DNA of 43,392 nucleotides. It comes from a virus. Shown piece by piece: positions 1-43,392 of the stretch. The position numbers and the translations under genes were made by a program. Positions within the stretch are counted from its first letter, which is position 1; each line of letters begins with the position of its first letter. The stretch is from IMG/VR virus record IMGVR_UViG_3300034062_002603, positions 1-43,392 of that record. One strand, 5' to 3'. A model generated the notes under the pieces. That model was given only the letters and a program-made list of their open reading frames with translations. It had not been told where the DNA came from and did no database searches.

Positions 1-61
1 TTCTACTTCTTCATTAGAATGTACTTTAATTTTGGGGCGGTAAATCATAGGATTATAGTTT
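1..61. repeat. Left copy of 61-bp terminal repeat (circular overlap)
   Basis: These 61 bases are identical to 43332-43392. They contain the first codons (ATG at 46-48, minus strand) of the metallophosphoesterase whose full copy is at 42543-43379. The repeat means the molecule is circular, or that the assembly closed on itself with a fixed word-length overlap. A short exact overlap of this size is more typical of an assembly artefact of a circular or permuted genome than of a true packaged terminal repeat. Confidence 0.95.
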
Positions 62-1504
62 TATATCTTGACAAAACGTGTTAAGTAAGTATCTAAGATT
101 ATCAAGTAAGTCGGCCTGCCTTTCTTCACCTTTGCCTTTAATTATGCGCCTGCTGTTATCAGATTTAATTCTAAGGCAATCCATACGTAAACCCGGGCAT
201 TTATCTTCATAAATCTGAAAGTCTGGGCACATGCTTATAATAGTGTTTGTTTGCACGTAGCTTTCAGCGTGTAATGGATTAGCTTTAGGCACTACAAAAA
301 ACCGCGCTGGTAATTGCAGTTCTTCTTGTATTATTTCGTAGTATGTTTTAGATACGCGCTGCCTACCATCGGAACGATCACCTGATGCATCACCTGTAAT
401 CAGTAGCGGTATAGTACAGGGATAAATAGCAGTATCAGACCAACGACCTATTTTTTTATTCGTTTCGGCAAATACCCATTCGCGAAACGCTTGACACGTG
501 TCATAGATTGATGCTTCACCGCGTTCTTCACTACCTATCTTAAATTCTTTAACGATGTGTATACCGTAACGATAACGTGAACGTGCTGATACATCAGGCG
601 CCAATGTAGTTTTGCGCATAACGGCCGCGGTCATTGGTATCTTGTTAAAGTCAAACGAAACGTAAATCTGCTCTGTTTCCCAATTGATTTTTTTTGACTG
701 CTGAAATACTTTTTGTTGAATGCTTTTATCTTTTAAAACATAAACCCATGCTTCACCACTATAATCAACAAAAACAGATTTGTATTCTTGCTCAAATGTT
801 AGCCTATCTAAGTCACGGCTGGCATCGGCAACTTCATCGGGATCAATCGCCGGGTTATCTGTTGTTTCCATGCGAAACGTTATCCAACTTTCAGAACCGT
901 TTTCGCTTTGTGGCAAATCTATGTCATTATAACAATTCTTTTCGACATTGCCAGCCTTAGCGCCGTTGCGGCATAGTTCATACCAATAGTTATCTTTGCC
1001 CGCTGCTGTACCAATAAAAAACGCCTCACCTTTGTAGTCGGTTAAGGTAGGGCGTGAAACTGTTTTCCAATGGTATTCTAATATGTGCGAAGGTATCTTT
1101 TGTGTTTCTTCATATATTACCCGGTGATACTTTCGACCGCGCCCTTTATCCTTTCGCCCTTCATCACCGATAGACCACACTTCTAAAACACCGCCGTTAA
1201 GAAACTGCATTATTTTTGATGTTTCATCTTTGTGCTTAATGATTCCGCCTTCAGATATTGTTTTATAAGTATCTACAATCTTATTCCAGCTTTGTGCAAA
1301 ATCTTTAAAGTCATCGACAAAGATACCTACAAACTTACCTTCAAATACTGCTGGTGATATTAGCGGCAATGCAACAGAAGTTATCAATTCAGTTTTGCCG
1401 AACCTACGCGCGCAAACTATACAGTTAAACCTTCGCTTATTATCTAATATTCGTTTTTGCCCGGTATGTGGCTTATAAAGCTGTATGTTTATGTTACGCG
1501 GCAC
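53..1504 (-). CDS. terL: Terminase large subunit (ATPase and nuclease)
   Basis: This 483-residue protein is the DNA-packaging motor. It pumps DNA into the prohead through the portal and cuts the concatemer. The ATPase half has a Walker A at residues 31-39 (CARRFGKTE) and a Walker B with catalytic acid at about 126-133 (YHRVIYEE). The RNase H-like nuclease half shows three acidic sites: D285 in VSFDFN, D372 in GDASG, and D465/D468 in ADLLDN. The start codon is GTG at 1504-1502, overlapping the last base of the terS stop (TAGTG), so translation is probably coupled. The stop is four bases before the metallophosphoesterase start across the circular join. Length and motif order are normal for the family. 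Confidence 0.95.
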   Translation of the reverse strand: MPRNINIQLYKPHTGQKRILDNKRRFNCIVCARRFGKTELITSVALPLISPAVFEGKFVGIFVDDFKDFAQSWNKIVDTYKTISEGGIIKHKDETSKIMQFLNGGVLEVWSIGDEGRKDKGRGRKYHRVIYEETQKIPSHILEYHWKTVSRPTLTDYKGEAFFIGTAAGKDNYWYELCRNGAKAGNVEKNCYNDIDLPQSENGSESWITFRMETTDNPAIDPDEVADASRDLDRLTFEQEYKSVFVDYSGEAWVYVLKDKSIQQKVFQQSKKINWETEQIYVSFDFNKIPMTAAVMRKTTLAPDVSARSRYRYGIHIVKEFKIGSEERGEASIYDTCQAFREWVFAETNKKIGRWSDTAIYPCTIPLLITGDASGDRSDGRQRVSKTYYEIIQEELQLPARFFVVPKANPLHAESYVQTNTIISMCPDFQIYEDKCPGLRMDCLRIKSDNSRRIIKGKGEERQADLLDNLRYLLNTFCQDIKL

Positions 1505-1869
1505 TACTTAGCTTCAGGTGGATATTGAATGTTGATGTTTATGTTTTTATCGTCAGGATTCATATCTTGTCTGAATACTGAAAGCCTTACTAATTCGTTT
1601 TCATCTGCAATTAGTTTATATAATGCCATTTGTAATGCAGGTGCATTTGACTTATACCATTTTGAACGTAAAGAAACTTTTAACTCAATACGATTTAACT
1701 CCATAAGTTCTTTTAGTTCGTTAAGTTCGTTTGAATCAGGTCTAAAATAATCATAAAATGTAGGTTTTGAACATGGTAAAAAAGCTATAACATCATCCAT
1801 AAAGAATAATTTATGTTTTGTTATTGCATCTTTTGCTTGTTCAAATACTTTTTTTCTGTCGTATGCCAT
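1504..1869 (-). CDS. terS: Probable terminase small subunit
   Basis: A 121-residue protein directly upstream of terL, with its stop overlapping the terL start by one base. Residues about 14-45 look like a helix-turn-helix (FFMDDVIAFLP followed by SKPTFYDYF), the usual DNA-recognition module of small terminases. The remainder is helical, with a charged segment rich in Leu/Glu at about 46-66. Small terminases recognise the packaging site and regulate the large subunit. The call rests on position, size and the HTH; the sequence alone does not prove it. Confidence 0.7.
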   Translation of the reverse strand: MAYDRKKVFEQAKDAITKHKLFFMDDVIAFLPCSKPTFYDYFRPDSNELNELKELMELNRIELKVSLRSKWYKSNAPALQMALYKLIADENELVRLSVFRQDMNPDDKNININIQYPPEAK

Positions 1870-1871
1870 TT

Positions 1872-3050
1872 TTATATTATTTGTCCGTTTCGTTTAATTG
1901 TTAATGTCGGGTCAAGCTTTTTCATTCTGTCGATAATGACTTGGCAGTATTTCGGATCAAGTTCCATGCCGTAACATTTGCGCTTTAATTGATGAGCTGC
2001 CAACATTGTTGAGCCTCCACCTAAAAATGAGTCATGAATTAGGCCATTTTTTTCGCTGCTATTTTTTATCGCTATATATGGGACTCCGATAGGTTTGGGT
2101 GTTTTATGTTCTGTCTTTCTATCAACATCTACTTCCCAAACATCTGATTGAGACCTGTCACCAAAAAATGGAGCTTTATTTTTTGTTACATAAACAATGA
2201 ATTCATGCTGAAATCTATATCTTTTACCAAGACCCCAAATATTTTTTTTCCAAACAATGCAATGTTTTAATTCATACTCACATTGTTCTATTTGTTTTTT
2301 TACCCTATCATAGATTCTATAATCGCAACATATATAGACAGAATGAGAATTGTAGAATTTAAAAACATCTAATAAAAATTGGTCAAACTCATGCCATTCC
2401 ATATTGTCATTAGCAAACCATTCTGATGGGTCAAGTCTGGTTTCAGATTTTGATTCACTTTTTTTCCAACTTTTAAGAGCATTATATGGTGGGTCAGTAA
2501 AAACCATATCAGCCTTCTCACCATTCATCAACTTTGCAACCGCATCGCTGTCGGTACTATCCCCACATAGTAACCTATGCTCGCCTATCTCGAATAAATC
2601 CCCAATGACTATATCCGTTTCGATGCCTCCGTCTGGCACTTCGTAATCATCTTCTTCAGCTTCTAAAATTAAATCATTTTCCATTTCAGGAACATCCAAA
2701 CCCCATTCTTCTAATTCTTCAGCTATCCATTCATTTTTAAGCATATCCCAATCCCATTCACCATATCCTACATTATCTTTAATAATAAATTCGCGTTGCT
2801 GTTCATCTGTTAGTTCATCAGCTATAATAATTGGTATTTCTTTTAAGCCAGCATCTTTACAAGCCTTTAAACGCATATTTCCACCTAAAACTATTAAATC
2901 AGAATTTACTACGATTGGTCTTATTTTTAGCATTTCAGGAAACTCCTGTATTGATTTAACAAGTTTTTTAAACTTATCATCTTTAATTATACGAGGATTA
3001 TTAGGATTTGACTTTACATCTTTTAGTTTTACTATCTTTATTCCTTTCAT
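1872..3050 (-). CDS. ParB-like domain fused to DNA methyltransferase
   Basis: A 392-residue two-domain protein. Residues 1-100 are a ParB/Srx-type N-terminal domain (NPNNPR at 15-20, VLGGNMRL at 54-61). Residues 150-392 are an amino-methyltransferase of N6-adenine/N4-cytosine type: catalytic motif IV TDPPY at 185-189 and SAM-binding motif FLGGGST at 342-348. This order (IV before I) is that of the beta class. It should methylate phage DNA using S-adenosylmethionine. It lies immediately upstream of terS with a 2-base gap and in the same direction. The middle segment (about residues 195-300, the likely target-recognition region) is visibly more AT-rich than the flanks, which suggests a swapped specificity domain. 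The target sequence cannot be read from the gene. Confidence 0.88.
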   Translation of the reverse strand: MKGIKIVKLKDVKSNPNNPRIIKDDKFKKLVKSIQEFPEMLKIRPIVVNSDLIVLGGNMRLKACKDAGLKEIPIIIADELTDEQQREFIIKDNVGYGEWDWDMLKNEWIAEELEEWGLDVPEMENDLILEAEEDDYEVPDGGIETDIVIGDLFEIGEHRLLCGDSTDSDAVAKLMNGEKADMVFTDPPYNALKSWKKSESKSETRLDPSEWFANDNMEWHEFDQFLLDVFKFYNSHSVYICCDYRIYDRVKKQIEQCEYELKHCIVWKKNIWGLGKRYRFQHEFIVYVTKNKAPFFGDRSQSDVWEVDVDRKTEHKTPKPIGVPYIAIKNSSEKNGLIHDSFLGGGSTMLAAHQLKRKCYGMELDPKYCQVIIDRMKKLDPTLTIKRNGQII

Positions 3051-3506
3051 ATTTTCGTTTTAAGCAACTTTAAATAACTTTTGATATCTACACACCACTT
3101 TAATATAAAAATGCCTTAAAACAGCTTTTAAATGCTTTATAGGCTATTATCTATATTATTATTAGTATTATTATTTATATTATTATTATTATTTATTATT
3201 ATTGTTAACACTTGTTACATTAAGTGTAACACATAACTTATTGATATATAGTACATGTTACACTGTTACGTATGTTACACTATATTCTACATATATGTGA
3301 GAGTAAGTATAAAAAATACACGCATATACGTGTTGAAGTGGTGTAACAAGTGTAACAGCGTAACAAGCTATGATTATCAGCGTTTTATGCGTTACAATTG
3401 GCGTAACATGGTGTTAACAAGTAGAAAGAACGTTTTAAGCAGTAGGCTGCCGTAATGGCAAAAGTAAAGGTAATATTTGAAAAATCATAGTATTAGGTAA
3501 ATAAAT
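3051..3506. other. 456-bp non-coding region with TTA microsatellite and GTTACA repeat cluster
   Basis: No convincing gene lies here. Positions about 3148-3203 are a low-complexity TTATTATT tract. Positions 3204-3418 hold about ten copies of a GTTAC/GTAAC core. One forms a perfect inverted repeat with a 5-bp spacer (TGTTACA 3213-3219, TGTAACA 3225-3231). Others are direct repeats (3256, 3264, 3273; 3342, 3351, 3359), and another inverted pair is at 3391-3395/3403-3407. The region sits upstream of the methyltransferase-terminase genes. It could be an origin (AT-rich stretch plus iterons), an operator cluster or a packaging site. I see no clear TAnnTTTG promoter on the minus strand here. Confidence 0.7.
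3204..3418. repeat. Iteron-like GTTACA/TGTAACA repeat cluster
   Basis: Core matches to TGTWACA or CGTWACA occur at 3213, 3225 (inverted), 3256, 3264, 3273, then in the opposite orientation at 3342, 3351, 3359, and as an inverted pair at 3390-3396/3402-3408. Related GTTAAC palindromes lie at both edges (3204-3209 and 3413-3418). The orientation switches from GTTAC on the left to GTAAC on the right, with about 60 bp between the halves, giving the whole cluster a rough dyad shape. This is typical of sites for a dimeric DNA-binding protein. Confidence 0.75.
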
Positions 3507-3923
3507 TTATAATTTCAATATTTTATTAAAACATGATATATCGAAAATTATACGTTTTTTTGTTTTTGTTAGCTTTTTTTTATCATTGGGTAATGTATTT
3601 AAATATTCAAAAAATTGCCAATATATACATTTATCATTTATATCATAAACAATAAAAACTGGTATAATATCTTTTGCTTTGCCAAATTCAATTCTTTTTT
3701 GCATTTGATATGGTGGCAATCCATGACCATCAAATGGAAAATTAAAACCTTTAGTAAATTTTTCTTGTGCTTTAATTTCACCAACATACCATTTTTCTTG
3801 ATATTCCCAAAGTATATCTAATTGCATGAATTTTATTCCACGCTTAGATAAAAAATCTCTAAAAATACCTTCTCCTATTAAACCTTGTTTAAATTTTTTT
3901 ATAACATCTTCAGTAAAAATCAT
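3507..3923 (-). CDS. PD-(D/E)XK-like nuclease paired with methyltransferase
   Basis: A 138-residue protein with the layout of a small PD-(D/E)XK nuclease: E18 in an N-terminal helix (GLIGEGIFRDFL), D36 in QLDILWEY, then E49-I-K51-x-Q53 in GEIKAQE. These would be the metal-binding and catalytic residues. Its ATG overlaps the stop of the upstream ParB-methyltransferase by four bases (ATGA), so the two are translationally coupled. That suggests a restriction-modification-like pair, or a nuclease acting on unmodified DNA. A Holliday-junction resolvase-like role is the main alternative, since those enzymes share the fold and size. Base composition is clearly more AT-rich than the genome average, which suggests recent acquisition together with its partner. 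Confidence 0.6.
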   Translation of the reverse strand: MIFTEDVIKKFKQGLIGEGIFRDFLSKRGIKFMQLDILWEYQEKWYVGEIKAQEKFTKGFNFPFDGHGLPPYQMQKRIEFGKAKDIIPVFIVYDINDKCIYWQFFEYLNTLPNDKKKLTKTKKRIIFDISCFNKILKL

Positions 3924-5227
3924 ATTCTTGTTTTAATTAAATCTACATAATTTTTTTCAATTTCAATTCCCGTACACAATCTATTTGTATTTTTTGATGC
4001 TAAAAGTGTACTCCCTCCACCTGCAAATGGTTCAAGAATTAAATCTCCTTCATTAGTGCTTTTTTTAATTAAATATTCAAGTAAATCAATAGGCTTTTCT
4101 GTAGGGTGAATCATTTTATTAGGGTCACATCTATTAAATGAAAGTAAATCTTTATCTCTTGTTCCGTTTAAATCTTTCCATTTTTTATTTATTCCAAAAT
4201 ATATAACATCAAAAGATTTTCCATAAGATTTAAGGTCACCCATTCCAATTATTTTTCTATCCCAAATTAGAATATTTTTTAAAGTAAGATATTTTTCAAT
4301 AATAGGTCTTAAATGTCCTACATAATCAATACTTCCAAATAAATAAAAATGCGCATCTTCTTTTAAATGCTTTACGGATTCTATTAAAACAGATTCAAAT
4401 AATTCAATAGTATCTTCAATTTTATCATTTGCAATTTTGTTTTTGTCGCTCCATCCGCTTTTAAAATTCATCCCATAAGGTGGGTCACTTAATAAAAGGT
4501 CAAATTTAGGACCGTTATAATTTTTAAGAATTTCTATACTATCTCCATGAATTATAATTTGATTTATATTTTCTACTTTTATTTCTTTTTCAAAAATTTG
4601 CTTAGATTCTTCAAATTTAACTTTTTTTTCTTCTTTTTTAATATCCTGATAAGCTTGGTTAATTGAAAGTTCGCCTGTTGAAAGTTTTTCTTTAATTTCA
4701 GGTGCTGCCTTTTCTTCAATTTTTTTAACTTTTGCTATTGTATCGTGTGATAAGTTAGCAACTTTAGCAACTTCTTTTACTGAATTAACTTTTTCAATTT
4801 CAATATTTTTTACAGGTTTTTCTTCATTAAATAAGTTTAACGCCTTTTCAGATATCTGAAAACCCGTGTTAGTTTTTTCAGCTGCAAGTTTCAAATTTTC
4901 TTTAGCCTTTTCTTTAAAAATATCTTCAAGTTCTAAGGCTAATTTTGCACGTGTATAATTGCCTATATTACGCCTTCCAAATTGGTTCAATATCATCCAA
5001 ACTTTAACATCTTGTTCAGACTTAAATTCTTTAGGTTCTAATTTAAACACTAAACACCAATCCTGTGCTATCTTATACCTATTGTGCCCATCAATAATAT
5101 AGCCATTCCAAGTTATAATAGCATCGCGAATACCTTCTTGAATGCAATTAGTTTCAAGCTGTTTGTATTCATCGGGCGTTAGCGGTGGAATCAGCTTTTT
5201 AAATTCATCTTTAATTTTAAGTTCCAT
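3920..5227 (-). CDS. ParB domain plus HTH fused to DNA methyltransferase
   Basis: A 435-residue protein. Residues 1-90 are a ParB-like N-terminal domain (IIDGHNRYKIA at 44-54). Residues about 148-200 form a KorB/ParB-type helix-turn-helix (SVKEVAKVANLSHDTIAKVK). Residues 225-435 are a beta-order amino-methyltransferase with SDPPYG at 247-252, HPTEKP at 374-379 and EPFAGGGST at 399-407. It differs from the other methyltransferase at 1872-3050 in keeping the HTH linker. It is first in a two-gene unit with the nuclease at 3507 and is very AT-rich. An unusual structured leader and its own -7 box lie upstream (5248-5343). Likely role: methylation that protects phage DNA, possibly from the neighbouring nuclease. 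Confidence 0.85.
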   Translation of the reverse strand: MELKIKDEFKKLIPPLTPDEYKQLETNCIQEGIRDAIITWNGYIIDGHNRYKIAQDWCLVFKLEPKEFKSEQDVKVWMILNQFGRRNIGNYTRAKLALELEDIFKEKAKENLKLAAEKTNTGFQISEKALNLFNEEKPVKNIEIEKVNSVKEVAKVANLSHDTIAKVKKIEEKAAPEIKEKLSTGELSINQAYQDIKKEEKKVKFEESKQIFEKEIKVENINQIIIHGDSIEILKNYNGPKFDLLLSDPPYGMNFKSGWSDKNKIANDKIEDTIELFESVLIESVKHLKEDAHFYLFGSIDYVGHLRPIIEKYLTLKNILIWDRKIIGMGDLKSYGKSFDVIYFGINKKWKDLNGTRDKDLLSFNRCDPNKMIHPTEKPIDLLEYLIKKSTNEGDLILEPFAGGGSTLLASKNTNRLCTGIEIEKNYVDLIKTRI

Positions 5228-5247
5228 AACATATTTTTTAAAAAACT

Positions 5248-5325
5248 AAGCCCCGAAATCAATAGGGCAACCACGACCTATATCATTCAGGGCTTTAAAT
5301 ATCTTTTAGTTCTTTTTGTGGTTGC
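5248..5325 (-). promoter_or_regulatory. Pseudoknot/attenuator-like RNA leader
   Basis: Read on the minus strand, GCAACCAC (5325-5318) pairs with GTGGTTGC (5274-5267), and AAGCCC (5295-5290) pairs with GGGCTT (5253-5248). The two helices interleave, giving an H-type pseudoknot. The final GGGC can alternatively pair with the adjacent GCCC (5268-5265) to form a short hairpin followed by TTAGTTTTTT, a terminator-like arrangement. A -7 box at 5343-5336 would start the transcript at about 5329, almost at the first helix. The coding sequence begins at 5227. The sequence shows the complementarity; the regulatory role is inferred. Confidence 0.5.
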
Positions 5326-5335
5326 AGAACGTTCA

Positions 5336-5343
5336 CAAATATA
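5336..5343 (-). promoter_or_regulatory. Candidate -7 promoter box for methyltransferase-nuclease operon
   Basis: TATATTTG on the minus strand matches the Bacteroidota -7 consensus TAnnTTTG. No TTG lies 19 bases upstream, so it is half of a consensus promoter. Its position immediately before the structured leader and after the annealing-protein gene supports it. Confidence 0.45.
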
Positions 5344-5349
5344 ACACTT

Positions 5350-5883
5350 TTATTTTTCTAATTCATCATTAAACGCTGATTTTTTCAGCAAATCAGTATA
5401 ATTCATACTGCCTTTGCGGCTAACATCGCGGCCAAATATTTTACCAAACTTTTCGGCAGCATCTTTAACGGCGTAAGTTTCGGCGGCGGGTGCAGCTTTT
5501 TGCACGCCATCGGTTTTAACGGCGTTCCAATCGGTTGCGCCTGCACCTTTGTCAGTTTGTATTGGTGCCGCGCCTATGCCATCCTGCCACATTGGTTGGC
5601 CGTTTATAGGGTTTATTACATGCAGTCTTACAGTTACTACTACTGAGTTAGCTACTATCTGTGTTGAGCGTATTTCAACGTTAAAATTGCCAAAGATACG
5701 CGTTAACAGATATTCTATTTTTTCAATAGGTATGTATCGGTAATCGCGAATCATTGGATGCTGAACTAACCACTTAGCTGGTGGATCTTGATTCAATAAA
5801 ACAGTAAGCGCGTTTTGCTTTAGGCTGTCTTCATTTTCAATTAGAAGTTCCTGAAGTGTTGGAAGTTTTGTTAGTTGTGTCAT
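5350..5883 (-). CDS. Rad52-like single-strand annealing protein (candidate)
   Basis: A 177-residue protein nine bases downstream of a PD-(D/E)XK exonuclease. The pattern of an N-terminal PAKWL segment, a strand-rich centre (EIRSTQIVANSVVVTVRLHV, about 71-90) and a GIGAAPIQTDKGA stretch followed by a helix with AETYAVKDAAEKFG resembles Rad52/Sak-type phage recombinases. Such proteins bind single-stranded DNA left by the exonuclease and anneal it to a homologous strand. The C-terminal tail (DLLKKSAFNDELEK) is charged. The neighbouring exonuclease and the SSB at 15564 complete a Red-like system. I recognise the family from its pattern; no catalytic motif is available to prove it. Confidence 0.65.
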   Translation of the reverse strand: MTQLTKLPTLQELLIENEDSLKQNALTVLLNQDPPAKWLVQHPMIRDYRYIPIEKIEYLLTRIFGNFNVEIRSTQIVANSVVVTVRLHVINPINGQPMWQDGIGAAPIQTDKGAGATDWNAVKTDGVQKAAPAAETYAVKDAAEKFGKIFGRDVSRKGSMNYTDLLKKSAFNDELEK

Positions 5884-5892
5884 GGTTTGTTG

Positions 5893-6648
5893 TTATTTAA
5901 CCCAGTTAGGCAATGAAAGAATATGTATTTTGTTATCAGTTGTATAGCCGTGGAAATTATTAGTTTCCTTGCATTTTTTAAGCGTTTCGATATCGGCTAA
6001 ATATTCTTGGCGGCCGCGTTCGATAGCTTCGGGGTCAAGTTCATAAAGTTCTACATTAAATGGCGCTTCTTTTTCAACAGCTATAAATATAAAGCGTTCG
6101 GCCTTTGTTAGGTCCATGTAGAACGCAGCTTGAACATGATAGCGGTAATTCCAAACAGATTTAGCAAATTCACCGGGTGCTGAGTTAGTTGTTGTTTTAA
6201 GGTCTATACAAACGTTATACTTTGTATTAAGAAAATCAACTTTGCATTTAGCGTCAAGGTCTGCAATTTTACCGAATATAGGCAATTCCGCTTGGCCCTG
6301 TTCTAAAAGTATAGCAGCCTTCGGATGTGCTAAAACAGCGTTTCTAATGTTTAGGGCTAATTCGTAATCTTTAAGCGATACAAATAATTCTTTGCCTTCG
6401 GATTCAGCAATAAATGATTCATAAATTGCTTTACCTTCTTTTGTACGGCGGTCGCATTCTGGCATAACGGCGTAATTATCCTGATTAAATACAACGCTAT
6501 GAACTAAACTACCTAAGTTCATGGCTGAAGTTGGCGCTTGTTTTTCGCCTTCTATATAGGCTAAATAATGCGCTGGCGACTTATGTACTAAGTCTAAAAG
6601 TGATTTACTGATGTACTCAGTTTTTTTGTGATACTCTTGGTTTGTCAT
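5893..6648 (-). CDS. PD-(D/E)XK exonuclease, RecE/YqaJ-like
   Basis: I place the start at the ATG at 6648 (MTNQEYHKK), giving 251 residues. An upstream extension to 6873 would run back across the promoter and through the divergent gene. The protein has a GSLVHSVVF helix typical of RecB/Cas4-type exonucleases, D and E/K catalytic residues in KVDFLN and CIDLKTTT, and the following YHVQAAFYMDL helix (the Q motif). It should digest one strand of double-stranded DNA ends to feed the annealing protein directly downstream. It is first in the leftward operon, 33 bases after a full consensus promoter (6681-6710). Confidence 0.82.
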   Translation of the reverse strand: MTNQEYHKKTEYISKSLLDLVHKSPAHYLAYIEGEKQAPTSAMNLGSLVHSVVFNQDNYAVMPECDRRTKEGKAIYESFIAESEGKELFVSLKDYELALNIRNAVLAHPKAAILLEQGQAELPIFGKIADLDAKCKVDFLNTKYNVCIDLKTTTNSAPGEFAKSVWNYRYHVQAAFYMDLTKAERFIFIAVEKEAPFNVELYELDPEAIERGRQEYLADIETLKKCKETNNFHGYTTDNKIHILSLPNWVK

Positions 6649-6680
6649 AAATTTTAAAAATATTTTATTAAATAATAGCA

Positions 6681-6710
6681 CAAAATTAAAAAGGTTTTTT
6701 AACTTTGCAA
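6681..6710 (-). promoter_or_regulatory. Full Bacteroidota promoter for leftward recombination-packaging operon
   Basis: On the minus strand TTG (6710-6708) is followed after exactly 19 bases by TAATTTTG (6688-6681). This matches the Bacteroidota primary-sigma consensus TTG-N19-TAnnTTTG. It fires towards the exonuclease start at 6648. Its -33 element overlaps the -7 box of the divergent plus-strand promoter, so the two may interfere. Confidence 0.75.
6700..6707 (+). promoter_or_regulatory. -7 box of rightward early promoter
   Basis: TAACTTTG fits TAnnTTTG, 33 bases before the ATG of the HTH gene at 6740. No TTG occurs at the -33 position. A degenerate version of the paired TTTTATAAAA element seen at other promoters lies upstream (6652-6672). 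The box overlaps the -33 element of the leftward promoter. Confidence 0.55.
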
Positions 6711-6739
6711 CACAATTGAACGAAAAAATAAAAAATTTT

Positions 6740-6988
6740 ATGAAAACATTTGAACAGCTATCTATTAGATGCGACATTTTAGGCATCAGTATTTCGGAAC
6801 TTTGCAGGCGGGCTGATGTAGGGCGGCAAACTGTCGAATACTGGTCTAAGGTAGAACCGCAAACATTGATCATCTATTTTAAACTTATGAATGCTTTAAA
6901 CCAAATCGAAAATGAACACAATACAGCTACGGCCATATCAATCGAAAAGCGTAAGCGACATAAGAGAGAGTTACCGACAGGGGAATAA
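6740..6988 (+). CDS. Small helix-turn-helix regulator
   Basis: An 82-residue protein. I choose the ATG at 6740 (MKTFEQLS) rather than an upstream TTG at 6716. Residues about 19-45 form a Cro/XRE-like helix-turn-helix (GISISELCRRADVGRQTVEYW), so it should bind DNA. It is the first rightward gene, facing divergent promoters, and is a natural candidate for the early regulator of this switch region. Its last 77 bases overlap the start of the helicase gene in another frame. The basic C-terminus (EKRKRHKREL) is therefore encoded by DNA that also specifies the helicase N-terminus. With no integrase seen, a lysogeny repressor role is not supported. Confidence 0.72.
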   Translation: MKTFEQLSIRCDILGISISELCRRADVGRQTVEYWSKVEPQTLIIYFKLMNALNQIENEHNTATAISIEKRKRHKRELPTGE

Positions 6989-8423
6989 AAAAGTTCTATT
7001 CGTATTACCAACGGGCGGCGGCAAAACTGAAACGTTCATTTATATGGCAATGGAAGCAGTTGGTAAAGGTAAACGCGTTTATTTCTTAGTGCATAAAAAA
7101 AACCTTGTTAATCAGATATCAGAACGTTGCAAAAGATATGGATTAAGACACGGATTTATAGCGGGTAACAGGCCAAAACAGTATTATTTACCAGCGCAAG
7201 TTTGCAGCGTTCAAAGTTTAAAGAATCGGTTAAATGAAGTACCGCAACCTGACCTACTAATAATTGATGAAGCGCATCATTCAAACGCTGGAACATGGAA
7301 GGATATTTTAGATTTCTACGCGGATTCTGTTTATGTTTTAGGTGTTACTGCTACACCATGGCGCGGCGATGGTCAAGGATTAGGCGATGTATTTAGTGAT
7401 TTAGTATTAGGGCCATTACCCGCTGAATTAGTGCAAATGGGTAACCTAGTGATGCCTGAATATTATAACTTTAAACCGTTGGCGGATTTTACTAAGATTA
7501 AAAAGGATAAAAACGGCGAATATAAAGCTGATGACTTGTTTAAAGAAATGGATAAACCAGCTATAACAGGAAATGCAGTTGAAGAGTATAAGCGTTTGGC
7601 ACCGGGTGAACCTGCTATTTATAGCTGCGTAAATATTAAGCATGCTGATAACGTTGCAGCGGCATTCAATGAAGCTGGTTTTAAAGCAGTTTCTATAAAT
7701 GGAAACTTAGATGAAAGCGAGGTTAAAGAAATTATATCGCAATTCGCGAATCGCGATATTCAGATATTAACGTTTTGCGACCTTATAAGTGAAGGTACAG
7801 ATATACCAGCAGTATCAGTTGTTGGCATGTTACGCCGCACTATGTCACTAAGTTTATATTTACAGATTGTTGGTCGCGGATTAAGACCGATGGAAGGCAA
7901 AGACCGATGTTTGATACTTGATCACGTAGGAAATCAGAAATTACATGGGCATCCACTAATGACGCGAGAATGGACATTAGAAGGAATGCAAAAGCGAAAA
8001 CGTAAAGATACCGATGAACAGATAGATAATGAATACAAAGACTGTACAGAATGCTTTAGGACTTATGAAAAAACACACGTTGCATGTCCTTACTGCGGTT
8101 TTGTTGAGCCTATAAAGGTAAGCGAAATTGAACAGGTTGCAGGCGTTGCCGTAAAAGATGAAACAACACTTGACGAACTATTGAAAGTTAAACGTACTGA
8201 GCAGGCAAAAAGCCGAACACTTGAAGACTTATGGCAGTTAAAAATTCAGCGCGGTCACAAAGATAAATGGGTTTATTTTCTATTTGAAAGTAGGGTATTA
8301 AAAGACAAAGGTTCTATTGAATACATAAATAATAAACACGGATTGAACGCTATAAACCGCGATGATTTAAAAGCTGCTGTAATGCGTAAATGGAACGAAT
8401 TTTATAAAACTAAAAAACATTGA
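6912..8423 (+). CDS. DEAH-type SF2 helicase with C-terminal zinc finger
   Basis: A 503-residue ATP-dependent helicase with all core motifs: RPYQ near the N-terminus, Walker A LPTGGGKT (32-39), DEAH (119-122), TATP (146-149), EGTDIPA (294-300) and QIVGRGLRP (318-326). After the helicase core, four cysteines (378, 381, 392, 395; CTEC and CPYC) form a zinc-binding finger. It probably unwinds or remodels DNA at forks or recombination intermediates. The RPYQ motif shows that the start at 6912 is real although it lies inside the HTH gene. It is followed after one base by the muramidase-like gene. Confidence 0.92.
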   Translation: MNTIQLRPYQSKSVSDIRESYRQGNKKVLFVLPTGGGKTETFIYMAMEAVGKGKRVYFLVHKKNLVNQISERCKRYGLRHGFIAGNRPKQYYLPAQVCSVQSLKNRLNEVPQPDLLIIDEAHHSNAGTWKDILDFYADSVYVLGVTATPWRGDGQGLGDVFSDLVLGPLPAELVQMGNLVMPEYYNFKPLADFTKIKKDKNGEYKADDLFKEMDKPAITGNAVEEYKRLAPGEPAIYSCVNIKHADNVAAAFNEAGFKAVSINGNLDESEVKEIISQFANRDIQILTFCDLISEGTDIPAVSVVGMLRRTMSLSLYLQIVGRGLRPMEGKDRCLILDHVGNQKLHGHPLMTREWTLEGMQKRKRKDTDEQIDNEYKDCTECFRTYEKTHVACPYCGFVEPIKVSEIEQVAGVAVKDETTLDELLKVKRTEQAKSRTLEDLWQLKIQRGHKDKWVYFLFESRVLKDKGSIEYINNKHGLNAINRDDLKAAVMRKWNEFYKTKKH

Positions 8424-8424
8424 T

Positions 8425-8898
8425 ATGCTTAAAGACATAATTTTATTTACAGCACTTATAGCTGCTGTTATTTACGCTGGCAGTAAACCCGAACCCGAAG
8501 TTATTGTAAAAACTATTTACATAACGCGCGACACCTGCGATACTGATTCAGATTTTATTAGAGCAATTGGACAAATTGAGTCCAAAAATACCGACAGCTT
8601 AATAGGTGACAGCGGCAGGGCTTTTGGTAGGTATCAGATTCACGATGTTTGTGTTACCGGGTCGGGCCTTAAAGACTTGCTAAATTACCAACACAAAGAC
8701 ATGTTTGATTCAGTTAAAGCTGAGCGTGTGTTTTGGGCGGTTATGGGTATCAATTGCCATGTGTATGCGCAAAAGTACGGCAAATATCCTGATTATGGCG
8801 AACTTGCACGTATGTGGAACGGTGGCCCGAATGGTTATCAATATGAAAGCACATTAAATTACCTTAAAAAATTTGAACAATGCCTCGAAAAAAATTAA
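8425..8898 (+). CDS. Membrane-anchored lytic transglycosylase-like muramidase
   Basis: A 157-residue protein with one N-terminal hydrophobic helix (residues 4-19) and a goose-type lysozyme/SLT-like domain. IGQIESKN places the likely catalytic glutamate at E52, and GRAFGRYQIH (64-73) followed by LARMWNGG near the C-terminus matches the family's glycan-binding pattern. It should cleave the glycan backbone of peptidoglycan from the periplasmic face. It overlaps the next gene by 19 bases. Its early, replication-side location is odd for a lysis enzyme; a signal-anchor-release endolysin is one option. Two other cell-wall enzymes are encoded elsewhere in this genome. Confidence 0.75.
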   Translation: MLKDIILFTALIAAVIYAGSKPEPEVIVKTIYITRDTCDTDSDFIRAIGQIESKNTDSLIGDSGRAFGRYQIHDVCVTGSGLKDLLNYQHKDMFDSVKAERVFWAVMGINCHVYAQKYGKYPDYGELARMWNGGPNGYQYESTLNYLKKFEQCLEKN

Positions 8899-9164
8899 CT
8901 GATTACGAAATACTTTTAGAAATTTTTAGGCGGGTTTATGCAGTTAGCGAACCGCCCGCAGATTTCGATGAACTTGTAGCTAATGCCGAACTTAACGAAC
9001 ACGGCCAAAAAGATATCAAGTTCATGAATTACGAATGTGAAGATAAAGTAATGCAAGATATTTTTAACGAAACAATGGCAAAGTATAAAATTAAAGGATA
9101 TAGACTTAAACAGTTTTCATTTAGTTTTTGGCTTGGCTGTTCACCTAAATCAAAAAAATCATGA
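8880..9164 (+). CDS. Hypothetical protein, 94 residues
   Basis: I do not recognise this gene. It encodes a soluble acidic-helical protein with an N-terminal basic patch (MPRKKL), a central DFDELVANAELNEHG segment, and an aromatic end (FSFSFWLG). It starts 19 bases before the muramidase stop and ends with an ATGA overlap with the next gene, so it is embedded in a tightly coupled operon. Codon use looks like that of its neighbours. Confidence 0.65.
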   Translation: MPRKKLTDYEILLEIFRRVYAVSEPPADFDELVANAELNEHGQKDIKFMNYECEDKVMQDIFNETMAKYKIKGYRLKQFSFSFWLGCSPKSKKS

Positions 9165-9577
9165 GTTTAGATGTTGGATTATACAGAATAAAATATGTTA
9201 GCTATGACATGGTTAATTTTCATGAAGAAAAAGAACAACTTTATAGCGCTAACATAAGACACAATTTAAATGTAATGGCTGAACAAGCTGGCATTTATAA
9301 AGCACTTTGGCGGCCTTATCAACTGCATAAAGATTATGTTTATAGCGAAGATTATAAAATAGAAATGGCATTTGAAGATTTAGTAACCATAATTGCAACT
9401 GACATAATTGATGTTATTGAACAAGGTTTAGATTTACTAAAAAATAGACCTGATTATTTTAGTAAGTTTAATTCACCTAATGGATGGGGTACTTATGTTC
9501 ATTTTGTGCAGTTTGTTAAAAAATACCTTGCAGCATTAAAACAATATCCTAATTCAATAGTAATAGTAGATAGATAA
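9161..9577 (+). CDS. Conserved phage hypothetical protein (MSLDVGLY family)
   Basis: A 138-residue protein. The opening MSLDVGLY, the phrase HNLNVMAEQAGIYKALWRP and the closing NSPNGWGTYVHFVQFVKKYL follow a pattern I know from many phage genomes, where the function is unknown. It is soluble and mostly helical with no obvious catalytic motif. It overlaps the preceding gene by four bases and is one base before the VRR-NUC gene. Replication-region placement hints at DNA metabolism, but that is inference. Confidence 0.75.
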   Translation: MSLDVGLYRIKYVSYDMVNFHEEKEQLYSANIRHNLNVMAEQAGIYKALWRPYQLHKDYVYSEDYKIEMAFEDLVTIIATDIIDVIEQGLDLLKNRPDYFSKFNSPNGWGTYVHFVQFVKKYLAALKQYPNSIVIVDR

Positions 9578-9578
9578 C

Positions 9579-9953
9579 ATGAAAGAACAAGAACTATACA
9601 AGGCCCTGCAAGCGCGACACAGCAAACACGGCATATTATTTCGTAACAATACAGGCACAGCATTTCAGGGCAAAAGGGCGGTAATTAACAGCCGCCCTAT
9701 TATAACTGAGCCGCGGCAAATAACATTTGGCTTATGCGTTGGCAGTTCTGATTTAATCGGATGGACCGAAAAAATTATAACTAAAGATATGGTAGGTAAA
9801 AAAATTGCTATATTTACAGCCCTTGAAGTGAAAAACCTTAGCGGTAAATCCACAAAAGAACAAATCAATTTTATTAAACAAGTCAGAAAATCGGGCGGCA
9901 TTGGTGATATTTTGCGCTGGGTAGATGAAGACTTTAAAGCAGATGAGATATGA
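9579..9953 (+). CDS. VRR-NUC domain nuclease
   Basis: A 124-residue stand-alone VRR-NUC protein of the PD-(D/E)XK superfamily. The signature is GSSDLIG (D58), then ALEVK (E83 and K85), then STKEQ (Q95) and a final GGIGDILRW helix. Phage members are structure-specific nucleases thought to act on branched DNA such as Holliday junctions. It is translationally coupled (ATGA) to the DnaB-N gene that follows, fitting a replication-recombination role. Confidence 0.88.
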   Translation: MKEQELYKALQARHSKHGILFRNNTGTAFQGKRAVINSRPIITEPRQITFGLCVGSSDLIGWTEKIITKDMVGKKIAIFTALEVKNLSGKSTKEQINFIKQVRKSGGIGDILRWVDEDFKADEI

Positions 9954-10561
9954 TAACAGAAGCTGATAACCTACTATCTGAACTTAAAGATGAAGCATTA
10001 AAAATGGATGCTTACATCAAAGACGATACTAAGCGCCAAAATTACAGGCAACTTAAAGAACGCCAACTTTTAACGCTGCAAAATATCATTATTGCACTTG
10101 AAGAAAAAGAGCAAAGTTTTTTTGAAAAACAAATTACCTTCCCACATTCGAAAGATTTAGAACAAGTTATATTAGGTGCTATCTTAGTAGATAATAACGC
10201 CCGCGACAAAGTTAATTTTTTAAGCCCTGAACACTTTTATTTTGATAATCACAAACTTATTTTTGAACTTTGCCAATCGGTTGAAGTAGTAGATATTATT
10301 ACCGTAGCTGAAAAATTAAAATATCGTTGCGGTGGTCCAGCATATTTAGCTGAATTAACTAATCGTGTTGCAAGTTCGGCAAATTTAGAATACCACGCAA
10401 GAATACTAATACAAAAGCATGTGCAGCGCGAATTGATAAAAGTAGGCATAAATATGATAAATTCAATTATCGCTGATACTGACGATGTTTTTGATACCGT
10501 ACGTGATCTAATGCAAAATATCAAAAAGTTTAACGTTGGTAAACAAATAGTAAGACAATGA
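9950..10561 (+). CDS. Free-standing DnaB N-terminal domain protein
   Basis: A 203-residue protein. Residues about 60-175 match the helical N-terminal domain of DnaB helicases (LEQVILGAILVDNNARD, FYFDNHKLIFELC, GGPAYLAELTN, EYHARILIQKHVQRELIKVG). The RecA-like motor domain is missing: the protein stops soon after the linker, with no Walker motif. In DnaB this domain forms the ring collar and binds primase and loader. Here it precedes a different ATPase (10558-12273) with an ATGA overlap. It may act as an adaptor or loader for that ATPase, or interact with the host DnaB. The first 55 residues are helical and charged. Confidence 0.8.
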   Translation: MITEADNLLSELKDEALKMDAYIKDDTKRQNYRQLKERQLLTLQNIIIALEEKEQSFFEKQITFPHSKDLEQVILGAILVDNNARDKVNFLSPEHFYFDNHKLIFELCQSVEVVDIITVAEKLKYRCGGPAYLAELTNRVASSANLEYHARILIQKHVQRELIKVGINMINSIIADTDDVFDTVRDLMQNIKKFNVGKQIVRQ

Positions 10562-12273
10562 AACAACAAAAACCAATAGACTGGGAACAAAAACCAAAAC
10601 AAACTGCAAAGAAACCTAAAGCAGAACGGCCAGCAGCATCAGCACCTGAAACCGATAAAAAAGGTTTTATAGGTGGATATTTTAGGCCTTTAGGTTGGGG
10701 TATTGAAGATGGGCAAATGCTTTATTATTTCTACATTCGTTCAACAATGTCCATTGTAAAATATAAAGCTGTAACAATAAACAAGGCTAATTTATTAAGC
10801 ATAGCGCCGTTAGAATTTTGGGTAACAAGTTTTCCAAACCGCGACAATAGTAATTACGAAGTAACCACGGCGGCAGATTATCTTATAAATTTCTGCAATG
10901 CGATTGGTTTTTATAATACTGAAAACATACGCGGTCGCGGTGCATGGCAAGAAAAAAACGGCGTTGTATTTCATGCTGGGCAACAGTTGATACAAGATAA
11001 AAAGCGCTACAATTTAGGCGGCTTAGATACTAAATACAGCTATGTTTATAATAAGGCTATTGATATGCCTATTGAAGCGGCGTTATTGCCTACTGAGGCT
11101 GGTATGATACCTAAGATGTTAAATAAATTGAATTGGCAAACAAAGGCCGATGCAATACTATTATCGGGTTGGTTAGCATTGGCGCCAATTTCGGGTATTT
11201 TAAAATGGCGGCCTCATGTTTGGATAACAGGACCGCGCGGTAATGGTAAATCATGGGTTTTAGAAAATATTATAAATGAAGTTATCGGCAACATTGCAGT
11301 TAGTGTACAGGGCACAGCGGCAACAGAACCAGCAGTAAGGCAAAAACTAAACAGTGATGCACTACCTGTAACCATTGATGAAGGCGAAGGTAATGATGAA
11401 CGCGCAGCTCAACGGATGCAAGAAATAATAGGATTAGCAAGGGCAGCAAGTAGTGAAAAATCACCTGCAATAGCTAAAGGCGGCAAAGATGGTAAAGCTA
11501 TTGATTATTTTGTTAGAAGCTGTTTTTTATTTGTAAGTATAAATCCGCAATTAGTAAACGATTCAGACAAACGCCGTTTTTGTGTTTTGGAACTAAAGAA
11601 ATTACCCGATCCGAAACAATTTAACGAACTTGAAAAGCTAAAAAGCAAAGTTATTACAGATGATTTCGGGCCACGTTTTCAGGCGCGAATGCTAAACTTA
11701 GCAGATAACATACAAAAAAGCATTAAGCTATTTACAAACGCCGTATCGTTATTAACTGAAGATAGGGCAGTAGGTGATCAGTTTGGTGCGCTTATGGGCG
11801 GTTGGTGGCATACGCTGCACGATGACCCGGTAACGGCCGAAATAGCATTAGAAGAAGCAAACGCAATTTTAGAAATGCGCAAATATGAAGAAGACAAAGA
11901 AGATTTGACAGATGAACAAAGATGTTTGCAACAGATTTTAAGTCAAGAAATACGAATAGAAGCCGAAAACTATGTAGGCAATAAAACGATAGGCGAATTA
12001 GTTGAATGCGCATTTAATTACCAGCCATCGGTTAAGCCATCACAAGCTGAAGCGAACGAAAGGTTAATGCGTTTAGGTATCCGGGTAATTGGTGATGACT
12101 TACTAATACTGAATACATCTGTTTATGTAAAAAAAGTTTTAAGCGGCACGCCTTGGCAAATATCATGGAATACTATCTTATTAAGGCTTAAAGGCGCATC
12201 ACGGCGAAGTAATACGCGTTTTGCAGCTGGTATGTCTGGGCGCTGCGTTTCAATAAATTTAAAAAATTTATAA
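10558..12273 (+). CDS. DUF927/D5-like replicative helicase ATPase
   Basis: A 571-residue AAA+/SF3-like ATPase. Residues 1-35 are a basic linker. About 37-180 form a strand-rich N-terminal domain. The ATPase core has Walker A GPRGNGKS (225-232), Walker B VTIDEGEG (271-278), a sensor region SINP (327-330) and paired arginines (339-340). A winged-helix-like end follows. The layout resembles DUF927-type phage proteins that drive DNA replication forks. It is the last gene of the core replication operon and is coupled to the DnaB-N protein. I see no primase zinc finger or TOPRIM motif, so priming is probably by the host. Confidence 0.78.
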   Translation: MKQQKPIDWEQKPKQTAKKPKAERPAASAPETDKKGFIGGYFRPLGWGIEDGQMLYYFYIRSTMSIVKYKAVTINKANLLSIAPLEFWVTSFPNRDNSNYEVTTAADYLINFCNAIGFYNTENIRGRGAWQEKNGVVFHAGQQLIQDKKRYNLGGLDTKYSYVYNKAIDMPIEAALLPTEAGMIPKMLNKLNWQTKADAILLSGWLALAPISGILKWRPHVWITGPRGNGKSWVLENIINEVIGNIAVSVQGTAATEPAVRQKLNSDALPVTIDEGEGNDERAAQRMQEIIGLARAASSEKSPAIAKGGKDGKAIDYFVRSCFLFVSINPQLVNDSDKRRFCVLELKKLPDPKQFNELEKLKSKVITDDFGPRFQARMLNLADNIQKSIKLFTNAVSLLTEDRAVGDQFGALMGGWWHTLHDDPVTAEIALEEANAILEMRKYEEDKEDLTDEQRCLQQILSQEIRIEAENYVGNKTIGELVECAFNYQPSVKPSQAEANERLMRLGIRVIGDDLLILNTSVYVKKVLSGTPWQISWNTILLRLKGASRRSNTRFAAGMSGRCVSINLKNL

Positions 12274-12300
12274 AAATTTTTATAAAAATAGTTTAAAATA
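12258..12300. promoter_or_regulatory. Paired AT-palindrome promoter element (copy 1)
   Basis: ATTTATAAAA (12266-12275) and TTTTATAAAA (12278-12287) are tandem palindromes with centres 12 bp apart. The nearer centre is 31.5 bp before the first T of the -7 box at 12314. The same spacing occurs for the promoter at 40918, and related pairs lie at 40871-40891 and 25821-25841. Confidence 0.55.
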
Positions 12301-12313
12301 TAAAAAGTGTTTG

Positions 12314-12321
12314 TATCTTCG
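12314..12321 (+). promoter_or_regulatory. -7 box for the accessory small-gene region
   Basis: TATCTTCG is one base from the TAnnTTTG consensus, directly preceded by TTTG, and lies 41 bases before the ATG at 12362. There is no TTG at -33; the paired TTTTATAAAA element occupies the upstream region instead. Confidence 0.55.
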
Positions 12322-12361
12322 TGTCAGGATTTGATTAAATGACAACAAAAAACTTTAGATT

Positions 12362-12673
12362 ATGAACACATATTTAAGATTTACAGAAATTGAACCAACG
12401 CAAAATGAAATATCTTACAATGGTTTTAATAACACAGAATTAAAAGGTATTTGTTGTTTTGAATTAAATGATGAAGAATCATTATATTTTCAATCAAGAA
12501 AAATAGCTGAAAAATATTCTAATTATGTAAAAAACTCAAATGGTATAGCTTTTATTTTTCAAGGTAAATTTATTGAAGAAAATTTTAATAATGAAGGTGT
12601 AATTGCAAAATATAATAATACAATTGAAAAAATACAACTAATACATACTGAACACGGATATAAAATATTATAA
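12362..12673 (+). CDS. Hypothetical protein, 103 residues, AT-rich gene
   Basis: I do not recognise this protein. It is soluble, asparagine- and glutamate-rich (for example FNNTELKGICCFEL and GKFIEENFNNEG) and lacks membrane segments. The gene is clearly more AT-rich than its neighbours, which suggests recent arrival. It is first after the promoter at 12314 and is preceded by the A-rich leader ACAAAAAACTTTAGATT that recurs, in variant form, before several following genes. Confidence 0.6.
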   Translation: MNTYLRFTEIEPTQNEISYNGFNNTELKGICCFELNDEESLYFQSRKIAEKYSNYVKNSNGIAFIFQGKFIEENFNNEGVIAKYNNTIEKIQLIHTEHGYKIL

Positions 12674-12691
12674 TAAACATACTTTAACAAC

Positions 12692-12713
12692 AAAAAACTT
12701 CACACAATGAAAA
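12692..12713 (+). repeat. 22-bp duplicated translation-start leader (copy 1)
   Basis: The A6-CTT-CACACA-ATG-AAAA block here is identical to 12945-12966. It covers the start codon at 12707. It is probably a duplicated ribosome-entry context, since Bacteroidota favour A-rich leaders over Shine-Dalgarno sites. Confidence 0.75.
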
Positions 12714-12946
12714 CTATCAATGATTTAAAAGCAGCACTATTAGCTCAGTATTGGGATACAGAAGAATCTAAAAACTTACAAGAAACTCACATCGAAGTAA
12801 GTGCAGATTCTGGAATCATCTACGGCAGCATGATTTGCTGCAACGGATTAGGCAGCATTTTTGGGTGCGGCGTTTATACCGACATGGATAAAAAAGGTTT
12901 TGAACATTTGTTTGAACCCGGTAAAACATTTTTAATTGAACTTTAA
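12707..12946 (+). CDS. Hypothetical protein, 79 residues
   Basis: A small soluble protein with a glycine- and cysteine-containing centre (YGSMICCNGLGSIFGCGVYTDMD), perhaps a compact beta fold. I do not recognise a family. The start is fixed by the repeated leader AAAAAACTTCACACA immediately before the ATG. The gene lies in an array of small accessory genes expressed with replication functions. Confidence 0.6.
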   Translation: MKTINDLKAALLAQYWDTEESKNLQETHIEVSADSGIIYGSMICCNGLGSIFGCGVYTDMDKKGFEHLFEPGKTFLIEL

Positions 12947-12966
12947 AAAACTTCACACAATGAAAA
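12945..12966 (+). repeat. 22-bp duplicated translation-start leader (copy 2)
   Basis: An exact copy of 12692-12713. Because the copy ends in ATG at 12960, it favours that start for the next gene over the upstream ATG at 12936. Confidence 0.75.
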
Positions 12967-13157
12967 GAATTATCACATTTACCAGCAAGTTTAACATAGG
13001 CGATATAGTAACCTATGATGACAGAATGACAAAGCCTTACACATCTAAAATTATTGATATTAAGTTTACTGATTCTTATCAGTACATGTACAGACTTGAA
13101 GATAAAATAGGCATTTGGTTAACCGACAGATATTTAACAAATGACACCAAAGGATAA
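12960..13157 (+). CDS. Small SH3-like hypothetical protein, 65 residues
   Basis: I choose the ATG at 12960 because the duplicated leader precedes it; an ATG at 12936 would overlap the previous gene. The 65-residue product has alternating hydrophobic strands and the phrase FNIGDIVTYDDR followed by KIIDIKF and GIWLTDRYL. That resembles small SH3/KOW-type barrels found in phages that adapt or bind other proteins. Function is unknown. It overlaps the next gene by 17 bases. Confidence 0.6.
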   Translation: MKRIITFTSKFNIGDIVTYDDRMTKPYTSKIIDIKFTDSYQYMYRLEDKIGIWLTDRYLTNDTKG

Positions 13158-13380
13158 AGCAACCGAACTTATAGAACGTTATAGCTTTGGTCGCTGGCAA
13201 CAAATGAACGATGTTGAAAAGCTACACACTATAAACATTTGTTTAATGGTTGCTGACGAATTAGGCGATTGCGTTGTATCAGATTTGTTAGTACACGATT
13301 TGACAGATGAAAAAACTACTGAGGTAGTACAGTATTATTTTGACGTATTAAATGAAATTATTAACTTTAAAAACTTCTAA
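13141..13380 (+). CDS. Hypothetical protein, 79 residues
   Basis: A helical acidic protein (MTPKDKATELIERY, then NICLMVADELGD and VVQYYFDVLNEII). The DKATELIxRY opening and the central helix with ALxVADE-like spacing are seen in small proteins common in Bacteroidota phages with no known role. It begins inside the previous gene and ends two bases before the next. Confidence 0.62.
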   Translation: MTPKDKATELIERYSFGRWQQMNDVEKLHTINICLMVADELGDCVVSDLLVHDLTDEKTTEVVQYYFDVLNEIINFKNF

Positions 13381-13382
13381 AA

Positions 13383-13715
13383 ATGAAAACGACAACAGAT
13401 TATTTAATGCCAAACGACAAAACATTAGTTATTACAGGTGAATACAATGAATATTGCCGCGGATCTCGCGACAGATACGGCGTACCACTTGAACCTGATG
13501 AAGATGCTTTTTTTGAGATTCTTAGCACTACAATAGATGATACTGAATACACAACTGATGAACTTGCAATAATGCTTAATATGACTTATGATGAAGTTGA
13601 AGAACTTTTGCAAGAATGTTTAAGCAGTCAAGACGAATCAGATTACGATGCTTATATTGACAACCAAATTCATAACCAACTTGATGACCTTCTATATGAA
13701 AAATATAATTATTAG
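13383..13715 (+). CDS. Hypothetical acidic protein, 110 residues
   Basis: A strongly acidic soluble protein (many Asp, Glu and Tyr; for example LEPDEDAFFEIL and YDEVEELLQECL). The charge pattern recalls DNA-mimic or anti-host small proteins, but no family is recognised, so this is speculation. It has an ATG in the A-rich context AAAAACTTCTAAAA, related to the leader before nearby genes, and overlaps the next small membrane protein by about 20 bases. Confidence 0.55.
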   Translation: MKTTTDYLMPNDKTLVITGEYNEYCRGSRDRYGVPLEPDEDAFFEILSTTIDDTEYTTDELAIMLNMTYDEVEELLQECLSSQDESDYDAYIDNQIHNQLDDLLYEKYNY

Positions 13716-13851
13716 TGCATGCGCTGGCTTATTAGTTGGTTTAACAATGGCCTTAACACTTGAAAAACTTTATCTTATGTTAGTATTTTGTTTTATTGGC
13801 GGCTTATGCTTTGGTATTGGTTTAATTTTGTTAATTGATAAAAAGAAATGA
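13696..13851 (+). CDS. Small two-helix membrane protein, 51 residues
   Basis: The ATG at 13696 (MKNIIISACAG) gives a 51-residue protein made almost entirely of two hydrophobic helices (about 3-19 and 26-46) with a short LEKLY turn and a lysine-rich tail (DKKK). An upstream ATG at 13648 would add 16 residues encoded inside the previous gene. The topology resembles small holins or antiholins, but the position in the accessory region gives no strong support. Confidence 0.5.
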   Translation: MKNIIISACAGLLVGLTMALTLEKLYLMLVFCFIGGLCFGIGLILLIDKKK

Positions 13852-13852
13852 T

Positions 13853-14062
13853 ATGAAACAGACAGCAATAGAATGGTTGGTTGAGCAAATCATTAAAGAA
13901 AAAGGATTGGTTGATTTAGATATACAAGCAGCCTTAGAAATGGAAAAGCAGCAGATTGTAGATGCTTATTTACAAAAAAGAAGGCTATCCAATATATCTA
14001 AATCTATGAAATTATGTGTAGATGCTGAACAATACTACAATGAAATCTACAAAAAACCTTAA
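13853..14062 (+). CDS. Conserved small phage protein (MKQTAIEWL family)
   Basis: The start at 13853 gives 69 residues beginning MKQTAIEWLVEQI. The order of TAxEWLxEQI, then EMEKQQIxDAY, then EQYYNEIYK near the end is one I recognise from small proteins very common in Bacteroidota phages. Function is unknown. It is helical and amphipathic, overlaps the next gene by 23 bases and lies directly after a small membrane protein. Confidence 0.7.
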   Translation: MKQTAIEWLVEQIIKEKGLVDLDIQAALEMEKQQIVDAYLQKRRLSNISKSMKLCVDAEQYYNEIYKKP

Positions 14063-14234
14063 CATCACATTAGAAGATTATGACAGCACCTGCGGGGATG
14101 GGTGCTGTCATGATTTTGGCACAATAACAACTGTTAACGGCGTTGAACTTGAATTCCATAATACAGATACTGAAACGATTGTTAGGCAGATACTTGAGCA
14201 TTTAGGGTATAATGTAACTATTGAATATAAATGA
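14040..14234 (+). CDS. Hypothetical Cys/His-containing protein, 64 residues
   Basis: The ATG at 14040 (MKSTKNLNITLED) is chosen over 14022. The protein has the cluster STCGDGCCHDFG, which could bind a metal, followed by a strand-rich part (TITTVNGVELEFHN) and a C-terminal helix. No family is recognised. Its stop codon (14232-14234) overlaps the first helix of the structured RNA element that follows. Confidence 0.55.
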   Translation: MKSTKNLNITLEDYDSTCGDGCCHDFGTITTVNGVELEFHNTDTETIVRQILEHLGYNVTIEYK

Positions 14235-14410
14235 TACTTGGTTTCGGTAGAGTTCCAAAATAGGCAGGCCGCTAAACAAAAACTAACCTGACAGCTGGAA
14301 AGACAGCATTTTTAAGAACACACAAAGTAATAAAGCTCAGTGCTGACTCTTAACTGAGAGGTACAAGTATACTAGAAGGCAGGTGAAGCTCCTGAAGTGT
14401 GTTCTTTTTT
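14234..14410 (+). ncRNA. Candidate structured RNA with pseudoknot topology
   Basis: A 194-bp gap without a gene holds several complementary segments. ATACTTG (14234-14240) pairs with CAAGTAT (14364-14370), and AAGAACACAC (14314-14323) pairs perfectly with GTGTGTTCTT (14397-14406). These two long-range helices interleave. Local hairpins are GCTG/CAGC with a GAAAGA loop (14294-14307), CTCAG/CTGAG (14336-14358) and CAGG/CCTG (14380-14394). The last long helix runs into a T tract (14405-14410), as at a transcript end. It matches no RNA family I can name. It may be a free small RNA or the leader of the gene at 14429. Confidence 0.5.
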
Positions 14411-14428
14411 AACTTTAAAATACGCACA

Positions 14429-14602
14429 ATGACAGAACTAACCATTGAACAGGCAAACAAAATGCCTTACATTGATTGGGTTAAACATTTTAGGCCCGAC
14501 TGGACAGATGATGAATGTGAGTTCTATTTATGGGAATACACTTGCTTTCCATTTGGTTTTAAAGAAACAATCAAACAGCTAAACGATCAGCTTAAACAAT
14601 GA
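14429..14602 (+). CDS. Hypothetical protein, 57 residues
   Basis: The ATG at 14429 follows the leader ACTTTAAAATACGCACA. The 57-residue product is acidic and aromatic (MPYIDWVKHFRPDWTDDECEF), with the look of a small helical adaptor. An upstream extension to 14399 would run through the T tract of the structured RNA, so I reject it. It shares an ATGA overlap with the membrane protein that follows. Confidence 0.6.
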   Translation: MTELTIEQANKMPYIDWVKHFRPDWTDDECEFYLWEYTCFPFGFKETIKQLNDQLKQ

Positions 14603-14844
14603 AATACATTATCCTATTCGTAGCGGCCGTAATAATCGAAATAGCAAGCACGTTCTACATTTCAGCTGTTTCAGATAGGCAGCTTTTGCCGATGGTTTTT
14701 TGGGCGTTTATAGGCCCGTTTTTAGGCTTGCCCTTTCTTGCATATCAAATAGAAGCAAAGAACAACCGTGACCGCTTAAAACTTGCGCTATGCTATGGTG
14801 TAGGCTATGCAACAGGCGCAGCATTAGTAAACATTATAACTTAA
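14599..14844 (+). CDS. Small integral membrane protein, 81 residues
   Basis: Three hydrophobic segments (about 2-23, 31-49 and 62-80) with a charged loop EAKNNRDRLK. It overlaps the previous gene by four bases and lies just before the glucosaminidase gene. That makes a holin-like or lysis-accessory role conceivable, although the better holin candidate is at 17834. No family is recognised with certainty. Confidence 0.6.
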   Translation: MKYIILFVAAVIIEIASTFYISAVSDRQLLPMVFWAFIGPFLGLPFLAYQIEAKNNRDRLKLALCYGVGYATGAALVNIIT

Positions 14845-14850
14845 ACACAC

Positions 14851-15375
14851 ATGAAAACAGCAATTTTAATTTTGGCAGTAGTGCTATTTACTTCTGCTAC
14901 ATTCCCGGCACTAAAAAAGCAGCCAAAACAAAACCACATTGAACGTTACATAAACCGCTTTTTAAAGACTGCAAAGCAAGAAGCTAAACTTTATAATATA
15001 CCTGTAAGCATAACGCTGGCACAGGGCATTATAGAATCGAATGCAGGGCGTTCAAGTTTAGCAGTTAAGCATAATAATCACTTTGGCGTAAAGTATCGCG
15101 GTAGGGGCAAATATGCCATTTACAAAGATGATACACCTAAAGATAAATTTCAAGTTTACAAATCTGCATGGTGGTCATATCGCGACCATTCGAAGCTGCT
15201 AACATCTAAACATTACAGGCATTTAACAAAACTTAGCAGATTAAATTATAAAGAATGGGCGCACGGTCTTAAAAAATGTGGATATGCAACCGAAAAAAAA
15301 TATGCTGAAATACTTATTAGTGTCATTGAAAAATATGACCTTTGGGTTTATGATGTACCGATTTTTTCACGATAA
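14851..15375 (+). CDS. Secreted glucosaminidase-type endolysin
   Basis: A 174-residue protein with an N-terminal signal or signal-anchor (residues 1-18, ILILAVVLFTSATFPA) and a glucosaminidase domain (glycoside hydrolase 73 family). The hallmark is ITLAQGIIESNAGRSSLA, with the catalytic glutamate at E62, then NNHFGVK (75-81) and a YRDHSKLL stretch. It should hydrolyse N-acetylglucosamine linkages in peptidoglycan. The signal sequence would export it through the Sec system. It follows a small membrane protein, suggesting a lysis unit. The next gene starts inside its last 23 bases. Confidence 0.85.
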   Translation: MKTAILILAVVLFTSATFPALKKQPKQNHIERYINRFLKTAKQEAKLYNIPVSITLAQGIIESNAGRSSLAVKHNNHFGVKYRGRGKYAIYKDDTPKDKFQVYKSAWWSYRDHSKLLTSKHYRHLTKLSRLNYKEWAHGLKKCGYATEKKYAEILISVIEKYDLWVYDVPIFSR

Positions 15376-15592
15376 GACAGAAGGCGATGAATGGCTAATA
15401 ATTCAGCATTTACCGATGGGTAATTACAAAGCTATCTGCACACGTGAAAATCAATATTATAAATTAGGCGATGTAAAAACATTTTTTTTCGATGACTTTA
15501 ATATCTGGTCAAAGGGAAAATTAAAAGCTAATAATCATTCTTTAACAAATAAAAAAAAATACGATGGTAAACCGCGTTACGCTAATTGGTAG
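15353..15592 (+). CDS. Hypothetical protein, 79 residues
   Basis: The start is uncertain; the ATG at 15353 gives the least overlap with the glucosaminidase (23 bases), and 15350 is an in-frame alternative. The product begins MYRFFHDKTEGDEWLI and has a beta-rich centre (GNYKAICTRENQYYKLGDVKTFFFDD) and a basic tail. It overlaps the SSB start by 29 bases. No family is recognised. Confidence 0.5.
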   Translation: MYRFFHDKTEGDEWLIIQHLPMGNYKAICTRENQYYKLGDVKTFFFDDFNIWSKGKLKANNHSLTNKKKYDGKPRYANW

Positions 15593-15920
15593 GATTGGCA
15601 AAGAACCTGAGCAAAAAACATTTGGCGAAAAAACGCTAACCAAATTTAGCTTTGCAACATCTGAAAGTAGCAAAGATAAAAACGGCGAATGGCAAGAAAA
15701 AACACAATGGCACAATGTCAGCTATTGGAATAATATTAAACTTGAAAAGGGTGATATGCTTTTCATTGAAGGCAAAATAGAATACCGGGAACATGAAGGC
15801 AAATACTATACTGATATTATCGCTTCGTATTGCAGAAAAATTAACACAGGTCAAAAAGCGCAATCAGTAGAAGTTGAAGTTATACCACAAACAGAATTTG
15901 ATACAGATTTGCCATTTTAA
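15564..15920 (+). CDS. ssb: Single-stranded DNA-binding protein
   Basis: A 118-residue OB-fold SSB. It opens with MVNRVTLIGRIGKEPE, has the aromatic core QWHNVSYWN and LFIEGKIEYRE, and ends with the acidic tip DTDLPF that recruits partner proteins. It coats single-stranded DNA during replication and recombination and would work with the exonuclease-annealase pair encoded at 5350-6648. It is shorter than bacterial SSB because the linker is reduced. A strong terminator follows it. Confidence 0.95.
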   Translation: MVNRVTLIGRIGKEPEQKTFGEKTLTKFSFATSESSKDKNGEWQEKTQWHNVSYWNNIKLEKGDMLFIEGKIEYREHEGKYYTDIIASYCRKINTGQKAQSVEVEVIPQTEFDTDLPF

Positions 15921-15983
15921 GTTGCAAATATTAAAATAAAATCTTATTTTTTCTTTGTTGTACTCATTGGTCTTTAGTTTGGG

Positions 15984-16016
15984 CCGCCTGTTTTGAAGTT
16001 CAGGCGGTTTTTTTTT
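15984..16016 (+). terminator. Intrinsic terminator after ssb
   Basis: CCGCCTG (15984-15990) pairs with CAGGCGG (16001-16007) around a 10-base loop, followed by nine T residues. This ends the transcript that carries the glucosaminidase and ssb genes. Confidence 0.9.
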
Positions 16017-16027
16017 AAAAATAAGAT

Positions 16028-16462
16028 ATGTATTTAACGTTTGAGCAAGCGATGCAGCTAATAAAACCTAACGGCGCTAAGAATCCTAACTATGCTGGTA
16101 CCAGAATAAGACAGCTAATAAATTTTGGATATTTAACCGAAGCAAAACCCGATGAAATATTTGTAAAGCATTTTGAAGATTTTGTTTCTTTAGGCAATAT
16201 AAAAACAGAATGCTTAGTAACTGCTGAATCAGTTTATAAATACATTCAGAATCGAAATGCAGCTAAAGAACAGCTTGGTAAAATTCCAAAACAAAACCGT
16301 CACGTTAAAGCTGTGCTATCCAATGATACAATTATTAACTTTATGTCTGTTGATGCAGCATGTTTATATTTTGGCATATCGCGGGTTCGAATTATGAATA
16401 GCATTGAAAAGAAAAAATATATTAGAGTTCCTAAAATTGATGAATTAGTAAAATTTATATAA
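16028..16462 (+). CDS. DNA-binding protein with HTH and NUMOD1-like repeat
   Basis: A 144-residue protein. Residues 1-40 look like an excisionase/MerR-type helix-turn-helix (LTFEQAMQLIKP, TRIRQLINFGYL). The C-terminal part (about 92-135) reads VKAVLSNDTIINFMSVDAACLYFGIS followed by RIMNSIEKKKY, a NUMOD1-like DNA-binding module usually attached to homing endonucleases. No HNH or GIY-YIG nuclease domain is present. It could be a regulator, or a remnant of a homing element. It sits right after a terminator, so it may have its own promoter, which I cannot identify. Confidence 0.6.
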   Translation: MYLTFEQAMQLIKPNGAKNPNYAGTRIRQLINFGYLTEAKPDEIFVKHFEDFVSLGNIKTECLVTAESVYKYIQNRNAAKEQLGKIPKQNRHVKAVLSNDTIINFMSVDAACLYFGISRVRIMNSIEKKKYIRVPKIDELVKFI

Positions 16463-16463
16463 C

Positions 16464-16820
16464 ATGTTTAACGAATTAGCAAAAGAAATACATGAAGGTA
16501 ACGCATCGCGCGGATTTTGGGAAGGTGAGCGCAAATTAACCGAAGTAGTAATGCTTACTGTTTGCGAATTAGCCGAAGCAATTGAAGCCGACCGCGCTCA
16601 AAAGTGGGCAACCGAACAAGATATTTTACAATACAAAAATATCAGTACGCCCGAACGTTTTAAAGAAAATATCAAAGACACGGTACAAGATGAAATAGCC
16701 GATGCAATAATAAGACTATTGGATTTTAGCCATAAGTTTAATATTGATTTAGATTTTCACATCAAAGCAAAATTACAATATAATGCTTCAAGGCCTTACA
16801 AACATGGTAAATCATATTAA
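16464..16820 (+). CDS. MazG-like nucleotide pyrophosphohydrolase
   Basis: A 118-residue all-alpha NTP pyrophosphohydrolase-like protein. Metal-binding acids appear as CELAEAIEADR (E35, E38, E41) and DEIADAIIRLLD (E77, D80), followed by the family-typical end KLQYNASRPYKHGK. MazG-like phage enzymes hydrolyse dNTPs or alarmones, which may keep host growth signals up or clean the nucleotide pool. One base separates it from the preceding gene. Confidence 0.85.
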   Translation: MFNELAKEIHEGNASRGFWEGERKLTEVVMLTVCELAEAIEADRAQKWATEQDILQYKNISTPERFKENIKDTVQDEIADAIIRLLDFSHKFNIDLDFHIKAKLQYNASRPYKHGKSY

Positions 16821-16826
16821 AAAACT

Positions 16827-17006
16827 ATGACACGTACAGAACAGCTAAGATTAAAAAAGATACTTGAATACAAAAAAGGCTATTTAGATGCTTTGTTGTG
16901 GATTCAAAATGAAGAACCTTACGATGACGAATTAGAATTAAAAATTGACATTTTTACACACAAAATTGAAGAACTTCAAAACAAACTAAAAGGGCATGAC
17001 GAATGA
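16827..17006 (+). CDS. Small coiled-coil hypothetical protein, 59 residues
   Basis: A short gene between the MazG-like gene and the next one. ATG at 16827, TGA at 17004-17006. The product begins MTRTEQLRLKKILEYKKGYL and continues as a charged helix ending KIEELQNKLKGHDE, so it is probably one long coiled coil. It fills the gap with six bases before it and an 11-base overlap with the next gene, as expected of a real operon member. Confidence 0.65.
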   Translation: MTRTEQLRLKKILEYKKGYLDALLWIQNEEPYDDELELKIDIFTHKIEELQNKLKGHDE

Positions 17007-17406
17007 CGAAAAAAAAGCGGCACTAATTGATAAGATTGGTGAGCAAAAAGTAAACGAACTAACTCAAAACATTTGGCTGCTATTAGGCGCACTAAGTACT
17101 GCAAAATATGCTATTGCGCAGTTTGAACCTAAAAAATTAAAATTCGAAATGAAAAAACGGTTTATGGATTTGCATACATCTATAAATCTATTTGTTAATA
17201 ATTTTGAAAAGGCGGCCACACCAACCGAACGCGAACTACTAAATGAAAGCACTTACGACAATGTAGCTGTTATTGCCGAAGTTGTTGCGATGGCATCTAC
17301 ATTGCCAGAATCACAATCAGAATGGTATTTAAACGAATGTAAAAAATTATTATTTTTAGCTTACAACAAATCACAAAATGAACTGCGTAGCGAAAGCGGT
17401 GAATAA
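16996..17406 (+). CDS. Hypothetical helical protein, 136 residues
   Basis: A soluble, all-helical protein beginning MTNDEKKAALIDKIGEQKV, with a central FEMKKRFMDLHTSINLFVNNF helix pair. I recognise no family. It overlaps the previous gene by 11 bases and the following one by 29, so translation of the set is probably coupled. Confidence 0.6.
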   Translation: MTNDEKKAALIDKIGEQKVNELTQNIWLLLGALSTAKYAIAQFEPKKLKFEMKKRFMDLHTSINLFVNNFEKAATPTERELLNESTYDNVAVIAEVVAMASTLPESQSEWYLNECKKLLFLAYNKSQNELRSESGE

Positions 17407-17776
17407 ATTGTTTCCTAATCAGGATTTAACAGAATTTTACGACCGTAAATTAGGCGTTGGTATGGGTGATATCCAGCGCATGATACCAACGGATTTATCT
17501 GTATGGGCCGTTTATTGCAACCATCACAAATGCGTTAATTTTGACCTAATAAGGCAGCTACCAAAAACCGAACATTTTATACCATTATTTTTGTTTAGTT
17601 CTGTTATGTCGGACCGCTTTAAGCTACATTGTGAGTTTGCGCTATGGGACCGTAACACGGTTATAGTTAATGATATTGAATTTGATGCTGATGAATACTT
17701 TCAGCGTAACAAAATACTTCAGGTTGCAGCGCTAATTAAATTTGAAACACACGAAATACTGATAGCAAAAAAATGA
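17378..17776 (+). CDS. Hypothetical protein, 132 residues
   Basis: A globular mixed alpha/beta protein opening MNCVAKAVNKLFPNQ. The N-terminal NCxxxA pattern and later His/Asp residues (YCNHHKCVNF, LHCEFALWDRN) loosely resemble papain-like C39 peptidase folds, but no reliable catalytic dyad can be assigned. It is the last rightward gene before the convergent late genes, and its terminator lies inside the neighbouring holin gene (17842-17867). Confidence 0.6.
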   Translation: MNCVAKAVNKLFPNQDLTEFYDRKLGVGMGDIQRMIPTDLSVWAVYCNHHKCVNFDLIRQLPKTEHFIPLFLFSSVMSDRFKLHCEFALWDRNTVIVNDIEFDADEYFQRNKILQVAALIKFETHEILIAKK

Positions 17777-17803
17777 AAAACCGCTGCCCAAAAAAGACAG
17801 CGG
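17776..17803 (-). terminator. Terminator of the leftward late operon
   Basis: On the minus strand CCGCTG (17803-17798) pairs with CAGCGG (17786-17781), followed by TTTTT (17780-17776). It lies beyond the end of the holin gene, abutting the stop of the convergent rightward gene. Confidence 0.8.
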
Positions 17804-17833
17804 CCACACATGAAAACAGCAAAAGAGCAAACA

Positions 17834-18292
17834 TTATTTAGGCTCGGTATCTTTACCGGGCTTTTTTAATATATCTTTAGGATTTGGAATAAAACCTTTA
17901 AAATAACCGATAATATTAACACCTGTTGTTTGTGATACGTTTTCAAAAATTGATTTTAATTCAATGCCACAAACGAACAAAGCAACGTAATAACTAAGTG
18001 TAATTTCAAGATCAAGCATCCAAGTAAAAACTTGACTACTTATTATTGCTAAACAATAATCATTCATTTTTGAAATTGTACGTCTAAAACCGCGCGATTG
18101 TATTTTTTCTTTTAATGCTTTAGCTTTACGAACGCCTGTTAAAAAGTCAACTAATAGTAAAAAACTGAGGCAAATAATAAGCGGCTTCAAGATAAAAAGT
18201 TGCTGTTTAATTTCGGGCAAAATCTTAATAAAATAGTTTAGCGAATCAGATGCTAATCTAAGCGAATCGGCGGTAATAGTCAGGGAATCCAT
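17834..18292 (-). CDS. Phage holin (holin 4-like)
   Basis: A 152-residue membrane protein with hydrophobic segments at about 34-53, 78-92 and 98-115. The centre, LLVDFLTGVRKAKALKEK followed by SRGFRRTISKMNDYC, matches the pattern of phage holin family 4 proteins (LLDFLTGxxKA and a basic SxxxxR region). It should form lesions in the inner membrane to release or activate lysis enzymes. Its ATG overlaps the previous stop by one base (TAATG). The terminator of the opposing rightward operon is embedded in its last codons. Confidence 0.8.
   Translation of the reverse strand: MDSLTITADSLRLASDSLNYFIKILPEIKQQLFILKPLIICLSFLLLVDFLTGVRKAKALKEKIQSRGFRRTISKMNDYCLAIISSQVFTWMLDLEITLSYYVALFVCGIELKSIFENVSQTTGVNIIGYFKGFIPNPKDILKKPGKDTEPK
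17842..17867 (+). terminator. Terminator of the rightward early region, inside holin gene
   Basis: GCTCGGTA (17842-17849) pairs with TACCGGGC (17854-17861) with one wobble, followed by TTTTTT (17862-17867). It serves transcripts coming from the gene ending at 17776 and overlaps the 3' end of the opposing holin gene. Confidence 0.8.
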
Positions 18293-18780
18293 TATGAGAT
18301 TTTAATATAACGTGAAACAATAACAGCGGTAGGCGTACCTATAAAGATAAACCACCACGGCAGGGGAACAAATATAACAAAGAATGTAAATGTAAATAGT
18401 GAAACCCATGTACCAAAACAGATAGGGCAGGCGCCAAGCATAGACCACGGGTTATTTTTCATATTGTTTTCGACATCATTATAAAGTGATTCTACTTGTT
18501 GTAGGTATTCTTTATAAATAGTATCAGCTTCATTAGCTGTTTTGTTTTGCAGTTCTTCGTTTAGTTCCTTATCGCGTTTTTGCTTCCACGCGTTATATTT
18601 TGCCCATACGCGGTTTTTTTCTTTGGCTTCGAAGTCTAAATATAATTTAGAAATAAACTTGCCGTAAGCGGAAAATATACGCCCAGAATAATATTCTCCC
18701 TGAATAGGTGAACCAATGCAATAGTGCAAAAACTTAATTGCAAATGCTGCAAAAATTGATAGTGTTATAAGGTATAGCAT
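18292..18780 (-). CDS. Membrane protein with CPICFG motif
   Basis: A 162-residue protein with an N-terminal hydrophobic helix (3-20), a long charged coiled-coil middle (about 50-110) and two C-terminal hydrophobic helices (123-160). The motif CPICFGTW (118-125) begins the second membrane segment and could bind metal or form a disulphide. It is coupled to the holin gene (TAATG) and may be a holin partner or a membrane-stage lysis protein, but I do not recognise a named family. Confidence 0.65.
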   Translation of the reverse strand: MLYLITLSIFAAFAIKFLHYCIGSPIQGEYYSGRIFSAYGKFISKLYLDFEAKEKNRVWAKYNAWKQKRDKELNEELQNKTANEADTIYKEYLQQVESLYNDVENNMKNNPWSMLGACPICFGTWVSLFTFTFFVIFVPLPWWFIFIGTPTAVIVSRYIKIS

Positions 18781-19001
18781 TATAAAGGCGGAAATGGTGG
18801 CGATGGCTTTGGTTTATATTCGATTATCGGCAAATCTTTTACCCACATAAATTCAGGATTAACGCAAAATTCCATCTCTTCAAATGAAATTATCCAGTTG
18901 TTATCAATATCCTGAATTGGGTTAAAATAGCTGTCTTCATCATAAAGCTGACCAACTAAGCTATCTTTTTGCGATTCTGTTAATAGTCCTACGTATGTCA
19001 T
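18780..19001 (-). CDS. Small late-operon protein, 73 residues
   Basis: A short acidic protein (MTYVGLLTESQKDSLVGQLY) with the phrase FNPIQDIDNNWIISFEEM and a proline-rich tail (KPKPSPPFPPL). Similar small proteins occur after tail-fibre genes in Bacteroidota phages. The role is unknown; a fibre-assembly accessory is possible. It overlaps the upstream fibre gene by four bases and abuts the downstream membrane-protein gene by one base. Confidence 0.6.
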   Translation of the reverse strand: MTYVGLLTESQKDSLVGQLYDEDSYFNPIQDIDNNWIISFEEMEFCVNPEFMWVKDLPIIEYKPKPSPPFPPL

Positions 19002-19789
19002 ACTTGTCTTGCTAAAGTTGTGTTAAATGCCTGCACGGCTGTGTAAAAATTTGCTGCATCTGTATCTGTTAAGCCGTCACCGATAGATGCAAAAGCGCAT
19101 TGTTTTGTAGAATATAAAGGTGTAGCACCAGAATTTAAAGCTGCAAGCCAAAAAGTTCTTGTACTTAATCCAAAACTTACTGTTGTTCCTGTTGCTACCT
19201 TTGTGCTATTTCTCCAACCGTTTACAACATTTGAAGCTGTTCTATTACCAATATAAAACGCTCTGCTATCCGCATCTGAATAAGATATATAAGTACCTTG
19301 TGAATTTACAGCATAATAAGTTATTCCGCTCGTTCTTATTTCAAGTAATGTACGAGGGTCTCCGAAGTTATTTGCTGTTGCGCTTCCAATTTCAATTTCA
19401 GTTCCATTGCTTTGAGTTCTGCTATAATAAGAAACATGAGTACTGTTTTGAGATAATGAAATATTTGGAGTTAAAAAAGTATCAGCATAACCGTTCGTAC
19501 CATTTGGTAGCGCACCATTAGAACTATGTGTCCAACCACCTAAAAATACTAACCTAAACGCTGCATTAGTATCTTGTGGGTCTTTTAAATTCCATTTATG
19601 CAAGGCAGCAGTTCCCCCAACCATTGGATATATAGCTTTCATCTTTGTCCAAATGCTTGCTGCTTTCAAATCTAAAACAAGCTGATTGACAGCGTTTAAA
19701 TTTGTAGCACCTGTTAAACCCGAAGCCGTAAAAAATGCCTGAGCATCGGGGTCATAAGCAGCACCAAAAACGTAAGGATTTATTATCAT
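18998..19789 (-). CDS. Putative receptor-binding/tail fibre protein, lectin-like
   Basis: A 263-residue protein. The N-terminal 70 residues look like an attachment module (AFFTASGLTGATNLNAVNQL, KAIYPMVGG). The rest is a beta-rich domain with aromatic and Gly/Ser/Thr-rich strands (THVSYYSRTQSNGTEIEIG, RAFYIGNRTAS), resembling concanavalin-type lectin modules of phage tail fibres. It follows another fibre-like gene with an ATGA overlap. It probably contacts the host surface. The reading is by composition and position. Confidence 0.6.
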   Translation of the reverse strand: MIINPYVFGAAYDPDAQAFFTASGLTGATNLNAVNQLVLDLKAASIWTKMKAIYPMVGGTAALHKWNLKDPQDTNAAFRLVFLGGWTHSSNGALPNGTNGYADTFLTPNISLSQNSTHVSYYSRTQSNGTEIEIGSATANNFGDPRTLLEIRTSGITYYAVNSQGTYISYSDADSRAFYIGNRTASNVVNGWRNSTKVATGTTVSFGLSTRTFWLAALNSGATPLYSTKQCAFASIGDGLTDTDAANFYTAVQAFNTTLARQV

Positions 19790-20997
19790 CTTGTTCCGAT
19801 TAGAGTTATTTTAAGACCAGTTGCTGTGCCGTTCCCGATTTGGTCGATATCAATTGTTATTTCGCTGTCGTCTGTAAGCGCAGATGTTGTAATTGTTGCA
19901 GGTGTTGCAGCCGTAACAGATGTTTTCTCTGTATTGTCAATGGTCAGCTTTGTACCTAAAACAGATGAACCGCCTTGATTTATGTCTACTGTAAAGATAG
20001 AACCTGATGCCTGTGCCGTTGTTAAAGAAGCTCTAACACCTGTTAGCGTCATTGCGTGAGGCATTCTAAAGGTCACCTTTGCCGTTCCCGTTGTTAGTGC
20101 TGTAGTTTCATCCGATGCAGCTAATTGTATCTCTACAGCTTGTCTTGTATCGTTTTGTACATGCAATAAAATATGTCCATCGGTTGCGCTTTTTTTAGCG
20201 ACATAACCAACCACAACTATATAATTAGGTGATGCAGGTTTAACATTTGTTATTGCTCCAGCACTTGTTGTGCTTAGGTAAAGAATATCACCTTCTGTAA
20301 ATGCGTTTGTGTTTAATCCGTGTACTAATCCGTTTATTGCCACAAATCCATTTGAACTATCTGCAATATCTTCGGCAACAATTCCAAATGCTGTTTCGCT
20401 ATTTGCAACGCTGTCTGCTTGTGCCAAGTTTATACCAACGAATCCGCCTGCAACACCAACTACCTTTACAACGCTGCCTTTTGCTATTAAAGAACCGCTT
20501 GTATTACGTGCTTTAACTACTAATTGCTGACCAAGTCTATTTTTTAAACCACCCTGCAAACCTAAGTCTAGAGTACCATCTGTGTTATTCCACGCCAATT
20601 CACCAACACCAACAGAATGTGCTGCTGCTGTATCAAAATCCAAATAATCCAAGTCTATAATTCCAGCATTTGCTGAATTACCAACAACTAAAACACTTGC
20701 TAAGTCTTGTGAACCACCGCCACCGCTAACTACAAAAAAAAAATCAGTACTTAACAATTGGGCTAAGTCGGCACAATTACCTGTAAAAGGTATTGCGGCT
20801 GCTGGTACTACTTCAGTATTTTGAACTGTTGCTGGGTCAATGTATTCAACGCTGCCGTTGTCTTGAACTACTTTAACGCTGCCGTTAACGTTACATTCAA
20901 TTTCAACTATGTCAGGGCTAAGGCTGTTAATGAAATCGCCCGATGTCGAATCATAAATAGCTACATTACCATTTGCGAGTTTTACTATGTCTATCAT
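19786..20997 (-). CDS. Tail fibre stalk-like protein
   Basis: A 403-residue protein with a fibre-like composition. The sequence AHSVGVGELAWNNTDGTLDLGL (split across about 125-146) is a recurrent fibre-stalk phrase. It is followed by strand repeats (KGSVVKVVG, EGDILYLSTTSAGAITN, GHILLHVQND) and a C-terminal beta domain (about 290-403). A run of four glycines (about 94-97) separates the N-terminal attachment domain from the shaft. It probably forms a trimeric fibre with the downstream lectin-like protein. Confidence 0.65.
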   Translation of the reverse strand: MIDIVKLANGNVAIYDSTSGDFINSLSPDIVEIECNVNGSVKVVQDNGSVEYIDPATVQNTEVVPAAAIPFTGNCADLAQLLSTDFFFVVSGGGGSQDLASVLVVGNSANAGIIDLDYLDFDTAAAHSVGVGELAWNNTDGTLDLGLQGGLKNRLGQQLVVKARNTSGSLIAKGSVVKVVGVAGGFVGINLAQADSVANSETAFGIVAEDIADSSNGFVAINGLVHGLNTNAFTEGDILYLSTTSAGAITNVKPASPNYIVVVGYVAKKSATDGHILLHVQNDTRQAVEIQLAASDETTALTTGTAKVTFRMPHAMTLTGVRASLTTAQASGSIFTVDINQGGSSVLGTKLTIDNTEKTSVTAATPATITTSALTDDSEITIDIDQIGNGTATGLKITLIGTR

Positions 20998-21000
20998 TTT

Positions 21001-21339
21001 TTATAAGTTTATTTGATTATTTGATAATCCTACTTTAGTACTAAATTCAATACAATCGTATTCAATGCCATCTCTTACAACTTTAATAATTTCGCCGTTA
21101 GGGTCAATTATCTGTCCAGTATATGTGTAGTTTTCATTTAGGTTTGTCATTGTAAAAATAACTGTTTCACCATCTAAAACATCAATGCTGTAATAAATAG
21201 AAATACTACCAAAACTAAGCTGCAAAACCCAAACGCCTTCATTTAGCGCATCAACAACAATACCCGTATCAAATACAGCATCACAACTGTTAATGCAGCC
21301 CAAAATTAACGTATTTTCACAACAATTACAACAAGCCAT
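21001..21339 (-). CDS. Cysteine-rich late structural protein, 112 residues
   Basis: A small protein with a cysteine cluster at its start (MACCNCCENTLILGCINSC) followed by a beta-rich domain (VWVLQLSFGSISIYYSI, YTYTGQIIDPNG). The clustered cysteines could hold a metal ion or disulphides. It lies between a terminator (21363-21390) and the fibre genes. I do not recognise a family; a fibre adaptor or head decoration protein is possible. Confidence 0.55.
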   Translation of the reverse strand: MACCNCCENTLILGCINSCDAVFDTGIVVDALNEGVWVLQLSFGSISIYYSIDVLDGETVIFTMTNLNENYTYTGQIIDPNGEIIKVVRDGIEYDCIEFSTKVGLSNNQINL

Positions 21340-21362
21340 ATATATAAATTTAAATATTTTCT

Positions 21363-21390
21363 AAAAAAGGGGGTATTGATCCCAACCCCC
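21363..21390 (-). terminator. Terminator between connector genes and fibre genes
   Basis: On the minus strand GGGGGT (21390-21385) pairs with ACCCCC (21374-21369), followed by TTTTTT (21368-21363). It separates the gene ending at 21434 from the fibre genes starting at 21339. Confidence 0.75.
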
Positions 21391-21433
21391 TACTAATTGC
21401 CCCAAGGTAGCGAAAATGGCGGCATAGTGATTC

Positions 21434-22006
21434 TTAACATATCGTAAACGGCTTACATTTTTCTGTAAGACTAAAATCATATCTTAATTCAAAATCAATA
21501 CTAACTATTTGCATTAAACTTTGCAATGTCTTTGCATCTTTGCCTGTTTCAGCTGAGTATACAACCCATGGTAGTATTTCATTACTGACTGGGAACAAAC
21601 GCGGGTTAACTATTGCGTATTGCCATTGTACGTTCTTAAAATTCGCACCATACAGCGCAAACTTAACCGAATCTAATAACATACGCGGATCAGCGCATAA
21701 GTTCCAAAAAACTAATTTAAATGGAACACGCACATCCAATTCGATACCACAACTTCCGCGCTTTGTATTTGCTGCTTTTCTTGTTTCCGAAACAATACCA
21801 TTAGTACGGATATAATAGCCCGCTCCCGAGGTGTCTGTGATGCCAACATAGTTTCGTGTTCCGTTTTGCGTAACATTTAAAGTAACAACCTGCCCAGCAG
21901 TATCTTTTACAGCTATGCCATTACCGTTAACGTTTACATTTACGGCTGCCATTGCAGTATCAATTTGCTTAATTAGTTCGGTTATTATGTTTTGTGTTAC
22001 GTACAT
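21434..22006 (-). CDS. Head-tail or tail-terminator protein (candidate)
   Basis: A 190-residue protein with an N-terminal helix (IITELIKQIDTAMAAV), a beta-rich centre with aromatic residues (YVGITDTSGAGYYIRTNG) and the segment TKRGSCGIELDVRVPFKLVFWN. The size, the N-terminal helix and the position after a gp10-like gene suit a tail-terminator or neck protein. A very similar KRGSCG motif appears in the putative tail protein at 30548. Coupled by a one-base overlap to the gene before it. Confidence 0.5.
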   Translation of the reverse strand: MYVTQNIITELIKQIDTAMAAVNVNVNGNGIAVKDTAGQVVTLNVTQNGTRNYVGITDTSGAGYYIRTNGIVSETRKAANTKRGSCGIELDVRVPFKLVFWNLCADPRMLLDSVKFALYGANFKNVQWQYAIVNPRLFPVSNEILPWVVYSAETGKDAKTLQSLMQIVSIDFELRYDFSLTEKCKPFTIC

Positions 22007-22572
22007 TATAGTAAATCTATTTCTTCTAAAATTGCTAATAGTTCATTTCGTGCGGCCGTTTCGCCCATTTCGCGTTCTTCATTTGATACCGTTGAAATAT
22101 CTTTTGCAAACCTATCTTCATTAAAAACCATTATATTTGCCATTTCATCATTTGTATAAGTAATTGCGCTAACACTACCGCTTTCAGTTACTTTAATGCT
22201 TTGAAATAATGAACCGCTAAAATTTAAATCAACTGTATTTGATTGGCGGCCTGTTAAATCTCTTAGTTCTTTATAACCTTGTGTTAAATACTTTGTTTTA
22301 TGCGGATTGCCATTTTTAAAAACACTTTGACCGTTTTTGCCTTGTGGCTTTATACCGCCCGCTGAAACAGTTGTAAGGCTTAACGGATTTATATAAAACG
22401 GATTTACTGAATATTGCCCTATTGAACCGCCTGATGTATCTAAGCCTAAAAAAAATATCCTTTGCTTATATTCTGCAATGACTTGAATAGCGGCAGCTTG
22501 AGATATTCTACGCGCTGTATTATCATCATTTACAACCTGTGCAAGTATTTCTAAGCGTTCAGATATATTCAT
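22006..22572 (-). CDS. Neck/tail-completion protein (HK97 gp10-like candidate)
   Basis: A 188-residue protein. The C-terminal half, YKELRDLTGRQSNTVDLNFSG then LFQSIKV and a strand plus RNELLAILEEI helix, resembles gp10-type tail-completion proteins that cap the connector. It lies four genes downstream of the major capsid protein gene, a usual place for neck genes, and overlaps both neighbours by one base. Confidence 0.5.
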   Translation of the reverse strand: MNISERLEILAQVVNDDNTARRISQAAAIQVIAEYKQRIFFLGLDTSGGSIGQYSVNPFYINPLSLTTVSAGGIKPQGKNGQSVFKNGNPHKTKYLTQGYKELRDLTGRQSNTVDLNFSGSLFQSIKVTESGSVSAITYTNDEMANIMVFNEDRFAKDISTVSNEEREMGETAARNELLAILEEIDLL

Positions 22573-23552
22573 TAGCCGGGAAACATTGAATACATTCTAA
22601 GTCTTGGTTCACATCTATAACAAAAGCGGTCAGTTTCTAACAGCTGAATAATATTATCAATTTCATTATCTAATGCTTCAATGCTGGCATTTTCCCACTC
22701 AGCTATTTTAACATTTGCCCATTCGTTACCGTGCGTTTTAATAAGGTTTAATCTGTTGTTAGGCGATACCCATTCTTTTAAAATTTGCACACCTGTTTGA
22801 TACAGAATTGTCATACCTAATCGGTCTAAAAACTGGCAAATAATATCAGTATCAACACAATCAACACGTACACACGCGCCTAAATAACCCGATGCAGAAG
22901 CACTAACACCGTTCCAACCTTCAACATTTAGCACCATATCACCGCAGGGCTTACAATTAGATGCAGCATTACAAGTATACAGATAAGGCGCTATATTAGT
23001 AGTGTCTATCGTAATTAAAATTACATCTTCATTAAAAAACTTTTTAACAAATATGTGCATTTCCGTATCTGCAAAAACAGTAACAGCCTGACTAAATAAT
23101 ATATTGCCTGCATAATCAGTTACATAAATTGTTGAGCTTGCATTGACCGTACTTTTAAAACGTACAGAATCTACAAAAATACGGCTTTGTGGGCTACTAA
23201 TCCATTTTTTTGATACTTTGATGCCGCGGTTAGCAGCAACGGGAATATCTGAAATATTACTAACCTGACAAACAGAATATAAACTGCCAATGCTATTTAG
23301 CTTTATACCACGCGCATTTAAAACGGCCTTTAAGCGCTTTTCTACAATATCAGCAGCAAAATACATCTTTTCGCGTACTGTTTCTGTAGCTGAAACCAAT
23401 GCTTCACTACTAACCGCTGCAACATTATTTATAGTTAACCCTTCAAGATTTTCTAAATAATAACCGCTTGTCGGAACTGTACCTTCAGGATAGCAGCCGT
23501 TCAATGATATAATATAATTATCTAAGCAATTAGGTGTATTAAGATTCAGCAT
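22572..23552 (-). CDS. Connector or structural protein with Cys-rich segment, 326 residues
   Basis: I do not recognise this family. A helical part (ALVSATETVREKMYFAADIVEKR, split at about 49-70) is followed by a beta-rich domain and then a cysteine-rich stretch (CNAASNCKPCGDM, CVRVDCVDTDIICQ), ending in long helices and CYRCEP. The position between the capsid and neck genes suggests a head-tail adaptor. It starts 14 bases before the stop of the upstream gene. Confidence 0.55.
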   Translation of the reverse strand: MLNLNTPNCLDNYIISLNGCYPEGTVPTSGYYLENLEGLTINNVAAVSSEALVSATETVREKMYFAADIVEKRLKAVLNARGIKLNSIGSLYSVCQVSNISDIPVAANRGIKVSKKWISSPQSRIFVDSVRFKSTVNASSTIYVTDYAGNILFSQAVTVFADTEMHIFVKKFFNEDVILITIDTTNIAPYLYTCNAASNCKPCGDMVLNVEGWNGVSASASGYLGACVRVDCVDTDIICQFLDRLGMTILYQTGVQILKEWVSPNNRLNLIKTHGNEWANVKIAEWENASIEALDNEIDNIIQLLETDRFCYRCEPRLRMYSMFPG

Positions 23553-23910
23553 CTAATTCAGTTTGTTTTTTGCGACCGCGTTTTTTTGGCTTTTCAGTTT
23601 CGGCTATTTTTTCGGTTTCAACGGCTTCAATGGTTTCGGCTTCGATGGTTTCGGGTTGTTGTACATTTTCTTCTATTTTAATTACAGATAATAAACCTTC
23701 TGAATAATAAATATCCTTTGGAAAATCATTTTGCTTTACAGCCTTTTCAACAGCCTTGTTAATCTTTATGCTGCCTATTGTTTTCTTTTGTGTTGAATAG
23801 TCGAATAAATAAACAACATCTTCGTTATCTGTACGCTGTACATTTACCGCGCTATAATATTTACGAATTATTGTTAATGCCTGTGCTATTTTTTTTGAAT
23901 AGTTTACCAT
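23539..23910 (-). CDS. Small late protein with basic C-terminal tail, 123 residues
   Basis: The N-terminal 75 residues form a small alpha/beta domain (AQALTIIRKYYSAVNV, IGSIKINKAVEKAVK). An acidic Glu/Thr repeat region (ETIEAETIEAVETEKIAETEK) follows, then a basic AT-hook-like patch KKRGRKK. It is the first gene after the capsid terminator. Its role is unknown; DNA or capsid contact is possible because of the basic patch. Confidence 0.55.
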   Translation of the reverse strand: MVNYSKKIAQALTIIRKYYSAVNVQRTDNEDVVYLFDYSTQKKTIGSIKINKAVEKAVKQNDFPKDIYYSEGLLSVIKIEENVQQPETIEAETIEAVETEKIAETEKPKKRGRKKQTELDAES

Positions 23911-23923
23911 GTGTTTTTATTTT

Positions 23924-23946
23924 AAAAAGGGGCGGTTTCCCGCCCC
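23924..23946 (-). terminator. Terminator after major capsid gene
   Basis: On the minus strand GGGGCGG (23946-23940), loop GAAA, CCGCCCC (23935-23929), then TTTTT (23928-23924). A seven-base GC stem with a stable tetraloop makes this one of the strongest terminators in the window. It separates the capsid gene from the next gene. Confidence 0.9.
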
Positions 23947-23959
23947 CGAATCATTAAAA

Positions 23960-25678
23960 CTAAATTGTACCGTTAAAAGTATCGTTGCATGCAGCGCTAT
24001 CAGTTATGATAAGCTGTGCAGCACCTGTATTAGTACTTGTTGTGTAGAAATTGCTATAAGTTCCATATACATTTGTTTCGCCTAAAATTTGTGCAGTAGG
24101 CGCACCATCAAATGAATTTGAATCTAAAACCCAGTCAAGGTTTGTAAGTGTCGCACCTGTTGAAGGCGTTGAAGCACTATAAACATTGTAAAGTGTTTCA
24201 GTAGAAACAGTAAGCGCAACATCTGTAGTTGTGGCAGAAACAATAACAACCGATGTAACTGTATCATTAGTTAAAACATAGATTGTTAATGCTGTTCCAT
24301 CCCAACCACCTGCAACTGTGTAAATAGAACCTACACTTGCAAGTGCAGCCTGTGCAGCAGCTACAAAGCCATTAGCACCGCCCGAAGTACCTGTATCAAA
24401 AGTACCACCAACTGAGAATGGTAAGCCGTTAATTTGAATTGCAATAGCATCAGTAACATCAACTTCAATACCTTCAAATTGCTCAACTTCAACTTCTCTT
24501 GAATAGAACAAAGCACTACATGCTACTTCACAAGCATCAGCAGATTCGCAGAATGTTGCATCAGTTGCATTTGGTGCAGCAACAAAACCGCAAGCTGGTT
24601 CAATGTCGCAATATCCTGTATCAGCGCAAACAACTTGATATTTAAATACATCAAGTACACCATCAAATAAACAGTCGTTAACTGCCCAGCATTTAGGCAT
24701 ACCAACTACCGCCCAGTTAGTAGCGAATTGAATGTATAGTTCAATTTCGTCATTACATTTAACGTAAGACATAACAACATCATGCTCAATACCTAACCAT
24801 GGGTCAACAACTGTAGTACGCATTTGGTCTTCAAAGTCATAAGTAAACTGACCTTTGTTCTTTGCGTAAGTTACAAGTTGAAGCGCACCCGGTGCCATTG
24901 CAATAATATCGCTTGTATTACCTAATGCAGCTGGCAAATTAGTATCGTAGTAGATAGAACGTGTGATTTCAAGCAAAGATGCATCAAAACCATTATCGTT
25001 ACCAGATGCAATAACACGCGCTTTGCGGTATTGGTCAAGCAAAGTACCACCAACCAAAATCAATTGTTGTTCAATTTCAGCTTGCTTTCTGTCGCTATCT
25101 AAGATAGATTCACCAACAGGATTGATACCTAAACCAGAACTAAGGAACAAAGGCAAAGATTTAGAAGTAACAGCAGGGTCAGCACAATCGCATTTAACAA
25201 ATGAACCAACAAAACCACCGTTAGCAACAACCGTTGCAACTTCTTTACCTAATTTGTTAATGTGGTTTCTAAGAACTTCATTAACATAGCTGTTTTGATA
25301 ATCAGCGCGGCTTTCTTTAATACAACGAATCAGTTCATCATCAATTTTAATTTTTTGAGAAACTGTTTTGTTAGTAATTTCTACTTCATCATAAAGCGGC
25401 TTAACAACATCACCATCAGTTGGGCAATATTCTAAACTTGTAGCGTTAGATTCAGAAAGACGTGGAAAAAAACGGCGTGCAACTTTGTACACTTTACCGT
25501 TACCTTGCTCAACAGCTTGTACGTTGCCGAGCTTTACTTGAGATGCTGACTTATTAGCCGCACTTACAAGCAATTGCAAAAGACCGATGTTTGGTGAAGG
25601 CATAGAACGCATTCCGCTGTTATTATTCAGCGATATGTCTATAATTTTCCACGCATCAGCGAGTTTTATAGTTGACAT
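23960..25678 (-). CDS. Major capsid protein with C-terminal extension
   Basis: A 572-residue protein. Residues 1-390 have the expected features of an HK97-fold capsid protein of this group: N-terminal helices, a helix-rich spine (DDELIRCIKESRADYQNSY, split at about 113-131) and a strand-rich end (EHDVVMSYVKCNDEIELYIQ). Residues about 400-572 form an added Ser/Thr/Gly-rich beta domain, probably displayed on the capsid surface. Many cysteines lie at 163-165, 330-363 and 377-387. The gene has its own promoter (25793-25800), a 110-base leader and a terminator, fitting very high expression. It follows the scaffold gene. Confidence 0.82.
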   Translation of the reverse strand: MSTIKLADAWKIIDISLNNNSGMRSMPSPNIGLLQLLVSAANKSASQVKLGNVQAVEQGNGKVYKVARRFFPRLSESNATSLEYCPTDGDVVKPLYDEVEITNKTVSQKIKIDDELIRCIKESRADYQNSYVNEVLRNHINKLGKEVATVVANGGFVGSFVKCDCADPAVTSKSLPLFLSSGLGINPVGESILDSDRKQAEIEQQLILVGGTLLDQYRKARVIASGNDNGFDASLLEITRSIYYDTNLPAALGNTSDIIAMAPGALQLVTYAKNKGQFTYDFEDQMRTTVVDPWLGIEHDVVMSYVKCNDEIELYIQFATNWAVVGMPKCWAVNDCLFDGVLDVFKYQVVCADTGYCDIEPACGFVAAPNATDATFCESADACEVACSALFYSREVEVEQFEGIEVDVTDAIAIQINGLPFSVGGTFDTGTSGGANGFVAAAQAALASVGSIYTVAGGWDGTALTIYVLTNDTVTSVVIVSATTTDVALTVSTETLYNVYSASTPSTGATLTNLDWVLDSNSFDGAPTAQILGETNVYGTYSNFYTTSTNTGAAQLIITDSAACNDTFNGTI

Positions 25679-25696
25679 TTATTGTAATTTAATAAT

Positions 25697-25790
25697 ATAA
25701 AAAATTGTTTTTTATTAGGCATTTCCACGCTGCCCTGCGTTCTGTTTTTTTTCTGTGCCGCAGCACCCTATTTTTGTGAGAGGTCGTTAC
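25697..25790 (-). promoter_or_regulatory. Leader region of the capsid mRNA with AT hairpin
   Basis: Transcription from the -7 box at 25800-25793 would give a leader of about 110 bases. Just before the ATG it contains an AT-only hairpin (ATAAAAAA paired with TTTTTTAT around a CAA loop). Further upstream it has a GTGC-TGCG-GCAC hairpin. Such leaders may stabilise an abundant mRNA. The function is inferred. Confidence 0.35.
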
Positions 25791-25792
25791 TG

Positions 25793-25800
25793 CAAAGATA
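25793..25800 (-). promoter_or_regulatory. -7 box of the capsid promoter
   Basis: TATCTTTG on the minus strand is a perfect TAnnTTTG. No TTG sits 19 bases upstream. Instead, two AT palindromes (TTTTATAAAT 25821-25830 and TTTTATAGAA 25832-25841) lie 11 bp apart, the nearer centre being 25.5 bp upstream. Confidence 0.7.
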
Positions 25801-25820
25801 AGATGTTTTAAAATAAATAA

Positions 25821-25841
25821 TTTTATAAATTTTTTATAGAA
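25821..25841. promoter_or_regulatory. Paired AT-palindrome promoter element (copy 2)
   Basis: TTTTATAAAT and TTTTATAGAA have centres 11 bp apart. Read on the minus strand, about 33 bases here (through AAAATATT, TATAAAA and TTATTT) match the region 40865-40897 upstream of the sigma-operon promoter with only a few mismatches. Confidence 0.6.
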
Positions 25842-25852
25842 TATTTTGCACT

Positions 25853-25878
25853 AAAAAAGGCAGCCCTTTCGAACTGCC
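25853..25878 (-). terminator. Terminator after scaffold gene
   Basis: On the minus strand GGCAG (25878-25874) pairs with CTGCC (25863-25859) around a 10-base loop, followed by TTTTTT (25858-25853). It ends the portal-to-scaffold transcript just upstream of the capsid promoter. Confidence 0.8.
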
Positions 25879-25906
25879 CTGACAAACTTTAAACCAAACT
25901 TACAAA

Positions 25907-26731
25907 CTAAATTAAACCATTATCTTGCATGTATTTTAATCGCGCTGGGTGAATACCGCTTTTTGTTTTTTCGTCAATCTCAAAACTTTTTGTTTGCCCA
26001 CCGTTACTTTGTTTTTCGAAATTATATTCAGCTGCAATAATTTCAAATAGCGTTTCGTACTTTAGGTTTTCCGTTGGTTTAGATGGATGCTTTACGCGGT
26101 TTCCATCTTTGTTAACCCAAATGTTACTATCTGAATCAATTTCAAAATCAAAACCGCGCTCACGTATTTCGGCTTCTAAAATTGCCCGCATTTCTTTAGG
26201 CGCTAAACGTGCATTTTTTACAGATTCAACAAGCGAACCGCGGACCTTATCTATTTGCTGATTCTTGATGTAACTTTGAAATTTACCTTGTTCTTCTTTA
26301 ATAGCCTGCTGCATTAACATTTCTTTTTCATTTAGCTTTGCATTGGCTAATTCTAACTGCTGCGTTAGCTGTTGCAACTTTTGCGCATCAGCAGATGTAT
26401 ATTCTTGCTTTAGCTTTTCAATCATTTCGACTTGGCTATTCTTCAAGTCAGAAACAATAGTTTTAAATCTATCTTTTTTGTCTATTGCTTCATATTTTTT
26501 TAGGTCAATAGCAAAAGCATCAGCTATTTGTTTTTCTGTTTTAGCGTATGCAGCGCCGAATAGTTCAGCGCTTTTAGCTTCTTCAATCTGTTTGCCTAAA
26601 CGTTCCTGTACAGTACGTTCAATTTTAGATACATAACCTGTTACGGCTTCATCTAATGTAATTTCGTTAGATTCTAATTTTGAAATTAGTTCGGGTTCAA
26701 TACCCAGTTTTTCTACAAATTTGTCAAGCAT
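25907..26731 (-). CDS. Capsid scaffolding protein
   Basis: The ATG at 26731 (MLDKFVEKLGIE) is preferred to an in-frame GTG six bases earlier. The 274-residue product is dominated by a long coiled coil (about residues 60-170: KSAELFGAAYAKTEKQ, LKQEYTSADAQKLQQL, QLELANAKLNEKEMLM). A small C-terminal domain (KTKSGIHPARLKYMQDNGLI) probably contacts the capsid protein. It lies immediately upstream of the major capsid gene, the standard place for a scaffold. It starts eight bases before the end of the preceding gene. Confidence 0.8.
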   Translation of the reverse strand: MLDKFVEKLGIEPELISKLESNEITLDEAVTGYVSKIERTVQERLGKQIEEAKSAELFGAAYAKTEKQIADAFAIDLKKYEAIDKKDRFKTIVSDLKNSQVEMIEKLKQEYTSADAQKLQQLTQQLELANAKLNEKEMLMQQAIKEEQGKFQSYIKNQQIDKVRGSLVESVKNARLAPKEMRAILEAEIRERGFDFEIDSDSNIWVNKDGNRVKHPSKPTENLKYETLFEIIAAEYNFEKQSNGGQTKSFEIDEKTKSGIHPARLKYMQDNGLI

Positions 26732-27086
26732 TTTCACGTGTGTTTATGTTAAAAAAAAATTTAGTAAAATCTTCAAATGATATACTTAGCGGCAATTCAA
26801 AACCGCTTTTTAAAATAACCTTAGTAAATTTTTCGCCATCATCCCATTCAGATTTATAGAATGTTGCTACTTCATCAAGATCAATATAACAATAGTCTTC
26901 AAGTTCAAGAACAAATTCAGTTTCTTTATTTGTGTTTAGATGTTCATCTATTTGTTTTTTGATTTTTGCCGCTGCTTTGTAGTCTTCAATTTTAACAGCT
27001 TCATCAAAATCTTTTTGAAGTTCCTCAAGTTTTAACGGTTCTTCATTGTATTCAAGTTGAATTACAAATTTGTGAAATCTTGGCAT
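26724..27086 (-). CDS. UvrB/UvrC-motif small protein, 120 residues
   Basis: Residues about 23-50 (LQKDFDEAVKIEDYKAAAKI, then KKQIDEHL) match the UVR motif, a helical hairpin used by UvrB, UvrC and Clp regulators for protein contacts. The rest is beta-rich and acidic. In phage late regions such proteins are of unknown function. It overlaps the scaffold gene by eight bases and starts one base after the previous stop. Confidence 0.65.
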   Translation of the reverse strand: MPRFHKFVIQLEYNEEPLKLEELQKDFDEAVKIEDYKAAAKIKKQIDEHLNTNKETEFVLELEDYCYIDLDEVATFYKSEWDDGEKFTKVILKSGFELPLSISFEDFTKFFFNINTRENA

Positions 27087-27087
27087 A

Positions 27088-27282
27088 TTATCTACGTTTA
27101 TTTGCGCAGCCGCAGCCGCGTTTAGGTGGTGTAATAGCTCTTTGAATTGGTTGCGCTGGTTCTGATACGTGAATAGTACCGAGATAGTTATAATTACCTG
27201 TTTGCTGTTCGGTATACCATTGCGCGGGGGTAAATTGGTATTCAGTACCGTTTGTTTTATGCTTTGCTTTTATTACTAACAT
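27088..27282 (-). CDS. Small hypothetical protein with Cys-rich end, 64 residues
   Basis: A small basic protein that opens with MLVIKAKHKTNGTEYQFTPA and ends in PPKRGCGCANKRR. The terminal CGC could be a metal or disulphide site. It is linked by one-base gaps to the genes on both sides, so it is a real operon member although unrecognised. Confidence 0.6.
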   Translation of the reverse strand: MLVIKAKHKTNGTEYQFTPAQWYTEQQTGNYNYLGTIHVSEPAQPIQRAITPPKRGCGCANKRR

Positions 27283-27283
27283 G

Positions 27284-27910
27284 CTATAATTCTATTAGTG
27301 TAAAGTTAATAAGTTGGTTAGGCTGAAATATTTTGATAGCTTCGAACCATCGCGCATCAGGAACAACTAAACAACCAGCTGACCAACTATCAACAGCATG
27401 ACCGATGCCGCCACGATGAAAGTTGATGCCGTACCAACCTTTAGTTTTAACTGCCTTATCTAATTTGCGGTCACGTGTATTATCGCGGAAAATTTCTATT
27501 GCACCCGCTTGAAAAAAATACGGAGCATTCAACCAAAGGTGCTTCCAATCACGTGCAGTAACAAACTTATGCGAACCGATTACTTGCTGTTCACATGCAA
27601 CAGCACTACCTGTAATGCCGCCAACCGTAAGCGGATTGAAAACTATGAAATCGCCGGGTGTAGTGCTACATGGTAAAATCATGTCGGCCACGCGGTTATT
27701 AAATCTTATGCAATAATCTGAAAACTTATTATCAAATGTTTGGTCTGTTCGTACCCAAACTAAATCATTAACTGGCTGAACCCAACCTCGCTTTTTCATT
27801 TCACGGTCAATAAACGTCTTTGCCGCTGATAGAGTATACGGGCCAACTATACCATCAATGGCACCGTGATAAAAATCTCTATCTTTAAGTATTTTTTGAA
27901 AGTTTTTCAT
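27284..27910 (-). CDS. Peptidoglycan-binding protein with L,D-transpeptidase-like catalytic motif
   Basis: A 208-residue protein. Residues about 1-40 are a peptidoglycan-binding repeat (FYHGAIDGIVGPYTLSAAKTF). The C-terminal half has NFHRGGIGHAVDSWSAGCLVV, where the histidine and the SAGC cysteine are arranged as in YkuD-type L,D-transpeptidases. It has no signal peptide, so it may be a virion-borne wall enzyme acting at entry, or a lysis enzyme. The placement between the Mu F-like gene and the scaffold supports a virion role. In phages this fold may cut rather than make peptide bonds; the reaction is not proven. Confidence 0.7.
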   Translation of the reverse strand: MKNFQKILKDRDFYHGAIDGIVGPYTLSAAKTFIDREMKKRGWVQPVNDLVWVRTDQTFDNKFSDYCIRFNNRVADMILPCSTTPGDFIVFNPLTVGGITGSAVACEQQVIGSHKFVTARDWKHLWLNAPYFFQAGAIEIFRDNTRDRKLDKAVKTKGWYGINFHRGGIGHAVDSWSAGCLVVPDARWFEAIKIFQPNQLINFTLIEL

Positions 27911-27913
27911 GTG

Positions 27914-28765
27914 TTATTTTATAATATAGTTTTGCGATCGTACCGGGTAAGCGATATGCCTACAATTAAAACCGCCGCGATTCTGACAAAAGTTTTCAGG
28001 CGTTGTATCTGGTATCATACCTGTACCGTTATTATCAGCCCAATCTATTTCATCTTGCAAATCTTCAAATAATATCAAACCTTTTTTGCCGTTTTTATCT
28101 TCATTAACCCACCGTTCACATTGTGCGCGGCTATCCTTAACAATTGAACCAACGTAAAGCAAAGCATCCATTTTATAAGACTTTCGCACCGCTTCGTTTA
28201 CTACACCATCATACTGTAATAACGCATCGCGTGATGCCTGCAAACTAATTCTTTTTAAAACGCCTTGCCTTGCTTCAGTTGTTGTTAGTTGACCTGCAAT
28301 CGAAGTTACAACATCTGTTAAACTGCTGCCCTGATTTACTGCAATTAGCAATTCATTTTTAAGCGGGTTTATTAGGTTTACATTTAAGCCTTGACCTTGC
28401 ATCGCCGCAATAACATTATTAACAGCATATCTTCTAAATGGATTCAAAAAACTTTTTGTTATATCAATGCCGTTCAATTCTTGTTGCGCAAGTTGTGTAT
28501 TAGCGCCAATTTCGTCAAAGTTTTCTAAAAAAGCCGATACCATTACATTATATCCAGCCTTTTCTAAGAACCTATTTATAGCAGTTTTAAACGAACTTAA
28601 ACGCGCTATGTTTTCTTTAGACCTTACTAAATTGCCCGATGTAGTTCTAAACTTATTTATCCAATCAACAACTTGTTTTACAAATTTCGGTTCTACTTTA
28701 TTAAACCGCTTTTGTAAAATTTCTAATGCTTTGTCGTTAATTCGTTCGGGTTTATTAAAATCCAT
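27914..28765 (-). CDS. Mu F-like minor head protein
   Basis: A 283-residue protein. The C-terminal domain (about 195-275) has the Mu gpF signature: YVGSIVKDSRAQCERWVNED, then an acidic segment and a final FCQNRGGFNCRHIAYPV. The N-terminal part is helical. Members of this family are minor capsid proteins that sit at the portal and may be ejected with the DNA. The gene follows the portal gene with a one-base overlap, the normal order. Confidence 0.85.
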   Translation of the reverse strand: MDFNKPERINDKALEILQKRFNKVEPKFVKQVVDWINKFRTTSGNLVRSKENIARLSSFKTAINRFLEKAGYNVMVSAFLENFDEIGANTQLAQQELNGIDITKSFLNPFRRYAVNNVIAAMQGQGLNVNLINPLKNELLIAVNQGSSLTDVVTSIAGQLTTTEARQGVLKRISLQASRDALLQYDGVVNEAVRKSYKMDALLYVGSIVKDSRAQCERWVNEDKNGKKGLILFEDLQDEIDWADNNGTGMIPDTTPENFCQNRGGFNCRHIAYPVRSQNYIIK

Positions 28766-30495
28766 TATTCAGCATTATTAAATTCATCCATATTAATTTC
28801 AGGTACTACATTACTTGCAACAGCATCAAACCTTGGCGCTAACTTTGCATCAATAGCGTTTTTAATAGCTGTGTAATCATTATTCATAATATCAAAGCCT
28901 TCATCGTAATACAATTCTGTAACAGCATCAAAAACAAACTGCGCGCTAATTGCATCCTTTTCAGTTATTTGGCCCGATGCTAACAAGTTAACACGTTCAT
29001 CTACCGTATAAAGATAAGCGCTGTTATACATAGCGCAAATGGTAGCTATTTGGCGCGCTATTGCATCTGAATTGTAACGGCGATCAACATAGCTAATATA
29101 TGATTCGTAACGTATAGCAGTCGGCAAACCTTTTTGTGATAGTGCAAATTCTGCCATCAATTCTGTTTCTGTTTTAAGGTCAAAACTGATAGGCGGGTTT
29201 ACCATAATTGCGCTTTCAGTATCCATAAATACAATGGCCTGAATAATACGCAAAACATCCTTATAACGCGCATAAACATCATCTGATATTTTACCTACTT
29301 CTATGTATTCAGGTTCGCGGTCTAATTCTTTTGCAACGCCCGATTGAGCAGCTTTTAAACTGCGGTTAATGTTTAGCACTTGTTCGGCTTTTCCTAACGC
29401 CTCAGAAGCTACTTTGTTAGTTTCTTGAATAGTTGAAACATCAGGGCTATAATATCTTATCGGTTCAACTTGCTGTTTATCATTATCTCCAAACTTAGAT
29501 GTAGTAGGATTTAAGTTATACGCTGCCAATGGCGTAATGCTTAGCACTTTGCCGTGCCCGTGACAAGTTTTACAAGTTATGCTATTATCGTAGTTATTTG
29601 GATCAGGTACGCGGCCCACACCATTGCAACTGTTACAATCAACCCCTTCAACAAATTTAATAGGGAAGCATGTCGCAAGCATAACCGATTTATGCTGATT
29701 GTCAAATATAGCAGCATCATTAAGATACGGTATTGCAGGGCTAAAATCAGACTTATAAATTTTAAACGTATTGCCATAAGAATCATATTTAGGTACAACG
29801 CGACCGCCAAGCGTAACCCACGGCATTATACCGCTGTTGTGTTCATAGATAACTTCAAACATTGTTTTGTCACCATACGCGCGGGCCTGTGCGTAAAACA
29901 TATCGGTAACAATATGATAGTATAGCGGATTTTCAATACCTAATGTAGCATATTTATTTTTTGATATGCCTTTATATATTAGAAGTCTGTATTCAGGGTC
30001 GTTAAAAACAATCCTATCAGACTGAATTACTTTCATATCTACATTAACGCGCACGTTATCGGTTTCAATACCCTCGCCTTTAGGTTCGATAAGCAAAACG
30101 GCGTTCGGATCAAGTACGCGATTAGGAATAAAAACAGAAAATACAAAAGACTGCAAAGTATTTTCGCCAAACTTTTCATTTTCTGCAAATTGTTGCATGT
30201 CCATATTTTCAAACCTAACAGAATGCTTAGCTGAACTTAGAAGCCTATGCAGTTCGGTTATTGCTTTAACCAATGGCGATTCTGTTTTAGGCTGATATGT
30301 ATTTTTACGATAGTTTAATATCTGTTCATCTTCATTTGGAAATGCTTTATCTAACGCAGGCGGCACTTCACCGTAGAAGTGAGGCTTAATGCTTTCATAA
30401 ATACGCTTCCAATCCGCTTTAAATGGGTGTACAGGCGGATTTAGTATTGTAGCATTTACAGTATTTAAAAATTCGTAAAACTGTTCTATGTTCAT
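28765..30495 (-). CDS. Portal protein with inserted DnaJ-type zinc finger
   Basis: A 576-residue portal. The N-terminal stem-wing part and the closing helical crown are recognisable by length and by position before the Mu F-like gene. It forms the dodecameric ring through which DNA is packed. Unusually, residues 287-315 carry two CxxCxGxG motifs (CNSCNGVG and CKTCHGHG), a DnaJ-like zinc-binding finger, inserted before the central helices. A conserved phrase is VLDPNAVLLIEPKGEG (128-143). The zinc site may stabilise the portal or bind another protein. Confidence 0.8.
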   Translation of the reverse strand: MNIEQFYEFLNTVNATILNPPVHPFKADWKRIYESIKPHFYGEVPPALDKAFPNEDEQILNYRKNTYQPKTESPLVKAITELHRLLSSAKHSVRFENMDMQQFAENEKFGENTLQSFVFSVFIPNRVLDPNAVLLIEPKGEGIETDNVRVNVDMKVIQSDRIVFNDPEYRLLIYKGISKNKYATLGIENPLYYHIVTDMFYAQARAYGDKTMFEVIYEHNSGIMPWVTLGGRVVPKYDSYGNTFKIYKSDFSPAIPYLNDAAIFDNQHKSVMLATCFPIKFVEGVDCNSCNGVGRVPDPNNYDNSITCKTCHGHGKVLSITPLAAYNLNPTTSKFGDNDKQQVEPIRYYSPDVSTIQETNKVASEALGKAEQVLNINRSLKAAQSGVAKELDREPEYIEVGKISDDVYARYKDVLRIIQAIVFMDTESAIMVNPPISFDLKTETELMAEFALSQKGLPTAIRYESYISYVDRRYNSDAIARQIATICAMYNSAYLYTVDERVNLLASGQITEKDAISAQFVFDAVTELYYDEGFDIMNNDYTAIKNAIDAKLAPRFDAVASNVVPEINMDEFNNAE

Positions 30496-30513
30496 TCTAT
30501 TTGATTTTAAATA

Positions 30514-30538
30514 GGGCGGCTACATTATATAACCGCCC
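30514..30538 (-). terminator. Hairpin between tail-protein and portal genes
   Basis: GGGCGG (30514-30519) pairs with CCGCCC (30533-30538) around a 13-base AT-rich loop. On the minus strand it is followed by TATTTAAAAT, a weak T tract, so it could be a leaky terminator or an mRNA processing/stability hairpin before the portal gene. Confidence 0.6.
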
Positions 30539-30547
30539 TTATAAATA

Positions 30548-31423
30548 CTATGGTGTAATTGTAATTACAAGTGAACCAGTTACGCCCGAAGCATCATTAG
30601 CTGTAGCAATTACAGTAACAGTACCCGGTGCAGTAGCAGTAAGCAAACCACCTCTGCTAATAGTTGCCGTACCTGTGCCGTTAACAACCGACCAAGTAAC
30701 AGTAGCATCAGTAGCGTTTACAGGTAATACAGCTGCAAGCATTTGCAATGTAGAACCATCAGCAACAGTTGTTACGTTACCTGTGCCTGTTACAACAATT
30801 GAAGTAACCCAACAAACGTTATAAGGTAGTGTTAGCAAGAAGTCTAAAGACAATTGGCTAAATGTACCAAGCTGTTCATTGTATCTAAATTCAACGGTCC
30901 AGTAAGCATCATCTTCATCAGTTTCAGCAATCTGATAAAAAGGTCTAACAGTTACGTTTGAATACCAACCTAAGAAACTACCATCGCAAGTTACAAAACC
31001 AAATTCATAACCAGCAGCTTTAGCAGGATTTGATAGGAAATTGTAAAGCGCATCAATAGTAAATGTAAGATCATTTTCAGCATCAGTTAGTGAAACAACA
31101 CGCGACTGTTTTACTACCTCCTCCTGACCGCAGCTACCACGCTTTTTAGTAGTAAATTCAGGTGCAGGCAAACCACCGCTAATACGTGAACCGTTAACGC
31201 GGCCAAAAACGTTTTTATCAGCTATTGCAGTTTCCCATTCAGTAGAATCTGTAATATCGGCAAATTCGTAGTTACATTTTTTTGCAAACCAACCAGCAAT
31301 ACCACCTGAATAAACAGTTGAATCGCAAGGGTCGCATAAGTAGTTAGGGGCATTATCCTCGTCTATGCAAGGCGGGCAAACACCGAACGCGCCCAAAAAC
31401 CCATTTATAAAAGAAATATTCAT
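30548..31423 (-). CDS. Putative major tail protein with C-terminal Ig-like (Big_2) domain
   Basis: A 291-residue protein. Residues 1-205 are beta-rich, include a Cys-rich N-terminus (CPPCIDED, CDPCDS) and the motif KKRGSCGQEE, and could be a tail tube subunit. Residues about 207-291 form a bacterial Ig-like group 2 domain (VTSIVVTGTG, ADGSTLQMLAAVLPVNATDATVTWS, GTVTVIATA). Ig domains on tail tubes and capsids weakly bind surface glycans. It has its own hairpin downstream. The tail-tube assignment is by fold, length and added Ig domain. Confidence 0.6.
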   Translation of the reverse strand: MNISFINGFLGAFGVCPPCIDEDNAPNYLCDPCDSTVYSGGIAGWFAKKCNYEFADITDSTEWETAIADKNVFGRVNGSRISGGLPAPEFTTKKRGSCGQEEVVKQSRVVSLTDAENDLTFTIDALYNFLSNPAKAAGYEFGFVTCDGSFLGWYSNVTVRPFYQIAETDEDDAYWTVEFRYNEQLGTFSQLSLDFLLTLPYNVCWVTSIVVTGTGNVTTVADGSTLQMLAAVLPVNATDATVTWSVVNGTGTATISRGGLLTATAPGTVTVIATANDASGVTGSLVITITP

Positions 31424-31461
31424 GTTTTTTGTTTTTAAATATTTGTAAATGAATTACGACC

Positions 31462-32415
31462 TCATCTACATTGTTTGTTATCTAATCGACATTTTTTGTC
31501 AAATGACAAATCTAACAAAAACATACGGTTATCTTCAGGTTTAGAATCATATCTAAAGTTTTGATACTGCACACCATCAACAGTTACGTAATTGCCTCTC
31601 ACAGCTTGTTGTAGTAACTTAATGTAAAACGGTGGCACAGCGCCCGAAATAATGCCGTAATTTTCTGTTATATCTTTACTAATAACTACATTTCTATCAT
31701 TTTCTGTTATCGCTTCAGTATCGCCAAAGAACTCAACAGTACCAAAGATACGAAGCGAATTATAAAACGGTGTATTATTAGAACCTAAATAGTTAGTTAA
31801 AGTTCCGTAAAAATTACCGTTACAATCGTAATTTGCATAAGTACTATAAATTAGTGCAGTATCGTTTAAGTTGCCGCAGCCTTCGACCTTTTTATAGTAT
31901 TCTGTATAAAGTCTTTTATCTATTTCAGGTTCTAAAGTTATCTGATTTATTTTGTAATAATCAATGTACAATCTAAAGCAATCCAAATCAGCTGGGAACA
32001 AACCTGTATTAACAAACCACGTTTGAATGCTACCCGTTGAAAGGCTTTGCCCTACATGATAACTATCTGAAAAATCATCAATAAATTCTGATACTAAGTT
32101 ACCGCAACAATCATATAAACTAACTACAACATAATGCGATGTACTTGTACTTGTTTGAAATCCTGCTACCAAAACGCTATTAGGCTGATTATAATTATCA
32201 GTAACTTGTGTTTGAAATGGTATAATATCGCCTTCAACATACGGAATATAAAACGGCAAATCAGAACCGCATAAATTACAGTTCCAAGCATCAGTAGCAT
32301 TTTGCATAAAATTAGGCGGCAAAACAGGGCAGGCATACCGAATCGGTACGGGCTGCCTAAATGAATATGTCCTACTAATTTCGGGCGTATATGAAACAGA
32401 ATAATTTACTAACAT
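31462..32415 (-). CDS. Late structural protein, 317 residues
   Basis: I place the start at the ATG at 32415; the upstream TTG start at 32433 would put a perfect -7 box inside the coding region. The protein is beta-rich with cysteine pairs (WNCNLCGSDLP, YDCCGN, CGNLND) and a tyrosine-rich centre (YIDYYKINQ, YTEYYKKVEGCG). No family is recognised. It lies among tail genes and may be a distal-tail or baseplate component. Confidence 0.55.
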   Translation of the reverse strand: MLVNYSVSYTPEISRTYSFRQPVPIRYACPVLPPNFMQNATDAWNCNLCGSDLPFYIPYVEGDIIPFQTQVTDNYNQPNSVLVAGFQTSTSTSHYVVVSLYDCCGNLVSEFIDDFSDSYHVGQSLSTGSIQTWFVNTGLFPADLDCFRLYIDYYKINQITLEPEIDKRLYTEYYKKVEGCGNLNDTALIYSTYANYDCNGNFYGTLTNYLGSNNTPFYNSLRIFGTVEFFGDTEAITENDRNVVISKDITENYGIISGAVPPFYIKLLQQAVRGNYVTVDGVQYQNFRYDSKPEDNRMFLLDLSFDKKCRLDNKQCR

Positions 32416-32422
32416 ATATTCG

Positions 32423-32430
32423 CAAAGATA
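32423..32430 (-). promoter_or_regulatory. -7 box directly before a start codon (leaderless candidate)
   Basis: TATCTTTG on the minus strand is a perfect -7 box, with only seven bases between it and the ATG at 32415. Transcription would begin at or next to the start codon, giving a leaderless or near-leaderless mRNA. The upstream region is AT-rich (GATAAAATTTTTTAATTT). Confidence 0.5.
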
Positions 32431-32455
32431 CAAATAAAAATTAAATTAAAAAATT

Positions 32456-34906
32456 TTATCCTAAATCGCTACATTTATAGTTATTGTCAAAAGTTACAAT
32501 AGGTATTAAACTTGGCGCAGGTATTGGAACTGATATTAAAATTTCGTGTCTTATTGTGTGTGGCCCTGTTCCCGGGTCGAAGTCAGCATCAACAATAAAC
32601 CTATAATAAGCTATTGGAATTGTATCGCTAATCTTTATTGCTGTTACAATATTGCCCGCGTAACTTAAAACGCCTACAGGGCTATTAGCATTATCAACAA
32701 AGTTATTTTGAACTATATTTATACCACCTACATAATCGGGATGTGCTAATATTTCAGCTATAACCGCGGTTGGATCACCTGTAATTGTCCACAAAGGTAA
32801 CACACCAACAGTTCTATAAGTTGAAGTTGAAGTAAGCGCAACCAAACCAATAGGGCAATAATCTGGCACTTGCTGATATGCAATACCTGTTACCCAATAG
32901 CGCTGCCCTTGTGTTAGTTGTTGAACGTTTATTTTAAAAATAGCTTCATTCGATGGCGCAAAAAAAGCATCAACATCGGCAAGTTTAGCACTTGTTAACT
33001 GTTGCATTTGCACTACAATTGGCGCCCAGCTTGATTCTTCTTCAATGGCATTATTATTAGTATCGCCTGTTTCGCTTGCAGGGTAAATAGTAGCAATAAA
33101 ATTTATAGAACCTGAAAAGGATGGGTCTTTTTCTACTTGTGCTATTATTTGATCGGCATCGCAAATGTCAATTATTTCGGTTTTGATACCTACTATATAA
33201 TCTTCTAAATCGTAAAACTTAATGCTTAATAAGTTAGGTGTTATTGCATCATTTTCGAAAACATCAACATCCAATTTTTGTACAAAATCTATTTGCGTTA
33301 ATTGAGTTATGCCTGAAATTGTAGTCACCTGATTTAAACTAACAGTCCATGTTATTTCGGTTGATGTACCAGCGTATTCTTCAGCTATTCTAAAGATACA
33401 ATCTAAAACTAAATCAGTTGCATCATTGGTTACTATTGTCATATCAGCAGTTGTAATTGGCGGCGCTGCTGGTATAAATCCTTGCACTTGATTAACTACG
33501 CCCGGTACGTTTGTAAGTTTACAAATAATGCCCGCTACACTACCATCGAAAGTGCCTACTAAACCAATAGCATTTAGCGCTGTTACATAGCTTGCTTTAT
33601 CAATTTCTAATCTTGCTTTAATACGTTGGTGTGGTGCAATTGTTAATTCGTTGCCGCTATATTCTGTATTGTAAGTACTAAGATAACCTGTAATAGTTGG
33701 TATTGCAGGCGGCGTGTAAGTAGCTGTTAAAAGCGGGCTTAGATGTGATGTTACATATTCAGGATTAACGTTGTCATGAATGTTTACTACTATGTAATAT
33801 TGCCCGTTTACTTGAAGCTGTGTTCCATCAATAACAAATTGTACTTCTATATCATCGGCAACAGGTACGTTTTCAAACCAATCCGAAGGCGAATAAATAG
33901 CGCCGTTTAGTTGACCGCTTCCCGGTGTTGCTTGTGGTATCAAAGCATCTGATAATGATAAGTCAGTTACAAAATTAACATTATTTGCAGCAGTATCAAC
34001 TCTAAAAAGTAAAACACGAACATCAGTAATAGCAGGATTTGCAACAGATCCGTTATAAGCTTCACCCCTTAATAATATCCTTACAGAATTGTCTTCACCT
34101 ACTGCTAACTGATTGCTTGCTATTGTAAAAATTGCGTTTGGTGGTGTTGTAGTATTTGTTTGTGCAGCTGTTGCCGTCACATTAGTTAATAGTGGCAAAC
34201 TTGCGGCTGTTTGTGATGCTGAACTAATTTCAAGTTCTTTAATATATCGCATCAATAAACTATACCCACCATAATCAGAATTGTACCAACGTGCTTCAAC
34301 AAGAATGTTTAAAAAATTACCACCTACAGGTGTAGTTGCATTAGCTGAAAAACTTGTTGAATCAAATATTCTGCAAGCTAAACTTAAATTTTTTGTTTGG
34401 TTGTAAACAACTTGACCTGTATTATTAGATACACCTAAAGCACTTGAAGCTAAAAATCTATTGACATTTGAATTAGATGAATTGCCAAAAATAAAATTAG
34501 TAGTGTCATTTGTTACGTAAAATTCAAATAGTACTGTAGCTTCATCGTGAGGCGCTGCATTCTTTGACATCTCACAATAGATATTTTGCAATGCAGGATT
34601 TGCTATATTTAGAACAGCTTGTTGTGGTGTTGTGCTTAATGGATTTAATGTTTCATATCCAAAATCAAAAGCGTTTGTTTGATTTGATAAAACATAAAGC
34701 CCCGGGTTAAATCTTAACTGTTTATTTAAAAAGCTATTTGCGCCCGAACTGTTTATTGTAAACGTTAGGCGAACTTTAATGCCTATTGCTAAACCTTCAA
34801 CAGGCACAGCTGGTATTGTTGCAGCCGTAAATGTTGCAATATTATATAAAACATTTCCGCTGCTGTCGATGCAATCTAATTGTATATTATCGTAAGTATA
34901 AGACAT
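32456..34906 (-). CDS. Large late structural protein, 816 residues
   Basis: A long beta-rich protein made of repeated Ig-like or fibronectin-like blocks. Similar phrases such as LYVLSNQTNAFDFG, VRILLRGEAYNGS, GQYYIVVNIHDNVNPEYVTSH and GQRYWVTGIAYQQVPDY recur with connecting VxF and IxF strands. It has few helices and no catalytic motif. Length and order (after the tail-tip protein) suggest a tail spike, central fibre or baseplate-arm protein. Coupled to the previous gene by a one-base overlap. Confidence 0.6.
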   Translation of the reverse strand: MSYTYDNIQLDCIDSSGNVLYNIATFTAATIPAVPVEGLAIGIKVRLTFTINSSGANSFLNKQLRFNPGLYVLSNQTNAFDFGYETLNPLSTTPQQAVLNIANPALQNIYCEMSKNAAPHDEATVLFEFYVTNDTTNFIFGNSSNSNVNRFLASSALGVSNNTGQVVYNQTKNLSLACRIFDSTSFSANATTPVGGNFLNILVEARWYNSDYGGYSLLMRYIKELEISSASQTAASLPLLTNVTATAAQTNTTTPPNAIFTIASNQLAVGEDNSVRILLRGEAYNGSVANPAITDVRVLLFRVDTAANNVNFVTDLSLSDALIPQATPGSGQLNGAIYSPSDWFENVPVADDIEVQFVIDGTQLQVNGQYYIVVNIHDNVNPEYVTSHLSPLLTATYTPPAIPTITGYLSTYNTEYSGNELTIAPHQRIKARLEIDKASYVTALNAIGLVGTFDGSVAGIICKLTNVPGVVNQVQGFIPAAPPITTADMTIVTNDATDLVLDCIFRIAEEYAGTSTEITWTVSLNQVTTISGITQLTQIDFVQKLDVDVFENDAITPNLLSIKFYDLEDYIVGIKTEIIDICDADQIIAQVEKDPSFSGSINFIATIYPASETGDTNNNAIEEESSWAPIVVQMQQLTSAKLADVDAFFAPSNEAIFKINVQQLTQGQRYWVTGIAYQQVPDYCPIGLVALTSTSTYRTVGVLPLWTITGDPTAVIAEILAHPDYVGGINIVQNNFVDNANSPVGVLSYAGNIVTAIKISDTIPIAYYRFIVDADFDPGTGPHTIRHEILISVPIPAPSLIPIVTFDNNYKCSDLG

Positions 34907-36597
34907 TAAATTAAGCCTTGAATAGTTAATGAATTATTATTTGTATCGTAGGTTATCTCAGTTATTTGTACCTGCCCTTGTGAAGTTGTAACGTATTTAT
35001 CAATGTCTAAAGTAGTAAGTAGGTCACAATCAGCCGTAACTGATATAGTAACTTTGCGCGTTTTAACAGATGTTAAGCGCGGATCATCTATGTAAAATAG
35101 GCGCTGGTAGGCGGTATCGTATGATTGGCCGTTTATATCTATTATTGGATTTTCACGAATATGCCAACGATAATTATATAAAAATTTACCATTTGACATT
35201 GATATTAAATCAGGTATCCCATAACCTCTAACAAAATTAGAATTACTTAAATCTTGACCTACAACACTTTGAATATTTATTAGTTTTGGATATGTTAAAA
35301 CTCCTTTAGATATAAACATTGCCCATTTGTTATAATCATCTTGAGCAAAAGGATAAAATGTAACATAAAAAGGTTTATCAATTGGGTTTACATCAGGAGC
35401 TGACCAATCAAATCTAAATTGCGAAGCGCCATATTGTAATTTTTTTGTAAATAAACCTGTTTGTTGCGGATTATTTGCAATATTCCAATCTATAACGCGG
35501 TCTGTCCATTTGCGTCTTACTTCATCACCTGAATTATCAACACCATCTAAACTATATTCATATTCAGCATAACTTGCAGGTCTTTCGGGTAATGACTCAT
35601 AGCAAATAGATAATAATTGATTTTCTTGCAAGTTATCAGTATTAAACCATTGAACGCCTGAAAAATAATCTTTGCGCTCAATCTGTAAAACACCATTTAC
35701 AACGCGCCATTCTATATTAAATTCTTTAAGTGCATCCAAAAATTGAATGCCATTTAAGTTTGGTTTATTATCTTGATATACATTTTCGCCAAAAGTTTCC
35801 CAAGGATAAGCCTTTGTGCCTGGTACAAAAGCGGCATCCATTCTTACAGTATTATGATAGAAACCTCCAGAATCAAACAATGAAGATTGATAGCCTATTT
35901 GGCAAAGTTTGCATAAGTTTTTAAATTGACTATCTAAATATGGCGTAATGTGTCTACGTTTACAGCCAAGAATTAAATTTGATAAATCAGTAAAAAGATT
36001 ATTGTCATATCCTTCAAGAAGATTAAAAAGCTGAAATATAAATAATAAAGGCGCAGTAACTAAAAAAATAAATATCCCTATAACCATTATTGCTTCTTGT
36101 GTTCCACTTGGCTTTGGGTCATTACAATAATACATCCATGGTGCAACTTTAAATTCATCAAATCCTTTAGTTGTAACATTACTATCATTATTTATAACAT
36201 CCCACGGAAAATGTTCCTTTAAGCATCTAATTGCCAAAGCATCCTGACTATTATCAACTATTGTAACCTGTGCCTCACATGTCGGGAACGTGCACCAACG
36301 TACAGAACCGCCTTCAATTTTTCCCGTAAATAATAACCTATCTGAGCCATCGGGATTAGTACAGCATGTATCGTAAATCAAAACCTGTATAGCTGCTATA
36401 TTTGGATTTGGCGCGTTTATTATTTGCTGTCTGACATATTCGTAGGTATCGCCAACAACGGTTAATTCAGGGGCAAATGAAAACGCAGAATCGCCCGCTT
36501 CATCTTTGCGGCGAAAAACAAAACTTGCAGATTCGGTACCGTTGAAGTTGTCAAGGTCCTGAGGTATCCCATCAAAATATATTAGTAAGCCGTTCAT
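34906..36597 (-). CDS. Tail tip/hub protein with internal hydrophobic segment
   Basis: A 563-residue protein. It opens with MNGLLIYFDGIPQDL and contains beta-rich blocks with many aromatic residues, ending VTTSQGQVQITEITYDTNNNSLTIQG, a pattern seen in baseplate hub-like tail proteins. Residues about 168-192 (AIMVIGIFIFLVTAPLLFIF) form a strongly hydrophobic stretch, unusual for a soluble tail protein. It could insert into the host membrane during DNA entry. It follows the spanin-like gene with an ATGA overlap and has a possible -7 box at 36631-36624. Confidence 0.6.
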   Translation of the reverse strand: MNGLLIYFDGIPQDLDNFNGTESASFVFRRKDEAGDSAFSFAPELTVVGDTYEYVRQQIINAPNPNIAAIQVLIYDTCCTNPDGSDRLLFTGKIEGGSVRWCTFPTCEAQVTIVDNSQDALAIRCLKEHFPWDVINNDSNVTTKGFDEFKVAPWMYYCNDPKPSGTQEAIMVIGIFIFLVTAPLLFIFQLFNLLEGYDNNLFTDLSNLILGCKRRHITPYLDSQFKNLCKLCQIGYQSSLFDSGGFYHNTVRMDAAFVPGTKAYPWETFGENVYQDNKPNLNGIQFLDALKEFNIEWRVVNGVLQIERKDYFSGVQWFNTDNLQENQLLSICYESLPERPASYAEYEYSLDGVDNSGDEVRRKWTDRVIDWNIANNPQQTGLFTKKLQYGASQFRFDWSAPDVNPIDKPFYVTFYPFAQDDYNKWAMFISKGVLTYPKLINIQSVVGQDLSNSNFVRGYGIPDLISMSNGKFLYNYRWHIRENPIIDINGQSYDTAYQRLFYIDDPRLTSVKTRKVTISVTADCDLLTTLDIDKYVTTSQGQVQITEITYDTNNNSLTIQGLI

Positions 36598-37052
36598 TTA
36601 AGTATTGAATATGTTAACGCGCCCAAAGATACACTAATAAACGCGTAAGTTGTTATTTTCCACACTTTTTTAAGACGTGTTTGTTTCTTCAATTGCTTTT
36701 TATAGTCAATGCAGATAATATTACTGCGCTCATAACTTTGAATCATTTCATTTTTTAATAATAGCATGTCGCTTTGTGTTTTCTGCTGTACTTTCATTGC
36801 CTTAATAACAGATTCAGCACTATATAATATGCTATCACAATCAACGGCCCTATTAACGCATTCGCCGTATGCAATTTTATAAGCATCCAAACTATCAAAA
36901 CGCGCGGCTATATATTCAGCATAGTCACGGCTAATCAAAAAACCGTTATCTACCTTTGTAATCTGACATGAGGCGGCTAATGAGCAAAGTGTCAGAAACA
37001 GAATTGTAATTAACAATCGGTACTTTAATAATCTTAATTCTGGATAGGTCAT
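36594..37052 (-). CDS. Spanin-like lipoprotein with C-terminal membrane helix
   Basis: A 152-residue protein. The N-terminus is a signal sequence with a lipobox-like end (TLCSLAASC, modified cysteine C29). A charged, mainly helical middle follows (residues 40-120, coiled coil probable), then a C-terminal hydrophobic helix (VWKITTYAFISVSLGALTYSIL, split across about 130-151). An outer-membrane lipid anchor at one end and an inner-membrane helix at the other is the layout of a unimolecular spanin. Its start lies 107 bases inside the previous gene, the usual nested or overlapping spanin arrangement. A tail-module accessory role is the alternative. Confidence 0.55.
   Translation of the reverse strand: MTYPELRLLKYRLLITILFLTLCSLAASCQITKVDNGFLISRDYAEYIAARFDSLDAYKIAYGECVNRAVDCDSILYSAESVIKAMKVQQKTQSDMLLLKNEMIQSYERSNIICIDYKKQLKKQTRLKKVWKITTYAFISVSLGALTYSILK
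36624..36631 (-). promoter_or_regulatory. Possible internal -7 box before tail tip gene
   Basis: TATCTTTG on the minus strand lies in the 3' end of the spanin-like gene, 26 bases before the ATG at 36597. There is no TTG at -33 and no palindrome pair, so it could be chance within codons. Confidence 0.3.
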
Positions 37053-37275
37053 ATCTAAACTGTTTTATTTGTTTGTCTAATGTAGTTTGCATCGTATCTA
37101 TATGCGCCTGAAGGCTATCTGATTTTGTCACAAATTTAGCATATATTTGGGACAAACTGTCACGGGTTCGCTGTTCGTTTTTCTGTATCTGTTTTTGTAG
37201 CTTGTTGCTATTGTCAATTGTAACATAAAGCAAAACAGAAACTAAAACGATAACAGTTATAATTAAATATTTCAT
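36946..37275 (-). CDS. Membrane-anchored coiled-coil protein, possible inner-membrane spanin
   Basis: A 109-residue protein with one N-terminal membrane helix (IITVIVLVSVLLYVTI, residues 5-20) followed by a coiled coil (KLQKQIQKNEQRTRDSLSQI, KSDSLQAHIDTMQTTLDKQI). This is the shape of an Rz-type inner-membrane spanin. It overlaps the spanin-like lipoprotein gene by 107 bases. It begins with an ATGA overlap with the small gene before it. Confidence 0.6.
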   Translation of the reverse strand: MKYLIITVIVLVSVLLYVTIDNSNKLQKQIQKNEQRTRDSLSQIYAKFVTKSDSLQAHIDTMQTTLDKQIKQFRYDLSRIKIIKVPIVNYNSVSDTLLISRLMSDYKGR

Positions 37276-37397
37276 TTTTTTACTAAGTTTAAAGCGATGG
37301 CAACCGCTTGTTCTTGTGGTTTTCCTTCAGCTATCAAAGTTCTAATGTTTCTTTGAATGCATTTGTTATCACCGGGTAAGCATTTAATTAGTGGCAT
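37272..37397 (-). CDS. Small conserved-type protein, 41 residues
   Basis: A short gene in the 158-base gap after the tape measure gene: ATG at 37397, TGA at 37274-37272. It begins MPLIKCLPGDNKCIQRNI and ends GKPQEQAVAIALNLVKK. The phrase GKPQxQAVAIAL is familiar from small proteins in many phage genomes, where the function is unknown. The stop overlaps the next start (ATGA), supporting real translation. Confidence 0.75.
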   Translation of the reverse strand: MPLIKCLPGDNKCIQRNIRTLIAEGKPQEQAVAIALNLVKK

Positions 37398-37433
37398 AGT
37401 TTTATAATGTTAAAATGTTTATACAAAATTATA

Positions 37434-40016
37434 TCATTTTGACCAATTACGCGAGAAGTTTTTACGCGCTTGTCTTTGTTCTACAATTTTAAATATACCG
37501 TTAGCATTTGCGCTAACTGTTGTTTTTGGCATGTATTTAGGCAATTCGGTTAAAACATTTTCGATACGTTCTAATCTGTTTTCTAAGCCGCCGTATGTCT
37601 GGGCCACGTTCACAAATATAGATTTTTGCCCTAATTCAGAACTAAGACTAACGTTATCGCCAAATGCTCCAAGCGCGTTTTTAATGCCGCCTTGCTGATA
37701 TGCTTTAGAAAATGTATTTAACACATCCGCTGGTATTTTGTTATTGTGTACGGCGCTAAGCACATCCCAATATTTATTATTTGTATCGGTTGTAATTACG
37801 CGTTCACCTTCGTTTAGCATTGCTGGTATTGTATCGCGGCCTGCTTTATTGTTGCCGCGTTCTAAGTATTCAACACCCTTATAAAACGCGTTACCAGCTG
37901 CTACACGCGCTTGTGCTAAACCTGCAATAAGTGACGCAAGTGTAAGTGCAATTGTAACAGGTGCAGCCGCGCCACCTTCAGCTGCCGCCTTTGATATAGC
38001 TATTGCCGCGTTAATTGCTAACTGTACAGATGCTAAATTCTTTTCACGTTCAACAGCTCGTGCCCTTTCAGCTTCCAACTTTTCTAAACGTTCCTTTTCA
38101 ATTTCTAATTGCCTTGCGTTAAAATCTTCACTATTAGAACGTATTTCATCTAATGCTGATTTGCTTTTATCTATTGCTTTATCAAGTCCACTAATGTAGG
38201 CTTGAACCTGAGCATTAAGAACTGAAAAAACAGAATCGGAAACGCCTGTAATTACTTGACCTATTTGTTCAATAAGTTTTTTAGGGTCAGGCGGTTCAAT
38301 GCCATCTCCAATGCTTTTACCAGCTTCTTCTAATTGTAATTTTAAATCAGCTATTTGTTTATTTAATGATGCTAGTGTACCCGGGTCAATAAAATCTTTA
38401 GATAATTCTTTTATCTTTTCTAAAAATTCAATACGCAAATTTATAAGATCAATATTAGCTTTGCTTTCAATATCTTTTCTTTTCTTATTATAGCTTTCAT
38501 CTATTTTAGCTTGCAGTTCAGCATTACCTGTTGCAGCTGCTAATTCTTGATTACGCTGTTCTTCTAAAAATAACAAATCTTGCGCTAATTGTGTATTTCT
38601 ATTATCTTCCCTATATTTTAAACCAGCTTGTAAATTTGTTTCGAGATCTTCAATTTCTTTTTGAAAACGTTCTAAGCTAATTTCATTTAAATATTTTTCT
38701 TCGGCTGCCCTACGTTCTTCTAATGCTTTTTCATCAGCTAATCTTTTTTCTTCTAAAAATGCTTCGTATTCTTTATTTAGGTCATCTAAAAATACTTTTT
38801 CTTCAATTAAATATTGTTGCCTTTGCTCTTCTTTTTGTTCAAGTTCTTCTCTTAAAAACCTTTTATTTAAATCCTCAAGTTCTTTTTTAGTTTTAGCGTT
38901 AATTTCTGTTAATGGTTTTTGCGGTCTTGGTGGTCTTGGTGGTCTTGGCGTTACTTCAGTTAAACCTAATGATATTTCAAGGTCTTTTGCCGATTCATTT
39001 ATTTTTTTAACTTCTTCTTTAAATTCTTTATCTATATTTTGTAAATTCTTTTTTGCTGCTTTAAAATTATTTATTGCGCGTACTTGGTCATCTGAAGTTG
39101 GTGTTGAAAATACTAATTCACCATCTTTATCTCTACTAAGTATACCAACTCCTGAAGCATCTAAATCTTCTTGTGCCTTTTTTTGTCTTGCTAAAGCTGC
39201 AATTCTATCTTGTAATAATTTACCTGTAGCCGCTTCTAATGCATTCGTTTTAGCTTGGGTTACAGCTTTTCTTATCAATGCGTTATTAACTAAATCATAT
39301 GCCGCTGCAATTTCTTCAGCTGTTGATGCTTCAGTTAATAAGTTAGGTAAATAATCGCCGTATTGCTCATTTATTTGATTAATAATTGCGCTACGTTCAC
39401 TACCTTTAACATTAGCATCATTTAGTGATGTAAATAAATCATCTAATGCTACTTTTTCTTTAGCATAAGACTCAACAGCTGATTTAGATGCTTCGTTAAA
39501 TGCAGTTTGTGCTTTTGTTGCACCAAAAATATAATCTATTACAGTAGGCAATACAGTAAGCAATAAACCAAACGGATTTAAACCGCCTAACATTCTAAAT
39601 ACATTACCCAACATCATACCAGCGCGACGCAAACCATTTATATTACGCGCACCTTGAAGTAACGAACCAGCAAAACTTTTTTGCTGTGTTGCCGCTTGCC
39701 CTGTGCTAACTGCTATCTGTTTATTTGTTGCATCTAATTGTTTGCCAACAGCTACACCAGCTTTAGATTCAGCATTAACTTGCTTTTGTGTTTTAACTAA
39801 AGTATCGCGTTTCTGATTTAGCTGTTCAACGCCTTTAGCCTCAGTATTTAAAACGCCAACTAAATTAGCCTGTGCAGATTCTAATTCATCAGCAACATCA
39901 GCACCTTCGGCCATTGCGTTATTTAGTTCTTCAATGCTTTGAATAGCTGAATTTATTTCAGTCTGGAACTGCGAACCGTTAAATTCTAAACTATAAACGT
40001 CTTTAATTTCTGCCAT
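37434..40016 (-). CDS. Tape measure protein
   Basis: An 860-residue protein. Residues 1-125 are helical (SAIQSIEELNNAM, EQLNQKRDTLVKTQKQV). A hydrophobic region follows (about 133-165, MLGGLNPFGLLLTVLPTVID). A proline-arginine linker (PRPPRPPRPQ, about 356-366) is encoded by three tandem 9-bp repeats. A long coiled coil spans about 375-560, then a further helical region and a C-terminal part with GRDTIPAMLNEGERVI, common in tape measure proteins. It sets tail length and enters the cell with DNA. By length it suits a tail of ordinary siphovirus size. It is preceded by the frameshifted tail chaperone, whose stop overlaps its ATG (TAATG). Confidence 0.88.
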   Translation of the reverse strand: MAEIKDVYSLEFNGSQFQTEINSAIQSIEELNNAMAEGADVADELESAQANLVGVLNTEAKGVEQLNQKRDTLVKTQKQVNAESKAGVAVGKQLDATNKQIAVSTGQAATQQKSFAGSLLQGARNINGLRRAGMMLGNVFRMLGGLNPFGLLLTVLPTVIDYIFGATKAQTAFNEASKSAVESYAKEKVALDDLFTSLNDANVKGSERSAIINQINEQYGDYLPNLLTEASTAEEIAAAYDLVNNALIRKAVTQAKTNALEAATGKLLQDRIAALARQKKAQEDLDASGVGILSRDKDGELVFSTPTSDDQVRAINNFKAAKKNLQNIDKEFKEEVKKINESAKDLEISLGLTEVTPRPPRPPRPQKPLTEINAKTKKELEDLNKRFLREELEQKEEQRQQYLIEEKVFLDDLNKEYEAFLEEKRLADEKALEERRAAEEKYLNEISLERFQKEIEDLETNLQAGLKYREDNRNTQLAQDLLFLEEQRNQELAAATGNAELQAKIDESYNKKRKDIESKANIDLINLRIEFLEKIKELSKDFIDPGTLASLNKQIADLKLQLEEAGKSIGDGIEPPDPKKLIEQIGQVITGVSDSVFSVLNAQVQAYISGLDKAIDKSKSALDEIRSNSEDFNARQLEIEKERLEKLEAERARAVEREKNLASVQLAINAAIAISKAAAEGGAAAPVTIALTLASLIAGLAQARVAAGNAFYKGVEYLERGNNKAGRDTIPAMLNEGERVITTDTNNKYWDVLSAVHNNKIPADVLNTFSKAYQQGGIKNALGAFGDNVSLSSELGQKSIFVNVAQTYGGLENRLERIENVLTELPKYMPKTTVSANANGIFKIVEQRQARKNFSRNWSK
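38923..38948 (-). repeat. Three tandem 9-bp repeats encoding PRP linker
   Basis: GGTCTTGGT is repeated three times (the third copy ends in C) on the plus strand, encoding the PRPPRPPRP linker of the tape measure protein. Such a repeat can change copy number by slippage and so alter linker length. Confidence 0.85.
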
Positions 40017-40824
40017 TACTTTTTGTTTATTTTTTTATTAGCCTGTTCGGCCCTATCATTATCTTTTAATATTTGTTCTAATGCCGCGTAATAATCACGT
40101 ATAACCCAAAATCTAACATTTGCCATTTGCACCGGGTCACCCTTTGTTATAATATAATCGTTTTCGCGGTTTTGTTCTTTCAGTTTTTGTAATGCGTGTT
40201 GATATGTTGCAGGTTTCTTTTTTGGTTTTGCGTTCGGTTCAATTTTGTTTAGCCTTGGAAAGTTTAAACGTTTGAAGCGCTCGAACCTTTCAATATTTGT
40301 TCTATACTGTTCAAAAAAAAAGCGCGCAGTTCATCGTCTTTTTTAATTGCATCCATTTTGCGCTGCTGTGTTTCGCTGTTTATTATGTATGGGTTTTCGC
40401 CATCAATATAAAAAAAATACAAACCAGCTTCTAATAATAGATCATCTAACTTAACGCTTTTAAGCCTGTAAAGAATGTCGTTTAGTTGGTCCTTGCTTTT
40501 AGTATGAAATTCTTTTAGCTTATCGCGTGTCATGTTTTGCCACGGCATTTCTTCAACCGTTTCTAAAATGCCGTTTAGCTTTTCAACTACTTCTGTTTTG
40601 TGAATACCAAAATCAATAGCGGTCATAGCTTCTTCAATCCTTTGCGCACGTTCACGCGTTAAGTTTGCAGGATTCTTTAAAATATAAAAGTTATTACCAG
40701 CGCGGTCAGTAAATACTCTTGTCAATTCTATACGCTGCTTTGTAGTTTCGGGAATGTAGGTTTTAAGCCACTTCTGGTAATTACTTTCGTTTTGTTCTGC
40801 CCTGTTTCTTTTTCTGAAAATCAT
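40016..40824 (-). CDS. Tail assembly chaperone GT fusion made by -1 frameshift
   Basis: If ribosomes slip back one base on the nine-T run (40321-40313), the 186-residue product continues in a second open frame of 98 codons to a stop at 40018-40016. This gives a protein of 269 residues. The extension begins FFFEQYRTNIERFERFKRLN and includes QMANVRFWVIRDYYAALEQI. Its stop overlaps the tape measure ATG (TAATG). This is the lambda G/GT arrangement, in which a minor frameshift product helps load the tape measure protein. No separate start codon is needed for the extension. The slippage is inferred from the frame and the run, and is strongly expected for this position. Confidence 0.8.
40264..40824 (-). 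CDS. Tail assembly chaperone (G-like, zero-frame product)
   Basis: A 186-residue soluble helical protein immediately upstream of the tape measure gene. It opens with MIFRKRNRAEQNESNYQKWL and has a central basic and acidic mixture (LTRERAQRIEEAMTAID, KDQLNDILYRLKSVKLDD). It ends shortly after the slippery run (LRAFFLNSIEQILKG). By position and by the frameshift organisation it is the G-type chaperone. It is the first gene of the leftward late operon, with a TAACTTTA -7 box at 40850-40843. Confidence 0.72.
   Translation of the reverse strand: MIFRKRNRAEQNESNYQKWLKTYIPETTKQRIELTRVFTDRAGNNFYILKNPANLTRERAQRIEEAMTAIDFGIHKTEVVEKLNGILETVEEMPWQNMTRDKLKEFHTKSKDQLNDILYRLKSVKLDDLLLEAGLYFFYIDGENPYIINSETQQRKMDAIKKDDELRAFFLNSIEQILKGSSASNV
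40313..40321 (-). promoter_or_regulatory. Slippery site of the G/GT frameshift
   Basis: Nine T residues on the minus strand, read GCT TTT TTT TTG in the zero frame. The heptamer T TTT TTT allows both tRNAs to re-pair one base back, giving TTT GAA. A weak TTGAA/TTCAA stem could form about 20 bases downstream. Confidence 0.8.
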
Positions 40825-40842
40825 GTGTATTTAATTTGGTTG

Positions 40843-40850
40843 TAAAGTTA
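40843..40850 (-). promoter_or_regulatory. -7 box for the leftward late operon
   Basis: TAACTTTA on the minus strand is one base from TAnnTTTG. The nearer AT palindrome centre (40875.5) lies 25.5 bp upstream, the same distance as at the capsid promoter. The ATG of the tail chaperone is at 40824. Confidence 0.45.
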
Positions 40851-40870
40851 GGAGAAAAAAAGATAAAATA

Positions 40871-40891
40871 TTTTATAAAATTTTTATAAAA
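40871..40891. promoter_or_regulatory. Paired AT-palindrome element between divergent promoters (copy 3)
   Basis: TTTTATAAAA at 40871-40880 and 40882-40891: two identical perfect palindromes with centres 11 bp apart. They lie between the leftward late promoter (25.5 bp to the -7 box) and the rightward sigma-operon promoter (31.5 bp to the -7 box), so one site could serve both. Confidence 0.65.
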
Positions 40892-40917
40892 TTATTTTCA
40901 GTTCTATAAGTAATGTG

Positions 40918-40925
40918 TAATTTTG
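40918..40925 (+). promoter_or_regulatory. -7 box for the sigma-factor operon
   Basis: TAATTTTG fits TAnnTTTG, 43 bases before the ATG at 40969. The -33 region reads TTT rather than TTG. The palindrome pair lies upstream with the same 31.5-bp spacing as at 12314. Confidence 0.6.
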
Positions 40926-40968
40926 TATCAAACAAAATCAAATTTTTTAATTTTTAAAACATCACATC

Positions 40969-41280
40969 ATGAAAACACTACTTTTTATTTTACTATTTAG
41001 CGCCGCAGCATACGCGCAAACAGACACTATGTACTGCATTCAGATACTTAGCACAAGACACCCAGAATTCATACGCGCTGAACATTTAGCGATGTGTACA
41101 ATAGAACAGGCGCAAGTAGAACAAACAGATAGCCTATACCGGATTATGTTTGTTTACAACACTTATGAAGAGGCAGAAATTATGTTAACCACTTGGAAGC
41201 GCGCACACAAAGACGCGTTTATTTGCCGCCGTACATCACAACAAGTTTTAAACTTTTATCAATTTTACACTTATGATTAA
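40969..41280 (+). CDS. Secreted SPOR-like protein
   Basis: A 103-residue protein with a clear signal peptide (MKTLLFILLFSAAAYAQ, cleavage after AYA). The mature part has a SPOR-like pattern: MYCIQILSTRHPEFI, then YRIMFVYNTYEEAEIMLTTWKRAHKDAFI. SPOR domains bind peptidoglycan strands stripped of stem peptides at division sites. In a phage such a protein could steer wall enzymes or disturb division. It is the first gene after the promoter at 40918 and overlaps the sigma-factor gene by eight bases. Confidence 0.7.
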   Translation: MKTLLFILLFSAAAYAQTDTMYCIQILSTRHPEFIRAEHLAMCTIEQAQVEQTDSLYRIMFVYNTYEEAEIMLTTWKRAHKDAFICRRTSQQVLNFYQFYTYD

Positions 41281-42040
41281 GCATATAGATATTAAAGGAA
41301 ATAACCACCGAAACAAAAAAGGTATTCTACAGCAGTTCTTAACCGAAGCGCAAAAGTATAAGCCGCTTACATTTGAACAGGAACGAACCGCAACACGCGA
41401 CCAGCTAATAAATCACAATATGTTATTTGCGGCATCAGTTGCGTTTCGTTACGATACTGCACAAGTTGATATAATGGACCTAATTAGTGAAGCTATGTTT
41501 GGCCTAATCAAAGCTGCCGATACGTTTAACCCAGCGTTTGAAAACAAGTTTATCAGTTACGCATTATTTCAGATTCAGCGCTACATTAAAGACTTTATTG
41601 ATACTAAAAAAAACTGCGTAAGGCTGCCGCATCGAATATCACAGGTTAAATACCAAATCGGTAAGTATGAAGAAACAGATAGTTACCTGTTATCGGAAAA
41701 ACTAAACATACCTGAAAACATTATTAAATCAGCGCAAAGTATTACAGGTTTTGTCAGCTTAGACGATACTAATTTTGATGGCGATATTATTTATCAAGTT
41801 GCATCAGATGATCAAACAGATAAACACGTTTTACAGTTAGAACTAAAAGAACTTTACAACGAAGTTACCGAATGTTTAACAGGCCGTGAATTAGAAGTTT
41901 TAAGGTATAGATACTTTGATAACTTCCCGCAAGATTTAAGCCAAGTAGCTGAAAAACTAAAAGTTTGCCGTGAACGTGTCAGGCAAATAGAAAAACAAGC
42001 GTATAAAAAAATAAGAAATAAATATGCAAACGGAATCTAA
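41273..42040 (+). CDS. Sigma-70 family RNA polymerase sigma factor
   Basis: A 255-residue protein. Residues about 40-110 form region 2 (DQLINHNMLFAASVAFRY, DLISEAMFGLIKAADTFNP, FISYALFQIQRYIKDFI) and the end is region 4 with a helix-turn-helix (LTGRELEVLRYRYF, LSQVAEKLKVCRERVRQIEKQ). It should redirect host RNA polymerase to phage promoters. No anti-sigma partner is seen. It is transcribed divergently from the late operon, sharing the palindrome element, which makes late-gene control the likely role. Confidence 0.88.
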   Translation: MIKHIDIKGNNHRNKKGILQQFLTEAQKYKPLTFEQERTATRDQLINHNMLFAASVAFRYDTAQVDIMDLISEAMFGLIKAADTFNPAFENKFISYALFQIQRYIKDFIDTKKNCVRLPHRISQVKYQIGKYEETDSYLLSEKLNIPENIIKSAQSITGFVSLDDTNFDGDIIYQVASDDQTDKHVLQLELKELYNEVTECLTGRELEVLRYRYFDNFPQDLSQVAEKLKVCRERVRQIEKQAYKKIRNKYANGI

Positions 42041-42422
42041 ATGGATACGCGAACTAATATTAAGCGGTCAAACTGATAATATTGAACTTGGTTTAATCCT
42101 TAATGATTCGTTTAAATGTTTTCCGTTAACCCGTAAGTTTTACAGAAAACATAAGCGCTTTAAATTCTGGCAGCCATCGCGGCATTATTCAGTTTTAGAA
42201 TCAGAATCGCGTTATTATTCGTGGGTTTCATTATTAAATAACGAACTAAAAACGCACAGGGCATACTTTTGGTTAGACTTTAAAGAACCTAAGTACAAAA
42301 CGCCTTGGGAGCATTGGCAGCTGCATATTACCAATCATTTCAAATGGCCTTATAATGGTCCAATGTTTACAGGCGGCGGCCATCCTTATACTACTATGTT
42401 TATACGAGGTCACAATTTGTGA
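42024..42422 (+). CDS. Hypothetical protein, 132 residues
   Basis: An aromatic, basic protein (KFYRKHKRFKFWQPSRHYSV, YWxxF patterns and a C-terminal GGGHPYTTMF). It overlaps the end of the sigma-factor gene by 17 bases. The many Trp, Tyr, His and Lys residues suggest a compact nucleic-acid or protein binder. No family is recognised. A terminator follows. Confidence 0.6.
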   Translation: MQTESKWIRELILSGQTDNIELGLILNDSFKCFPLTRKFYRKHKRFKFWQPSRHYSVLESESRYYSWVSLLNNELKTHRAYFWLDFKEPKYKTPWEHWQLHITNHFKWPYNGPMFTGGGHPYTTMFIRGHNL

Positions 42423-42435
42423 TTTCAAGTTAGAC

Positions 42436-42466
42436 CACCTCGTTGGCTTCAACGGGGTGTTATTTT
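42436..42466 (+). terminator. Terminator of the sigma-factor operon
   Basis: CACCTCGTTG (42436-42445) pairs with CAACGGGGTG (42450-42459) over ten bases with a GCTT loop and one wobble, followed by TTATTTT. It ends the rightward operon before the convergent metallophosphoesterase gene. Confidence 0.8.
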
Positions 42467-42542
42467 ACTTTGCGGCCTTAAAGTAACATAACCACCTATA
42501 CTACTATGTTCACAAAATACTAATGTTCATTTTACGTGAACG

Positions 42543-43379
42543 CTAATACATTTTACCATTAGCCAAAAACTTATCAGCCCAAACGTTAACCTGTTCTACA
42601 TAAAAATCGCCATTGTCAGTTATATTGACGATGGCGAAACCATTTGCCCACAATTGGCGCTGGAATCGCGGCATATAGCTAAAGCCTTTAGATTTAATAT
42701 CATATAACCCGCCAATGTTAAACGCGGCCCTATTACCTGAGTGATAACATTGAACCCGGTGTGTATGGCCAAACATAACTGAGTGTTGCGTTTTGTCTAA
42801 ATGCGCTTTAGCCGCGTGAATAGATGTATAAACGCCGTGAACTATATCTAAGTGTTTGCCCAACGTGAAATAGTCACTTTGCCAATCTGTTTTTACTTCC
42901 CATCCACGTTCATACAGGTATAGCGCATCAGTAGGATTTATTAGCGCGCCGCCGTATTTAGGGTTGTCCTTTTCTTTGATGTGCCTGAAGTATCGGTCTT
43001 CATGGTTGCCAAATAAAAAATACTTCTTAGCACCTTTGAACGCGCTGTTAATATCGTCAATGCCCTGCAATCCATCAATGTATTCATCCTGTAATGTAAG
43101 GCCCGATAAGTTGGCCAATGATTCAGCATTATAGCTGCCAAGTGTATAAAGATCTAAATAATCACCCGCTAAAACAATGCCGTGTAAATTTGTGCCAAGT
43201 TCAGATATAAGCCTTAATAGTTTTTGCCAAAGTATCTGATTGTGAAACGGTCTATGTACATCACTAACAACTAACCAGCGCTGCAAACTTTTGTTTTGTC
43301 GGCGCTTTTCATTTATTATGTTTTTCCAATATTCTACTTCTTCATTAGAATGTACTTTAATTTTGGGGCGGTAAATCAT
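42543..43379 (-). CDS. Calcineurin-like metallophosphoesterase
   Basis: A 278-residue enzyme with the full two-metal site of the family: SDVH (D40, H42), GDYLDL (D73), GNHEDR (N125, H126), H181 in VHG, and GHTHR (H205, H207). It could act on nucleotides, cyclic nucleotides, protein phosphates or DNA ends (Mre11-like), and the sequence does not decide which. It is the last gene of the terminase operon: its ATG lies four bases after the terL stop across the circular join (the same start is duplicated at 46-48). Co-transcription with terminase hints at a role at DNA ends. Confidence 0.9.
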   Translation of the reverse strand: MIYRPKIKVHSNEEVEYWKNIINEKRRQNKSLQRWLVVSDVHRPFHNQILWQKLLRLISELGTNLHGIVLAGDYLDLYTLGSYNAESLANLSGLTLQDEYIDGLQGIDDINSAFKGAKKYFLFGNHEDRYFRHIKEKDNPKYGGALINPTDALYLYERGWEVKTDWQSDYFTLGKHLDIVHGVYTSIHAAKAHLDKTQHSVMFGHTHRVQCYHSGNRAAFNIGGLYDIKSKGFSYMPRFQRQLWANGFAIVNITDNGDFYVEQVNVWADKFLANGKMY

Positions 43380-43392
43380 AGGATTATAGTTT
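43332..43392. repeat. Right copy of 61-bp terminal repeat
   Basis: Identical to positions 1-61. It contains the first 16 codons of the metallophosphoesterase and the end of terL (from 43384). Joining the two copies closes the circle at 43,331 bp. Confidence 0.95.

Follow-up and report, generated by a model that had tools for sequence, protein, structure and literature searches.

What recognises the two A/T palindromes that stand in tandem between a pair of divergent promoters near position 40871 of a phage genome, and again at several further promoters of the same phage? The window, that is, the whole 43,392-nucleotide stretch analysed here, is an entire IMG/VR record and represents a phage with numerous IMG/VR relatives. 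Family models recognised a terminase, a tape measure protein and a sigma factor among its products, and a blastn search of positions 40200–43392 against named phages gave no match. The host presumably belongs to the Bacteroidota, a phylum that abounds in gut and freshwater habitats. An earlier note, made from the letters alone, had taken the paired sites as the mark of a phage-specific promoter class, driven either by an activator dimer or by the encoded sigma factor.

The paired sites and their promoters

Three pairs of TTTTATAAAA sites were confirmed in the window, at 12266–12287, 25821–25841 and 40871–40891, each made up of two TTTTATAAAA-like 10-mers with centres 11–12 bp apart, and nowhere else in it do two 10-mers of this kind (at most one mismatch each) start 5–40 bp apart. 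When the sequence was shuffled as a whole, in 1-kb blocks or in 200-bp blocks, the mean number of pairs was 0.02, 0.06 and 0.07, respectively, against the 3 observed, and none of the 300 shuffles run per mode reached three pairs. The earlier note was right in placing the nearer palindrome centre 31.5 or 25.5 bp from the −7 boxes and in calling about 33 bases of the capsid and sigma copies nearly identical.

At the divergent locus, the 21-bp pair TTTTATAAAA-T-TTTTATAAAA (40871–40891; centres 40875.5 and 40886.5) lies between the promoters of the sigma operon and of g40264. The sigma-operon −7 box TAATTTTG (40918–40925, plus strand) is an exact TAnnTTTG located 31.5 bp from the nearer centre, its −33 place (40896–40898, plus strand) reads TTT in the window and TTG in most relatives, and the sigma factor gene itself (41273–42040, plus strand) encodes Sigma70 regions 2 and 4. 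To the left, g40264 (40264–40824, minus strand) is the first gene of a leftward gene run containing the tape-measure gene, and its structural promoter has the −7 box TAACTTTA (40843–40850, minus strand) and no −33 element; here the 25.5-bp geometry described in the earlier note stood, but the box is one letter off TAnnTTTG. Between the pair and this box (40851–40870), a run of about seven T, read on the leftward strand, is kept in the relatives examined and is usually followed there by a G that the window lacks.

The pair at 12266–12287, with a centre spacing of 12 bp, overlaps with its first half the stop codon of the 10558–12273 gene and precedes the promoter of gene 12362, whose −7 box TATCTTCG (12314–12321, plus strand) is one letter off TAnnTTTG and lies 31.5 bp from the nearer centre; the −33 place (12292–12294) again reads TTT. 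In one relative, the 46.4-kb contig G007, the 10558–12273 gene is present in two differing copies (92% and 86%), one at each end (L134 and L136), and each copy is followed by a pair of its own, as would result from a duplication or a mixed assembly. The third pair (25821–25841) lies upstream of the promoter of the 23960–25678 gene (minus strand), which is called the major capsid gene after the earlier note and its position only and whose product gave no PHROG hit. The −7 box of this promoter, TATCTTTG (25793–25800, minus strand), is an exact TAnnTTTG at 25.5 bp from the nearer centre, and no −33 element is present.

In addition, a degenerate pair (6652–6672) is placed just upstream of the ATG of the leftward exonuclease gene, within its leader, and at the same time upstream of the rightward promoter of the HTH gene at 6740, whose −7 box TAACTTTG (6700–6707, plus strand; without a TTG at −33) is about 32 bp away. 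Similar letters were seen in the 12 relative rows read, with a near-perfect pair in relative G004. The neighbouring promoter at 6681–6710 had been described as a perfect TTG-N19 promoter without the pair, which holds; its direction, however, is leftward (TTG-N19-TAATTTTG, minus strand, −7 T at 6688), so that it reads the exonuclease gene. It carries A/T tracts at similar positions.

Conservation in related phages

To place the pairs in a wider frame, 18 phage genomes, namely the window and 17 related records, were scanned for strict pairs (at most one mismatch in all). All 27 strict pairs lay outside tblastn matches to window proteins, the measure of coding sequence used here, by which genes without such a match score as non-coding. 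Each of the 27 was also accompanied by a −7 box, either TAnnTTTG or a sequence differing from it by one letter, whose distance to the nearer centre was 25, 30, 31 or 32 bp, as against 276 of 13,614 random points outside window-protein matches (2.0%). Because the genomes are related, the 27 pairs amount to about four loci rather than 27 independent events. With up to two mismatches, 34 of 36 pairs were non-coding and had a box, one of the two exceptions lying at a contig edge. With up to three, 47 of 64 fitted, 8 of the 64 being coding and 9 more lacking a box at the named distances, and in 20 records 45 forward matches stood against 23 for the pattern read backwards; given this coding and boxless fraction, degenerate pairs alone prove nothing. 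A chance origin of the pairs was rejected on the shuffle counts and the −7-box distances of the relatives' pairs. The objection raised in the earlier note itself, that the paired motif might be as frequent inside genes or in shuffled sequence, is answered by the same counts (0 of 27 strict pairs inside a window-protein match; shuffle means of 0.02–0.07), and its view of the pair as a promoter element standing at fixed positions at several phage promoters was borne out.

The pair was present at 27 of 32 sigma loci, the other 5 of which start 11–868 bp ahead of the sigma gene. Among the 25 of these 27 loci that were listed (L004 and L016 being the other two), the distance from pair to sigma gene was 96–1337 bp in 24, and in L020 the pair is reversed relative to the sigma gene. 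The stretch that follows the rightward pair promoters (40926–41272 and 12330–15560) varies among relatives, which gives the appearance of variable cargo slots behind conserved promoters.

For the sigma locus, 30 distinct sequences were collected with a search pattern that demanded a −7-like box on each side, and the 40871 pair was unchanged letter for letter in 20 of them. In the 28 sequences of equal length, 9 of 588 letters of the pair (1.5%) were off the consensus, 8 of the 9 changes being from A/T to A/T, as compared with 9.6% for the left spacer, 19.2% for the right spacer, 11.6% for the right −7 box and 3.6% each for the TTG and the left −7 box; no other part of this divergent promoter is conserved as well as the pair. 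The box at 40850, whose type was required by the search, read TAACTTTA in 22 of the 30 sequences, TACCTTTG in 4 and TATCTTTA in 4.

At the −33 place of the sigma operon, 25 of the 30 distinct sequences had TTG-N19, 2 had TTG-N18, and 3, including the window, had no TTG; among the 28, TTG was kept with N19 spacing in 25. In the whole viral collection, pair-N4-TTG-N19-TAnnTTTG was found in 30 viral stretches, all with N19 although N18–20 was allowed. At the promoter of gene 12362, each of the 11 rows from relatives, which come from 10 records, showed TTG-N18/19, and none of these rows differed from the window in the 20-bp core TTTATAAAAATTTTTATAAA of the 12266 pair. The statement that these promoters have no TTG at −33 is thus right for the window and a few close relatives but not for most relatives, which have TTG at both rightward promoters; the window has lost the G. 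To judge by the TTG-N18/19 of the relatives, the rightward promoters are of the ordinary Bacteroidota type, and the pair adjoins them directly on the upstream side.

No −33 TTG was found at the structural promoters, either in the 35 distinct sequences of the capsid locus or in the 30 of the sigma locus. The 35 capsid sequences, which were gathered by a search that required the TAnnTTTG box and do not include the outgroups G010/L080 and L089, shared 25 consecutive columns of 100% A/T. With the first T of TAnnTTTG numbered −12, following the numbering in passages of PMC6847099, the central A5 tract of the capsid pair (−46 to −42) was invariant in all 35, while the palindromes decay. A strict pair stood before the capsid gene in 20 of 65 capsid loci, some of which end short of that place. 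In the outgroups G010/L080 (capsid gene 69–70% identical) and L089 (75%), no pair was found before the capsid gene, and the pair is therefore a feature of this phage group and not of the wider family; the capsid promoter of G010/L080 has a TTG 21 bp before the box.

Seven distinct sequences of the capsid locus showed a TTG-N18/19 promoter on the far side of the capsid pair as well. In G001 and G005 (L129 and L132; 2 of 16 records), an opposite-strand gene of 243–266 aa is inserted between the scaffold and capsid genes and has its own TTG-N18-TAATTTTG promoter, which makes use of the capsid pair in the opposite direction. The inserted protein (IDGQHR) is presumably ParB-like. Of the 42 viral stretches that contain the exact 21-mer of the 40871 pair, 34 belong to this phage group (14 assignments checked, 20 on contigs known as sigma- or capsid-gene relatives) and 8 are unrelated, none of the latter being among the stretches with pair-N4-TTG-N19-TAnnTTTG.

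Similar elements in other viruses and in chromosomes

A looser pattern, TTTTWWAAA-WWW-TTTWWAAA at a gap of 3–8 bp to TTG-N19-TAnnTTTG, matched 62 viral stretches, 40 of which carry relatives of window proteins. The 22 others had gaps of 5 (14), 6 (7) and 8 bp (1) and formed 10 unrelated groups by blastn; over all 62, the gap was 4–6 bp in 61. An equally wide control gap of 14–19 bp yielded 8 stretches in 2 groups, all with gap 16 (L235–L242), and the difference between 10 and 2 groups corresponded to p = 0.02. One of these eight, L239, encodes a relative of a window methyltransferase. The gap-16 arrangement places the A/T pair about one helical turn further upstream of the TTG. With gap 16 alone represented in the control range, the element is helically phased relative to the core promoter, as judged from only 12 unrelated groups in addition to the present phage group.

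A search of genomes of bacteria and archaea with a related pattern, whose half-site spacing was 10 bp instead of 11, gave 17 chromosomal loci, 17 of 17 from Bacteroidota by record title, the promoter part of the pattern itself favouring this phylum. At ten of the 17, a tRNA gene (for Asn, Gln, Glu or Asp) follows 25–77 bp downstream, which places the element, in its looser form, at stable-RNA promoters. Four of these ten also precede a protein that we take to be ribosomal protein S20, and other loci precede proteins that we read as HU (L192) and ornithine aminotransferase (L183).

With free spacing in 295 Bacteroidia genomes, the nearer half-site was 2–9 bp from the TTG in 17 of 23 sites, where 6.3 were expected (p = 5e-6; 16 of 22 without the seed genome, p = 1e-5), and in 397 Flavobacteriaceae genomes 13 of 31 pairs lay 28–32 bp from the −7 box, where 5.0 were expected (p = 6e-4; 12 of 30 without the seed genome, p = 0.0015), both ranges having been chosen after the lists were viewed and the smallest gap being taken for sites readable in more than one way. 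Patterns turned backwards together with their promoter gave 2 matches against 27 in the Bacteroidia and 11 against 34 in the Flavobacteriaceae. The element is uncommon in hosts, with matches in 19 of 295 Bacteroidia and 29 of 397 Flavobacteriaceae genomes, and the 25-bp geometry showed no excess there (4 found at 24–27 bp against 4.0 expected). When 12 hit genomes were searched with strict half-sites, 1 of them matched; therefore, the strict palindrome is rare in hosts, and it is the looser form that phages and hosts have in common.

The idea of a promoter class private to the phage was accordingly rejected: a like arrangement occurs in Bacteroidota chromosomes and in 10 unrelated viral groups, and the rightward promoters of the relatives are ordinary TTG-N18/19 promoters with the pair beside the −33 element.

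Candidate readers of the pairs

We consider it probable, at roughly 0.7, that the RNA polymerase of the host reads the pairs as UP-like promoter elements. They look like docking sites for this enzyme because a similar element precedes tRNA and other genes in some Bacteroidota and is found in unrelated phages. In such an element, phased A/T tracts about one helical turn apart would begin directly upstream of −33 (about −37 to −60) and would offer, on one helix face, two docking sites for the alpha C-terminal domains (alpha-CTDs), thereby strengthening ordinary host-sigma promoters; we infer both the alpha-CTD binding and the effect on promoter strength. At the rightward promoters (sigma operon and gene 12362), the sites would be the AnTn tracts centred near −40 and −49, whereas at the leftward structural promoters the array would be read from the opposite side, with the middle tract at −43 as the proximal site. 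Tract centres were located, among others, at −49.0 and −39.5 for 40918, at −61.0, −49.5 and −40.0 for 12314, at −52.5 and −43.0 for 40850 and at −43.0 for 25800; those of the pairless exonuclease promoter were −58.5, −49.5 and −39.5. With the tracts offset from the palindromes by half a unit, the 6-bp difference between the two geometries (31.5 against 25.5 bp) would follow directly if the tracts, and not the palindromes, were the sites. As the array would be readable from both sides, one array could therefore serve two divergent promoters, as at 40871 and at the capsid locus of some relatives.

Between −60 and −37, A/T was found at 24 of 24 positions in three pair promoters and at 22 of 24 in the capsid promoter, an A/T-rich block in every case. 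The alpha CTD family was detected in 6 of 6 Bacteroidota genomes, and one Flavobacterium alpha retains VRALNCLK (VRxxNCLK) and GKKSLTE, motifs that contain residues involved in UP DNA binding in E. coli. Unlike the E. coli UP element, the pair adjoins a Bacteroidota −33/−7 promoter, is built of TTTTATAAAA palindromes and is common to divergent promoters. All four pair promoters also match the E. coli consensus at 9 of 14 positions, no better than random all-A/T sequence (mean 8.5), and the pair is therefore described as working like an UP element without being filed as E. coli-type. The likenesses to the UP element of E. coli stable-RNA promoters (rrnB P1; passages of PMC4390567) are that both are A/T-rich, lie directly upstream of −35/−33, have subsites about one helical turn apart, are present at tRNA promoters and can work one turn further out. 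According to the same passages, alpha-CTD binds UP elements, which may be part of a third or more of the stable-RNA promoters in E. coli. With the Bacteroidota TTTG/TAnnTTTG promoters (sigma ABfr), the pair promoters share the −7 box, the spacing and, in relatives, the −33 TTG, and they differ in the phased pair added upstream. Since the −33 motif of F. johnsoniae is called "much less evident" in a passage of PMC6847099, the absence of TTG is not unusual.

Several observations count against the UP-like reading, namely the match to the E. coli consensus at the level of random A/T, the rarity of the form in chromosomes, the lack of an excess of the 25-bp geometry in hosts and the pairless capsid promoter of the outgroup G010/L080. 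The letters at 40871, at 1.5% off-consensus, are moreover kept more strictly than a loose A/T requirement needs, although 8 of the 9 changes stay within A/T. Such strictness would suit an operator of a phage-encoded dimeric activator that switches on late genes, with a 21-bp dyad whose centre, near −43 at both structural promoters, takes the place of the missing −33, as for Mu Mor at Pm, and with a second role at the rightward promoters. We regard this as unlikely on the whole, and an activator dimer at the two structural promoters, with their 25.5-bp geometry and no −33, as possible. Pm, which combines a Mor dimer with a partial UP element, resembles the leftward promoters only, being a phage promoter without a −35 and with a dyad near −43; this geometry recurs at 40850 and 25800, where the dyad centre of −43.0 compares with −43.5 for Mor in passages of PMC4390567. 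The shared geometry, the consistent lack of −33 in the 35 capsid and 30 sigma-locus sequences, the near privacy of the exact 21-mer to the phage group (34 of 42 viral stretches) and the lack of enrichment of the 25-bp geometry in hosts all speak for an activator. The Mor site, on the other hand, is given in these passages as 16 bp long, with arms of 5 bp around a spacer rich in G/C, while the pair is all A/T, and at the capsid locus the dyad decays and is lost in several relatives in which the A tract and −7 remain. A like element before chromosomal tRNA genes also argues against an operator, and among 16 Pfam-scanned phage proteins, a subset of the ORFs, there was no Mor-like protein and no activator family above the cut-off, the 6740 protein giving only weak sub-threshold HTH hits. 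It is likewise doubtful that the 21-bp dyad is a shared switch, UP-like for the sigma and early/middle operons and a phage late-factor site for the capsid and tape-measure operons; the late factor would then bind the dyad half a turn closer, in place of −33, and relatives would re-use the dyad for the gene inserted at their capsid locus.

The encoded sigma factor, the other reader put forward in the earlier note, is a very unlikely one. The pair does precede the sigma operon itself, and region 2.3/2.4 of the phage protein differs from that of a Flavobacterium sigma, but a host-consensus −7 box is found at the sigma operon and at the capsid promoter (where all 35 distinct sequences keep TAnnTTTG, as the search required), TTG-N18/19 is present in most relatives, and chromosomes have a like arrangement. 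Next to a host-type box, the phage stretch YALFQIQ, which we take to be region 2.3/2.4 and which reads YAVWWIR in a Flavobacterium primary-type sigma, speaks against this reader as well. A nucleoid-protein site, or simple bending that the phased A tracts impose by themselves with no contact to alpha-CTD, would agree with AnTn tracts 9.5–11.5 bp apart; it is highly improbable, as the preferred position is right upstream of −33 and not at any distance.

In the open-access literature, covered by titles and the beginnings of abstracts and with subscription papers mostly outside, no UP element was described in Bacteroidota among the matches listed. An upstream element of the kind proposed here, present in phages and before some chromosomal tRNA genes, could explain strong Bacteroidota promoters that have no TTG, and as a defined upstream element it would be a testable part for expression tools.
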